Shown here: positions 1-53,870 of the stretch, piece after piece
Position numbering within the stretch: position 1 is the stretch's first letter
How the letters are laid out: each line of letters begins with the position of its first letter
Source of the DNA: Pararhodobacter sp. SW119
GTDB taxonomy: Bacteria > Pseudomonadota > Alphaproteobacteria > Rhodobacterales > Rhodobacteraceae
Length of the DNA stretch: 53,870 bases
Direction: 5' to 3'
Assembly: GCF_017811755.1 (NCBI RefSeq)
Contig: NZ_JADDJF010000022.1
Location: 1-53,870 of the forward strand
Program-made: the position numbers and the translations under genes
The notes under the pieces: generated by a model
Databases searched by the model: none
What the model saw: the letters and a program-made list of their open reading frames with translations, nothing else
Told to the model about the DNA's origin: nothing

Positions 1-10
1 GAAGGGCCAG

Positions 11-121
11 CCCGTCCTTGGCGGCGGAGCCTCTTTTCGCCGCGCGCGAAGCGCGCGGCGCCCGGCCCAACGCGAGGAAGGTTGTGCGCGGAGCGCACAG
101 CCTGACGAGGGGCGGGAGAAC
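11..121 (-). repeat. Dispersed hairpin-rich repeat, copy A (partial)
   Basis: Read on the minus strand, this matches the first half of the copies at 22345-22541 and 24973-25168. It carries the TGTGCGC/GCGCACA hairpin and the GCGCGC-rich hairpin. Similarity fades near position 13, so the second half (the part with TCTGTCCGAAAATAT) is either lost or lies beyond the window edge. The open frames that cross it are shadows. It lies just upstream of the thiolase gene; no gene is seen in 1-205. Confidence 0.7.
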
Positions 122-205
122 CTGCGGGAACGCGTCGCGGCGCTTTCCCCGACCGGCCGCGCGCGCTATAGAGGCGGAGGGAACATTCAGCAATAGGGTT
201 TTGAC

Positions 206-1381
206 ATGGACGAGATCGTCATCCTGAGCGGCGCGCGCACCGCCATCGGCACCTTCGGCGGCAGCCTTGCCGGCACGCCCCTGTCCGAGGTCGCGACGCA
301 CGTGACCAAGGCCGCGCTGGAGCGCGCGGACGTCGAGGGCGGGCAGATCGGCACCGTCGTCTTCGGTCATGTCGGCAATACCGAGCCGCGCGACGCGTAC
401 CTCAGCCGCGTCGCCGCGATGCAGGCCGGCATCCCCGACAGCGCGCCGGCGATGAACGTCAACCGCCTTTGCGGGTCGGGCGCGCAGGCGATCGTGTCGG
501 CCACGCAGGCCCTGGCGATGGGGGATGCCGATTTCGCGCTGGCCGGCGGCGCCGAGGCGATGAGCCGGATGCCCTATATCGTGCCCGCCCAGCGCTTCGG
601 GCAGAAGATGGGCGACACCGCCGTTCTGGACATGATGCTGGGCGCGCTGACCTGCCCGTTCGGCACCGGCCACATGGGCGTGACCGCCGAGAACGTCGCC
701 GCCGAGCATCAGATCACGCGCGAGGAACAGGACGCCTTTGCGCTGGAAAGCCAGAACCGCGCCGCGCGCGCCATTTCCGAGGGCCGGTTCAAGGACCAGA
801 TCGCGCCCTTCGTGATGAAGACCCGCAAGGGGGAGGTCAGTTTCGACACCGACGAGCACCCCAAGAAGACCTCGGCCGAGGCGCTGGCCGGGCTGCGGCC
901 GGCCTTCCGCAAGGAGGGCAGCGTCACCGCGGGCAATGCCAGCGGCATCAACGACGGCGCCGCGGCGGTGGTGCTGGCGCGCGCCGAGGCCGCGGAGAAG
1001 GCCGGCCTGAAGCCGCGGGCGCGGATCCTGGGCTATGCGGTCGCCGGCGTGCGCCCCGAGGTGATGGGCATCGGCCCGGTGCCGGCGGTGCAGCAGCTGT
1101 GCGAGCGCTTCGGCCTCGACATCGCGGAGTTCGACGTGATCGAGTCGAACGAGGCCTTTGCCGCGCAGGCGCTGGCGGTCAACAAGGGGCTGGGCCTGGA
1201 CCCGGCCAAGGTGAACCCCAACGGCGGCGCGATCGCGCTGGGTCATCCGGTCGGCGCGACCGGCACGATCCTGGTCGTCAAGGCGCTTTATGAGCTGGAG
1301 CGGATCGACGGCAAGCGCGCGCTGGTGACCATGTGCATCGGTGGCGGACAGGGTATTGCGCTGGCGCTGGAACGCGCCTGA
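206..1381 (+). CDS. Acetyl-CoA C-acyltransferase (thiolase)
   Basis: A 391-residue thiolase, the usual length for the family. It condenses or cleaves acyl-CoA with acetyl-CoA in the cytoplasm. All three catalytic parts are visible: the nucleophile Cys89 in NRLCGSGAQ, His347 in [14 protein letters not shown], and the second cysteine Cys377 in CIGGGQG near the C-terminus. The ATG follows a weak AGGG site. It resembles the BktB/PhaA-type biosynthetic and beta-ketothiolase group, but substrate (acetoacetyl-CoA or longer beta-ketoacyl-CoA) cannot be fixed from sequence. A PHA synthase lies 8 kb away, so a role in polyester precursor supply is possible but is inference. No partner reductase or hydratase is next to it. 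Confidence 0.93.
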
Positions 1382-1435
1382 GAGGCGCAAGATAGGCAGC
1401 ATTTGAAGGTTTTGCAGCCGCTTGCGGCCGGCTAG

Positions 1436-1454
1436 CCCCGCGGTCAACGCGGGG
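1436..1454. other. Perfect 7-bp hairpin after the thiolase gene
   Basis: CCCCGCG and CGCGGGG are separated by five bases, 55 bases after the thiolase stop. No T-run follows on either strand, so it is at best a weak or Rho-assisted terminator. The remaining 1382-1677 gap holds no gene; it must contain the promoter of the kinase gene downstream. Confidence 0.35.
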
Positions 1455-1677
1455 CCGATCCGTCATCTTCTGTCTAATCCGCTGAAAAACAAATCTCTTT
1501 CCGCGACGTCACGCGCGAAAGCGGGATTATTTTGTGCGGGTCGGCGGGAACCGCGACCTCGCTTTGTGACTTGTCAGGATTAAGGGCGTTTTCACGCTCG
1601 GGCGCAATCGTGACCGGGCGACTGACCGTGCCGGAGAGCGGTCGGCGCGCATCGGGGTTCTGAAAGACGCGCTGAGC

Positions 1678-3918
<2,241 letters not shown>

Positions 3919-3951
3919 ACTTGCGCGGGGGTCGGCCGGGTCGGGGCTGGC

Positions 3952-4389
3952 TCAGGCCTCGGCGCGGTCGAGATGCGCCTGCGCCACGGACTGCAACCGC
4001 TCGACCATCGCCCGCACCCCGTTCGAACGCTGCGCGGACAGGTGGTCGTGCAGGCCCAGGCGGGAAAGTTCCTTCAGCGCGTCGATCGAGGGAACCTCGG
4101 CCACCGGCCGGCCGGCGAACAGCGTGTGCAGCACCGCGATCAGCCCGCGCACGATCATCGCGTCTGAATCGCCCAGGAAATCGAACCGGGCATGTGCGCC
4201 CTCGCCCTCGATCCGCGGAAAGACCCAGACCTGGCTGGCGCAGCCATCGACCTTGTTGACCGGAACTTTCAGCGCGGGTTCCATGGGTTCCATATCGCGC
4301 CCCATCTCGATGACATGACGGTAGCGGTCTTCCCAATCGTCGAGGAAGTCGAAGGTCTCGGCAAGGTCGTCGAATTCCGGCTGGGCCAT
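3952..4389 (-). CDS. sufE: SufE-family cysteine desulfuration protein
   Basis: A 145-residue SufE-like protein. SufE takes persulfide sulfur from a SufS-type cysteine desulfurase and stimulates it for iron-sulfur cluster assembly. The acceptor Cys50 is in the family motif VDGCASQVW, and the upstream segment (FDFLDDWEDRYRHVIEMGR) fits the family N-terminus. Length is normal. It stands alone and convergent to the hybrid kinase (33-base gap); the rest of the suf operon is not in this window, as is common for this gene in Rhodobacteraceae. Confidence 0.92.
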   Translation of the reverse strand: MAQPEFDDLAETFDFLDDWEDRYRHVIEMGRDMEPMEPALKVPVNKVDGCASQVWVFPRIEGEGAHARFDFLGDSDAMIVRGLIAVLHTLFAGRPVAEVPSIDALKELSRLGLHDHLSAQRSNGVRAMVERLQSVAQAHLDRAEA

Positions 4390-4547
4390 CCGTTCCCCCT
4401 GAAATCACTTCCAGAGGTAGGTCGCGGGGGCGCAAAGGTCCAGTCCCCAGCGCCCTGCCCGGCCCGTCTTTTCAAAGCCTCCGCGATGGGCTAGGCAGGA
4501 CGGGCGTGACCGGGTAAAGAAGCGCCCGGCCGGAAGAGGGACCGAGG

Positions 4548-5012
4548 ATGACCAGACCGCTGATCGCCGCGCTTGCGCTGACCCTGGCCCTGTCGGCCTG
4601 CGGCACGGTCCGCGACTCGCGCTTCAATCCGTTCAACTGGTTCGGCACCTCGCGCAGCGAACCCGCGACGCTGGGACCGACGACGCAGTTCATCGACAAC
4701 CGGGCGCTGGTGGCGCAGGTCACGTCGCTGGCGATCGAGCGGACCAGCACCGGCGCCATCGTGCGCGCCGAGGGGCTGACGCCGACGCAGGGCTGGTGGG
4801 ACGCCGAACTGGTGCCGCAGACCAGCCTGCGCCCGATCGACGGGGTGGTCGTCTACGAATTCCGCATCGCCTCGCCGGTGCGGACGACGCGCACCTCGAC
4901 CCCGCAATCTCGGTCGGTGTCGGTGGCCACCACGCTCAGTCAGGCGGAACTCGACGAGGTCCGCGAGATTGTCGTCATCGGGGCCCAGAACCAGCGCCGC
5001 GTCCGTCGCTGA
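4548..5012 (+). CDS. Small hypothetical lipoprotein
   Basis: A 154-residue protein with a short signal peptide and a lipobox LSAC at residues 15-18, so it is predicted to be lipid-modified at Cys18. The start is supported by purine-rich GAAGAGGG and GAGG just upstream. The mature part (for example TQGWWDAELVP and VYEFRIASP) looks like a small beta-rich periplasmic domain. I do not recognise a named family. It is monocistronic, between divergent sufE and convergent rnd. Confidence 0.8.
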   Translation: MTRPLIAALALTLALSACGTVRDSRFNPFNWFGTSRSEPATLGPTTQFIDNRALVAQVTSLAIERTSTGAIVRAEGLTPTQGWWDAELVPQTSLRPIDGVVVYEFRIASPVRTTRTSTPQSRSVSVATTLSQAELDEVREIVVIGAQNQRRVRR

Positions 5013-5054
5013 CCGACTGCGGTCGGACCGCGCCGGCCGGCAGCGAAGGACAGT

Positions 5055-6233
5055 TCAGACAGGCAGTTCGATCGTGCGGACCTGCGCGCCCTTGGCGGTC
5101 AGCGCCAGTTCCCCGCGACAGAGCCGCAGCGCATCATTGCCGAAAAGTTCCGCCCGCCAGCCCCGCAACGTGGACAGATCGCGCTGGCCCGCCGCGATCG
5201 CGTCGAGGTCGGCGGCGTTGGCGATAAGCTTTTGCGCGACGCCCGACTCCTCGGACCTTGCCTTCAGCAGGACGCGCAGAAGGTCGGCCAGCGCCGGGTT
5301 GACCTGCATCTGCGCGTTCTGGCCGTTGAGCGGCACCGGCCAGTCCTCGGGCGGCATCGCCTGGGCGGCGCGGACCGCAGCCAGGATTCCGTCGGCGATC
5401 TCTCCGCGCCGCGCCTCGCGCAGCAAAAGCCGCGAGCGCCCCAGCGCCTCGTGGCTGTCGGGGCGGGTCGAGGCCATCTCGAGGATCGCGTCGTCCTTGA
5501 AGACGCGCGAGCGCGGGATGTTGCGGCTTTGCGCCATTTCCTCGCGGAAACGGGCGAGTTCCTTTACCGCGGCCATGAACTTGCCCGACTGGCCGCGCGT
5601 CTTGATCCGCTGCCAGGCGTCCTCGGGGCGGGTGATGTAGGTCTCGGGCGAGGACAGGACCTCCATCTCCTCGGCCAGCCAGTGGGCGCGCCCGTTCCGT
5701 TCCAGCTCGGCGGCGAGATGCTCGTAGATCACGCGCAGATGGGTGACATCGGCCAGCGCATAGCGTTTCTGCGCATCGGTCAGCGGGCGGTGCGACCAGT
5801 CGGTGAAGCGCGAGGTCTTGTCGAGATTGGCGCGCGCGATCTTGCGCACCAGCGTCTCGTAGCCGGCCTGTTCGCCGAAGCCGCAGACCATCGAGGCGAT
5901 CTGCGTGTCGAAGAGCGGCTGCGGGATGACGCCGCCGTCGATCCAGAAGATCTCCACATCCTGGCGAGCGGCGTGGAAGACCTTGGTCACCGCGGGGTTG
6001 CGCATCAGATCGAAAAGCGGCGCGAGGTCGATCCCGTCGACCAGCGGATCGACCAGCACGGCCCGGTCATTGGCATTGTCGGCAGGGGTCACGGGCAGCG
6101 CGAGTTGCACCAGGCACAGCTTCGAGTAATAGGTCCGCTCGCGCAGGAACTCGGTATCGACGGTGACATAGGGTTCGCCGGCAGCTTCGGCGCAGAAGGC
6201 CGCAAGCGCCTCGGTCGTGGTGATGGTCTGCAT
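5055..6233 (-). CDS. rnd: Ribonuclease D
   Basis: A 392-residue 3'-5' exoribonuclease of the DEDD family, trimming tRNA and other small RNA 3' ends. Exo motif I is VTVDTEFLRE, motif II includes FHAARQDVEIF and motif III is YALADVTHLRVIYEHL. A helix-rich HRDC domain follows (RPDSHEALGRSRLLLREARRGE region). The chosen ATG begins MQTITTTEALAAFC, where homology to the family starts; an ATG 14 codons upstream is open but adds an unlikely basic stretch. It is convergent with the lipoprotein gene and divergent from the permease gene. Confidence 0.93.
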   Translation of the reverse strand: MQTITTTEALAAFCAEAAGEPYVTVDTEFLRERTYYSKLCLVQLALPVTPADNANDRAVLVDPLVDGIDLAPLFDLMRNPAVTKVFHAARQDVEIFWIDGGVIPQPLFDTQIASMVCGFGEQAGYETLVRKIARANLDKTSRFTDWSHRPLTDAQKRYALADVTHLRVIYEHLAAELERNGRAHWLAEEMEVLSSPETYITRPEDAWQRIKTRGQSGKFMAAVKELARFREEMAQSRNIPRSRVFKDDAILEMASTRPDSHEALGRSRLLLREARRGEIADGILAAVRAAQAMPPEDWPVPLNGQNAQMQVNPALADLLRVLLKARSEESGVAQKLIANAADLDAIAAGQRDLSTLRGWRAELFGNDALRLCRGELALTAKGAQVRTIELPV

Positions 6234-6390
6234 CCTGCCTCGCTCAGCGGACTGACGGTAGCGCGCGCCTGTCATATTGCGCCGCTGGCGGAATGAAAAG
6301 ACCGCAGGGCCGGCGCGGCCGGCGGCTGCCTTGCGCTGGCGGCCCGCGCCCCGCTATGCTGGCCCACCGATCCCCGGCAGGAACGCCCGA

Positions 6391-7503
6391 ATGCCCGACT
6401 CTGCCGATTCCCTGCGCCGCCTGACCGCCTTGACCCTGGGGCTGGCGCTGGCGCTGATGATCTTCTGGCTCTTGTCGATCGGGCGCGGGCTGTTGATGCC
6501 GATCGTCGTGGCGGTGCTGTCGGTCTATATCATCACCTCGGCCTCGGCGGCGCTGGGACGGTTCCGCGCGACGACCTGGATGCCGCAGATCCTGCGCAAG
6601 CTGATCCTGCTTCTGGCCTTCACCGTGATCCTGACCGCGTTCAACGGCGTGGTGATCGTCACCGTCCGGGACCTGCTCACGCAGGCGCCCGAGTATCAGG
6701 CCAACCTGGAACAGATGATCGCCCGGGGCATGCAGTTGCTGGGGCTGGAGGGCAACCCGGACTGGCGCACGATCCAGGACATGACCATCGGGCGCATCGA
6801 CATGCAGCGGCTGATCGGCGGCGTCGCCGGGTCGGTGGGGGCGCTGGCCGGGTTTCTGATCCTGATCGTGGTCTACGCCGTCTTTCTCTTCGCCGAAGCC
6901 TCGGGCTTTGCGTACAAGCTGTCGGTGGCGCTGCCCGACCGGCTGCAGGCAGAGCGCACGATGGCGGTGATCCGCTCGATCAACGCGCGGATCAGCGAGT
7001 ATCTGGCGGTGAAGACGCTGATCAATTTCGTGATCGGCGCCATTTCCTTCGGGATCCTATGGGCTTTTGGCGTCGATCACGCGCTGTTCTGGGCCCTGCT
7101 GATCGGCGTGCTGAACTACATCCCCTATTTCGGCTCGCTCATCGCGGTCGCGTTTCCGGTGCTGATGGCGGTGGTGCAGTTCGGCTCGATCGCGACGGTG
7201 GTGTCGCTGGCGGCGCTGTTGACCGGCGCGCAGATGTTCGTCGGCAACTGGCTGGAGCCGCGCATGATCGGGCGCAAGGTCAACATGTCGCCCTTCGTCG
7301 TGGTGGTGGCGCTTTCCTTCTGGACGACCTTCTGGGGTGTGCCGGGTGCGATCCTGGCGGTGCCGCTGACCTCGATGCTGGCGATCATCCTAGCGGCGTT
7401 CGACCAGACGCGGCCGATCTCGGTCCTTCTGGCGCAGGATGTCAGCGAGTTCGAACAGCCGCGGCACAAGGCCATCGTTGCCCCGCCGCCGACCAACCCT
7501 TGA
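6391..7503 (+). CDS. AI-2E family transporter (PerM/TqsA-like permease)
   Basis: A 370-residue integral membrane protein of the AI-2E transporter family. Hydrophobic helices lie at the N-terminus (LTLGLALALMIFWLL and LLMPIVVAVLSVYII), around AGFLILIVVYAVFLF, and in a C-terminal set with the family signature around GVLNYIPYFGSLIAVAFP. The start is the ATG at MPDSADSLRR; the open frame upstream is Arg/Pro-rich and not protein-like. The family includes exporters of AI-2 and ion transporters, so the name does not fix the substrate. Its stop codon overlaps the FNR-like box in front of ftsH. Confidence 0.9.
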   Translation: MPDSADSLRRLTALTLGLALALMIFWLLSIGRGLLMPIVVAVLSVYIITSASAALGRFRATTWMPQILRKLILLLAFTVILTAFNGVVIVTVRDLLTQAPEYQANLEQMIARGMQLLGLEGNPDWRTIQDMTIGRIDMQRLIGGVAGSVGALAGFLILIVVYAVFLFAEASGFAYKLSVALPDRLQAERTMAVIRSINARISEYLAVKTLINFVIGAISFGILWAFGVDHALFWALLIGVLNYIPYFGSLIAVAFPVLMAVVQFGSIATVVSLAALLTGAQMFVGNWLEPRMIGRKVNMSPFVVVVALSFWTTFWGVPGAILAVPLTSMLAIILAAFDQTRPISVLLAQDVSEFEQPRHKAIVAPPPTNP

Positions 7504-7513
7504 CCTGCGTCAA
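7500..7513. promoter_or_regulatory. FNR/CRP-type box upstream of ftsH-phaC
   Basis: TTGAC-CTGC-GTCAA is a perfect inverted repeat in the format of FNR-family sites (TTGAT-N4-ATCAA, with C/G variants known for FnrP/NNR-type regulators). Its centre is at 7506.5. A candidate -10 CATAGA at 7535-7540 puts the transcript start near 7548, which is the -41.5 spacing of a class II activated promoter. The box overlaps the stop codon of the preceding gene, so ftsH-phaC can be uncoupled from it. Confidence 0.6.
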
Positions 7514-7572
7514 GTCGCGAAGGGCATCGCTGCGCATAGACTGGGCCCCGGCGGCGGAGCACGGGCAGGGAC

Positions 7573-9393
7573 ATGGACAAGCAGCAGCAGTATCACACCT
7601 GGTATTTCATCGCCGCCTTTCTTGCGTTGCTGGCGTTCCAGAGCTGGCTCTCCACAGCCTCGGTGACCGAGCGTATCCCCTACTCGACCTTCCTCGAACA
7701 CCTCGAGGCCGACCGCATCGCCACGGTGACCGTGCGCGCCGAGCAGATCGAGGGGCGCTATCGCGACCCGGTGGGCGGCAACACCCATTTCGTCACCAAC
7801 ATCGTGCCGGGCGATCTGACGAGCCGGCTGGAGCGGTCGACCGCCGAATTCGACGGCACGGTGCAGAACACGATTCTGGCGATGGTGCTGTCCTGGGTGG
7901 TGCCGATCGCGCTGATCCTGTTCGTCTGGCTCTATGTCTTTCGCCGCTTCGCCGAACGTCAGGGGCTGGGCGGCATGATGAACGTCGGCAAGTCCAAGGC
8001 CAAGGTTTATGTCGAGCGCGACACCGGCGTGACCTTCGACGATGTCGCCGGCGTCGACGAGGCGAAGGCGGAGCTGAAGGAAATCGTCGATTTCCTCAAG
8101 GAGCCCGAGAAGTTCGGCCGCCTCGGCGCGCGCATCCCCAAGGGCATCCTGCTGACCGGCCCGCCGGGCACCGGCAAAACCCTCTTTGCCCGCGCCATCG
8201 CCGGCGAGGCCGGCGTGCCGTTCTTTTCCATCTCCGGCTCGGAATTCGTCGAGATGTTCGTGGGCGTCGGCGCGGCACGGGTGCGCGACCTCTTCGATCA
8301 GGCGCGCAAGGCCGCCCCCTGCATCATCTTCATCGACGAGTTGGACGCCCTCGGCAAGCGGCGCGGGATCGGCAATTTCGGCGGCGGCCATGACGAGAAG
8401 GAGCAGACCCTCAACCAGCTTCTGGCCGAGTTAGACGGGTTCGACCCGCGCGAGGGGATCGTGCTGCTGGCCGCTACCAACCGGCCCGAGATCCTGGACC
8501 CCGCCCTGATGCGCGCCGGCCGCTTCGACCGTCAGGTGGTCGTCGACCGACCCGACAAGACCGGCCGCGCCGCGATCCTGCGCGTGCATCTGCGCAAGGT
8601 GACCGTCGATCCCGCGCTGGATATCGAGGCGGTCGCCGGGCTGACACCGGGCTTCACCGGCGCGGAACTGGCCAACCTCGTAAACGAGGCTGCGATCCAG
8701 GCCACCCGCCGCGGCGGCGAGCGGGTGAACATGACGGACGTGACCCAGGCCATCGAGCGCATCGTCGCCGGGATGGAACGCAAGGGACGGCTGCTGAACG
8801 CGCGCGAACGCGAAACCGTCGCCTGGCACGAAATGGGCCACGCGCTGGCCGCCGCCACCCTGCCCGGCGCCGATCCGGTGCACAAGGTCTCGATCATCCC
8901 GCGCACCATCGGCGCGCTCGGCTACACCATGACCCGGCCGACCGAGGACCGCTTCCTGATCACGCGGTCGGAACTGGAAAACCGCATGGTCATGCTGCTC
9001 GCCGGCCGCGCCGCCGAGGAAATCCGCTTCAACGAAGTCTCGACCGGGGCCGCCGACGACCTGGTGCGCGCCACCGACATCGCCCGTCAGATCGTCACCC
9101 GCTTCGGCATGCACGAAGACCTGGGCCAGGCGGTCCTGGAGCCGGAGCGCGGCGGCTTTCTGGGCGACGACCGCACGCATTTCAGCCCGCGCGACCACTC
9201 CGAGGCGACGGCCCGCGAGGTCGACCTGGCGGTGCGCGGGCTGCTCGACGCCGCCTATGCGCGCGCCCTGGCGCTGCTGCGCGAGCGCGCGAACGACCTG
9301 AAAGCGGGCGCCACCCTCCTTCTTGAACGCGAGACGATCACCCCCGAGGATTTCCCACCCCTGCGCCCGAAAAGCGCCGAAGCGGCGGAGTAA
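7573..9393 (+). CDS. ftsH: FtsH-type ATP-dependent zinc metalloprotease (paralogue type)
   Basis: A 606-residue membrane AAA protease that degrades membrane and soluble proteins. Two membrane helices (about 10-27 and 101-124) flank a periplasmic domain. The AAA module has Walker A GPPGTGKT (196-203), Walker [11 protein letters not shown] and the second region of homology ([20 protein letters not shown]). The zinc site is HEMGH at 419-423, where most FtsH proteins have HEAGH; both histidines and the glutamate are kept, and the downstream STGAADDL supplies the third ligand. The N-terminus ([16 protein letters not shown]) is unlike that of the usual housekeeping FtsH, so I think this is a second copy. 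It is followed after five bases by phaC and is preceded by an FNR-like box. Confidence 0.92.
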
Positions 9394-9398
9394 ACGAC

Positions 9399-11249
9399 AT
9401 GCCCAAGGCCAAGACATCGCGACCCAAACGCCCCACCCCCACGCCCGACGCACGTGCCACCGTCAAGCCAGCCCCCGTTCCGGCCGCGTCGCCGGTCACC
9501 CAGCCGGCCCCGCAACGCCCCCGCGCGCAGGAACATTCCTACCAGACGCTCGACCGGGCGGCGATGGCGGCCATCGCGCCCTTCACCGCCGGGCTTTCCC
9601 CGCACGCGATGATCGACGCCTGGGCCGACTGGGCGATGCATCTTGCCCGCGCGCCGGGACGGCAGCTGGAACTGATCGGGCGGGCGCAGACCAATGCAAT
9701 GAAACTCGCGCGCTACGGCGCCGAGACGATGCTGGGCCAGGCCCCGGAAAAACCTTTCCCGCTCAAACCCTCGGACACGCGCTGGCGTCACGAGGGCTGG
9801 GACCAGTTGCCCTTCGGGCTCTGGCAGCAGGGCTTTCTCGCCGTGCATGACTGGTGGGACGCCGCCACCGCCGACCTGCGCGGCCTGCGCAAGCAGAACA
9901 ACGAGCGCACGGGCTTTCTTGCCCGCCAGCTTCTGGACACCGTGTCGCCGGCGAACTTCCCGCTCGCCAACCCCGAGATGCTGGAGGCGACCGCGCGATC
10001 GGGCGGGCGCAACTGGATCGAAGGCGCCGGGCACTTCGTCGAGGACGCGGTCCGCACGCTGACGCAGGAGCACAAGCCCATCCCGCCCGAGTTCGAATTG
10101 GGCAGGCATCTGGCCTGCACCCCCGGGCAGGTGGTCTGGCGCAACGATATCATGGAGTTGATCCAGTACGCGCCGCAGACCGAAACCGTCCAGGCCGAAC
10201 CGGTGCTGATCGTGCCCGCGTGGATCATGAAATACTACGTGCTCGACCTCAGCCCGCAGAATTCGCTGATCAACTGGCTTGTGGGTCGGGGCTTCACGGT
10301 CTTCTGCATCTCCTGGTGCAACCCGACCGGCAGGCAGGCCGATCTGGCGCTGGAAGACTACCGCCGCCGCGGCATCATGGAGGCGCTGGAGGCGGTCAAC
10401 GCCATCGTGCCGGATGTAAAAGTGCATGTGAACGGCTATTGCCTGGGCGGCACGCTGCTGGCTATCGCCGTGGCCAAGATGGCGCGCGACTGCGACGACC
10501 GTATCGCCTCGGTCACGCTGATGGCCGCGCAGGTCGATTTCGCCGAGGCCGGCGAGTTGCTGCTATTCCTCGACGAAAGCCAGGTCGCCTTTCTGGAGGA
10601 CATGATGTGGTCGCGGGGCTATCTCGACCGGCCGCAGATGGCCGGCGCCTTCGCCGCCATCCGGTCCGAGGATCTGATCTGGTCGCGCGCCGTGCGCCGC
10701 TATTTCCTGGGCGAATCCGACCTGCCCTCGGACCTTGGCGTCTGGAACGGCGACACGACGCGGATGCCGGCGCGGATGCATTCGGAATACCTGCGCGGTA
10801 TCTTCCTGGAAAACCGCATCACCGCAGGGCGCTTCGCGGTCGAGGGGCGGCCGATCGCGCTCAAGGACATCGCGGTGCCGATGTTCGTGATCGGCACCGA
10901 GACCGACCACATCGCGCCCTGGCGCTCGGTCTACAAGACCGCGCTCTTCACCGACTGCGACCTGCATTTCCTGCTGACCAAGGGCGGGCACAACGGCGGC
11001 ATCCTGTCCGAGCCCGGCCACAAGGGGCGGCACTACCGCATCGGCCACCGCCCGCCCGGCGCGCATTACCGCGACGCCGACAACTGCCTCGCCATGCACC
11101 CGCCAAAGCCGGGCTCGTGGTGGCCGGAATGGGGCGATTGGCTGCTTTCGCACAGCTCCGGCGCCACGACGCCGCCCGAGACGGGCAGGCCCGAGGCCGG
11201 CTACCCGCCGCTGGAACCCGCGCCCGGCAGCTATATTCACCAGCCTTGA
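9399..11249 (+). CDS. phaC: Class I poly(3-hydroxyalkanoate) synthase
   Basis: A 616-residue class I PHA synthase that polymerises hydroxyacyl-CoA into storage polyester on the granule surface. The lipase-like box is GYCLGG with the nucleophile Cys348; the general base aspartate is in GTETDHIAPW and the histidine in TKGGHNGGI. An N-terminal Pro/Lys-rich tail of about 45 residues precedes the conserved PhaC N-domain. It starts five bases after the ftsH stop, so the two are probably co-transcribed. The usual phaZ, phasin and phaR neighbours are not present here. Confidence 0.95.
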   Translation: MPKAKTSRPKRPTPTPDARATVKPAPVPAASPVTQPAPQRPRAQEHSYQTLDRAAMAAIAPFTAGLSPHAMIDAWADWAMHLARAPGRQLELIGRAQTNAMKLARYGAETMLGQAPEKPFPLKPSDTRWRHEGWDQLPFGLWQQGFLAVHDWWDAATADLRGLRKQNNERTGFLARQLLDTVSPANFPLANPEMLEATARSGGRNWIEGAGHFVEDAVRTLTQEHKPIPPEFELGRHLACTPGQVVWRNDIMELIQYAPQTETVQAEPVLIVPAWIMKYYVLDLSPQNSLINWLVGRGFTVFCISWCNPTGRQADLALEDYRRRGIMEALEAVNAIVPDVKVHVNGYCLGGTLLAIAVAKMARDCDDRIASVTLMAAQVDFAEAGELLLFLDESQVAFLEDMMWSRGYLDRPQMAGAFAAIRSEDLIWSRAVRRYFLGESDLPSDLGVWNGDTTRMPARMHSEYLRGIFLENRITAGRFAVEGRPIALKDIAVPMFVIGTETDHIAPWRSVYKTALFTDCDLHFLLTKGGHNGGILSEPGHKGRHYRIGHRPPGAHYRDADNCLAMHPPKPGSWWPEWGDWLLSHSSGATTPPETGRPEAGYPPLEPAPGSYIHQP

Positions 11250-11347
11250 GGCGGTCTGCATCCGGCCGGCGGGGCAGTGGCGGGAGGTGGTTGAAATCAG
11301 GTTAAGATTTTTTCACTTTTCAAGCACAATCAGAAGGTTACGCGTTT

Positions 11348-11361
11348 GTCCAAGCTTGGAC
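11348..11361. promoter_or_regulatory. 14-bp palindrome GTCCAAGCTTGGAC
   Basis: A perfect 14-bp palindrome in the convergent gap between phaC and recQ (11250-11410), beside a T-rich stretch. It has no loop, so it is more likely a protein-binding dyad than a terminator. A near twin, differing only at the two central bases, is at 45703-45716, also in a convergent gap. The regulator is unknown. Confidence 0.45.
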
Positions 11362-11410
11362 CGGGCCAGCAAATCGTCGATTTACCCCTGCTTGGGGCCT
11401 CCTGGCGGTC

Positions 11411-13462
11411 TCAATCGGACGCCCGCAACGCCTCCAGGAACGCATCACCGAACCGCTCCGCCCGCTTCTCGCCAAGGACCCGCTCGATCCCCGCCAGGTC
11501 GCGCGGCCGCTCCTTCGCGATCCGTGCCAGTTGCGCGGGCGAGCAGCTCAGCGGCTTTTCCCTGCCGTCCGATCCCCGGTCCAGGTCGCGCGCCGCCGCC
11601 TCCAGCCGGTCATAGAGCCCCGCCCCCGCACCGCCCGCCAGCTTCCGCCGCGCCGGGTGCGGCAGGTCGACCGCCTCGCGCGTGATCACCTCCAGGAAAG
11701 ACGCGCCATAACGCTCCAGCTTCGTCGCGCCCACGCCGGTGATCCCGGCGAAGGCATCCAGCGTCGCCGGCCGCTTCTCGGCCATCTCGATCAGGGACCG
11801 GTCGTTGAAGATCACATAGGGCGGCACCTTCGCCGCTTCCGCCAGCTTGCGCCGATGCGCCTTCAACGCGGCCAGCAGCGGCGCGTCCTCGTCCGCGACC
11901 AGCGCCTTCGGTTCGGGCCGCGTGCGCGCCTCGCTCATGCTGTCCTCGCGCAGATGCACCGCCTCCTCGCCGCGCAGCACCGGGCGCGCGGCTTCGGTCA
12001 TCCGCAGCGCGCCGTGCCGCTCGGGGTCGGGGCGGACCAGATCGCGGCCCATCATCTGCCGGAACACCGCCTGCCAGCCGGCACGCGGCAACTCGCGCCC
12101 CACGGCGAAGGTCGGCAACCGGTCGTGCCCGCGCTGCTTCACCTTGTCGGTCGCATTCCCGGTCAGGATGTCGATCAGATGCCCCGCGCCGAAGCTCTCG
12201 CCCGTCCGCAGCACCGCCGACAGCGCCTTGCGCACCGGCTCGGTCGCGTCGAACAGCCGCGCCGGCGTCGCGCAAAGATCGCAGTTGCCGCAGGGCTCGG
12301 GCGTCTCGCCAAAGAACTCCAGAAGCACCTGCCGCCGACAGCGCGTGGCCTCGGCGAGACCCAGCAGCGCGTTCAGCCGCCCGTGATCGGCGGCGCGACG
12401 CTCCGCCGGTGCGGGGCTCTCGTCGATCTGCGCGCGCCGCAGGCGGATGTCGTCGGGGCCGTAGAGCGTCAGCGTATCGGCCGGCAGCCCATCGCGGCCG
12501 GCGCGCCCAATCTCCTGGTAGTAGGCCTCGATCGACTTCGGCAGGTCGGCATGCGCCACCCAGCGCACATCGGGCTTATCGACGCCCATGCCGAAGGCAA
12601 CGGTGGCGCAGACGATCAGCCCCTCGTCAACCTGGAACATCCCCTCGACCTTGCGGCGTTCCCAATCTTCCAGCCCGCCGTGATAGGCGCGCGCCGCGTG
12701 CCCCTCGGCCTCCAGCGCCGCGGCCAGCGTTTCGGTGCGCGCGCGGGTGGCGCAATAGACAATGCCCGACTGCCCGCGCCGCCGGTCGGCGAAGGCGAGG
12801 ATCTGCTTGCGCGGGCTGTTCTTGACGGCGAAAGCGAGGCGAATGTTCGGCCGGTCGAAGCCACGCAGGAAGACCTGCGGCGCCGCCTCGCCAAAGAGGC
12901 GGGCGACGATCTCGTCGCGCGTCGCGGCGTCGGCGGTCGCGGTAAAGGCCGCCAGCGGCACGCCCAGCCGGCGCCGCAACTCGCCGATGCGCAGGTAGTC
13001 GGGACGGAAATCGTGGCCCCACTGGCTGACGCAATGCGCCTCATCGACCGCGATCAGCGTCGCGCCGGCCCGCTGGAGCATGCCCGTGCTGGCCGTGGAC
13101 GCCAGACGCTCCGGCGCAATGTAGAGGAGTTTCAACCGCCCCTCCGCAAGCGCCGCGGCAATCTCGGCGTTTTCCTCCGGCGTGTTGCCCGAGGTCATCG
13201 CCGCCGCCGCCACGCCCGCTTCCTGCAGCCCGCGCACCTGGTCGCGCATCAACGCGATCAGCGGTGAGATCACGACTGTCAGCCCCTCGCGGCAGAGCGC
13301 CGGCAACTGATAGCAGAGCGACTTGCCGCCCCCGGTCGGCATGATCGCCAGCACGTCGCGCCCCGCGATCACGGCGCGCGCGATCTCCTCCTGCCCCGGG
13401 CGAAAGCCGGAAAATCCGAAGATGCGCGCCAGTGCCTGTTCCGGGGTCAACGACACGGGCAC
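11411..13462 (-). CDS. recQ: ATP-dependent DNA helicase RecQ
   Basis: A 683-residue RecQ helicase (3'-5', recombination and fork repair). Visible parts are motif 0 (FSGFRPGQEEI), Walker A MPTGGGKSLCYQ, the DEAH-type box AVDEAHCVSQWGHDFR, motif VI (QEIGRAGRDG) and the zinc cluster (CRRQVLLEFFGE...CGNCDLC). A winged-helix domain follows, and then a C-terminal HRDC domain (NDRSLIEMAEKRP). The start is a GTG (a second in-frame GTG lies two codons in). It begins 11 bases after the yggT stop, so yggT-recQ read as one unit. Confidence 0.95.
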   Translation of the reverse strand: MPVSLTPEQALARIFGFSGFRPGQEEIARAVIAGRDVLAIMPTGGGKSLCYQLPALCREGLTVVISPLIALMRDQVRGLQEAGVAAAAMTSGNTPEENAEIAAALAEGRLKLLYIAPERLASTASTGMLQRAGATLIAVDEAHCVSQWGHDFRPDYLRIGELRRRLGVPLAAFTATADAATRDEIVARLFGEAAPQVFLRGFDRPNIRLAFAVKNSPRKQILAFADRRRGQSGIVYCATRARTETLAAALEAEGHAARAYHGGLEDWERRKVEGMFQVDEGLIVCATVAFGMGVDKPDVRWVAHADLPKSIEAYYQEIGRAGRDGLPADTLTLYGPDDIRLRRAQIDESPAPAERRAADHGRLNALLGLAEATRCRRQVLLEFFGETPEPCGNCDLCATPARLFDATEPVRKALSAVLRTGESFGAGHLIDILTGNATDKVKQRGHDRLPTFAVGRELPRAGWQAVFRQMMGRDLVRPDPERHGALRMTEAARPVLRGEEAVHLREDSMSEARTRPEPKALVADEDAPLLAALKAHRRKLAEAAKVPPYVIFNDRSLIEMAEKRPATLDAFAGITGVGATKLERYGASFLEVITREAVDLPHPARRKLAGGAGAGLYDRLEAAARDLDRGSDGREKPLSCSPAQLARIAKERPRDLAGIERVLGEKRAERFGDAFLEALRASD

Positions 13463-13472
13463 AAGGGATCGG

Positions 13473-13760
13473 TCAGACGAGCGCGTGCAGGTTGTTCTGG
13501 ATCACGATCCTGAGCGCATAGATCGCCAGCAGCAACACCAGCGGCGACAGGTCGATCCCGCCCATGTCTGGCAGAAAGGCCCGGATTCGGCTGTAGATCG
13601 GCTCCAGCAGGCGGTTCAGGCCATCCCATATCTGCGCCACGATCGGCTGGCGCAGGTTCAGCACCTGGAAATTGATCAACCAGCTGAGCACGACATGCAC
13701 CAGCACGATGAACCACAGCACATCGAGGATCAGATAGACGATTTGCAGAAGCGACAGCAT
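13473..13760 (-). CDS. YggT family membrane protein
   Basis: A 95-residue YggT-family protein with two hydrophobic segments (LLQIVYLILDVLWFIVLVHVVLSWLI and LSPLVLLLAIYALRIVI) around the conserved cytosolic-loop motif LNRLLEPIYSRIRAFLP. The ATG has a clear GGAGG site a few bases upstream, which decides it over an open frame starting 20 codons earlier. Family function is poorly known; links to cell division site placement and osmotic adaptation have been reported in other bacteria. It is the first gene of a pair with recQ. Confidence 0.9.
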   Translation of the reverse strand: MLSLLQIVYLILDVLWFIVLVHVVLSWLINFQVLNLRQPIVAQIWDGLNRLLEPIYSRIRAFLPDMGGIDLSPLVLLLAIYALRIVIQNNLHALV

Positions 13761-13901
13761 CGAACCTCCGGGCGTGTCCTGGGCAGGCAAAGACCTAAGA
13801 CACGGCGCTGGAAAGGGCAACGCCTGATCGGCGCCTTCCGCTCGCGGCGGCCATTGCGAAGGGCGTCATGCGCCTGAGCGCACCAGCGCCGGCGCCCGGT
13901 A

Positions 13902-14861
13902 TCAGGCCGCCAGCCCCTTGCGACCCATCTCAAGGAACTTGCGTCGACGGTCGGCGATCAACGCCGGCGCATCCTTCTTCACCAACCGCTCCAGCACCTC
14001 GTTCAGGGCGCGGTCAACCGCTTTGATGGCCGCCTGCCGGTCGCGCTGCGCCCCGCCCAACGGTTCGGGGATGATCGCATCGCTCACCCCCAGCTTGAGA
14101 AGGTCCTGCGCCGTCAGCCGCAGCGCCTCGGCCGCCTCGCGCATCTTTTCGGCGTCCTTCCACAGGATCGAGGCGCAACCTTCGGGCGAGATCACCGAAT
14201 AGACGGAATGTTCCAGCATCAGGACGCGGTTCGCCGTGGCCAGCGCCACCGCCCCGCCCGAGCCCCCCTCGCCGATCACCACGGACACAAGCGGCACGCC
14301 GATCTCCAGGCATTTCTGCGTGCAGCGCGCGATCGCCTCGGCCTGGCCGCGTTCCTCGGCGCCCTTGCCGGGATAGGCGCCGGGCGTGTCGACCAGTGTC
14401 ACCACCGGCAACTTGAAGCGATGCGCCAGATCCATCAGCCGGATCGCCTTGCGGTAGCCTTCCGGCCGGGCCATGCCGAAGTTCCGCTCGATGCGGCTCT
14501 TCGTGTCCGAGCCCTTCTCCTGCCCGATCACGACGATGGGCCGATCATGAAACCGCGCCAGCCCCCCCATGATCGCATGGTCGTCGGCGAAATTCCGGTC
14601 GCCGGCCAAGGGGGTGTATTCGGAGAAAAGCGCGTCGATATAGTCCTTGCAATGCGGGCGGTCAGGGTGGCGCGCCACCAGGCATTTCCGCCAGGGGCTA
14701 AGCTGGCGATAGAGATCGGCAAGAAGCTGCTGTGCCTTGCGGTCCAGCGCCTCGGCCTCTTTCTCGACATCCATCTCGGGGTTGGCGCGCGCCATGGCGC
14801 GCAACTCGGCGGCCTTGCCCTCGATCTCGGCCAGCGGTTTTTCGAATTCCAGATAGTTCAT
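13902..14861 (-). CDS. accA: Acetyl-CoA carboxylase carboxyltransferase subunit alpha
   Basis: A 319-residue AccA, the normal length. With AccD it transfers the carboxyl group from carboxybiotin to acetyl-CoA, making malonyl-CoA for fatty acid synthesis. The start [16 protein letters not shown] is the classic family N-terminus; the same frame is open for 1.1 kb upstream, but that part is the shadow of the peptidase gene. Conserved stretches include [16 protein letters not shown] and [10 protein letters not shown]. It is divergent from the P1 peptidase with a 141-base shared promoter region. Confidence 0.96.
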
Positions 14862-15002
14862 TGGCCACCCGTCTGCGTCCGCGCCTATATGCCCGCGCCT
14901 CCGCTGCGATGCAATGGCCGCGCCGTGACCGACCCCGCAGAATGGCGCCTTCCGCCTTTCGGCCGCCGTGTATAGGCTTGCGTCAAACGGAAGGGAGGAT
15001 TC

Positions 15003-16016
15003 ATGTCGGCTGACACCATCGTGCCCGGCCCGCGCAACCTGATCACCGATGTCGCCGGTCTTTCGGTCGGCAACGCCGCGGATGCGCGACTTAAAAGCGG
15101 CGTGACCGTGCTTCTGGGCGATGCGCCGATGGTGGCCGGCGTGCATGTCATGGGCGGCGCCCCCGGCACGCGCGAGACCGATCTGCTGGCGCCCGACAAG
15201 ATGGTTCCGGCCGTCGACGCGCTGGTCCTCTCGGGCGGGTCCGCCTTCGGGCTGGACGCGGCGGGCGGCGTGGTTTCGGAACTGCGCACCCTTGGCCGCG
15301 GCTTTGCGGTCGGGGATGCGCGCGTGCCCATCGTGCCCGCGGCGATCCTGTTCGACCTGCTCAACGGCGGCGACAAGGCCTGGACCGATACCCCCTATCC
15401 CGCGCTCGGGCGCGCCGCCATGCAGGCGGCAGACTTGGATTTCGCACTCGGAACCTGCGGCGCCGGAGCCGGTGCGACGGTCGCCGGACTGAAGGGGGGG
15501 CTGGGGTCGGCCTCGCTGCGCCTGCCGAGCGGGATAACGGTCGGCGCGCTGGTCGCGGTGAACGCGGTGGGGGGCGTCACCATGGGCGCGGGCCCGCATT
15601 TCTGGGCCGCCCCGTTCGAGGTCGGCGCGGAATTCGGCGGCCTCGGGCCGGCGCGCGAACAACTGCCGATGACGCCGTTCCAGGTCAAGCGTCTGGGCGA
15701 GGCGACGACAATCGGCATCGTCGCCACCGACGCCACGCTGGACAAGGCACAGGCCACGCGCTTTGCCACGGCCGCGCATGACGGGCTCGCCCGCGCAATC
15801 GTGCCGGCCCACACGCCCCACGATGGTGACCTGGTCTTCGGCGTCGCGACCGGCCTGCACCCCCTGCCCGAGCGTGGCGCGCTTGCACTCGGGCACGCCG
15901 CGGCCCTGTGCACGAGCCGGGCCATCGCCCGCGCGGTCTATCTGGCCCATCCCGAACCGGGCGATCTGCTGCCGTGCTGGTCCACCCGCTTCGGTTCGCA
16001 CGGAGGCGCGCAATGA
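15003..16016 (+). CDS. P1 (DmpA/S58) family peptidase
   Basis: A 337-residue N-terminal-nucleophile hydrolase of the DmpA family (L-aminopeptidase/D-esterase and beta-peptidyl aminopeptidases), which mature by self-cleavage. Family motifs are plain: [51 protein letters not shown] and [12 protein letters not shown]. The expected cleavage site, usually Asn-Thr-Thr, reads Ala234-Thr235-Thr236 here ([13 protein letters not shown]). The threonine nucleophile is kept but the asparagine before it is not. No signal peptide is seen. Its TGA overlaps the acpS ATG (ATGA), so the two are translationally coupled. The true substrate is unknown. Confidence 0.9.
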
Positions 16017-16435
16017 TCCTGGGCATCGGCGCGGATCTGGCCAACATCGAACGGATCGAGGCGACGCTCGCGCGCTTCGGAAGCCGCTTCATCAACCGCG
16101 TCTTCACCGCCGAGGAAATCGAGACCGCCAACCGAAGGCAGCGACGCGCCGCCACCCTTGCGCGCCGATGGGCCGCGAAGGAAGCATGCGCCAAGGCGCT
16201 GGGGACCGGGCTGCGCATGGGTGTCGGCTGGCGCGACATGTCGGTGAGCAACCGGGACATCGGCCAGCCGCATCTGGTGTTGACCGGCTGGGCGGCAAAG
16301 CGCCTGCAGGCGATGACCCCGCCGGACCATGAGGCGGTGGTTCATCTGTCGATCAGCGACGATCATCCCTGGGCGCAGGCCTTCGTCGTGATCGAGGCGC
16401 GCGCCATCGGCCCCTCAGGCCGATCCACGCCCTGA
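16013..16435 (+). CDS. acpS: Holo-[acyl-carrier-protein] synthase
   Basis: A 140-residue AcpS that moves 4'-phosphopantetheine from CoA to the serine of acyl carrier protein. The metal-binding motif is at the start ([16 protein letters not shown]), and the second signature is [16 protein letters not shown]. The end of the fold is [19 protein letters not shown]. The start overlaps the peptidase stop as ATGA. In many relatives acpS sits with lepB and rnc; here it is coupled to a peptidase instead, with a convergent gene downstream. Confidence 0.94.
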
Positions 16436-16451
16436 CCGCTGCCCCGCCGGG

Positions 16452-17786
16452 TCAGCCGCGATCCCGCAGGCTGAAATAGACCAGCGCCAGAACCGCCCAG
16501 ATCAGCCCTGCGAAAAGCGCCGTCATCGCGATCAGGAACAACCGGCGCGGATACTCGGCCCGTTGCGCAAGGGTCGGCTGGATGAAGGTCGCCAGATAAA
16601 GCTGCTGCCGCTCCGAATTCGTCCGCGCGGCATCCATCGCGGTCAGGGCGGCGCGGTAGGATTGTTCGGCGAATTCCTGATCGACCCGCAAACTCTCGTA
16701 CTGGCCCAGAAGCTGCGGATAATCGGTATTGTCGACCGTCACGTCCTGCGCCGCGAACGTGCGCCGCTCGTCCACGATACGGTCGCGGATCACCTCGATC
16801 CGGCGCGCGGCCTGGCGGACCCGCGGATCGGTCGCGTCGGCGGAAAGCGCCAGCAGATCGAAATCCACCAGCGACTGGGCCAGCTGCTGCTGCAGATTGC
16901 TCAGGACCCCCATGCGGCCCTCGATGTCGGCAATCGGGTCGAGGATCTGTGTCCGCGCCCGGAAGCCGACCATCTCCTCGCGGGCGTTGCGCAGGCGTTC
17001 AAGCGCCTCCTGCAGATCGGCCGCGGCATTGGTCATGCTGTCGCGCCGGGCGGTTTCGTTCAGCATGTTGATCATCGCCTCGCTCTCGGCGACGATCCGC
17101 TGCGCGATGTCGCGCGCCGTCCCGGGGTCGCGGGCGCGCACCTGCACCATGATCAGTCCGGAATTCTTGTTGTAGTTGACCCGCACCATCCGCTGCCAGA
17201 ACCAGTGCAGGTCCTCGATGGTCGCATCGGGCCAGATCGAGAAGACCGGATCTTGCGGCCATGTCGCGGCATAATGTTCCAGCAGGCTGACCTGCGCGTC
17301 TATTCGCTCGACAATCTCCTGGCTCTGCAGGAATTCGAACAGCAGATCGGCATTGCCGGCGCTGCCACCGCCGACGAGCTGGGACAGCCCGCCAAGGATC
17401 TCGCTGGCCGATTCGGTCTCGCCCTGGCGGATGGTGAACCCGGTGCTCGACGCGAACTGATCGCGCGCGAAGACCCCCAGATAGGTCGCGCTGACCAGGA
17501 CCGGCAGCAGCACCAGCAGGACGAGGCTCAGCAGGAAACCACGATTCCGCTGCACGTAGCCTTGGCGCGTCACGCGCTTCGCTGGCGGCCCGGTGCTGGA
17601 AAGCGGCGGCTTCGTATCGACGCCACCGCCGGGGTCGCCGACCCGAAGCGCGGGCTTGGGGTTTGCGACAGCGGTGTCGCTTTTCTTCTCCGGCTCCGGC
17701 ACGCGCGCATCGGCGCGTTTTTCATTAACCGCCCCACTCCCGGTCGGCGCTGGCCGAGCGCTGCTGTCCCGACCGGCGTTCTTCAA
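16452..17786 (-). CDS. KpsE/Wzz-like polysaccharide chain-length or export protein
   Basis: A bitopic inner-membrane protein with one helix near the N-terminus (GFLLSLVLLVLLPVLVSATYL) and one at the C-terminus (LIAMTALFAGLIWAVLALVYF). A long periplasmic, coiled-coil-prone region lies between them (LQEALERLRNAREEMVGFRART). This is the layout of KpsE and other polysaccharide co-polymerases. No glycosyltransferase or ABC exporter gene is nearby. The start is uncertain: I chose TTG at 17786, nine bases after AAGGCGG. GTG at 17810 and ATG at 18032 are also in frame. The upstream part looks non-coding: it holds a perfect hairpin and poor codon bias, and the ATG is ten bases from the tRNA end. The first 60 residues from any of these starts are a Pro/Lys-rich cytosolic tail. 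Confidence 0.75.
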   Translation of the reverse strand: MKNAGRDSSARPAPTGSGAVNEKRADARVPEPEKKSDTAVANPKPALRVGDPGGGVDTKPPLSSTGPPAKRVTRQGYVQRNRGFLLSLVLLVLLPVLVSATYLGVFARDQFASSTGFTIRQGETESASEILGGLSQLVGGGSAGNADLLFEFLQSQEIVERIDAQVSLLEHYAATWPQDPVFSIWPDATIEDLHWFWQRMVRVNYNKNSGLIMVQVRARDPGTARDIAQRIVAESEAMINMLNETARRDSMTNAAADLQEALERLRNAREEMVGFRARTQILDPIADIEGRMGVLSNLQQQLAQSLVDFDLLALSADATDPRVRQAARRIEVIRDRIVDERRTFAAQDVTVDNTDYPQLLGQYESLRVDQEFAEQSYRAALTAMDAARTNSERQQLYLATFIQPTLAQRAEYPRRLFLIAMTALFAGLIWAVLALVYFSLRDRG

Positions 17787-17992
17787 AGTGTCCGGACCGC
17801 CTTGCGCCACGCCCTGCTCAATTCGAAAGGATGAACCCTGCCCCCAAGACCCTACCGTTTCGCGCAGGCGAAGGCCAGCGCCCCGCGCGAGCGGGCAGGT
17901 CCGAATACCCGGATCGCGCGCAACGGATCGCGCGGCCGCGGACGGACGCACCCATGCGGAACCGGAGGACAGGTTCCCGGACGCCGCCACGA

Positions 17993-18012
17993 GCGGATCG
18001 ATGACGATCCGC
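17993..18012 (-). terminator. Hairpin downstream of tRNA-Trp
   Basis: GCGGATC and GATCCGC flank a six-base loop, about 30 bases after the tRNA 3' end on the same strand. No T-run follows, so it may be a processing or weak termination structure rather than a classic terminator. It argues that this stretch is a tRNA trailer and not the coding start of the KpsE-like gene. Confidence 0.4.
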
Positions 18013-18041
18013 CCTGAAATTCCGAAAGTCATTGTGTTTTC

Positions 18042-18117
18042 TGGCAGGGGCAGAGGGACTCGAACCCCCGACCCTCGGTTTTGGAGACCGATGCTCTACC
18101 AACTGAGCTATACCCCT
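18042..18117 (-). tRNA. tRNA-Trp (CCA anticodon)
   Basis: A complete cloverleaf on the minus strand. The acceptor arm AGGGGTA pairs with TGCCCCT (one G-T), the D-arm GCTC/GAGC is intact, and the anticodon stem TCGGT/ACCGA encloses CTCCAAA, giving anticodon CCA. The T-arm has GTTCGAG. The 3' CCA is encoded. The length is 76 nt with CCA. Confidence 0.97.
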
Positions 18118-18281
18118 GTGCCTGATCGCGTGCTATGCCAGCCCCGCGGGGAAATCAAGTGCCTTTGGCCGGGACCGGTGGCCAGCATCGGTGTCGCTTT
18201 TGCACGATCACGCGTCGGCTCCACCGGACCCTTGGGCGCCGCAACCTGCATGGTGCGCCAAACAATCCGGAGAGTCGCGCC

Positions 18282-20774
18282 ATGAAGACCCATGTGAAAG
18301 CCCTTGTCGTCGGCGGCGGTGCGGTGGGCACCGGCATCGCCTATCACCTGGCGCGGGCCGGCTGGGAGGTGATGCTGATCGAGCGTGACGAGCTGACCTC
18401 GGGCTCCACCTGGCACGCGGCGGGGCTTCTGCCGCTCTTCAACATGGGCTATGCCACCAGCCACATCCACGACTATTCGGTGAAGTTCTACAAGACGCTG
18501 GAGGCCGAAACCGGCCTCAACCCCGGCTTCTATGTCGTCGGCAACCTGCGCATGGCCCAGACCGACGCGCGGATGGACGAATACCGCCTTTATTCCGCCA
18601 CCGCCGAAACCGTCGGCATCGAACACGAATGGCTGAGCCCCGCGCAGATCAGGGACCGCTGGCCGCTGGTGCGCACGGACGATCTGAAGGGCGCGATCTA
18701 CCACCCCACCGACGGCTACATCAATCCGGCGGACGTCACGCAGGCGATGGCCAAGGGCGCCCGCCAGTTGGGCGCCGAGATTCACCGCCGCCTGCAGGTC
18801 GATGCCTACCGCTGGACCGGCAGCGAATGGGTCGTGACCTGCACGAAGATGGTGGAACGGGGCGGCAACCTCGTCCCCTCGGACGAGAAGGTGGAAATCA
18901 CCGCCGAACATGTCGTCACCGCCACCGGCAACCACGCGCAGCGCACCGCGCGACTTCTGGGCATCAAGATCCCCGCAATCCCGGTGGAGCATCAGTACAT
19001 CGTCACCGAACCCGACCCCGCCCTGCGCGACTGGCGCAAGGCGGGCAACCCCGAACACCCCGTTCTGCGCGACGCCGACGCGAAATGGTACGTGCGCGAG
19101 GAACGCGGCGGCTGGATCCTCGGCCCCTACGAGCGCAACGCCCCCGCCCGCTTCCTCTACGACGTGCCCGAGAGCTTCCGCGCCGACCTCTTCCCTCTCG
19201 ATCTGGAGCGGATCGAGGAGGAATACATGTCCATGATCCACCGCATTCCGTCCTCGGAATCAGTGGGGCTGAAGGACGATTACAACGGCCCCATCTGCTA
19301 CACGCCCGACGGCAACCCCCTCGTCGGCCCCGCGCCCGGCCTGCGCAACATGTGGCTGGCCGAGGGGTTCAGCTTCGGCATCACCGCCGCCGGCGGCACC
19401 GGCCACTACCTCGCGCAGCTGATGACCGCGGGCGAGGCCGAGATCGACATGGCCTCGCTAGACCCGCGCCGCTTCGGCGACTGGATGACCACCGACTACG
19501 CCGCCCGCAAGAACGAGGAGGCGTATGACCATGTCTACATCCTTCACCACCCCGACGAGGAACGCCCCGCCTGCCGCCCGCTGCGCACCGCCCCCTGCTA
19601 CGACCGCGTCAAGGCGCGCGGCGCGCAGTTTGGCCAGGTCAACGGCTGGGAACGGCCCAACTACTACGCCCCCGAAGGCTTCGACGATCACGCCGCGCGC
19701 TCCTTCCGCCGCGGCGGCTGGTGGCAATACGCGGTCGAGGAGGCGCAAGCCATCCGCGAGGGCGTCGGCCTGATCGACGCCAGCGCGTTCACCAAGCACC
19801 TCGTCCGCGGCCCCGGCGCCACCGCCTTCCTGGACTGGTTCACCTGCAACAAGCTGCCGAAAGTCGGGCGCATCAACCTGACCTACGCGCTGACCGGCGC
19901 CGGCACCGTGCGCACCGAATACACCATCGTCCGGCTGGCCGAGGATGAATACTATCTGGTCAGCGCCGGCGCCTGGACCGCCTATGACGCCGACTTCCTG
20001 CACAAGGCGGCCGCGGATTTCAGCACCCGCGAGGGCGCCTCCATCGACATCCACGACGTCACCACGCAATGGGGCGTTTTCGCCATTGCCGGGCCGAAAT
20101 CGCGCGAACTCCTGAACCCGCTCGTCCGCGACGCCGACCCGGCCACGGTGCTCTCGAACAAGCGCTTCCCCTGGCTCTCGTACCGCCCCATCGAACTGGC
20201 CATGTGCCCCGTCCGCGCCATCCGCGTGGCCTATACCGGGGAACTGGGCTGGGAACTCCACCATCCGATCGAGATGCAGAACTACCTTTTCGACCAGATC
20301 ATGGCGGCGGGCGAGGGCGTCGGCATGAGGCTCGTCGGCGCGCGCGCCCAGAACTGGCTGCGGCAGGAGAAAAGCTACCGCGCCTTCGGCAACGAACTCG
20401 GCCGCGACGCCACGCCGCTCGAGGCCGACCTGCCGCGCTTCGTGAACCTCTCGAAAGACTTTCACGGCAAAGCGGCGATGGAGGAGACCGGCATCCGCTC
20501 GACCTGCGTGACGCTGCTGATCGACGGGCCGCCCGACGCCGACCCTTGGGGCCGCGAAGCCCTCTATGCCGGCGACAGGAAGGTCGGACGCCTCACCTCG
20601 GGCGGCTACTCGGTGGCCTTCGGCAAGCAGATCGGCATGGGCTACGTCACCCCCGACGACGCCACCCCCGGCACGAAGCTCAAGGTGAGGATGTTGCGCG
20701 AGTTGTGGGATGCCGAAGTCGCCCCCGACAGCCCCTACGACCCGAACAACGCCCGTATTCGCGCCGACGGCTGA
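18282..20774 (+). CDS. GcvT-family FAD-dependent oxidoreductase (dimethylglycine/sarcosine dehydrogenase-like)
   Basis: An 830-residue two-part enzyme of the dimethylglycine dehydrogenase/sarcosine oxidase-like group. The N-terminal half is a DAO-type flavoprotein with the dinucleotide motif GGGAVGTGIAYHLARAGW and the conserved SGSTWHAAGLLP. The C-terminal half is a GcvT-like folate-binding domain (GVGLIDASAFTKHLVRGPGA, YTGELGWELH) with a C-terminal beta barrel. Such enzymes demethylate N-methylated glycine-type compounds and pass the one-carbon unit to tetrahydrofolate; the exact substrate is not clear. The start is the ATG after CCGGAGAG. It overlaps the 3' end of the convergent small gene by 40 bases. 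No transporter or other glycine-betaine pathway gene is adjacent. Confidence 0.9.
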   Translation: MKTHVKALVVGGGAVGTGIAYHLARAGWEVMLIERDELTSGSTWHAAGLLPLFNMGYATSHIHDYSVKFYKTLEAETGLNPGFYVVGNLRMAQTDARMDEYRLYSATAETVGIEHEWLSPAQIRDRWPLVRTDDLKGAIYHPTDGYINPADVTQAMAKGARQLGAEIHRRLQVDAYRWTGSEWVVTCTKMVERGGNLVPSDEKVEITAEHVVTATGNHAQRTARLLGIKIPAIPVEHQYIVTEPDPALRDWRKAGNPEHPVLRDADAKWYVREERGGWILGPYERNAPARFLYDVPESFRADLFPLDLERIEEEYMSMIHRIPSSESVGLKDDYNGPICYTPDGNPLVGPAPGLRNMWLAEGFSFGITAAGGTGHYLAQLMTAGEAEIDMASLDPRRFGDWMTTDYAARKNEEAYDHVYILHHPDEERPACRPLRTAPCYDRVKARGAQFGQVNGWERPNYYAPEGFDDHAARSFRRGGWWQYAVEEAQAIREGVGLIDASAFTKHLVRGPGATAFLDWFTCNKLPKVGRINLTYALTGAGTVRTEYTIVRLAEDEYYLVSAGAWTAYDADFLHKAAADFSTREGASIDIHDVTTQWGVFAIAGPKSRELLNPLVRDADPATVLSNKRFPWLSYRPIELAMCPVRAIRVAYTGELGWELHHPIEMQNYLFDQIMAAGEGVGMRLVGARAQNWLRQEKSYRAFGNELGRDATPLEADLPRFVNLSKDFHGKAAMEETGIRSTCVTLLIDGPPDADPWGREALYAGDRKVGRLTSGGYSVAFGKQIGMGYVTPDDATPGTKLKVRMLRELWDAEVAPDSPYDPNNARIRADG

Positions 20775-20944
20775 GAGCCGACGGCGCGAAGCAGCCGCGC
20801 AATCGGCGGCTCCATCCGCGCCAGCGCCTTGCGCTGATCCTCGGCGCGCAGGCGCCGGGCGATGGCTTCGTAATGGTCGAAATCGATGGTGCCGTCGGAA
20901 CGGCGGCGGATCTGGGTCGCGTGGGTCTGATCGTCGGGGGTCAT
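20735..20944 (-). CDS. Small hypothetical protein, 69 aa
   Basis: A 69-residue, strongly charged protein. It has an N-terminal half MTPDDQTHATQIRRRSDGTIDFDHYEAIARRL (shown in parts: RRRSDGTIDFDHYEAIA) and a basic helix ending IRALFGS. It has a strong GGAGGA site six bases before the ATG, which is the main support. There are no cysteines and no membrane segment. Its 3' end overlaps the oxidoreductase gene by 40 bases tail to tail. Short proteins with an RSDGxIDFxxY start are, as I recall, common in Rhodobacteraceae, but I cannot assign a function. Confidence 0.72.
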   Translation of the reverse strand: MTPDDQTHATQIRRRSDGTIDFDHYEAIARRLRAEDQRKALARMEPPIARLLRAVGSQPSARIRALFGS

Positions 20945-20958
20945 CGCATGTCCTCCTG

Positions 20959-20974
20959 AACTGTACGGACAGTT
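20959..20974. promoter_or_regulatory. 16-bp inverted repeat between divergent genes
   Basis: AACTGT-ACGG-ACAGTT lies in the 164-base gap between the small minus-strand gene and the plus-strand winged-helix/hydrolase gene. It sits only two bases upstream of the small gene's ribosome binding site, a good place for a repressor. The regulator is not known; the winged-helix protein next door is an obvious candidate. Confidence 0.4.
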
Positions 20975-21108
20975 TCGCATCGCGCGCGGCCCGGCGCTTG
21001 AGCCCGACCTTGCGGTAGTCTTGAGAAACCCTTGCGGATTGCCTGATTTCGTCCGCCGCGCGCGCAAGGCCGCTTTGTGCGTCACGCCGGCGATGGTATC
21101 CTTTCACC

Positions 21109-22296
21109 ATGCGATATCAGTTCGGCGATTGCGTCCTCTGCCCCGAGACCTTCACGCTGGAGGTCGCGGGGGAGCCTCGACCCGTGGAGCCGCAGGTCTT
21201 CGACCTTCTGCACCTGCTGATCTCGCGCGCCGGGGACCTGGTCACGCATGACGACCTGATCGCAAAGGTCTGGGGCGGACGGATCGTCTCGGACGCCGCG
21301 ATCAGTTCACGCATCAGCGCGGCGCGCGCGGCCATCGGCGATGACGGGACCCGGCAGGTCTGGATCCGCACGGTCCCGCGCCGGGGTTTCCGCTTCGTGG
21401 GCGAGGCCCGCGCCCAGGGCCCGCGCCCACCGGCCGCGGCAACCGCGCATCAGACGATCGGTTTCTGCCATTCGGCCGACGGCACGCGCATCGCCTGGGC
21501 GCGCAGCGGAAGTGGTCCGCCCCTCTTGCGCGCGGGACATTGGCTGACGCATCTGGAACACGATTGGCAGAGCCCGGTCTGGCGGCCGCTCCTCGAGGAA
21601 TTCTCGCAGCACTTCACCCTCTGGCGCTACGATCAGCGCGGCAATGGCCTGTCGGATCGCCGGCCCGAGGATCTGTCGCTCGGCGCGATGGTGGACGACC
21701 TGACGGCGGTGACGGATGCCGCCGGGCTCGACGGGTTCACGCTCTACGGCACGTCGCAGGGCGTGCCGATCGCCATCGAATACGTGCTGCGCCATCCCGG
21801 CCGCGTCTCCCGGCTGATCCTGCATGGCGGCTTCGAACGCGGCCGCGCGCTGCGCGACAGCGACGGCGGCGCGGCAATGAGCGAGGCGCTGGTGACCCTC
21901 ATTCGCGAAGGCTGGGGCCGGCCCGGCTCCGCCTTCGTGCGCGCCTTCGTCGAGATCTTCATCCCGGACGGCACCAAGGCGCAGATCGACTCGCTGGCCG
22001 ACCTGCAACGGCTCTGCACCGATGCCGAGATGGCGGCGCGGCTGCGCCGCGCGACGGATCATTTCTCGGTCGCCGGGCGGCTGAGCGGGGTGCGCGTGCC
22101 GACCCTGGTCCTGCACGCCCGCGCCGATGCGGTGCATCCCCTCGAACAGGGCCTCACGCTCGCCGCGCGGATACCGGGCGCCGAGTTCGTGCAACTCGAC
22201 AGCGCCAATCACGTCATCCTGCCGCAGGAACCGGCCTGGGAGGTTCTTTTCGCCGCCATCCACCGCGCCGTCGAAGCCGAGGATCGCAGCGATTAG
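21109..22296 (+). CDS. Winged-helix DNA-binding domain fused to alpha/beta hydrolase
   Basis: A 395-residue fusion. Residues 1-100 form an OmpR/CadC-type winged helix (LISRAGDLVTHDDLIAKVWGG, SSRISAARAAIGDD, TVPRRGFRFVG). Residues about 120-390 are an alpha/beta hydrolase with a complete predicted triad: Ser216 in the elbow GTSQG, Asp340 in HARADAVHP and His368 in SANHVILP. No membrane helix separates the two parts, so this is a soluble protein that could bind DNA and a small ester or acyl ligand at once. Such fusions are known in alphaproteobacteria but no target is established. It follows a divergent small gene with a 16-bp inverted repeat between them. Confidence 0.88.
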   Translation: MRYQFGDCVLCPETFTLEVAGEPRPVEPQVFDLLHLLISRAGDLVTHDDLIAKVWGGRIVSDAAISSRISAARAAIGDDGTRQVWIRTVPRRGFRFVGEARAQGPRPPAAATAHQTIGFCHSADGTRIAWARSGSGPPLLRAGHWLTHLEHDWQSPVWRPLLEEFSQHFTLWRYDQRGNGLSDRRPEDLSLGAMVDDLTAVTDAAGLDGFTLYGTSQGVPIAIEYVLRHPGRVSRLILHGGFERGRALRDSDGGAAMSEALVTLIREGWGRPGSAFVRAFVEIFIPDGTKAQIDSLADLQRLCTDAEMAARLRRATDHFSVAGRLSGVRVPTLVLHARADAVHPLEQGLTLAARIPGAEFVQLDSANHVILPQEPAWEVLFAAIHRAVEAEDRSD

Positions 22297-22344
22297 GGCC
22301 AGCGCCCCACTCTCCCCCCCTCCCCCTCGGAAAGCGTGACGGAA

Positions 22345-22541
22345 GTTCTCCCGCCCCTCGTCAGGCTGTGCGCTTTGCGCACAACCTTCCTCGCGTTGGG
22401 CCGGGCGTCGCGCGCTTCGCGCGCGGCGAAAAGATGCTACGCCGCCCAAGGTCGGTCATAACCACCGCCCTGCGGCATTTTCTGTCCGAAAATATCCCGC
22501 GGGTGAATTGGCGCAGCCAAGAGGGGGGCAGCGCCCCCTTG
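22345..22541 (+). repeat. Dispersed hairpin-rich repeat, copy B
   Basis: About 197 bases, closely matching 24973-25168. It begins GTTCTCCCGCCCCTCG. It contains a perfect TGTGCGC-TTT-GCGCACA hairpin, a GCGCGC-rich hairpin, the conserved block TTTCTGTCCGAAAATATCCC, and ends in a GGGGGC-AGC-GCCCCC hairpin. The loop bases differ between copies while the stems are kept. It fills most of the 310-base gap between the hydrolase gene and the sensor kinase, which converge; no gene is seen there. Confidence 0.82.
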
Positions 22542-22606
22542 CGCGCCCCGGTCACAGCCCGACACCCGCCGCCACAGACCTTGCCAATCCCCAGTCCCGG
22601 CGCCGG

Positions 22607-24154
22607 TCAATCGGCGACGGGCACCTCCAGCGTGACCCGGAAGCCGGGGCCGTCGTCCACGGTGACGGTGCCGTTCCACTTGCCCTCGATCAGCGCGGCG
22701 ATCAGCTTCGAGCCGAAACCGGTCCCGGCGACCGGCGCTTCCTGTCCGGGGGACGGGTCCTCCCAGACGAACCGGAACTGGCGCGCGCCGTCCGGGTTCC
22801 GGCCGTAGGACCAGGTGACGCTGACCTTCCCGTCGTTGCGCCCCAGCCCGCCGTACTTGACCGAGTTCGTGGCCAGCTCGTGCAGGACAAGCCCCATGTC
22901 GAAGCTCAGTTGCGGCGGCAGCAACACGTCCCGCCCCGTGCCGGAGATCCGGTCGCCGAACGGTTTCAGCGCTTCCTCGAACAGTTCGGGAAACCGCGTC
23001 ATGGTCCAGCCACCGCGCGAAACGGCATAGTTCGACCGCGCCAGCGCGCTCAGCCGGGCGCTGAACGACCGCCGCGCCACCTCGATATCCGGCGCGGCAT
23101 TGAAGGTCTGCGCGCCGATGCTGCTGACCAGCTGCAAGAGGTTTCCGACGCGGTGCGCCATCTCGCGCAAGAGCAGTTGCTGGTTCTCCGCCGCCGCCAC
23201 CTGCCGGGCCGCCCCGGCGACGATGTTCGCCAGCGACTGAAGGAACTCGGCATCGGTCGCATCGAAGTCGCGCAGGTCGCGCGCATGAATGCCGAAGACC
23301 CCGAAAGGCCGGCTCGTCGGGCCGGGAATGATGACCGAAAGCCCGCTGCGCACCTGATGGTCATGCAGAAGCTTCGGGCCGCTGAACCGCGTCTCCGCGC
23401 GCAGATCCCGGACGATGACCGGGTTTTTCGACACCAGCGTGTATCCCGCCTGCGACTCGCGGTCGATGCCGACCTCACCGCGCCCCACCAGGCCGTCGGC
23501 CCATCCGATCCCGGCCCGCAGGACCAGCGACTCGGCCGACTCGGTGAATTCGAGGATCTTGGTCAGCGGCACCTGCAACACCTCGGCCGCGACCCGCACA
23601 GCCTCGTCCAGGACCTTCTGGAACGACTCCTCGTTCAGCGCGAAGGAGCCGAACCGCGCCACGGCGTTCTGCTCGGCCAGCCGCCGCTCCAGCTGGCGTT
23701 CGTTGCGCACGCGCTCCGAGACATCAAGGCAGATCCCCGTCAGGTACCGGTTACCCTCGGCGTCGGTCGTGGCCCCGCCCGAGGTCTCGATCCAGATGTC
23801 GGGCGCCCCCGGCCGGGGTGCCGTGCGATAGACCGCGCGATAGGGCGCCCCGGTCTCGATGCTCGTGCTTATCTTGTCCCAGACCTGCTGCACGTCCTCG
23901 GGGTGGATATCGCGCTGGAAGCTAGCCAGAGTGCCGTCGAACGATCCCGGCGGCAGCTGGTGGACGCTTTCCAGGTTGCAGGTCCATTCCAGCACCTCGC
24001 TGTCGATCCGCCAGCGCCAGATGCCGCCGCCGCCCAGGCGCAGCCCCTCCTGCAGCGCGTCGGGCGCGGTCAGATAGGTCTGGTGGGAATGCGGTTGGTG
24101 AACATCGATTTTCATGAGACGAATCCATAGCGCCATCGCTTGCCCGGTGTCCAT
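22607..24154 (-). CDS. HWE/HisKA_2-type sensor histidine kinase (PAS-GAF)
   Basis: A 515-residue cytosolic sensor kinase. A PAS domain lies at about 35-150, ending in YLTGICLDVSERVRNERQLERRL. A GAF domain is at about 155-310 (FQKVLDEAVRVAAEVLQVP, FGVFGIHA). The kinase has the HWE-type phosphoacceptor motif REMAHRVGNLLQLV and an ATPase domain with HELATNSVKYGGL and GTGFGSKLI. Kinases of this class in alphaproteobacteria often feed the general stress response or light responses, but no LOV cysteine motif is evident here. The ATG at 24154 follows GGAG with eight-base spacing; the ATG 13 codons later has no such site. No response regulator is adjacent. Confidence 0.92.
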   Translation of the reverse strand: MDTGQAMALWIRLMKIDVHQPHSHQTYLTAPDALQEGLRLGGGGIWRWRIDSEVLEWTCNLESVHQLPPGSFDGTLASFQRDIHPEDVQQVWDKISTSIETGAPYRAVYRTAPRPGAPDIWIETSGGATTDAEGNRYLTGICLDVSERVRNERQLERRLAEQNAVARFGSFALNEESFQKVLDEAVRVAAEVLQVPLTKILEFTESAESLVLRAGIGWADGLVGRGEVGIDRESQAGYTLVSKNPVIVRDLRAETRFSGPKLLHDHQVRSGLSVIIPGPTSRPFGVFGIHARDLRDFDATDAEFLQSLANIVAGAARQVAAAENQQLLLREMAHRVGNLLQLVSSIGAQTFNAAPDIEVARRSFSARLSALARSNYAVSRGGWTMTRFPELFEEALKPFGDRISGTGRDVLLPPQLSFDMGLVLHELATNSVKYGGLGRNDGKVSVTWSYGRNPDGARQFRFVWEDPSPGQEAPVAGTGFGSKLIAALIEGKWNGTVTVDDGPGFRVTLEVPVAD

Positions 24155-24243
24155 CGATTCCGCTCCGTCCTTCTTCGGGAAAGCGCTGGCATCGGGCGCG
24201 GCGGCGCGGATTCCTGCGCCACGCGTTCTCGTGCCGCCACGCC

Positions 24244-24849
24244 CTACGGAAACCGCCCCTTCGCCACCTCGTCCTCGATCCGGTCTACCAGCGCGGCCAG
24301 CTTTGCGTCGATGACCTCCAGGTACTGCGTCCAGTCTTTGAGCTGCCGCAGGTCCTCGGCCCCGTCGGAAATGCCGCGCAGGGCCAGCAGCGGAATCCCG
24401 TGGCGCTGGCAGGCCCGCAGGATCGCGTAGGTTTCCATGTCCACCATGTCGGCATCAATCGCCCCGTATGCCGCCCCCGACACGACGCTGGCGCCGGTAG
24501 ACAGGCGCGCCTGCGGCACGCCCGCCAGCTGCGGGCCGACGGGCAACTCGGGCGCAAGGTCCAGAAACGGGGTCTGGCCGCGCGGAAAACCCAGCGCGCT
24601 TGCGTCCATGTCCCGGTAGGTTACGGTACTCGCCTGGTAGACCTCGGTCTGGACAAGCGTGCGCGACCCGGCAGAGCCGAGCGAGACGACCAGACGCGGC
24701 GCCGCCCCCGTGGCCTGGCGTCGCGCCAGTTCAGCGGCAACTGTGACCGCCGCCTCGACGGGCCCGACGCCACAGATCAGCGGCGCGATCCGCCGGCGCA
24801 GGTGCGGGCCGTATTCGAGTTCGGTCGCCATGACGTAGAGGATCCGCAT
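24244..24849 (-). CDS. 5'-methylthioadenosine/S-adenosylhomocysteine nucleosidase-like protein
   Basis: A 201-residue nucleoside phosphorylase-fold protein. Family features are the N-terminal strand with the acidic residue (YVMATELEYGP), the glycine-rich turn CGVGPVEAAV, the purine-site motif DMVDMETYAIL and the catalytic aspartate region ISDGAED. Such enzymes hydrolyse MTA, SAH or a related nucleoside in the cytoplasm. It is slightly shorter than E. coli MtnN. The start is the ATG of MRILYVMATELEYG, since the family fold begins there. It lies 89 bases from the sensor kinase on the same strand, so the two may be co-transcribed. Confidence 0.85.
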   Translation of the reverse strand: MRILYVMATELEYGPHLRRRIAPLICGVGPVEAAVTVAAELARRQATGAAPRLVVSLGSAGSRTLVQTEVYQASTVTYRDMDASALGFPRGQTPFLDLAPELPVGPQLAGVPQARLSTGASVVSGAAYGAIDADMVDMETYAILRACQRHGIPLLALRGISDGAEDLRQLKDWTQYLEVIDAKLAALVDRIEDEVAKGRFP

Positions 24850-24972
24850 GGCGGCATGCCTATCACGGCACGGATGCGTGCCAAGGGGCATCATCCCCTA
24901 CCTGCGATCAAGAGACCGGAAAGCTCCGTTCCTGACGCCCGCCTCCGCGCCCCAGCTGAGCGGGCAACGGAG

Positions 24973-25168
24973 GTTCTCCCGCCCCTCGTCAGGCTGTGCG
25001 CTATGCGCACAACCTTCCTCGCGTTGGGCCGGGCGCCGCGCGCTTCGCGCGCGGCGAAAAGAGGCCGCGCCGCCAAGGGCGGGCAATCCCCACCCCCTCC
25101 GGCATTTTCTGTCCGAAAATATCCCGGGGGTGAATTGGCGCAGCCAAGAGGGGGGCAGCGCCCCCTTG
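24973..25168 (+). repeat. Dispersed hairpin-rich repeat, copy C
   Basis: About 196 bases and nearly identical to 22345-22541, in the same orientation and 2.6 kb away. The first hairpin here is TGTGCGC-TAT-GCGCACA, so only the loop differs from copies A and B. The terminal GGGGGC-AGC-GCCCCC hairpin is kept. It occupies the divergent gap between the nucleosidase gene and nudC (24850-25383); the rest of that gap holds the 11-bp unit array and no gene. Confidence 0.82.
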
Positions 25169-25237
25169 CCCGCCTCACCCAAAGCCCATCAACAGCGGGC
25201 TCAGGCGTTACCAGAACCCTGCAGCAGCGTTCGGAAC

Positions 25238-25281
25238 TGCCATACGCTTGCCATACGCTTGCCAGCCCGTTGCCATACACT
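25238..25281 (+). repeat. Array of four 11-bp units (TGCCATAC) upstream of nudC
   Basis: Units of TGCCATAC plus three bases start at 25238, 25249, 25260 and 25271, an exact 11-bp period. The third unit is degenerate (TGCCAGCC). The array reads in the direction of nudC and ends 103 bases before its ATG. A second array of the same unit, number and period lies at 48349-48392, upstream of uvrD and in the same orientation relative to its gene. One unit per helical turn points to a protein-binding array. It encodes no continuous peptide, since the frame shifts each unit. Confidence 0.7.
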
Positions 25282-25383
25282 TTCCGGCACCCTGCCAGCA
25301 GCCCTCCCGGGCAACCCGGGCGGCGCTGCTGGCCTTCGCCTGCCGGCTGCGGCATAGAGGGGCGCGGGTATCGGAGGACTGGC

Positions 25384-26328
25384 ATGCAGGGCGTGGTTTT
25401 CAGCGGGACGTGGGATGACCGACAGACGGAAATTCGCTGCGATGACAGCGCATTACATGCCGAACTTGAGAAGGGCGCGAAGGTTCTTCCGCTCTGGCGC
25501 GGCCGTGTCCTTCTGGCCGGCGACACCCTCGGCTGGCTGGACGCCGGGCATCCGGTCCTCGACCACGCCCACGACGAACGCCTGTTCCTTGGCCGCCACC
25601 AGGATCACCCCCGCCTCGCCGCCGATATCTCCTCCTGGGAGCCCCCGGGCCTCGACCGCGCGGCGATGGCTATGTTCTTCGATTCAAAGGAATATCGCCA
25701 TCCTGAACTGCCCGCCGATCACCGCTTCGTCGACCTGCGCGGCGCCATGACCCGCCTCGATCCGGCCGAGGGTGCGCTCGCCGCGACCGGCCGCGCGCTG
25801 GTCAACTGGCACCGCACGCACGGCTTCTGTTCAGCCTGCGGCGCGCCTAGCGAGTTGCACCAGGGCGGCTGGCAGCGCAAATGCCCCGCCTGCGGCGCGC
25901 ACCACTTCCCGCGCACGGATCCGGTCGCCATCATGTTGGTAAGGCACGGAAATCGCGTTCTGCTGGGGCGCTCGCCCGGCTGGCCGGAAGGGATGTATTC
26001 GACGCTGGCCGGCTTCATCGAACCGGGCGAGACGCCGGAAACCGCCGTGCGCCGCGAGGTTCTGGAGGAAACCGGCATCCACGTCGCCAACGTCCGCTAC
26101 ATCGCCGCACAGCCCTGGCCCTTTCCGAATTCCCTGATGCTGGGGTTCGTGGCCGAAGCCAAGAGCGACAAGATCACGCTTGACCACGAACTCGAGGATG
26201 CGCGCTGGCTTACGCGCGAAGATATGGTGACAGTGAACGCCGGCCTCCACCCCGAGGTGAAGGCCCCCCGCCGCGGCGCGATCGCGCATCACCTGATCCG
26301 CGCCTGGCTGTCCGGATCCCTCGACTGA
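25384..26328 (+). CDS. nudC: NAD(+) diphosphatase (NADH pyrophosphatase / RNA deNADding enzyme)
   Basis: A 314-residue NudC. It hydrolyses NADH and can remove NAD caps from RNA. The zinc ribbon is CSACG...CPACG, directly followed by the RTDPVAIML stretch. The Nudix box reads GFIEPGETPETAVRREVLEETGI, given here in part as GETPETAVRREVLEETGI, with all acidic metal ligands. The NudC-specific SQPWPFPxS element appears as AQPWPFPNS. The ATG begins MQGVVFSGTW. The open frame extends 1 kb upstream through the repeats, but that part is not protein-like. The 11-bp unit array lies upstream. Confidence 0.94.
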   Translation: MQGVVFSGTWDDRQTEIRCDDSALHAELEKGAKVLPLWRGRVLLAGDTLGWLDAGHPVLDHAHDERLFLGRHQDHPRLAADISSWEPPGLDRAAMAMFFDSKEYRHPELPADHRFVDLRGAMTRLDPAEGALAATGRALVNWHRTHGFCSACGAPSELHQGGWQRKCPACGAHHFPRTDPVAIMLVRHGNRVLLGRSPGWPEGMYSTLAGFIEPGETPETAVRREVLEETGIHVANVRYIAAQPWPFPNSLMLGFVAEAKSDKITLDHELEDARWLTREDMVTVNAGLHPEVKAPRRGAIAHHLIRAWLSGSLD

Positions 26329-26345
26329 CCGGGTCGGTCGCGTTG

Positions 26346-29300
26346 TCACTCGGCTGCACGTAGCGGATTGCCCGACGCGCTGGTGTCCGCATCCGTATCC
26401 GGTTCGGTCTTGCCGGACACCAACAAGGAAGCGGGAACCGCTTGCGGATCCCAAATGATCTCGGCGTTGCGTACACGATGTGAGCGCTGCGCCAGGGCCC
26501 GGTCCTCGCGCGCGCGTCCCGGACGCAGCGCCGCAATCCGCGGTGCGAGCGCCCGCACCCCGTCGCCCAGCCAAACGCGCGCAGCCAGAAGCGACGGCGT
26601 CAGCACCAGCGTCAGGATCGTCGCCACGCCAAGCCCGAAGACCACGGCGGTGGCCAGTTGCTTCCACCAGATCGCCGCGGGGTGGTCGACGCCGTAACCG
26701 CCGTTCACGAAGTCGATCGAGACGCCCAGCATCATGGGCGTCAGCCCCGCCATCGTGGTGATCGTGGTCAGCAGAACCGGCCGGATGCGTGCCTCGGCGG
26801 TGCGGATGATCGCCTCGATCCGCGGCATGATCTTCGCGTAGGACTGGTAGGTATCGATCAGCACGATGTTGTTGTTGACCACGATCCCCGCCAGCGCCAC
26901 CACGCCTGTCCCCGTCATGATGACCGAGAAGGGTTGGTTCATCACCAGCATGCCGATCAGCACGCCCGCCGTGGACAGGATGACCGCCAGCAACACCAGC
27001 ACCGCATTGTAGAAACTGTTGAACTGGGCCAGCAGGATGACGAACATCAACCCCAGGGCAGCACTGAAGGCGAGCGTCAGGAACTCGGCGCTTTCCTGCT
27101 GGTCCTGCTGTTCCCCGGTCCATTCCCAGCCGACACCCTCGGGTAGCGGAGCCTCGGTGGAAAGCCAGCGCGTCAGGGTCTCGATCCGCTCGTTCGCGTT
27201 GATCGGGACGATCCGGTGGTCCGCCGCGCGAACTTCCTCGCGCAAGGCCGCCGCGGCGCGCGCCAAGTCCGACCCCTCCGGATGCGCGCGTGGATCGATC
27301 TGGTCGCGCCGTAGCACGCGCTGCGTCTCGCCCTGCGCATCGTTGATGCTGACCAGATCAGGCGCAACCGCGGCTTTCACGTCGTAATAGCGCCGCTCGT
27401 TCACCCGATCGATCTGCGCCCTCAACGGTACCGCCTCGCGTGTCACGAAATTCGAAAGCGGCACCATTCCCGCCTGTGTCTGCACCCGCAGCGTGTCCAG
27501 CGTCGCCAGAAGCCGGTCGCCCTCGGGCAGGCGCACGCGGATGTCGATCTCCTCGTCCGAGGTGTCGACGCGCATCGTGTCCAGCATCAACCCGCGCGTG
27601 ACAAGCTGGACCATGCCGCCCACCGTGGCCACATCGGCCCCGAAGCGGCCGGCGCGGCCCACATCGACACGGATCTCCCAGTCGATCCCCGGCAGCGGCC
27701 GCGTATCCTCGATGTCGATGATCCCCGCGATTTCACGCATGCGCCCGAGGACCGTTTGCACTGCCGCGTCCAGCGTGTCGAAATCCTCGCCGGTCAGGCG
27801 CAGGTGCAGCGGCTTCTGTCCCGCAGGACCTCCGGTCATGATCATGTATTCGGTGAAGATCCCCGGTATGCGGTCGAACGCCGCCTGCATCCGGTCCAGA
27901 ACGGCCTGGCCGCGCAAGTCGGGCCGGTCCTCGCGCAGCGACCAGTCCAGAAGTTCGAACTGGACCTGCCCGATCGCGTCGCGCGGGGACTGGGCACCCG
28001 CGGTGTTGGCGTTGAGCCCGCCATCGCCCGCGAAGGCGAAACTCGCCGCGACGCCGGGCTCTTCCAGAACCACCGCCTCGACCTGGCGCACGAGGGCATC
28101 CTTCTCGACCAGCGAGAGATTTCCGCGTGCCCGCACGTAAACGATGCCTTGTTCGGGCTCGGTATCGACGAAGAATTCGACGCCCTGATTGTTCTCGCCG
28201 TAGAAGGTGAATATCTGGAAGACCACGAAGACGACGGCGCCGATGGTGACGAAAGGCATGACCGGATTGGCGACCACAAGCGCGACGAAGCGTCCGAAAA
28301 GCGTGCGCCGGTGCCCGGCCCGCACCATGGCCGGCGGTTGCCTGATCGCCAGGGCGCCGGCCGATATGGTCAGCAGGATCGCGCCGATGACCATCATCAG
28401 CCCACCCGGGAGAAAGCGCGTCGCACCACCGGCATTCTCCAGCCCTTGCGCAAGCAATGCGGGATTGAGCAATACCATCGCACCGCCCAGAACAAGTGCC
28501 AGCGCCAGGAACAGGAACGGAAGTCGCAACACCCAGGGCAGCCGGCGCAGCGCTTCCGTACCCTGATTGAAGCGACGCGCAATTCGCCCGGTGACCCCGC
28601 CCAGAACAGGCAGGAACACCAGCGCGACGACCAGCGACGCCGCCAGAACGAAGATCAGCGTGACCGGCAGCATTCCCATGAACTCCCCGGCCACGCCTGG
28701 CCAGAAGAGCATGGGCAGGAAGGCGCAAAGCGTCGTTGCGGTCGACGCCACGACCGGCCAGAACATCCGCTTGGCGGCCCGCGTATAGGCTATCATCGGA
28801 CCGTCGCCCTCCTGGATCCGCTTGTCGGCGTATTCGGTAACCACCACGGCCCCGTCCACCAGCATCCCCACGGCCAGGATCAGGCCGAACATCACGATGT
28901 TCGAGATGGTCACGCCCATGATGCCGAGCAGGATGAAGCAGAGAAGGAACGACGTCGGAATGGCGAATCCCACCAGCAGCGCCGACCGGGTGCCGAGGCT
29001 GGAAAGCACGACGATCATCACCAGGGCGATCGCCGTCAGAACCGAGCCTTCAAGCTGGCCGATCATCGCCCGCACCTGGTTCGAGCGGTCGAGCGCCGGG
29101 GTCACGGTAATCGCTTCGCGCATCTCGTCGGGCCAGTCGGCAACTTGCGCCTCGACCGTGTCACGGACGAGTTGCACGGAATCGATCAGGTTGAAGCCCT
29201 TGCGCTTGACGATCTGGATGGCCAGCGCGTTCGTGCCGTTGAACCGCGCGGTGCCGGCCCGATCCTCGAAGGTCGGACGGATCGTCGCCAGATCGCCCAG

Positions 29301-30059
29301 CGTCACCGTCCGGTCGCCATCCGACTTGATCGGCAGCGCATAGATTTCCTCTGCACCGCGGAAGTTGCCGGGCAGGCTGAGGGAGAAACGCCCGCTGTCG
29401 GTTTCGACCTCTCCCGCCGCGACCAACTGGTTGTTCAGCGTGACCGCCTGGATCAACTCGTTCGCGGTGACGTTATAGGCTTCCAGTTGCAAAGGTTCGA
29501 TGATCACCTCGATCATCTCGTCCCGCACGCCGGCGATCTCGGCCGAGAGGACGGGATCCAACCCCTCGATCACGCGTTGCAACTCACGGGCGGCGCGCAG
29601 CAGCGTGCGTTCGGGCACGTCACCTGCGACGGCGAAGATCACGACCGGAAATTCCGAGAAGTTGAATTCGTTGATCGTATAGGTCTGGTAGCCCTCGGGG
29701 AACTTGCCTTCGGCCCGGCCCATCCGGTCACGCACGTCGGCGATGGTGGCGTTCTTGTCCCAGCCGAACTCGAATTCCAGCACCATGCCGGCGAATCCCT
29801 GCGCGGCCGTGGCCGACATGGTCTTCAACCCGTCGATGCCCGACAGTTCCTGTTCCATCGGCCGGACCAGCAGCGTTTCGGAATCGCTGGCCGAAATGCC
29901 GGGAAAGGGCACCGAGATGAACAGCGCGGGCACCTCGATATCGGGTTCGCCCTCTTTCGGCAGGCTCGTATAGGCCAGAGCGCCCAGCACAAGCGTCATT
30001 GCCACGAAGGCCAGGACCATGCGTGCATGCGCTGCGGCCCAGTCAATGATGCGCAGCAT
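26346..30059 (-). CDS. RND-family efflux pump permease
   Basis: A 1237-residue inner-membrane RND transporter, driving substrate export with the proton gradient. The N-terminus (LRIIDWAAAHARMVLAFVAM, then SLPKEGEPDIEVPALFISVPFPG) is typical of the AcrB/MdtBC superfamily. The proton-relay helix carries one aspartate in VGMLVDGAVVV. It is about 200 residues longer than AcrB. Extra hydrophobic segments sit after the first helix bundle, at about 500-620 (LPFLFLALALVLGGAMVLL, GGLMMVIGAILLTISAGAL). A GTG one codon upstream is also in frame, but the ATG is used here. It begins four bases after the adaptor stop, so both form one operon. No outer-membrane TolC-type gene is adjacent. Substrate unknown. 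Confidence 0.92.
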   Translation of the reverse strand: MLRIIDWAAAHARMVLAFVAMTLVLGALAYTSLPKEGEPDIEVPALFISVPFPGISASDSETLLVRPMEQELSGIDGLKTMSATAAQGFAGMVLEFEFGWDKNATIADVRDRMGRAEGKFPEGYQTYTINEFNFSEFPVVIFAVAGDVPERTLLRAARELQRVIEGLDPVLSAEIAGVRDEMIEVIIEPLQLEAYNVTANELIQAVTLNNQLVAAGEVETDSGRFSLSLPGNFRGAEEIYALPIKSDGDRTVTLGDLATIRPTFEDRAGTARFNGTNALAIQIVKRKGFNLIDSVQLVRDTVEAQVADWPDEMREAITVTPALDRSNQVRAMIGQLEGSVLTAIALVMIVVLSSLGTRSALLVGFAIPTSFLLCFILLGIMGVTISNIVMFGLILAVGMLVDGAVVVTEYADKRIQEGDGPMIAYTRAAKRMFWPVVASTATTLCAFLPMLFWPGVAGEFMGMLPVTLIFVLAASLVVALVFLPVLGGVTGRIARRFNQGTEALRRLPWVLRLPFLFLALALVLGGAMVLLNPALLAQGLENAGGATRFLPGGLMMVIGAILLTISAGALAIRQPPAMVRAGHRRTLFGRFVALVVANPVMPFVTIGAVVFVVFQIFTFYGENNQGVEFFVDTEPEQGIVYVRARGNLSLVEKDALVRQVEAVVLEEPGVAASFAFAGDGGLNANTAGAQSPRDAIGQVQFELLDWSLREDRPDLRGQAVLDRMQAAFDRIPGIFTEYMIMTGGPAGQKPLHLRLTGEDFDTLDAAVQTVLGRMREIAGIIDIEDTRPLPGIDWEIRVDVGRAGRFGADVATVGGMVQLVTRGLMLDTMRVDTSDEEIDIRVRLPEGDRLLATLDTLRVQTQAGMVPLSNFVTREAVPLRAQIDRVNERRYYDVKAAVAPDLVSINDAQGETQRVLRRDQIDPRAHPEGSDLARAAAALREEVRAADHRIVPINANERIETLTRWLSTEAPLPEGVGWEWTGEQQDQQESAEFLTLAFSAALGLMFVILLAQFNSFYNAVLVLLAVILSTAGVLIGMLVMNQPFSVIMTGTGVVALAGIVVNNNIVLIDTYQSYAKIMPRIEAIIRTAEARIRPVLLTTITTMAGLTPMMLGVSIDFVNGGYGVDHPAAIWWKQLATAVVFGLGVATILTLVLTPSLLAARVWLGDGVRALAPRIAALRPGRAREDRALAQRSHRVRNAEIIWDPQAVPASLLVSGKTEPDTDADTSASGNPLRAAE

Positions 30060-30063
30060 CACG

Positions 30064-31161
30064 CTATTCCCCGTCTTCGCGGCGCACCGGATTCACCACC
30101 ACACCATCGGTGACGTATTCGTGACCGACGACCACGACATCGGCGACCTCGGGCAGACCGGCCACCCAGAACCCGTCTGCGGTGTCGCGCAAGACCCGGA
30201 CCGGCGCGAATAACGTCCGATCCTCCGGGTCCACCAGCCGCAATCCCAGCCGCCCCTCATCGTCCAGCGTTAGCGCCGAGCCGGGCACCAGGTGTCCGCG
30301 GTTGGCGCTGGCGGCGATCAGGATGTCCGCGCTCATGCCGTCGCGGATCGTCAGATCCGGGTTCGGAACGGTCACCTCGACGCGAAAGGTACGCGTTGCC
30401 GGATCCGCCGAACGCGCAAGGAACGTCACCCGTCCAACCACATCGGTTCCGTTCGACAAGCGCGCGCCGGCTTCAGCGCCGACGGACAACTGGTCGATCT
30501 GCGCCTCGGCAGCGAACGCGACAAGCAGCATCGGATCGAGCTGGATCACCGTGCCGCACAGCGCACCGGGCGACAGCAAGCTGCCGCGCTCGGCAGTGTC
30601 GACTTCCAGGATTCCGTCGAACGGAGCCCGAATCTTCAGCCGCTCCAACTCTCGCTGCGCGGCTTCCACTGCCGCTTCCGCGCCACGCCGCGCAGCCTCT
30701 GCGCCAGCGACACGGGTCTCGGCCGCAAAGCCGTCGTCGCGCAGGCGACTGGCAGCGGTATAGTTGATCTCCGCTTCAGCCAGTCGCGCTTCGGCTTCCG
30801 CCAGCGTTGCCCGGCGCGTTCCAGGATCGAGTTCGCACAGCACGTGTGACGCCTTCACCCGGGACCCGCGCGACAGGGGCTCGGACATCACCAGCCCGGA
30901 GGTTTCGGACCGGACTTCGACCTGCCGCGCGGCCTGGGTGCGCCCGCGCAGAACGATTGCGGCGTCCAGCTCCCGCTCGACAACGCGCGCGACAACAACG
31001 CTGACGCGCTCTTGCGCTGGCTCGGCCGCCGTATCCGCCTCGTTCGCCTCATTTTGTGGTGGCGCGACGCCCGCCAACGCCAGCAGCGTCGGGCGCTCCA
31101 TGATCATCAGATAGAGCGAGGCCAGAACGACGATCGCTGTGATCAAGGGGGCAAGGCGCAT
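30064..31161 (-). CDS. RND efflux pump periplasmic adaptor (HlyD/MFP family)
   Basis: A 365-residue membrane fusion protein linking the RND permease to an outer-membrane channel. One N-terminal anchor helix (LITAIVVLASLYLMIM) precedes an acidic linker. The lipoyl halves are around VEVRSETSGLVMSEPLSRGSRV and RLKIRAPFDGILEVDT, split by an alpha hairpin rich in Ala/Glu (ATLAEAEARLAEAEINY). A beta-barrel domain follows. The start is the ATG of MRLAPLITAIVV with a GGAAAG site; an in-frame GTG 20 codons upstream is less likely. It is the first gene of the operon with the permease. Confidence 0.92.
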   Translation of the reverse strand: MRLAPLITAIVVLASLYLMIMERPTLLALAGVAPPQNEANEADTAAEPAQERVSVVVARVVERELDAAIVLRGRTQAARQVEVRSETSGLVMSEPLSRGSRVKASHVLCELDPGTRRATLAEAEARLAEAEINYTAASRLRDDGFAAETRVAGAEAARRGAEAAVEAAQRELERLKIRAPFDGILEVDTAERGSLLSPGALCGTVIQLDPMLLVAFAAEAQIDQLSVGAEAGARLSNGTDVVGRVTFLARSADPATRTFRVEVTVPNPDLTIRDGMSADILIAASANRGHLVPGSALTLDDEGRLGLRLVDPEDRTLFAPVRVLRDTADGFWVAGLPEVADVVVVGHEYVTDGVVVNPVRREDGE

Positions 31162-31528
31162 CGGAGTCACTTTCCACTCGGCTGTCCGGGTCGATTCTCG
31201 CAGGAAACCACGATCCGGCACCGCCTCGGTCGGCGCGATTCAACAAGCGCCATGTCGTGCCAAGCGGAGCCTAAATCAAGGACCTGAACACATTACGCCG
31301 CGCTTCTAGCACTTGGATTACCCGGAATCGCCGAAAATCGCAATCGTGCCGCAACGTCCACTCCGCGCAAAGCCCGCGTGAACAAGGGCTTTGGTCATCG
31401 TCGTAGCACCTGTGCCGGGCTTGGCAAGACCCGGCCGTTCGCGCTAAGAGGAACGCCGGCGCGGATACAGCGTCAAAGGCGGAATGAATGGCGCGCAAAC
31501 AGACAGGCGCCAGCAACGGAGAGGCCGC

Positions 31529-32206
31529 GTGAGCAATCCCGACAGTTTCATCGACGAAGTCAACGAAGAGCTGAAGCGCGATCGGCTGTTTGCCTTGATG
31601 CGCCGCTATGGCTGGATCGTGATCGTGGCGGTGATCGGCATCGTCGGTTTCGCGGCATGGAACGAATGGTCGAAATCCCAGGCCGAGGCGCGTGCCCAAG
31701 CCCTGGGCGATTCCGTCGTAGCCGCGCTGGAGACCCCTGCACCTGCAGAGCGGCGCAGCTTGCTTGAAGCGCTCGCCTCGACGCAGTCGGGCAGCAACGC
31801 ATCGGAGCGGGCCGCGGTGCTGAACCTGCTTCTTGCCGCCGACGCCATGGAGCGCGGTGAAACCGACGCGGCGCTGCCGGCCTTGCAGCGCGTCGCCGAC
31901 GATTCCGCCTTGCCGCAAAGCTACCGGCAACTCGCGGCCCTGAAGCGCACGATCCTCGGCGGCGATCAGATCCCGCGGGACGAGCGCGAGGCGACATTGA
32001 CCGGGCTCGCGGCACCCGGACAGGTCTTCCGGCCGCTGGCGCTGGAACAACTCGCGCTTCTGGAACTCGAGGCCGGAAACCGCGCTTCCGCGCGCGCGCA
32101 ACTCGAGGCATTGCTGTCGGAACCCGACCTGACGGCGGACTTGCGCCGGCGCGTGACACAGTTGATTGTGGTGCTTGGCGGCGAGGTCGAAAGCGATCTG
32201 GGCTAG
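31529..32206 (+). CDS. Tetratricopeptide-like membrane protein (YfgM-like)
   Basis: A 225-residue protein with a cytosolic start (SNPDSFIDEVNEELKRDRLF), one membrane helix (GWIVIVAVIGIVGFAAWNEW) and a helical repeat domain on the periplasmic side. That is the layout of YfgM, a partner of the Sec translocon and periplasmic chaperones. The start is GTG at 31529, chosen because GGAGAGG is four bases upstream; an ATG at 31484 has no such site. It leads a set with the BamB-like gene (55 bases later) and der, the same order as yfgM-bamB-der in other Proteobacteria. The 307-base gap before it holds divergent promoters and no gene. Confidence 0.9.
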   Translation: MSNPDSFIDEVNEELKRDRLFALMRRYGWIVIVAVIGIVGFAAWNEWSKSQAEARAQALGDSVVAALETPAPAERRSLLEALASTQSGSNASERAAVLNLLLAADAMERGETDAALPALQRVADDSALPQSYRQLAALKRTILGGDQIPRDEREATLTGLAAPGQVFRPLALEQLALLELEAGNRASARAQLEALLSEPDLTADLRRRVTQLIVVLGGEVESDLG

Positions 32207-32261
32207 GCACAGGACATTTCCGGCAAGCCGGAAAGCAGGACAGGGCGAAGGGGACACCGGC

Positions 32262-33566
32262 GTGACCTTGGTGAGACTGGCGGCAATCATGGGCATCCTC
32301 GGCGCACTCGCCGGTTGCTCGCGCGACTTCATCCTGCCCGGCGAACGGGTGGATATCCGCGCCCCATGGGGCGGCGGCAGCGCTGTGGTGAACGAGGCGC
32401 GCCCGATCAGCCTGCCGGCACAGGTCGCGAATGCCGCCTGGACCCACCGCCAGGGCGAGAACGGCAGCCGCCCGCAACATCCGGCACTTTCGCCCAGCCC
32501 GCAGCTTGCCTGGTCGGCGCCGATCGGTCAGGGCGACGCGCGACGTACGCGGCTTCAGACCGACCCGGTCGCGGCCGGCGGGCGTATCTTCACGCTGGAC
32601 GCCGCCGCACGCGTGCAGGCGACCGCGTCCAATGGTGCGGTTCTCTGGGCGCGTGACCTTACCCCGGCCGGTCAGCGCCCGACCAGCGCATCCGGCGGCG
32701 GGCTGGCCGTGGCGGGCGACCGGCTCTACGTCACCTCGGCCTACGGGTTTCTTGCCGTCCTCGACGCGACGACGGGCGCCGAGATGTGGCGCCAGCAATT
32801 CGACGCGCCGGTCACCGGCGCACCCGCCGTCGCTGGCGACCGCGTCTTCGTCAGCATAAGCGACAGCACGCTCTGGGCGATCGACACGGCAAACGGACGG
32901 GTGGACTGGTCCATCGCCGGCGCGCGCAGCGCCTCGCTGTTGGCGCGCGGCCCCGCCCCGGCGATCAGCGGCGACTTGGCAATCATGCCGACCGGCGCGG
33001 GCGAGTTGCTGGGCGTCCGGCGCGCCACCGGCGCCATCGTCTGGGATACCGCCGTCGTCGGCCGCCGCGCCGGCGCCGCCTATGCCGAGATTTCCGCGAT
33101 CAGCGGCGACCCGGTCGTCGCCGGCGGACGGGTCTTTGCGGCCAACCAGTCCGGCCGTGTGATGGCGCTGGACGCCCGCACCGGCACCCGCGACTGGAGC
33201 GCGCGCGAAGCCGCCTACGGCCCGGTCTGGCCGATCGGCAACTCCGTCTTCCTGGTCTCCGACGAAAACCGCCTGATGCGCCTCGATGCCTCAGACGGCA
33301 GTGCGATCTGGGCGGTCGAGTTGCCGCTCTACACGACCGAGCGGCCGCGCCGCCGCGCCGAGATATATCCCCAGCACGGCCCTGTCCTGGCCGGCGGGCG
33401 GTTCTGGATCGCGTCCGGTGACGGCATGCTGCGCGGCTTCGATCCGGTATCGGGCGGCGAGGTGACGCGGTTGGAGATTCCCGGAGGCGCGGCCGCAGCC
33501 CCCATCGTCGCCGACCGTACCCTCTATGTGCTGGGCCGCAACGGCGTCTTGCACGCATTCCGCTGA
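32262..33566 (+). CDS. bamB: PQQ-repeat beta-propeller lipoprotein (BamB-like)
   Basis: A 434-residue lipoprotein with lipobox LAGC around residue 15-18 and a beta-propeller of PQQ-like repeats ([65 protein letters not shown]). BamB helps the BamA complex insert outer-membrane proteins. The start is the GTG at 32262 after AAGGGG, which gives a short signal peptide with one positive residue; the ATG at 32289 would remove that. Its place between the YfgM-like gene and der supports the BamB assignment. Confidence 0.9.
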
Positions 33567-33642
33567 CCCGCGACCCTTCACACCGACCGCCAACGGGCTT
33601 ATCTGCCTCGGTCTGTTCCACCCCGACCCCTCGGAGGGCGCG

Positions 33643-35127
33643 ATGAGTTTTTCCCTGGCCCTTGTCGGCCGGCCCAACGTGGGCAAGTCCACGCTGTTCA
33701 ACCGACTGGTGGGCAAGCGCCTGGCGCTGGTCGACGATACACCCGGCGTTACCCGCGACCTGCGCGAAGGCACGGCAAGACTCGCAGACCTCCGGTTCAC
33801 CGTGATCGATACCGCCGGCCTGGAAAACGTCACCGACGACAGCCTGCAGGGCCGGATGCGCCGCCTGACCGAGCGCGCGGTCGAGATGGTGGATATCTGC
33901 CTTTTTCTCATCGACGCCCGAACCGGCGTGACGCCTGCTGACGAGATCTTCGCCGAGATCCTGCGCAAGCGCGCGCACCACGTGATCCTCGCGGCCAACA
34001 AGGCCGAGGGGCGCGCAGGCGAGGCCGGGGTCCTCGATGCCTGGTCGCTGGGCCTGGGCGAGCCGATCCCGCTGTCCGCCGAACATGGCGAGGGGATGGA
34101 CGACCTCTATCACGCGCTGCGCCCGCTGGCCAAAACCTTCATCGAACGCACCGAAGCCGAAGCCCCAGTGACCGATGTCACCGTCCCCGAAGGCAGCGAG
34201 ATCGACAACACCGGCGGCGAAGACGCCCCCGACTGGGCCCCCACGGCCAAACGCCCGCTGCAGGTCGCGGTGATCGGTCGCCCGAACGCGGGCAAGTCCA
34301 CGCTGATCAACACCATCATCGGCGAAGACCGGCTGCTGACCGGGCCCGAGGCCGGCATCACCCGCGATTCGATCAGCCTGCCCTTTTCATGGGCCGGCAC
34401 ACCAATGCGGCTGTTCGATACCGCCGGGATGCGGCGCAAGTCCCGCGTGCAAGAGAAGCTTGAAAAGCTTTCGGTCGCCGATGGGCTTCGCGCGGTGAAG
34501 TTCGCAGAGGTGGTGGTTGTCCTGCTTGACGCCGCGATCCCGTTCGAGACCCAGGATCTCCGCATCGCCGATCTGGCAGAAAGCGAAGGGCGGGCCGTCG
34601 TGATCGCGGTCAACAAATGGGACCTGGAGAGCGACAAGCAGGAGAAGCTCAAGGCGCTGCTCCAGCAATTCGAGCGAGCGCTGCCCCAGCTCAAGGGTGC
34701 GCCGCTGATCACAGTCTCGGCCAAGACCGGTCGCGGCCTCGACCGCCTGCACGACGCCATCGTCCAGGCGCATGCGATCTGGAACCGGCGCATCGGCACC
34801 GCCCGGCTCAACCAGTGGCTTGCCGCAATGACCGAGGCGCACCCCCCCCCTGCCCCGGGCGGCCGGCGCATCCGTCTGCGCTACATCACCCAGGCCCGGA
34901 CCCGGCCACCGGGTTTCGTGATCATGTGCTCGAACCCACAGGAACTGCCGAAAGCCTATGAACGCTACCTGGTCAACGGCTTGCGCGAAAGCTTCGGGAT
35001 GCCCGGCACCCCGATCCGCCTGTTCCTGCGCAGCCAGGCGGCGGCCAATCCCTACCGAAACCGCAAGGCAGCACAGCCCTCACGGCTGAAAAAGCACATC
35101 CGACCCGCCCGCGGCGGATCGAAATGA
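33643..35127 (+). CDS. der: Ribosome biogenesis GTPase Der (EngA)
   Basis: A 494-residue GTPase with two tandem G domains, needed for 50S subunit assembly. Domain 1 has GRPNVGKST, the switch II motif DTAGLEN and NKAE. Domain 2 has [21 protein letters not shown] and NKWD. The C-terminal KH-like domain ends in a basic tail ([12 protein letters not shown]). The ATG follows GGAGGGCG. It is the last gene of the yfgM-bamB-der set. Confidence 0.96.
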
Positions 35128-35128
35128 C

Positions 35129-35142
35129 TTGATCCAGATCAA
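35129..35142. promoter_or_regulatory. FnrL box upstream of the DUF6455 gene
   Basis: TTGAT-CCAG-ATCAA matches the FNR/FnrL consensus at every defined base. The centre is at 35135.5. A possible -10 (TGATAT, 35162-35167) gives a start near 35177, the spacing of a class II FNR-activated promoter. It lies just after the der stop codon, so it serves the gene at 35211. Confidence 0.75.
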
Positions 35143-35169
35143 GGAGCACCGGCGCTGGCGATGATATTG

Positions 35170-35183
35170 GTTGCAATTGCAAC
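35170..35183. promoter_or_regulatory. Perfect 14-bp palindrome at the predicted transcript start
   Basis: GTTGCAATTGCAAC is self-complementary and overlaps the start site predicted from the FnrL box. That is where a repressor would act. It has some likeness to Fur/Mur-type TGCAA...TTGCA sites in alphaproteobacteria, but this is only a resemblance. Confidence 0.45.
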
Positions 35184-35210
35184 AACAATCGACAATCGCT
35201 GGAGGCCTCG

Positions 35211-35468
35211 ATGGGATTTCTTGCTCGAATCGATCACCATACCAACCTGTTCCAGACCATGGCCGATACCGTCGGCGTCGATCTCGGCGAGGCGGTGTTC
35301 CGCGGCCAGTTGCCGCCGGAAGCGCTGCGCGGCGCGGTGCTGAGTTGCACGGCCTGCGCAGGTGCCGCCGATTGCCCCGGCTGGCTTGCCGAACACGCCG
35401 GAGGCAGCAGCGTCGCGCCCTCCTACTGCCGCAACGGCTCGCTGCTTAAGCGTTTGCGCGCAGGCTGA
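35211..35468 (+). CDS. DUF6455 family protein
   Basis: An 85-residue cysteine-rich protein with the pattern SCTACAGAADCPGWL followed by YCRN, four cysteines that could bind metal or an iron-sulfur cluster. An AATCGCTGGAGG stretch gives a good ribosome binding site. DUF6455 proteins are short and common in Rhodobacteraceae; no function is established to my knowledge. The FnrL box and the palindrome upstream suggest expression at low oxygen with a second signal. It converges on mraY. Confidence 0.85.
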   Translation: MGFLARIDHHTNLFQTMADTVGVDLGEAVFRGQLPPEALRGAVLSCTACAGAADCPGWLAEHAGGSSVAPSYCRNGSLLKRLRAG

Positions 35469-35519
35469 CGCGCTTTTCGCGCTTCCGTCGCCCAGCCGCT
35501 TCGGTCGCACCGTCCGGAT

Positions 35520-36605
35520 TCAGCGTATCTTCAGGGTCGCCAAGCCGATCAGCGCCAGGATCAGGCTGATGATCCAGAACCGGATGACAATCTGCGGTTC
35601 GGCCCAGCCTTTCTTTTCGAAATGGTGGTGGATCGGCGCCATCAGGAAAACCCGTTTGCCGGTGCTCTTGAAATAGAACACCTGGATGATCACGCTCAGC
35701 GCCTCGATCACGAAGAGGCCGCCGACGATGCCCAGCACGATCTCGTGCTTGGTCGCCACCGCTATCGCACCCAGCGCGCCGCCCAGGGCCAGACTGCCCG
35801 TATCGCCCATGAAAACCGCGGCCGGCGGGGCATTGTACCAGAGAAAGCCCAAACCCCCGCCCGCCAATGCGGCGGTGAAGATCAACAATTCGCCCGTTCC
35901 GGGGACGTAGTGGACATCAAGGTAGCTGGTGAAATCGACACGCCCCACGGCATAGGCGATCACTCCCAGCGTACTCGCGGCAATCATCACCGGCATGATC
36001 GCCAGCCCGTCCAGCCCGTCGGTCAGGTTCACCGAATTCGCCGCGCCCACGATCACGAACATCGCGAATGGCACGAAGAACCAGCCAAGATTGAGCAGCA
36101 CATCCTTGAAGAGCGGCAGCGCCAGTTGCCCCGAAAGTGTCGGCGGATGGATGAACATCGCAGCGATCGCCGCCAGCGCGGCGATGACCAGCCCCAGCGC
36201 CATCCGCACCCGCCCCGACACGCCCTTGTGGTTGCCCTTGGACACCTTGGCATAGTCGTCGGCGAATCCGATCAACCCGAAGCCGACGGTCACCAGCAGG
36301 ACCAGCCAGACATAGGCATTGTCCAGCCGCGCCCAGAGGAGCGTGGATACAACCAGTGCCGAAAGGATCAGCAGCCCCCCCATCGTGGGTGTGCCCTGCT
36401 TTGTCAGAAGATGGCTCTCCGGGCCGTCGGATCGGATGGGTTGGCCGCGACGCTGCCGCCGCCGCAACAGTTCGATCAGCGGCCGACCGAAGACAAACCC
36501 GAACACCAGCGCGGTGAAGAACGCGCCCCCGGCACGAAAGGTGATGTAGCGGAAAAGATTGAAGCCGATGAAGCTGTCCGCCAGGAGGGTGAGCCAATAG
36601 AGCAT
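35520..36605 (-). CDS. mraY: Phospho-N-acetylmuramoyl-pentapeptide-transferase
   Basis: A 361-residue membrane enzyme that makes lipid I from UDP-MurNAc-pentapeptide and undecaprenyl phosphate. Family motifs are visible: [16 protein letters not shown] with the catalytic acid pair, and [13 protein letters not shown]. The C-terminal HHHFEKKG motif is [12 protein letters not shown]. About ten hydrophobic helices are seen. It starts directly after the murF stop. It is the last gene of the cluster here; murD and ftsW do not follow. Confidence 0.97.
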
Positions 36606-38018
36606 TCAGGCAGCTCCTTTCGTGCCCTCGCCGGGCGTATGGTGGCCAAGGTTGCGCAGAACGTCCACAAGACGCGAAACGAGGCTCGCCTTCGAACCCT
36701 TGACAAGCACCACATCGCCGGGCCGGATCAACGCGTGAATCCTGACGATCAGATCTTCCGAACCGGCGACCGCCTTGCCGCGACGGTGGTCGGGCAACGC
36801 ATCCCACAAGGCTGTCATGCGGGGACCCACGCAATGCACCTGCGCGATCCCCTCCATCGCCGGATGATCGGCAAGGGCGCGATGCATGTCCCGCTCCTCC
36901 AGCCCCAGTTCCAGCATGTCGCCCAGGATCGCTATGCGCCGCCCACCGGGGCCGGGGGTCAAGGTCGCCAGGCGATCAAGCGCCGCCGCCATCGAGGCCG
37001 GATTGGCGTTGAACGCATCGTCAATGAGCGTCAGCGCCGCATCCTCGGTCGCGTCCAGCCGGATCGTCTCGGTCCGTCCGCGGCCCTTTGGCGGCGACCA
37101 GCGGCCAAGCGCCTGCGCAGCCAGCGCGATGTCGAGGCCGAGGGCGCGCGCGACGGCCAGGCAGGCCAACGCACCGACCGCGAAATGCGCACCGGCATCG
37201 GCCAGCCGCACCAACACGGGAAGGCCATCCACCTCCGCCTCGATCACCAGCGCCGCCGGGGTGGACCTCAGCCGTGCAAGGCGAACGTCTTTTCCATTTT
37301 CGCCAAAGCCCACCCCGAGCGGACCTGCGGCTTCGGCCAGGATCGGTGCGGTCGCGACATCCGCATTGAAAACCGCGGTTCCTTCCGGCTCCAGCCCCTC
37401 GTAGATCGCGGCTTTCTCGTGCGCGATACCTTCGATCGTGCCGAACGCCTCCAGATGGGCCGGTACGATAGTCGTAATGACCGCCACATGCGGACGCGCC
37501 AGACGCGCGAGTGGGGCGATCTCGCCAGGATGATTCATGCCGATCTCGATGACGGCGAAATCGGCAGTTGCCGGCAGCCGCGCCAGAGTCACCGGCACGC
37601 CCCATTGATTGTTGAAACTTGCCTCGGCGGCGTGCACCGCGCCGAAATCGGCCAGCATCACGCGCAGCATTTCCTTGGTCGAGGTCTTACCCGCCGACCC
37701 GGTGACCCCGATCACGCGCGCCGTCGCGCGCGCGCGCCCCGCCACGCCCAGCGCGGTCAGGCCAGACAGCACGTCGGGGACAACGACACAGGGACCAGTG
37801 ACTCCATCCGGAATGCGGCTGACCAGCGCGCCCGCGGCACCGCGGCCGAATGCGTCTGCGACATAGTCGTGCCCGTCACGTGCCGCCGAGAGCGCGACGA
37901 ACAGGTCACCCGGTTGCAGCGTGCGCGTATCGATCGAAATCCCCGACGCGCCGAATTCGGCGGACGCCGTGCCGCCGGTCGCGGCAACGACCTCGTCTGA
38001 AGTCCAGAGCATGCTCAT
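36606..38018 (-). CDS. murF: UDP-N-acetylmuramoyl-tripeptide-D-alanyl-D-alanine ligase
   Basis: A 470-residue Mur ligase that adds D-Ala-D-Ala to the UDP-MurNAc-tripeptide. The ATP site is GVTGSAGKTSTKEML; other conserved stretches are EIGMNHPGEI and DDAFNANPASM. Its ATG overlaps the murE stop as ATGA and its stop abuts the mraY start, so the three are tightly coupled. Confidence 0.96.
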   Translation of the reverse strand: MSMLWTSDEVVAATGGTASAEFGASGISIDTRTLQPGDLFVALSAARDGHDYVADAFGRGAAGALVSRIPDGVTGPCVVVPDVLSGLTALGVAGRARATARVIGVTGSAGKTSTKEMLRVMLADFGAVHAAEASFNNQWGVPVTLARLPATADFAVIEIGMNHPGEIAPLARLARPHVAVITTIVPAHLEAFGTIEGIAHEKAAIYEGLEPEGTAVFNADVATAPILAEAAGPLGVGFGENGKDVRLARLRSTPAALVIEAEVDGLPVLVRLADAGAHFAVGALACLAVARALGLDIALAAQALGRWSPPKGRGRTETIRLDATEDAALTLIDDAFNANPASMAAALDRLATLTPGPGGRRIAILGDMLELGLEERDMHRALADHPAMEGIAQVHCVGPRMTALWDALPDHRRGKAVAGSEDLIVRIHALIRPGDVVLVKGSKASLVSRLVDVLRNLGHHTPGEGTKGAA

Positions 38019-39493
38019 TTCACCCTCCGGTCCAGCACCTCGACGGCGGTGCTGGCCTGTTCCAGATCGTCGAACGGATAGACCGTATCGCCGACGATCT
38101 GCCCACGTTCATGGCCCTTGCCCGCGATCAGCAGCGCATCGCCCGGTAGCAGCGCATCGACCGCGCGCAGGATCGCCTCGGCCCGGTCCGGGACCTCTTT
38201 TCCTTCTGGGCAGGCCGCCAGGATCGCGCGCCGGATGACGGCGGGATCTTCCGAACGCGGGTTGTCGTCGGTGACATAGACGATATCGGCATTCTCGGCG
38301 GCAGCGCGTCCCATCAGCGGCCGCTTTCCGCGGTCGCGGTCGCCCCCGGCCCCGAAGGTGACGATCAGCCGCCCCATCACATGCGGGCGCAACGCCTTCA
38401 GCGCGGTTTCCAGCGCGGCCGGCGTATGCGCGTAGTCCACGAAGACCGGCGCGCCGTTGAGACGCCTCGCGGCAAGCTGCATCCGCCCCCGCACACCTTT
38501 CAGCCGGGCCAGCGCGGCAACGGCCGCGTCGTCCTGGCTTCCGGTGGCAAGCACCAGACCGAGTGCGACCAGCGCATTGGCCGCCTGGAACCCGCCGACA
38601 AGCGGCAGGTGTACCTGATGCGTGGCGCCCTTCCACGAAAACCGCAGATGCTGGCCTTCGGGCTCGTACCTCTGCGCGAGGATGCGCAACTCGGCATCGC
38701 GTGCCGCGCCCACGCGGATCAACGGCCCGTCGATCAGGCCGGCCAGCCGCAGCCCCCAAGGACAGTCGACATTGACGACCGCGGGCGCATCCTGCGGCAG
38801 CAGCCGCGTGAACAGCGCCGCCTTGGCCTGGAAATAGGCCTCCATGTCGGCGTGATAATCCAGATGGTCCTGGCTCAGGTTGGTGAAGCCGGCGGCGGAA
38901 AGGCGGACACCGTCCAGCCGGCGCTGTTCCAGCCCGTGCGAACTGGCCTCCATCGCCGCATGGGTCACGCCGGCCGCGGCCGCCTCGGCCAGCAACCGAT
39001 GCAGGGTGACCGCATCGGGCGTGGTATGGGCAAGCGGCGCTTCCCATGCCCCCTCGATCCCGGTCGTCCCGACACTGATCGCGCTCTGTCCCAGCGAGGT
39101 CCAGATCTGGCGCGTGAAACTGACGACCGAGGTCTTGCCGTTCGTGCCGGTAACCGCGACCGTGCAGTCGGGCTGCGCAGCAAAGAACAGCGTCGCGGCC
39201 CGCGCCAGCGCCTCCCGGGCGTCCTCGGCCACGACCAGCGCGACACCGGGATGGGCGGCAATTTCCTCAGCGGCCAGCGCGGCGCCGGCGCGGTCGGTCA
39301 GAATCGCCGCGACCTGCATGCGCAGCGCGAACCTTATGAATTCCGCCCCGTGGACGCGCGTGCCGGGCAGTGCTGCGAACAGCGCGCCGGGTTTCACCTC
39401 GCGACTGTCGAGCGTGATCGACGTGATCTGCGTTCGTGGGTCGCCCTGCCGCACCCGCAGCCCCAATCCGTCCAGTGTTTTCTGCGTGGTCAT
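38015..39493 (-). CDS. murE: UDP-N-acetylmuramoyl-L-alanyl-D-glutamate-2,6-diaminopimelate ligase
   Basis: A 492-residue Mur ligase adding the third residue of the stem peptide. The P-loop is VAVTGTNGKTSVV, and the motif TDDNPRSEDP marks specificity for meso-diaminopimelate, as expected in a Gram-negative. The ATG at 39493 follows a G-rich site; a GTG two codons earlier is also in frame. The end overlaps murF by four bases. Confidence 0.96.
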   Translation of the reverse strand: MTTQKTLDGLGLRVRQGDPRTQITSITLDSREVKPGALFAALPGTRVHGAEFIRFALRMQVAAILTDRAGAALAAEEIAAHPGVALVVAEDAREALARAATLFFAAQPDCTVAVTGTNGKTSVVSFTRQIWTSLGQSAISVGTTGIEGAWEAPLAHTTPDAVTLHRLLAEAAAAGVTHAAMEASSHGLEQRRLDGVRLSAAGFTNLSQDHLDYHADMEAYFQAKAALFTRLLPQDAPAVVNVDCPWGLRLAGLIDGPLIRVGAARDAELRILAQRYEPEGQHLRFSWKGATHQVHLPLVGGFQAANALVALGLVLATGSQDDAAVAALARLKGVRGRMQLAARRLNGAPVFVDYAHTPAALETALKALRPHVMGRLIVTFGAGGDRDRGKRPLMGRAAAENADIVYVTDDNPRSEDPAVIRRAILAACPEGKEVPDRAEAILRAVDALLPGDALLIAGKGHERGQIVGDTVYPFDDLEQASTAVEVLDRRVK

Positions 39494-39521
39494 CGGCACC
39501 CCCCGCCGTCACGGCAGGTCC

Positions 39522-41297
39522 CTAGCGCAAGGCGAGGGCCCGTTCAATCTCTGCCGTGCTCTGCGGACGCAGTCCCAGTAGCGGCGCGGTCCGGCGCACG
39601 ATCTCGGCGGTGACCGGCACGACCGTCCAACCCGCCGTTCGGCGCACCTCGGCCCCCGATGCCTCGGACGGTTCATCAAGTGTGACGATGATGACATAGC
39701 GCGGCTCGTGGATCGGGAAGGCCCCCGCGAAGGTGGCGATCACGCGATCCCGGTGATAGCCGCCCTGGGGATTGGGCTTGTCCGCCGTCCCGGTCTTGCC
39801 ACCGACCGCGTATCCCTCGACCTCGGCCATCGAGGCCGTCCCCCGGGTTACTGTCTCGCGCATCAGTTGCCGCATGATCGCCGAGGTCCGCTCCGAAAGC
39901 AGCCGTTCTCCGGGCACCGCGTCGGGCCGGCGCAGCAATGTTGGCGTCACCTTGCGGCCACCGTTCACCAGCGCGGCATAGGCAGCGGCGACATGCACCG
40001 GTGAGGTGGACAGCCCGTGCCCATAAGCGATCGTCATCGAAGACAGTTCCCGCCAGCGTTCCGGGAACATGGGCCGCGCGCGCGCGCTTTCGGCAAGTTC
40101 GATCTGCGCGATATCGAGAAAGCCGAACCGGTCGAGGAATTCGCGCTGGCGCTCGGGGCCGATCATCTGCGCCAGCCGCGCGGTCCCGATGTTCGACGAG
40201 CGCACGAATACGTCGGCGACCGAGGCTTGCGGCCCCAGCGAGCGGAAATCGTTTATGGTGAAGCGCGATACCCGCATCGGCCCGCGGGTGTCCACCATCG
40301 TGTCCGTCCGCACAAGGCCCAGCTCCAGCGCCTGCGCGACCGGGAACGCCTTCATCACCGAGCCGAGTTCGTACACCCCCTGCAGCGCGTGGTTGAAGAT
40401 CGGGCTGTCGGTCGGATTGCCCTCGGTCGGCGGCGGCGGTCGGTTGTTGGGATCGAAATCGGGAAGCGAGACCATGGTGACGATCTCGCCCGAGGACGCG
40501 TCCATGATCAGGGCCGACCCGGCGCGCGCATTCAGCATCCGAATGCCGCCTTCCAGCACTTCTGCGGCGACCGCTTGCACCGATATATCGAGCGACAACT
40601 GCAGCGGCGCATCGGCGCGGCTCGGGTCGCGCAACCGCTCTTCCATCCGGTGCTCGATTCCGGCGACGCCGATGATCTCGGCGGCGGTCACGCCCTGCTG
40701 GCCATAGCTGGCGCCCCCCAGAACATGCGCGGCAAGCCGCCCGTTCGGGTAAAGCCGCATCTCGCGGCGTCCGAAAAGCAGCCCCGGTTCGCCGATGTCG
40801 TGCACCGCTTGCTGCTGTTCCGGCGAAAGGCGTGCACGCAGCCAGACGAAGCGGCGATTGGGGTCGGTCAGACGTGTCGTCAACTGCTCGGCGTTCAGGT
40901 CGGGAAAGATCTGCGCCAGTTGCCGGGCAGCGCGTTCGCCGTCGACCATATGGCGCATCTCGGCATAAAGGGCGTTGGTGACAAGGTTCGTCGCCATCAG
41001 CCGGCCATTGCGATCGACGATGTCGGATCGGTGGGCCGCGATCTGCTCGGGCTGGTAGCGCGCCGGCTCCTCGGGCGGGGTCATGGCCAAGAGGCCCATC
41101 CGCGCGGCGATCAGCGCATAGCCCATGAAGAAGAGCGCGGCGAGGAAAAGCAGCCGCCATTCCGCCCGCCGCCGGGCGACATCGCGCATCTGCTCATGGC
41201 GCAGGCGCAGGTTCTCGCGCTCGATGTAAAGCGGATTGCGCCCTTGCGCGCGGGCATCCAGAACGCGGGCCAGGGGTCGCAGGGGAACACGGGTCAC
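39522..41297 (-). CDS. ftsI: Division-specific transpeptidase (PBP3)
   Basis: A 591-residue class B penicillin-binding protein that cross-links septal peptidoglycan. One membrane helix (LLFLAALFFMGYALIAARM) follows a cytosolic tail of about 48 residues. The dimerisation domain is followed by the catalytic motifs: Ser in ELGSVMKAFP (SxxK), RSSNIG (SxN) and GGKTGTADK (KTG). The start is a GTG overlapping the ftsL stop as GTGA. It is part of the mraZ-led operon. Confidence 0.95.
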   Translation of the reverse strand: MTRVPLRPLARVLDARAQGRNPLYIERENLRLRHEQMRDVARRRAEWRLLFLAALFFMGYALIAARMGLLAMTPPEEPARYQPEQIAAHRSDIVDRNGRLMATNLVTNALYAEMRHMVDGERAARQLAQIFPDLNAEQLTTRLTDPNRRFVWLRARLSPEQQQAVHDIGEPGLLFGRREMRLYPNGRLAAHVLGGASYGQQGVTAAEIIGVAGIEHRMEERLRDPSRADAPLQLSLDISVQAVAAEVLEGGIRMLNARAGSALIMDASSGEIVTMVSLPDFDPNNRPPPPTEGNPTDSPIFNHALQGVYELGSVMKAFPVAQALELGLVRTDTMVDTRGPMRVSRFTINDFRSLGPQASVADVFVRSSNIGTARLAQMIGPERQREFLDRFGFLDIAQIELAESARARPMFPERWRELSSMTIAYGHGLSTSPVHVAAAYAALVNGGRKVTPTLLRRPDAVPGERLLSERTSAIMRQLMRETVTRGTASMAEVEGYAVGGKTGTADKPNPQGGYHRDRVIATFAGAFPIHEPRYVIIVTLDEPSEASGAEVRRTAGWTVVPVTAEIVRRTAPLLGLRPQSTAEIERALALR

Positions 41298-41626
41298 AGC
41301 GGCGGCTCCTCATCCTCGGTCGGATCATCCAGCGCGGCCGGCATCGGATAGGCGACTTCCTCGATCCGTCCGTATTGTGCGCCCGACAACGGCAGAAGCC
41401 GCATGCGCATGAAGTTCATCTTCGTCAGTTCCTGCAGGCGCTCGGGCCGGCTCAGATACGCCCATTCGGCCCGTTGCACGCCGATCGCCTCGCGCAGGCT
41501 CTGGATCTCGCGGTGCAGCTCGCGCAGTTCCGCCATCGCCTGCTGGGTCTTGTGATTTTCATTGTAGGCCCAGACGGCGAGGCCGATCACGCTCAAGGCA
41601 GAAAGCAGGTAGAGCAGTCCTCGCAT
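41294..41626 (-). CDS. ftsL: Cell division protein FtsL
   Basis: A 110-residue bitopic protein with one N-terminal helix (LLYLLSALSVIGLAVWAYN) and a periplasmic coiled coil (KTQQAMAELRELHREIQSLREAI), ending in a proline/acidic tail. FtsL joins FtsB and FtsQ to activate FtsWI. It sits between rsmH and ftsI as expected, with overlaps at both ends. The family is poorly conserved, so position and layout carry the call. Confidence 0.9.
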   Translation of the reverse strand: MRGLLYLLSALSVIGLAVWAYNENHKTQQAMAELRELHREIQSLREAIGVQRAEWAYLSRPERLQELTKMNFMRMRLLPLSGAQYGRIEEVAYPMPAALDDPTEDEEPPL

Positions 41627-42618
41627 CAGCGGTCTTCCTCAAGCACGGGTTGCGGCAGGCCAAGCGCGGTGCGGTCGACGGGTCCGGCGGGGACCTCGGT
41701 CCGCCGGGCGATGCGCAGCTTGGCCGAGCGGGCGCGGGGGTTGGCGGCAATCTCTTCCGCGTCGGGGGCGACGGCCCGGCGGGTCAGAAGCGTGAACCGC
41801 GCGGGATCGGGGGTGATCTCGGGCGCATGGCGGCTACCGCCGCCGCCCTGCCCCGCGCGCATTTGCAGGAATCGCTTGACGACGCGATCCTCCAGCGAAT
41901 GAAAGGTCACCACGGCCAGCACGCCGCCGGGTTTCAGCGCCCGTTCCGCCGCTTCAAGCCCGGCGACCAGTTCGTTGAACTCGGCGTTGACCGCGATTCG
42001 GATCGCCTGAAAGCTTCGCGTCGCGGGATGGATCTGCCCGGGCTTCGGCCGCGGCAGGCAGCGCGCGACAATCTCGGCAAGTTGCAGGGTCGAGGATATC
42101 GGCACTTCAGCCCGCGCGGCGACGATCGCGCGCGCGATCCGCCGCGATGCCCGTTCCTCGCCGAAATGGAACAGGATGTCGGCTAGCGTCGCTTCAGATG
42201 CGGTATTCACCAGATCGGCCGCGCTGGGGCCCTCCTGGCTCATCCGCATGTCCAGCGGACCTTCGCGCGTGAAGGAAAAGCCGCGTTCCGCCTGATCCAG
42301 CTGCATGGAGGAAACGCCCAGATCCAGCACCACGCCGTCCAGCGGCGCGGCGGCATGGATGTCGAGTTCGGAAAAATTGCCCCGCACCAGCTGCAGGCGT
42401 CCTCCGAACTCCGCGCCCCAGTCCCGCGCCAAATCCAGCGCCAGCGGGTCGCGGTCGACCCCGATGACGCGCTCGGCGCCCGCCGCCAGCAAGGCGCGGG
42501 CGTAACCGCCAGCCCCCAGCGTGCCGTCCAGCCAAAGCCCGCCGATCGGCACCGCCGCCTCGATCAGCGGGCCGATCAGGACCGGAACATGCGGGGCGTC
42601 GCCTCGGCGCGTCGGCAT
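41626..42618 (-). CDS. rsmH: 16S rRNA (cytosine(1402)-N(4))-methyltransferase
   Basis: A 330-residue RsmH (MraW) that methylates C1402 in the decoding centre. The SAM site is [19 protein letters not shown]; other family stretches are [23 protein letters not shown] (seen as [12 protein letters not shown]) and [15 protein letters not shown]. Two ATGs lie side by side (42621 and 42618); the second is better spaced from GGA. It starts a few bases after the mraZ stop. Confidence 0.95.
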
Positions 42619-42628
42619 CATCCTTCCA

Positions 42629-43135
42629 TCATGGCTCGTCAGGCAAATCGGGCAGCAGCATGTTCGGATCGAAATCCTCGTCCTGCGCGTCGAGCCAGGC
42701 ATCGGCCTTGGCGCGCTCTTCGGCATCGTAGGTTTCGGGTTTCCACAATTCGAAATGATCGCCGGCGGCGATGAAGAACGCCGCCTCGCCCAGATCCAGT
42801 TTCTCGCGCAGCTTCGAGGGCAGGATGATCCGCCCGTCGTCATCGACCTGCGTCGGGAAGGAATGGCCGTGATATATGCGTTCCAGAACCTTGCGTTCCG
42901 GCGAGCCCATCTTCATCCGGTCGATGCGGCGGTCGATCTTCTCGATCGCCTCGATGGTGAAGCAGTCCAGCCGCTTCTGCCGGTCGGTACCATAGACGAT
43001 GACCAGGTTGGGCCGCAGACCGTCACGCCATTCGGGATCGCCCGCCTCGACCACACGCCGAAAAAGGGCCGGGACCGACACCCTGCCCTTCGCATCCACC
43101 TTCTGGTGATATTCGCCGCGAAATCTGCGCAACAC
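42629..43135 (-). CDS. mraZ: Transcriptional regulator MraZ
   Basis: A 168-residue MraZ with two copies of the AbrB-like fold. The first repeat is [24 protein letters not shown] and the second includes [21 protein letters not shown] (each given in part: [20 protein letters not shown]). MraZ binds direct repeats upstream of its own operon and controls the division and wall genes. The start is a GTG ([11 protein letters not shown]) with GAGG ten bases upstream. It leads the cluster and lies 33 bases after the terminator of its own leader. Confidence 0.94.
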
Positions 43136-43167
43136 GCCGACTGTGCCTCACTGCCCGCCCCGCCAAT

Positions 43168-43360
43168 GAAAACGGCGGCCGGGCTGCTGCCACTGCCCGA
43201 ACCGCCGCCCTCGTTCCCATCTCTGGGTGCCCGGCTTGCGCAAACCTCCTGGGGGGGGATTTCTGCTCGCTTGCGCGCCGGATCTTTCGTCTTCGGGATT
43301 GCGGGGTGCCTGTATGAAACCTGCTTGGTTCGTTTTTTTGTTGTCCGCTTTCCGATAGCC
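43168..43360 (-). ncRNA. mraZ leader RNA, UpsM-like
   Basis: The leader before mraZ ends in an intrinsic-terminator-like structure. In Rhodobacter sphaeroides the mraZ 5' leader is terminated and processed to the abundant sRNA UpsM (about 206 nt). Here a start near 43356 (candidate TTGCGT at 43386-43391 and CATCTT at 43363-43368) would give about 190 nt. A longer start from the promoter at 43475-43503 would give about 300 nt. The 5' end is therefore not fixed, and homology is argued from position and terminator, not sequence alignment. Confidence 0.6.
43169..43207 (-). terminator. Terminator within the mraZ leader
   Basis: On the minus strand CGGCGG pairs with CCGCCG, with an inner GGGC/GCCC stem, and is followed at once by TTTTC. 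It lies 33 bases before the mraZ start, so most transcripts could stop before the division genes. Confidence 0.75.
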
Positions 43361-43474
43361 AGAAGATGACATGGCACTTCATGGTACGCAATGGGAATTT
43401 ATGGTCCGACCACGATTTTCTTGCCGGCTTCCCTTTGTTCCACAGCATCTGGGACGCCACATCTCGCCCCACCA

Positions 43475-43503
43475 ACTATATGTTGAGTGAATCCAGAATA
43501 CAA
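43475..43503 (-). promoter_or_regulatory. Candidate upstream promoter of the mraZ cluster
   Basis: On the minus strand TTGTAT (43498-43503) and TATAGT (43475-43480) are 17 bases apart, a good sigma-70 layout. Just downstream is GTGGGGCGAGATGTGG, two GTGG units 12 bp apart, which loosely recall MraZ operator repeats. The gap 43361-43719 has no convincing gene. Confidence 0.45.
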
Positions 43504-43719
43504 CCACAAGATGAAACCGTGGCAATTCGAGTGCCTTAACCACCCCGAAACCATGATCCAGGGCGAGTCTGTGGCAACCCCGCAACAGATTCCCGGCGAA
43601 ACCCACATGCAACGCATCGAATCGCTGCGGGCGGCCGAATCGCACCGGTGCCATGCGGTTCCAGACAGGATCGGATGACAGGCCGTGGCGGCGGGTGCCG
43701 CAAGACCCGCGCGCGGGAG

Positions 43720-44814
43720 TCAGACGCTCGATTCGATCAGTCGACGCGCCATCCGGCGGTAGGCGTCGGCGACCGGACTGTCGGTCGCCGCAACCGGCAC
43801 GCCGCCATCCCCCGACAGTCGCACCTCGACCGAGATCGGCAGCGCGCCGAGGAACGGCAGGCCAAGCTTCTCGGCCTCGCGCTGCACGCCGCCCTCGCCG
43901 AAGATATGCTCCTCGTGTCCGCATTTCGGACAGATGAAGGTCGACATGTTCTCGATCAGGCCCAGAACCGGTGTCTTCAGCGTCTGGAACGCCCGCAGCG
44001 CCTTGCGCGCATCCAGAAGCGCCACGTCCTGCGGGGTCGAGACGACGATTGCCCCCGTGACCTGAAACTTCTGGCAAAGCGTCAGCTGGATATCGCCCGT
44101 GCCCGGCGGCATGTCGACGATCAGCGCGTCCAGTTCGCCCCATTGCACCTGGGTGAGCAACTGCTGAAGCGCGCCCATCAGCATCGGGCCGCGCCAGATC
44201 ACCGCGTCATCCTCTTTCATCATCAGCCCGATCGAGATCATGGTGACCCCGTGCGCCTGAAGCGGAATGATCGTCTTGCCGTCCGGCGAGGCGGGGCGCT
44301 GGGTCACGCCCATCATGCGCGGCTGGCTGGGTCCGTAGATATCCGCGTCCAGCAGGCCGACGCGCCAGCCCTCCCGCGCCAATGCCACGGCCAGATTGGA
44401 GGATACGGTGGACTTGCCCACGCCCCCCTTGCCTGAACCGATGGCGATCAGCCGCTTGACGCCCGGCACGGCCTGCGGGCCGGCGCTTGCCGTCGGATGG
44501 CGGCCAATCTTCAGCGACGGCGCCTCTCCCGGCGGCGGGGCGCGGCGGGCGGCGGGCGCATGCGCGGTCAGCGCCACGCTGACGCGCTCCACCCCGGGAA
44601 GATCGCGCACCACGGCCTCGGCCCTGGACCGCACGGGTTCAAGGGTTCTGGCGGCTTCGGGCGATTCGGCCTCGATGACAAAGCGTACCGCGCCCTGTTC
44701 GACGACCAGCGCCCGCACCAGATCGCGCGAGACCAGATTTCCGCCATCCGGCAATTGCACCAGACTGAGCGCGTCGAGCACATCTTCACGCCGGGTTTCA
44801 GAGGGGGTGCGCAT
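43720..44814 (-). CDS. mrp: Mrp/ApbC-type iron-sulfur cluster carrier ATPase
   Basis: A 364-residue P-loop protein that carries and transfers iron-sulfur clusters. An N-terminal MIP18/DUF59-like domain (about 1-95) precedes the deviant Walker [18 protein letters not shown]. Other motifs are [16 protein letters not shown] and [13 protein letters not shown]. The cluster-binding CxxC is [14 protein letters not shown]. The ATG has AAGGAG six bases upstream, which rules out the longer frame. It is divergent from the DUF1127 gene. Confidence 0.95.
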
Positions 44815-45002
44815 CCGCGTCTCCTTGACTTTCGCGCCGGAAGTCCCATGCGCCTTGATCTGCCCCATACCTGTGCACTTTCGCGCGGCGGACAAGGGCA
44901 TTTAGCTGACCTCCGCGCCTTCGCGATCCGGGCAGAACCGGTCAGATCATGAGCGAACACGCTGATTTCCGGTTAAAATTTACGCAACGTCACCATGTTA
45001 CC

Positions 45003-45023
45003 GCTGCATAGCTGCAATGCAGC
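45003..45023. promoter_or_regulatory. Inverted repeat upstream of the DUF1127/CcsR locus
   Basis: GCTGCAT and ATGCAGC are perfect 7-bp arms around a 7-base spacer. It lies just before the candidate promoter at 45033-45060 and could bind an activator or repressor of the stress locus. No regulator is assigned. Confidence 0.4.
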
Positions 45024-45032
45024 AATTAGGGA

Positions 45033-45060
45033 TTGTGCGGATGCAGCATCGGGTCCATCT
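45033..45060 (+). promoter_or_regulatory. Candidate RpoH-type promoter of the DUF1127/CcsR locus
   Basis: TTGTGC (45033-45038) and CCATCT (45055-45060) are 16 bases apart. The -10 fits the CYATNT form reported for RpoH-type promoters in Rhodobacter, and the R. sphaeroides locus is known to depend on RpoHI/RpoHII. The transcript would have a leader of about 60 bases before the ATG. Confidence 0.4.
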
Positions 45061-45125
45061 TCACTGCAACACGGCGCACAAAGAACCTGAACGGCCTGCG
45101 TCTGAAACGGAAGCGAGCACTCGAA

Positions 45126-45344
45126 ATGGCGTATCTGACGCAGACAACCGGTCGGGAAGGCTTGTTCGACAAGGTCAGGTCGATGCTGCCGGCGGTTGTC
45201 GATACTTGGCAAAGCGCACAGCGGTTCCGCCAGACCTACGCGGAACTGGACGCCTTGAGCACGCGCGAGTTGTCGGACCTTGGCCTTTCGCGCTCAATGA
45301 TCACACGCGTGGCCTACGAGGCCGCCTACGGGCCGAAGGCCTGA
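45126..45344 (+). CDS. ccaF1: DUF1127 protein, CcaF1-like
   Basis: A 72-residue protein with the DUF1127 (YjiS-like) signature in its C-terminal half: FRQTYAELDALSTRELSDLGLSRSMI, seen as LDALSTRELSDLGLSRS. The start is the ATG of MAYLTQTTGREG. In Rhodobacter sphaeroides the gene before the CcsR RNAs (RSP_6037, CcaF1) encodes a small DUF1127 RNA-binding protein that affects RNA maturation and turnover. The same order here makes this the likely orthologue. The gap 44815-45125 holds divergent promoters and no other gene. Confidence 0.88.
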   Translation: MAYLTQTTGREGLFDKVRSMLPAVVDTWQSAQRFRQTYAELDALSTRELSDLGLSRSMITRVAYEAAYGPKA

Positions 45345-45381
45345 ACGAATTCCGAACCGCCCGCGGGTGGTTCGACATCAG

Positions 45382-45415
45382 ACGTTGGGCCCCTCCTCCT
45401 CCCTGGGTCCTTCGT
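45382..45415 (+). ncRNA. ccsR1: CcsR-type stem-loop 1
   Basis: Stem GGGCCC (45387-45392) with GGGTCC (45405-45410), loop CTCCTCCTCCCT, and an outer ACG/CGT helix across a small internal loop. The loop is complementary to AGGGAGGAGG-type Shine-Dalgarno sequences. First of four such RNAs after the DUF1127 gene. The bounds given cover the hairpin; transcript ends are not visible. Confidence 0.82.
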
Positions 45416-45417
45416 AA

Positions 45418-45451
45418 GGACGGTCGCCCTCCTCCTCCCTGGCGGCTGTTC
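45418..45451 (+). ncRNA. ccsR2: CcsR-type stem-loop 2
   Basis: An 11-bp stem (45418-45428 with 45441-45451, with several G-U pairs) presents the same CTCCTCCTCCCT loop. The stem sequence (GTCGCC/GGCGGC at the top) differs from the other three copies while pairing is kept, which supports a functional RNA. Confidence 0.82.
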
Positions 45452-45464
45452 GGAAAAGACGGTA

Positions 45465-45488
45465 CGGCCCCTCCTCCTCCCTGGGTCG
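45465..45488 (+). ncRNA. ccsR3: CcsR-type stem-loop 3
   Basis: Stem CGGCCC (45465-45470) with GGGTCG (45483-45488), loop CTCCTCCTCCCT. Spaced 42 bases from copy 2 and 39 from copy 4, measured between loops. Confidence 0.82.
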
Positions 45489-45500
45489 GCCGGCATCGGC

Positions 45501-45543
45501 GCGGTTGCCCTCCTCCTCCCTCGGCAGCCGCGCCTTTTCTTTT
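45501..45543 (+). ncRNA. ccsR4: CcsR-type stem-loop 4 with terminator tail
   Basis: A 9-bp stem GCGGTTGCC (45501-45509) with GGCAGCCGC (45523-45531) and the CTCCTCCTCCCT loop plus one extra C. The tail GCCTTTTCTTTTC follows, so this hairpin probably also ends the transcript of the whole locus. Confidence 0.82.
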
Positions 45544-45702
45544 CGCAACGCTCCCCCGAAGCTTCTGCGGCGGCAACCGGACGTCTTGGGGTTCTTTCCC
45601 CGCGGGCGCCCGCGTCGGCCCCGCTCTGCAGGCCTCTGGCCAAAACTTTCATTGCGGTTAATTTCTGATCTTTAGCCTTCTATATCAATTATTTGGCGAA
45701 GC

Positions 45703-45716
45703 GTCCAAATTTGGAC
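45703..45716. promoter_or_regulatory. 14-bp palindrome GTCCAAATTTGGAC
   Basis: A perfect 14-bp palindrome in the convergent gap between the CcsR RNAs and uvrD (45545-45754), in an AT-rich stretch. It differs from the one at 11348-11361 only in the two central bases. Protein-binding site of unknown partner. No gene is seen in this gap. Confidence 0.45.
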
Positions 45717-45754
45717 AGTCATCGTCACAGGACGCCCCGTGGTGACCTCTCGCT

Positions 45755-48097
<2,343 letters not shown>

Positions 48098-48348
48098 GCT
48101 CTTGCCCCGCTTCTGCGTCAGGCGACTCTAGCGCAGACCGGCCGGAACGCCAAGTGCGTGTTCCTGTCTTGTTCGCGGCCGGGTTCACGTCCTGCCATCG
48201 AGGCCCTGATGCGGCCCCGAGATCCCGGCGGGCGGCGCGGCAGTGCAGGTTGACGAAAGCTTGACGCGTCGTCCGCAGGGGGCTGGCCGCGCGCGCCCGA
48301 ATAGGCGCCATGCCCTTGATATTGCAGGATTCCTGCCTGCCAGCATGT

Positions 48349-48392
48349 GTATGGCAAGCGTATGGCAAGTGTATGGCAAACGTATGGCAGTT
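48349..48392 (-). repeat. Array of four 11-bp units upstream of uvrD
   Basis: On the plus strand GTATGGCA plus three bases starts at 48349, 48360, 48371 and 48382; on the minus strand this is TGCCATAC reading toward uvrD. All four units are intact. It lies in the 402-base gap 48098-48499 between tadA and uvrD, where no gene is seen. The array near nudC (25238-25281) has the same unit, number, period and orientation. Confidence 0.72.
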
Positions 48393-48499
48393 TGCCGAGA
48401 TTTCGCCCCCTCGGGGCCGTTCGGAAGGGTTTCGGGACGCAGATGGCCTGTCCCGCGAAAACCCGCGCGGCGCCGCGACGACCTGTTTCGCGCGCGGAA

Positions 48500-48964
48500 T
48501 CAGCCACAGCCGTTCCGGCGGTTCGCGAAGAAGGCGCGGAGCAGGTCCGCGGCCTCGGTCTCGGCAATCCCGTCGTAGACATCGGGCGCGTGGTGGCATT
48601 GCGGGTGCGAAAAGACCCGCGCCCCGTGCAGCACCCCGCCGGATTTCGGATCGGACGCGCCGAAATAGAGCCGGGCGATGCGAGCGAAGGAAATCGCCGC
48701 GGCGCACATCGGGCAGGGTTCCAGCGTGACCCACAGGGTATGGCCGGGCAAACGTTCGGACCTGGCCGCCGCGCAGGCCGCGCGCAGGGCAAGAATCTCG
48801 GCATGCGCGGTCGGGTCGGACAGTTCACGCGTCCGGTTGCCAGCCTGCGCCACCACCCCGCCCGCGGGGTCCAGCACCACCGCGCCCACCGGCACCTCGC
48901 CGCGCGCGGCGGCGGCACGGGCCTCGAGCAGCGCGATTGACATGGGGGCGGCGACACGGTTCAT
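48500..48964 (-). CDS. tadA: tRNA-specific adenosine deaminase
   Basis: A 154-residue TadA that converts A34 to inosine in tRNA-Arg(ACG). The zinc ligands and proton shuttle are in TAHAEILALR and LEPCPMCAAAI. The ATG at 48964 (MNRVAAPMSIALLEAR) is chosen; an ATG seven codons in is possible. The family core starts at ALLEARAAAARGEVPVGAVV, and the end (ADLLRAFFANRR) is normal. Divergent from the pseudouridine synthase gene. Confidence 0.93.
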   Translation of the reverse strand: MNRVAAPMSIALLEARAAAARGEVPVGAVVLDPAGGVVAQAGNRTRELSDPTAHAEILALRAACAAARSERLPGHTLWVTLEPCPMCAAAISFARIARLYFGASDPKSGGVLHGARVFSHPQCHHAPDVYDGIAETEAADLLRAFFANRRNGCG

Positions 48965-49035
48965 GGGGCCTAGATGCCCGCTGCCCCCCCGCCGCGCAAG
49001 CCTGCGCAACGCAAGCCCTCCCGATCCGGTGCCCC

Positions 49036-50106
49036 ATGTCCCCTCCGCCCCGCCCCGACCAAGCCGCCCCTGCCGGCGAACGCATCGCGAAGGTGCTGGC
49101 GCGCGCCGGGGTCGCCTCGCGCCGCGCGGCAGAGGCGATGATCGCGGAAGGCCGGGTGCAGGTGAACGACCAGCGCATCGACAGCCCGGCGCTGAATGTC
49201 ACGCCGCAGGATCGCATCCTGGTCGACGGAAAGCCCCTGGCCGCGCCCGAGCCGCCGCGCCTCTGGCTCTATCACAAGCCGCTGGGCCTGGTGACCTCGG
49301 CCCGCGACGAGAAGGCCCGCCAGACCGTGTTCGAAACGCTGCCCGAGGGAATGCCGCGGGTGGTTTCGGTGGGCCGGCTGGACATCAATTCCGAAGGTCT
49401 GCTGCTGCTGACCAACGACGGGGAGTTGAAGCGCCGGCTGGAACTGCCCTCCACCGGTTGGCTGCGCCGCTACCGGGTGCGCGTGAAGGGCACGCCCGAC
49501 AACGCGCGGATGGAGCCGCTGCGCCAGGGCCTCACGGTCGAGGGGGAACGCTTCCAGCCCATGCAGGTGACGGTCGACCGCCAGCAAGGCGCGAACGCCT
49601 GGCTGACCGTCGGCATCCGCGAGGGCAAGAACCGCGAGGTGCGGCGCGCGATGGAAGCCGTGGGGCTGATCGTCAACCGGCTGATCCGCACGGGCTACGG
49701 TCCGTTCAAGCTGGGCGATCTGGCCCCCGGCGCGGTCGAGGAGGTGCGCCCGCGCGTCCTGCGCGACCAGCTCGGCCTCGATATCCCGGCGCCGCCGCCG
49801 GCCGAACCCCGCGCCGGGAAAGCAACCGGGACGACCGCCCCGCGCAAACGCCCAAGTCCGGCGCGCGCCGCCGGGCCGGGCCGCGCCGCCGACGCGGGTG
49901 CTGAGCCGGCACCGGCGGGGAAATTCCGGTCCTGGGCCACCAAAAGCCACGGAGGCCGCACCGGCGGCAGGGACGACGACACGCGCGACGGCAACAAAGC
50001 CACGACGGCACCCGGCGACGGCAAGAAGCCACGCTCGCACGGAACAAAACGCCATCAGGCGGTGACGACACCTCGAAAACCGCGCGAAAGTGGCCCGCGC
50101 CGCTAA
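49036..50106 (+). CDS. rRNA pseudouridine synthase (RsuA/RluB family)
   Basis: A 356-residue enzyme. An S4 RNA-binding domain (ERIAKVLARAGVASRRAAEAMI) precedes the catalytic domain with Asp in GRLDINSEGLLLLTNDG and the REGKNREVRRAMEAVGL motif. A disordered basic tail of about 100 residues rich in Lys, Arg, Gly and Pro follows, longer than in E. coli. RluB (U2605 of 23S) is the more likely subtype because of that tail, but RsuA or RluE cannot be ruled out. The start is the ATG at MSPPPRPDQ. Confidence 0.92.
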   Translation: MSPPPRPDQAAPAGERIAKVLARAGVASRRAAEAMIAEGRVQVNDQRIDSPALNVTPQDRILVDGKPLAAPEPPRLWLYHKPLGLVTSARDEKARQTVFETLPEGMPRVVSVGRLDINSEGLLLLTNDGELKRRLELPSTGWLRRYRVRVKGTPDNARMEPLRQGLTVEGERFQPMQVTVDRQQGANAWLTVGIREGKNREVRRAMEAVGLIVNRLIRTGYGPFKLGDLAPGAVEEVRPRVLRDQLGLDIPAPPPAEPRAGKATGTTAPRKRPSPARAAGPGRAADAGAEPAPAGKFRSWATKSHGGRTGGRDDDTRDGNKATTAPGDGKKPRSHGTKRHQAVTTPRKPRESGPRR

Positions 50107-50223
50107 GGGCGGGCCTTTCAAGGAACCGCTTGCGGGGATATATGTTGAGCCCATGCGGCGCGGCGCGGCATGGCGTCAGCGCCGCCATCCGTTTTCAGGT
50201 GGCAGTCAAGGAGGCCGGGGCCA

Positions 50224-50304
50224 GTGTCGACACAGGGACTGCAGAGAACGTCTTACGCGCTTCTGATCGCGCTGGTTCTCTATGTCTGGATGACGGGGGG
50301 CTGA
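50224..50304 (+). CDS. 26-residue single-helix membrane peptide
   Basis: GTG-started frame MSTQGLQRTSYALLIALVLYVWMTGG (in parts: MSTQGLQRTSY, then ALLIALVLYVWM). A textbook AAGGAGG site (50208-50214) lies nine bases before the GTG, and no other start fits that site. One membrane helix with a short polar head is predicted. The TGA is two bases before the ATG of the XpaC gene, so translation is probably coupled. Too short for standard gene finders. Confidence 0.6.
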   Translation: MSTQGLQRTSYALLIALVLYVWMTGG

Positions 50305-50306
50305 GC

Positions 50307-51230
50307 ATGGCGCGGCGTTTCGGCGGAACCTACAGCCCGGGAGCACGCGGCGGTGCCAAGGCCCCGGTGGCGCCGGCCCGGCGCGCCCCGGTCGGACTGC
50401 GCACGAACCTTCTTTTCGTGCTGCCGTTCCTGTTCGCCTTCAGCGCCTTCTTTCGCGACCCGGCGGGCCTGCTGGCCAACCTCGGCGTCTTTGCGCTGCT
50501 GCTTCTGTCGGCCTGGCTGACGCGCGAGGGGGTGATCGCGCAGGATGCCTATGACGCGCGCCGCGTCGCCCGCCGTCCGGCGATCCCGCGCAAGATCTTC
50601 GGCGCGGCCGCCATGGGCCTCGGGCTGGGGCTGGCGGGACTGGCCGGGGGCGGGCTGGTGAACGCGGTGATCTTTGCGGCGCTGGGGGCGGGACTGCACC
50701 TCGCCGCCTTCGGGGCCGACCCGCTGCGCGACAAGGGGCTGGAAGGCGTGGATCAGTTCCAGACCGACCGGGTCGCCCGCGCGGTCGAGGAGGCCGAGAG
50801 CCACCTTTCGGCGATGTCCGACGCGGTCCTGCGCGCCCGCGACCGCGGGGTCGAGGAGCGGCTGGCCGAATTCCAGACCCATGTGCGCCAATTGCTGCGC
50901 GCGGTGGAAAACGATCCGCGCCGGCTGACCGCGGCGCGGCGCTACATGGGCGTCTATCTGCTGGGCGCGCGGGACGCGACGGTCAAGTTCGCCGACCTCT
51001 ACGCACGCGAGCGCGATCCAAAGGCGCGCGCGGCCTACCTCTCGCTCCTCGACGATCTGCGGCAGAACTTCACGCTGCGGACCGAAACCCTGCTCGACAG
51101 CGACCGACAGGCGCTGGATATCGAGATGGAGGTGCTGCGCGAGCGTCTTGAACGCGAAGGGCTGCGCCCCGTGATCCCCGACGATTCCACCCTTCCCGAG
51201 CCTTCCTCCCCTGAAAGGACGACCCGATGA
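50307..51230 (+). CDS. XpaC-like 5-bromo-4-chloroindolyl phosphate hydrolysis family protein
   Basis: A 307-residue XpaC-family membrane protein. The basic N-terminus precedes hydrophobic segments (LLFVLPFLFAFSAFF, LLANLGVFALLLLSAWL, GLGLAGLAGGGLVNAVIFAALGAGL). A long helical cytosolic domain follows (RAVEEAESHLSAMSDAVLRARD, LLDDLRQNFTLRTETLLDSDRQAL). XpaC and TelA are often paired; the activity in the family name is indirect and the true role is unclear. The ATG at 50307 follows a G-rich site. Its stop overlaps the TelA start as ATGA. Confidence 0.88.
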   Translation: MARRFGGTYSPGARGGAKAPVAPARRAPVGLRTNLLFVLPFLFAFSAFFRDPAGLLANLGVFALLLLSAWLTREGVIAQDAYDARRVARRPAIPRKIFGAAAMGLGLGLAGLAGGGLVNAVIFAALGAGLHLAAFGADPLRDKGLEGVDQFQTDRVARAVEEAESHLSAMSDAVLRARDRGVEERLAEFQTHVRQLLRAVENDPRRLTAARRYMGVYLLGARDATVKFADLYARERDPKARAAYLSLLDDLRQNFTLRTETLLDSDRQALDIEMEVLRERLEREGLRPVIPDDSTLPEPSSPERTTR

Positions 51231-52384
51231 CCGAGAACGTACGCCGGCAAGCCGAGGAACTGACCGATGCCATCGAGAAGGCCGCGGGTCTGAAACTGGC
51301 CGAGCCGACCGCCGAAGTGATCACGCTCGACAGCGCCGATTCCGGCCAGGTCGAGGCGATCCGCACGCGGATGAGCGAGATCGACATGGGCGAGACCGGG
51401 TCGATCATCGGCTTCGGGTCGCGCGCGCAGCTGGAGTTGCAGCAGATCAGCCAGGCGATGCTGGCCGACGTCAAGAACAAGGACGTCGGCCCCGCAGGCG
51501 ATGCCCTGCGCCAGATGGTCGGCACGATCCGCGGCTTTTCCGTCACCGAACTGGACGCGCGGCGCCAGCGCAGCTGGTGGGAGCGGCTCACCGGCAAGGC
51601 GGCGCCGATCGCGAACTTCATCGCCCGGTACGAGGATGTTCAGCAACAGATCGACAAGATCACCGAGACCCTGCTGGGGCATGAAACGGCGCTTCTGAAG
51701 GACATCAAGTCGCTCGACCTGCTCTATGAGAAGACGCTGGCCTTCTATCACGAGCTTGCGCTCTACATCGCCGCCGGCGAGGAGAAGCTGAGGGAACTGG
51801 ACGCCAAGACGATCCCCGCGCGCGAAGCGGCGGTCGACGCCGCGGACGACAACGACAAGATCCTCAGGGCGCAGGAGCTGCGCGACCTGCGCGCCGCCCG
51901 CGACGATCTGGAACGGCGGGTCCATGACCTGAAGCTGACGCGGCAGGTCACGATGCAGTCGCTGCCCTCGATCCGGCTGGTGCAGGAAAACGACAAGTCG
52001 CTGGTCACCAAGATCAACTCGACCCTGGTCAACACCGTGCCCCTGTGGGAGACGCAGCTTGCCCAGGCGCTGACCATCCAGCGCTCGCGCGATGCGGCGC
52101 AGGCGGTGCGCGCGGCCAACGACCTGACCAACGAACTCTTGACCGCCAATGCCGACAACCTGCGCGAGGCCAACCGCGAGGTGCGCGAGGAGATCGAACG
52201 CGGCGCCTTCGACATCGAGGCGGTGCAACGCGCCAACGATGCGTTGATCGCCACGATCGAGGACAGCCTGCAGATCGCGGATGCCGGGCGCACCAAGCGT
52301 GCCGCGGCCGAGCAGGAGCTGCAGAAGATGGAGGCCGAGCTGCGCGAGTCGCTCGCCGCAGCCAGTGCGCGTGACAGCCGCTGA
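51227..52384 (+). CDS. telA: TelA family toxic anion resistance protein
   Basis: A 385-residue, highly helical soluble protein of the TelA family. Conserved parts include MGETGSIIGFGSRAQLELQQIS, the RSWWERLTGKA motif and the long coiled-coil section up to LPSIRLVQENDKSLVTKINSTLVNTVPLWE. The family is linked to tellurite and other stress resistance, and to membrane stress more generally. It is coupled to the XpaC gene and overlaps the next gene by 14 bases, so a four-gene unit with the 26-residue peptide is likely. Confidence 0.92.
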   Translation: MTENVRRQAEELTDAIEKAAGLKLAEPTAEVITLDSADSGQVEAIRTRMSEIDMGETGSIIGFGSRAQLELQQISQAMLADVKNKDVGPAGDALRQMVGTIRGFSVTELDARRQRSWWERLTGKAAPIANFIARYEDVQQQIDKITETLLGHETALLKDIKSLDLLYEKTLAFYHELALYIAAGEEKLRELDAKTIPAREAAVDAADDNDKILRAQELRDLRAARDDLERRVHDLKLTRQVTMQSLPSIRLVQENDKSLVTKINSTLVNTVPLWETQLAQALTIQRSRDAAQAVRAANDLTNELLTANADNLREANREVREEIERGAFDIEAVQRANDALIATIEDSLQIADAGRTKRAAAEQELQKMEAELRESLAAASARDSR

Positions 52385-53363
52385 ACGGCCGCGCGCGCGG
52401 CAGATCACCGATGGCGCCGCGGTATCGGGGCGCGTTCTGGCCCTTGCCGGGTTCGGCTGGCTCGCCGGCTGCGGCACGCTGGGAATGCCCCCCGCTCCGA
52501 CCGCCAGCCCGGCGCCGCAACCGGCCGCAGAGGCCTCGCCCGAGGATGCGATATCGGCGGAACTCGCCGCATACTATCGCCGGATCGAGGCCGATCGCCG
52601 CGCACGCGGCCTGATGCGAACCGATTCCGGCGCGGACCAGATGGCGCTGTCGGTCGGAAGACTGACCGATATCTATGTCGAGATCGCGCTGCGCGACGAA
52701 TACCTGCGCACTGCGCGCGGCTTCATCGCGCGCTCGACCGCCGCCCCCCTGCGCCGCTGGGAGGAACCCGTGCGCTTGCGCCTGGAATTCGGCGCCTCCA
52801 TGTCGGCGGCAAAGCGGGCGAACGACCGGTCCGAGGTCGCTTCTCTGGTCAACCGGATCTCGTCGATCACCCGCCATCCGATGCGATTGTTGCCGCCGGG
52901 AGGCAATGACGGCGCCAATTTCCACATCCTCGTGCTCTCGGAAACCGAGCGGCGTGCGATCGCGCCGCGGCTGCGCGCGCTCATCCCCGGGATCGATCCC
53001 GCCGCCCTGAGCCTGGTCACCGACATGCCCAGGGAAACCTTCTGCCTCGTGCTCGCTTTCTCGCGGCAAGACGACGACGCCTATTCCGATGCGGTCGCGA
53101 TCATTCGCGCCGAACACCCCGACCTGACCCGGCTCGCCTGCTACCACGAAGAGATTGCACAAGGTCTGGGGCTCGCCAACGACAGCGTTCTCGCCCGGCC
53201 GTCGGTGTTCAACGACAACGAGGAATACGCCTTCCTCACCGCACTGGATACGCTCCTGCTGCGCATCCACTACGATCCGCGACTTCAGCCCGGCATGTCC
53301 GAGGCCGAAGCCCGCCCCATCGTGCAACGGATCTCGACGGAACTGATCGGTGGCGAAAGCTGA
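52371..53363 (+). CDS. DUF2927 lipoprotein
   Basis: A 330-residue protein of the DUF2927 type. A GTG start at 52371 gives a leader ending in a lipobox LAGC (WLAGCGTLG) after a hydrophobic run. The mature domain has [21 protein letters not shown] and a late [25 protein letters not shown] segment typical of the family. The function of DUF2927 is not known. The start overlaps the TelA end, so it may belong to the same operon. Confidence 0.82.
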
Positions 53364-53581
53364 AACCACGAATGTCCGCGCGGCCCCGACGGCTCGGGAA
53401 GCTTGCGACACAGTCGCCTCGGCAAGTGGCAGGCAGCCACACCCGCCCCGCGCGCCGATCCGCATCGTCGAACATCTTGCGCACCGGATCGCAGGGTGCT
53501 ATGCGCCTCGACTGTCGGGCGGCGGTGCATCGCGGCTTCGACGACGGCGCAAGGCAGAACACCCGCCAGCGCCGAACCTGT

Positions 53582-53657
<76 letters not shown>

Positions 53658-53691
53658 AATTCCCGAAGCCTTTCAAGATCAACTGTGGCTG

Positions 53692-53870
53692 ATGCTGGCG
53701 ACGATGATGGCCCATGCGGACAGGGTTTCGCCTCGGTCAATGCGTGCGCACCGCAGTGTTTCCGCATCCGCGGTTGAGCCACCGCCACCGACTTTCTTTG
53801 ATCTTGAGGCCGGACAGCAGAAGTCGAAAACTCCGTACGAGAAAGACTTGGGCAAGTGGACAGCTTTAGA
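53692..53870 (+). CDS. Possible partial reading frame at the right edge
   Basis: From an ATG 35 bases after tRNA-Ala the frame stays open to the window end (59 codons). Its end, [24 protein letters not shown], looks protein-like and has lower third-position GC than the neighbours. No Shine-Dalgarno site is clear. A 10-bp inverted repeat TCAAGATCAA/TTGATCTTGA flanks this stretch (53673-53682 and 53798-53807). It could be the start of accessory DNA inserted at the tRNA, or chance. Confidence 0.2.

Follow-up and report, generated by a model that had tools for sequence, protein, structure and literature searches.

The cuckoo RNA family and the CIN1 locus are reportedly the subject of work by Reinkensmeier and Giegerich from 2015. 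In Rhodobacter sphaeroides, the DUF1127 gene ccaF1 (RSP_6037) is reported to be cotranscribed with the small RNAs CcsR1-4 (CcsR1, RF02791), which are processed by RNase E, in a locus of the CIN1 kind (PMC10253847). CcsR of this species is reported to target FlhR mRNA (PMC8307010), and a review mentions in vitro binding of CcsR1 by CcaF1 (PMC10371769). In the Rhizobiales, the ar14 RNAs (RF02344; SmelA075 and SmelA099) are described as having three or four hairpins with anti-Shine-Dalgarno (aSD) loops and variable stems (PMC3927594). For the ar14 RNA NfeR1, mutations in the aSD loops were reported to abolish silencing of ntrB, and a site for the LysR regulator LsrB, TGCA-N6-GCAT, lies upstream (PMC10746234). 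DUF1127 genes and aSD-type sRNAs are targets of the LsrB/VtlR regulon of the Rhizobiales. Whether DUF1127 proteins bind RNA or protein is described as debated (PMC12501420).

The locus examined here lies in a window of 53,870 nucleotides from Pararhodobacter sp. SW119 (Table 1) and is very probably of the ccaF1-CcsR type (CIN1), with cuckoo-type anti-Shine-Dalgarno RNAs. The initial annotation had placed four hairpins with identical 12-base loops behind a DUF1127 gene, and the coordinates, the fold and the PF06568 match agreed with this. The loop 12-mer CTCCTCCTCCCT occurred in four exact forward-strand copies (loop and motif positions in Table 1) spaced by 36, 42, and 39, and these were the only exact copies in the genome (4.51 Mb), against one match of the reversed-pattern control. 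The motif CCTCCTCCC was found four times in the window versus 0.73 expected, a number reached in 1 of 100 shuffles, and its first copy lay 51 nt beyond the DUF1127 stop at 45344 on the same strand, so that the gene is upstream of the array as in CIN1. Each of the four copies folded into a hairpin that presents the motif in its loop, and the local stems of hairpins 1 to 4 had 9, 11, 10, and 12 bridging pairs, respectively. The fold of 45355–45545 had an energy of −85.7 kcal/mol (z = −3.40), and none of 200 shuffles folded as well. As described for cuckoo RNAs and CIN1, the window thus contains several hairpins with an unpaired CCUCCUCCC loop and variable stems. The hairpins alone span 45382–45534 and, together with the T-run, 45382–45543.

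Table 1. Positions of the elements of the locus in the window (all on the forward strand)
Feature	Position	Strand	Basis
LsrB/VtlR-like box TGCATAGCTGCAATG	45005–45019	+	sole exact TGCATRGCWGCAWTG in the genome
Putative −35 element TTGTGC, possibly RpoH-type, or overlapping regulator site	45033–45038	+	16-sequence alignment
Putative −10 element CCATCT, 16 nt past TTGTGC	45055–45060	+	16-sequence alignment
ccaF1-like DUF1127 gene, 72 aa	45126–45344	+	PF06568, 48.3 bits
Extra stem-loop AACCGCCCGCGGGTGGTT between DUF1127 stop and hairpin 1	45355–45372	+	minimum-energy fold
Hairpin 1, loop 45393–45404 CUCCUCCUCCCU	45382–45415	+	fold, pair counts
Hairpin 2, loop 45429–45440	45418–45451	+	fold, pair counts
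Hairpin 3, loop 45471–45482	45460–45492	+	fold, pair counts
Hairpin 4, motif 45510–45521, 12-bp stem	45498–45534	+	fold, pair counts
TTTTCTTTT, T-rich run following hairpin 4, probable intrinsic terminator	45535–45543	+	sequence

Hairpin 4 (fold of 45494–45538, −25.8 kcal/mol, with a loop of 13 nt) is followed directly by TTTTCTTTT, and the two likely form a Rho-independent terminator, as the initial annotation had proposed. A generic terminator scan of the window, which admits loops of 3–8 nt only, matched no terminator. In the relatives' loci, a T-run followed the last motif in 59 of 80 cases, compared with 22 of 534 other motifs; the last motif stood without one in 21 of the 80 loci, including L069. 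Cleavage might plausibly occur in the A-rich stretch that links hairpins 2 and 3.

The genes around the locus in the window carried the expected Pfam domains. In 78 of 81 loci, an mrp gene lay upstream in divergent orientation (exceptions, L112, L137, and L139), and uvrD was found downstream in 46 of the 81, a set in which part of the loci end early. One locus, L181, has both neighbors and matched the CcsR1 model with 94.1 bits, and the likeness to R. sphaeroides ccaF1-CcsR1-4 in mrp and uvrD rests on it. By gene order, compared through L181 and the other relatives' loci, the window locus is a positional ortholog of the Rhodobacter-type ccaF1-CcsR ("CIN1", cuckoo RNA) locus. At a distance of about 2 kb from the DUF1127 gene begins an mraZ gene (Pfam MraZ; window 42629–43135, reverse strand); the R. 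sphaeroides sRNA UpsM is reported to derive from the 5′ UTR of mraZ (PMC7866481).

The tandem motif was present in 218 of 295 genomes of the family, in a search whose reversed control is not a clean null, as it also matches arrays (three matches in the Pararhodobacter genome itself). In 26 of 30 loci taken from this search, a DUF1127 gene ended 4–182 nt before the first motif; it was absent in L026, L037, and L039 and present only behind the motifs in L035. The DUF1127 protein of the window was matched in 16 of 17 other genomes of the genus that were searched. When 30 genomes were searched with it, 17 matched, the Pararhodobacter genome included, and motifs lay downstream of all 17 best matches; G306 (70% complete) and 12 genomes of other families had no match. 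In G307, two additional DUF1127 genes (L066 and L067) had no motif. A search by DUF1127 alone gave 158 stretches, and 79 of the best 80 carried the motif on the forward strand, L094 having none; these 80 contained 610 forward motifs and one reverse motif. The 30-genome search and the best 80 share 13 or more of the former's 17 loci, so the two sets are not independent. The 79 motif-bearing loci had 2–16 motifs, most often six (26 loci), and in L141 and L147 some of the motifs were distant from the DUF1127 gene. In L028 (G165), the DUF1127 gene is followed by an expanded array, 26 motifs within about 1.2 kb at repeating spacings. The viral contigs searched contained no relative.

The hairpins of these loci were then compared. 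The initial annotation had regarded the loop of the window as an extended form of a reported motif; CUCCUCCUCCCU is no unusual extension, being the commonest predicted loop, found in 214 of 545 unique hairpins. Swapping the 3′ flanks among the 545 hairpins raised the mean energy from −19.7 to approximately −10.3 kcal/mol and lowered the mean number of bridging pairs from 11.9 to 9.1–9.3. A threshold of at least six bridging pairs is a weak criterion, passed by 545 of 545 real hairpins and 488–507 of 545 flank-swapped ones. In 319 hairpins chosen by their loop, ten pair positions formed standard pairs in 73.4% of cases versus 51.3% after re-dealing (largest of 200, 53.8%) and 40–57% when slid, and changes on both sides of a pair numbered 867 versus 432 after re-dealing (largest, 489). 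In the five loci with four hairpins (the window, L068, L069, L120, and L136), 91.9% of the cells were paired versus 86.1% after re-dealing, and both-side changes numbered 11 versus 4.3, each reached by 0 of 500 re-dealt sets; further pair types (18 versus 16.3; reached by 130 of 500) were not unusual. Hairpin 4 was paired in 100% of the cells across the five loci. These covariation counts may be inflated by the relatedness of the loci. The annotation had stated that the stems differ with compensating changes and that the loop is conserved over the stem sequence, and both held in these comparisons; it had also made its reading depend on conservation of the stems in close relatives, where they paired beyond the re-dealt controls.

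At curated thresholds, Rfam models matched only two tRNAs in the whole window and left the array unmatched. With relaxed thresholds, the array matched ar14 (RF02344) at 57.7 bits, below the cut-off of 58.8, and CcsR1 (RF02791) at 37.8 bits on hairpins 3 and 4 and at 27.9 bits on hairpins 1 and 2 (45377–45454), so that the CcsR covariance search that the annotation had suggested fell short of the cut-off of 65.3. Three of 13 relatives' loci run against Rfam reached a gathering score, and ar14 scored 62.0 bits in L071 and 59.7 bits in L136, both of the same genus. The next ar14 match in the Pararhodobacter genome (contig C13, 31.5 bits) was rejected as a second cuckoo locus; it is without CCTCCTCCC and resembles a single G+C-rich hairpin. 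The CcsR1 model of Rfam comprises two motif hairpins in 83 nt, and the R. sphaeroides RNA RS0680a was described in 2011 as two stem loops with the motif in each (PMC3927594). With two hairpins per CcsR RNA, the four hairpins of the window correspond to about two CcsR units. The annotation had equated them with CcsR1-4; the assignment of the locus type stood, and this one-to-one mapping did not. One syntenic relative has 12 motifs arranged as six pairs. Across 80 loci, 356 of 526 gaps between motifs were at most 50 nt, 141 were 51–85 nt, and 29 were long. Short, medium and long gaps often alternate, yet 139 short gaps neighbored another short gap, which points to a tendency toward two-hairpin units and not to a strict rule.

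Compared with the described systems, the window locus shares with R. sphaeroides ccaF1-CcsR1-4 the DUF1127 gene, the downstream motif hairpins and the terminator-like end, and it differs in having four hairpins with short linkers and low CcsR1 scores. It resembles ar14/NfeR1 in its hairpins and in an upstream box similar to the LsrB site; NfeR1 has a sigma-70 promoter, whereas the array of the window lies behind a DUF1127 gene and scores below the ar14 cut-off. No difference was found from the cuckoo RNA and CIN1 traits as reported in the sources consulted, namely, a common loop, diverged stems and a DUF1127 neighbor (PMC10253847, PMC10746234, and PMC7143759).

By these likenesses, a single promoter would give a transcript that encodes the 72-aa DUF1127 protein, carries the four hairpins, or about two CcsR units, as its 3′ UTR and ends at hairpin 4 and the T-run. 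By analogy with R. sphaeroides, RNase E, influenced by the DUF1127 protein, would cut small RNAs out of the 3′ UTR. The CUCCUCCUCCCU loops of these RNAs, being single-stranded, may pair with purine-rich ribosome-binding sites (GGAGGAGG), and this pairing would, under stress, lower translation for part of the mRNAs. The promoter would be controlled by an RpoH-type sigma factor together with an LsrB-like LysR regulator. The pattern GGGAGGAG-N2-10-ATG was found at 20 sites in the genome, compared with 5 for the reversed pattern, and the open frames after 4 of the 20 were shorter than 95 aa. Five frames, picked by eye from the 20 and scanned, encoded a DctP-type solute-binding protein, a phosphonate-binding protein, an ABC ATPase, an AMP-binding enzyme and a 3-hydroxyisobutyrate dehydrogenase-like protein. 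The transport proteins among them fit the targets of NfeR1, which are reported to include such proteins (PMC10746234). The list shows that strong Shine-Dalgarno sites exist in this genome, and the genes behind them are candidate targets only.

Other readings of the array were weighed against the same evidence. Open frames of 214 aa on the forward strand and 56 aa on the reverse strand cross the array, and each spacing (36, 42, and 39) is divisible by 3, so that repeated PPPPW-like or REEEG peptides can be read on each strand; nevertheless, a coding array is hardly credible and was rejected, since the frame is lost in the nearest relatives, with gaps of 36, 41, and 37 in L069 and 36, 41, and 35 in L068, and the stems covary as RNA. 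Almost as improbable is a CTC repeat of low complexity, or a plain terminator region with several hairpins, that has no regulatory role. The loop is indeed a short CTC repeat and the last hairpin is terminator-like, but hundreds of copies share the same loop on covarying stems, with the 610:1 strand bias and the placement behind DUF1127 genes. It is also conceivable, albeit unlikely, that a protein, or translation as a whole, is the main target of the hairpins, which would then titrate the DUF1127 protein, Hfq or some other factor, or serve as a general anti-Shine-Dalgarno mimic. The many near-identical loops, 26 of them in L028, would suit titration, and CcaF1 reportedly bound CcsR1 (PMC10371769); the loss of ntrB silencing in NfeR1 loop mutants (PMC10746234) and the targeting of FlhR mRNA by CcsR (PMC8307010) argue instead for loops that act on particular mRNAs, which is the reading we retain.

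The upstream regions of the window and 15 chosen loci were aligned. Two conserved blocks were found, one resembling TGCATRGCNGCAWTG and the other consisting of TTGTGC, invariant in all 16 sequences, with CCAT 16 nt further on in 15 of them (L089 deviating). A promoter scan matched no sigma-70-type promoter upstream of the DUF1127 gene, and TTG and TAT are named in a published figure legend as parts of the RpoH consensus (PMC10673084). The first block, the box, goes unmentioned in the initial annotation. When the VtlR motif from the literature was read on the opposite strand, the window box agreed with it at 13 of 15 positions, and one form of the box in the family at 14 of 15. With up to two mismatches, TGCATRGCWGCAWTG occurred at 33 sites in the Pararhodobacter genome versus 7 for the reversed pattern. 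At the same tolerance, 77 of 78 relatives' loci had it no more than 420 nt upstream, L104 being the exception; the 78 are the 80 loci minus two with too little upstream sequence, and the background was 5 and 2 matches per strand in 315 kb. As the pattern was composed after 15 of the loci had been viewed, the 77 of 78 is partly circular, and a genome-wide test is fairer. In that test, the strict pattern GCATRGCNGCAWTGN{4,30}TTGTGCA, which misses the window itself because it reads TTGTGCG, was found in 66 of 120 family genomes, with no match of the reversed control. From 68 such sites, 34 were classified, 30 of them from the loci fetched and 4 being second sites. Among these, 25 led to a DUF1127 gene with at least one motif, 5 to motifs with no DUF1127 gene detected within 500 nt and 4 to a DUF1127 gene with no exact motif within 1400 nt; none led to any other destination, and the gap from box to TTGTGCA was 12–13 nt in all 34. 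In a 35th site (L308, G055), two boxes stand in tandem, the first leading to a motif pair and the second to a DUF1127 gene that is itself followed by a motif. In L267 and L268, the box leads to a motif pair with no DUF1127 gene detected, which may represent stand-alone anti-Shine-Dalgarno RNA genes, and L266 and L269 have a DUF1127 gene after the box and no motif.

The only one-mismatch box in the Pararhodobacter genome, TGCATGGCTGCCATG (G000:C160:101620-101634; L183), stands in front of an elongation factor P gene (Pfam EFP_N and EFP) and precedes TTTGTGCATGGCAGC, in a layout similar to that of the window. The bare 15-mer box occurred at 78 or more sites in 52 of 192 genomes of the class versus 6 for the reversed pattern. 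Of 38 inspected among the 78, the 36 outside G055 had neither a DUF1127 gene nor the motif downstream, most lying inside long open frames, and the bare box is therefore not specific there; both sites in G055, a genome of the same family, had a DUF1127 gene and the motif downstream. This sample is uninformative on the named Rhizobiales.

One of the 24 LysR loci of the Pararhodobacter genome, L185, encodes a protein that matched Agrobacterium tumefaciens LsrB (PDB 9HH1; PMC11975290) with 234 bits, the next PDB chain reaching 103. In the reverse comparison, L185 was the best of the 24 for LsrB (235 versus 129 bits), and the identity of the L185-type protein to LsrB was 40%. In a tree of LsrB, 23 LysR proteins of the genome and 7 proteins of other genomes, from which outside LysR families were left out, LsrB, L185 and the 7 proteins from other family genomes grouped together with split support of 97/94. 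An LsrB-like gene was found at 1e-80 or better in 115 of 120 family genomes, with a single match per genome. At this threshold it was absent from G022 (85% complete) and G114 (100%), both with the tandem motif, and from G028 (86% complete), in which the box is present. The arrangement of the Rhizobiales, with the gene adjacent to trxB, was looked for and rejected, the only LysR match on contig C1 being about 115 kb from trxB. An autoregulatory box was likewise rejected: in 8 loci, none with up to three mismatches was found ahead of the LsrB-like gene on its coding strand, and L210 had one three-mismatch box on the opposite strand. A LysR regulator of Brucella, apparently VtlR, is said, in the title of a 2015 article by Sheehan and others, to be highly conserved among alphaproteobacteria. 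In a 2025 paper, LsrB is described as unique to Rhizobiales (PMC11975290).

The window thus shares with the LsrB/VtlR regulon a similar box, DUF1127 and aSD-type sRNA genes behind it and a similar LysR protein, and it differs in the TTGTGC/CCAT core of its promoter and in an lsrB-like gene away from trxB. We consider it somewhat probable that an LsrB/VtlR-type LysR protein is, throughout the Rhodobacteraceae, the dedicated switch of a regulon of DUF1127 genes and anti-Shine-Dalgarno arrays, together or alone, using the box 12–13 bases before TTGTGC. That the box serves a different regulator, or is just an element of an alternative-sigma promoter, is a real, if less probable, possibility. LysR sites are degenerate, the adjacent TTGTGC-N16-CCATCT resembles a core promoter, the window has three copies of the minimal box GCAT-N3-TG-N3-T from the literature, and many relatives carry another base at its TG; G028, G022, and G114 and the missing box before the regulator gene point the same way. 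Against it stand the agreement with the VtlR motif, the LsrB-like gene in nearly all of the family genomes and the classes of downstream genes, which match known VtlR/LsrB targets. No literature linking CcsR with LsrB or VtlR was found in a search that left the main CcsR and cuckoo RNA papers outside its scope, and an earlier mention of the box is possible.

The locus is a real, ordinary-sized and compact copy of a known kind, in which the well-supported candidate regulatory link is the new part. The array is a further clean example of RNAs mimicking the anti-Shine-Dalgarno sequence of the ribosome, and the analysis corrects the mapping of its hairpins to sRNAs. Less expected was the switch-like DNA box that is conserved ahead of the locus; it gives a candidate regulator for a stress locus that has been described as driven by RpoHI/RpoHII. 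If true, the link between the box and LsrB would join the CcsR system of R. sphaeroides with the LsrB/VtlR systems of rhizobia, as the same circuit of regulator, protein and sRNA that the Rhizobiales have (VtlR/LsrB, AbcR/NfeR1, and DUF1127). With the same circuit in both orders, it would predate their split, and LsrB would not be confined to the Rhizobiales.
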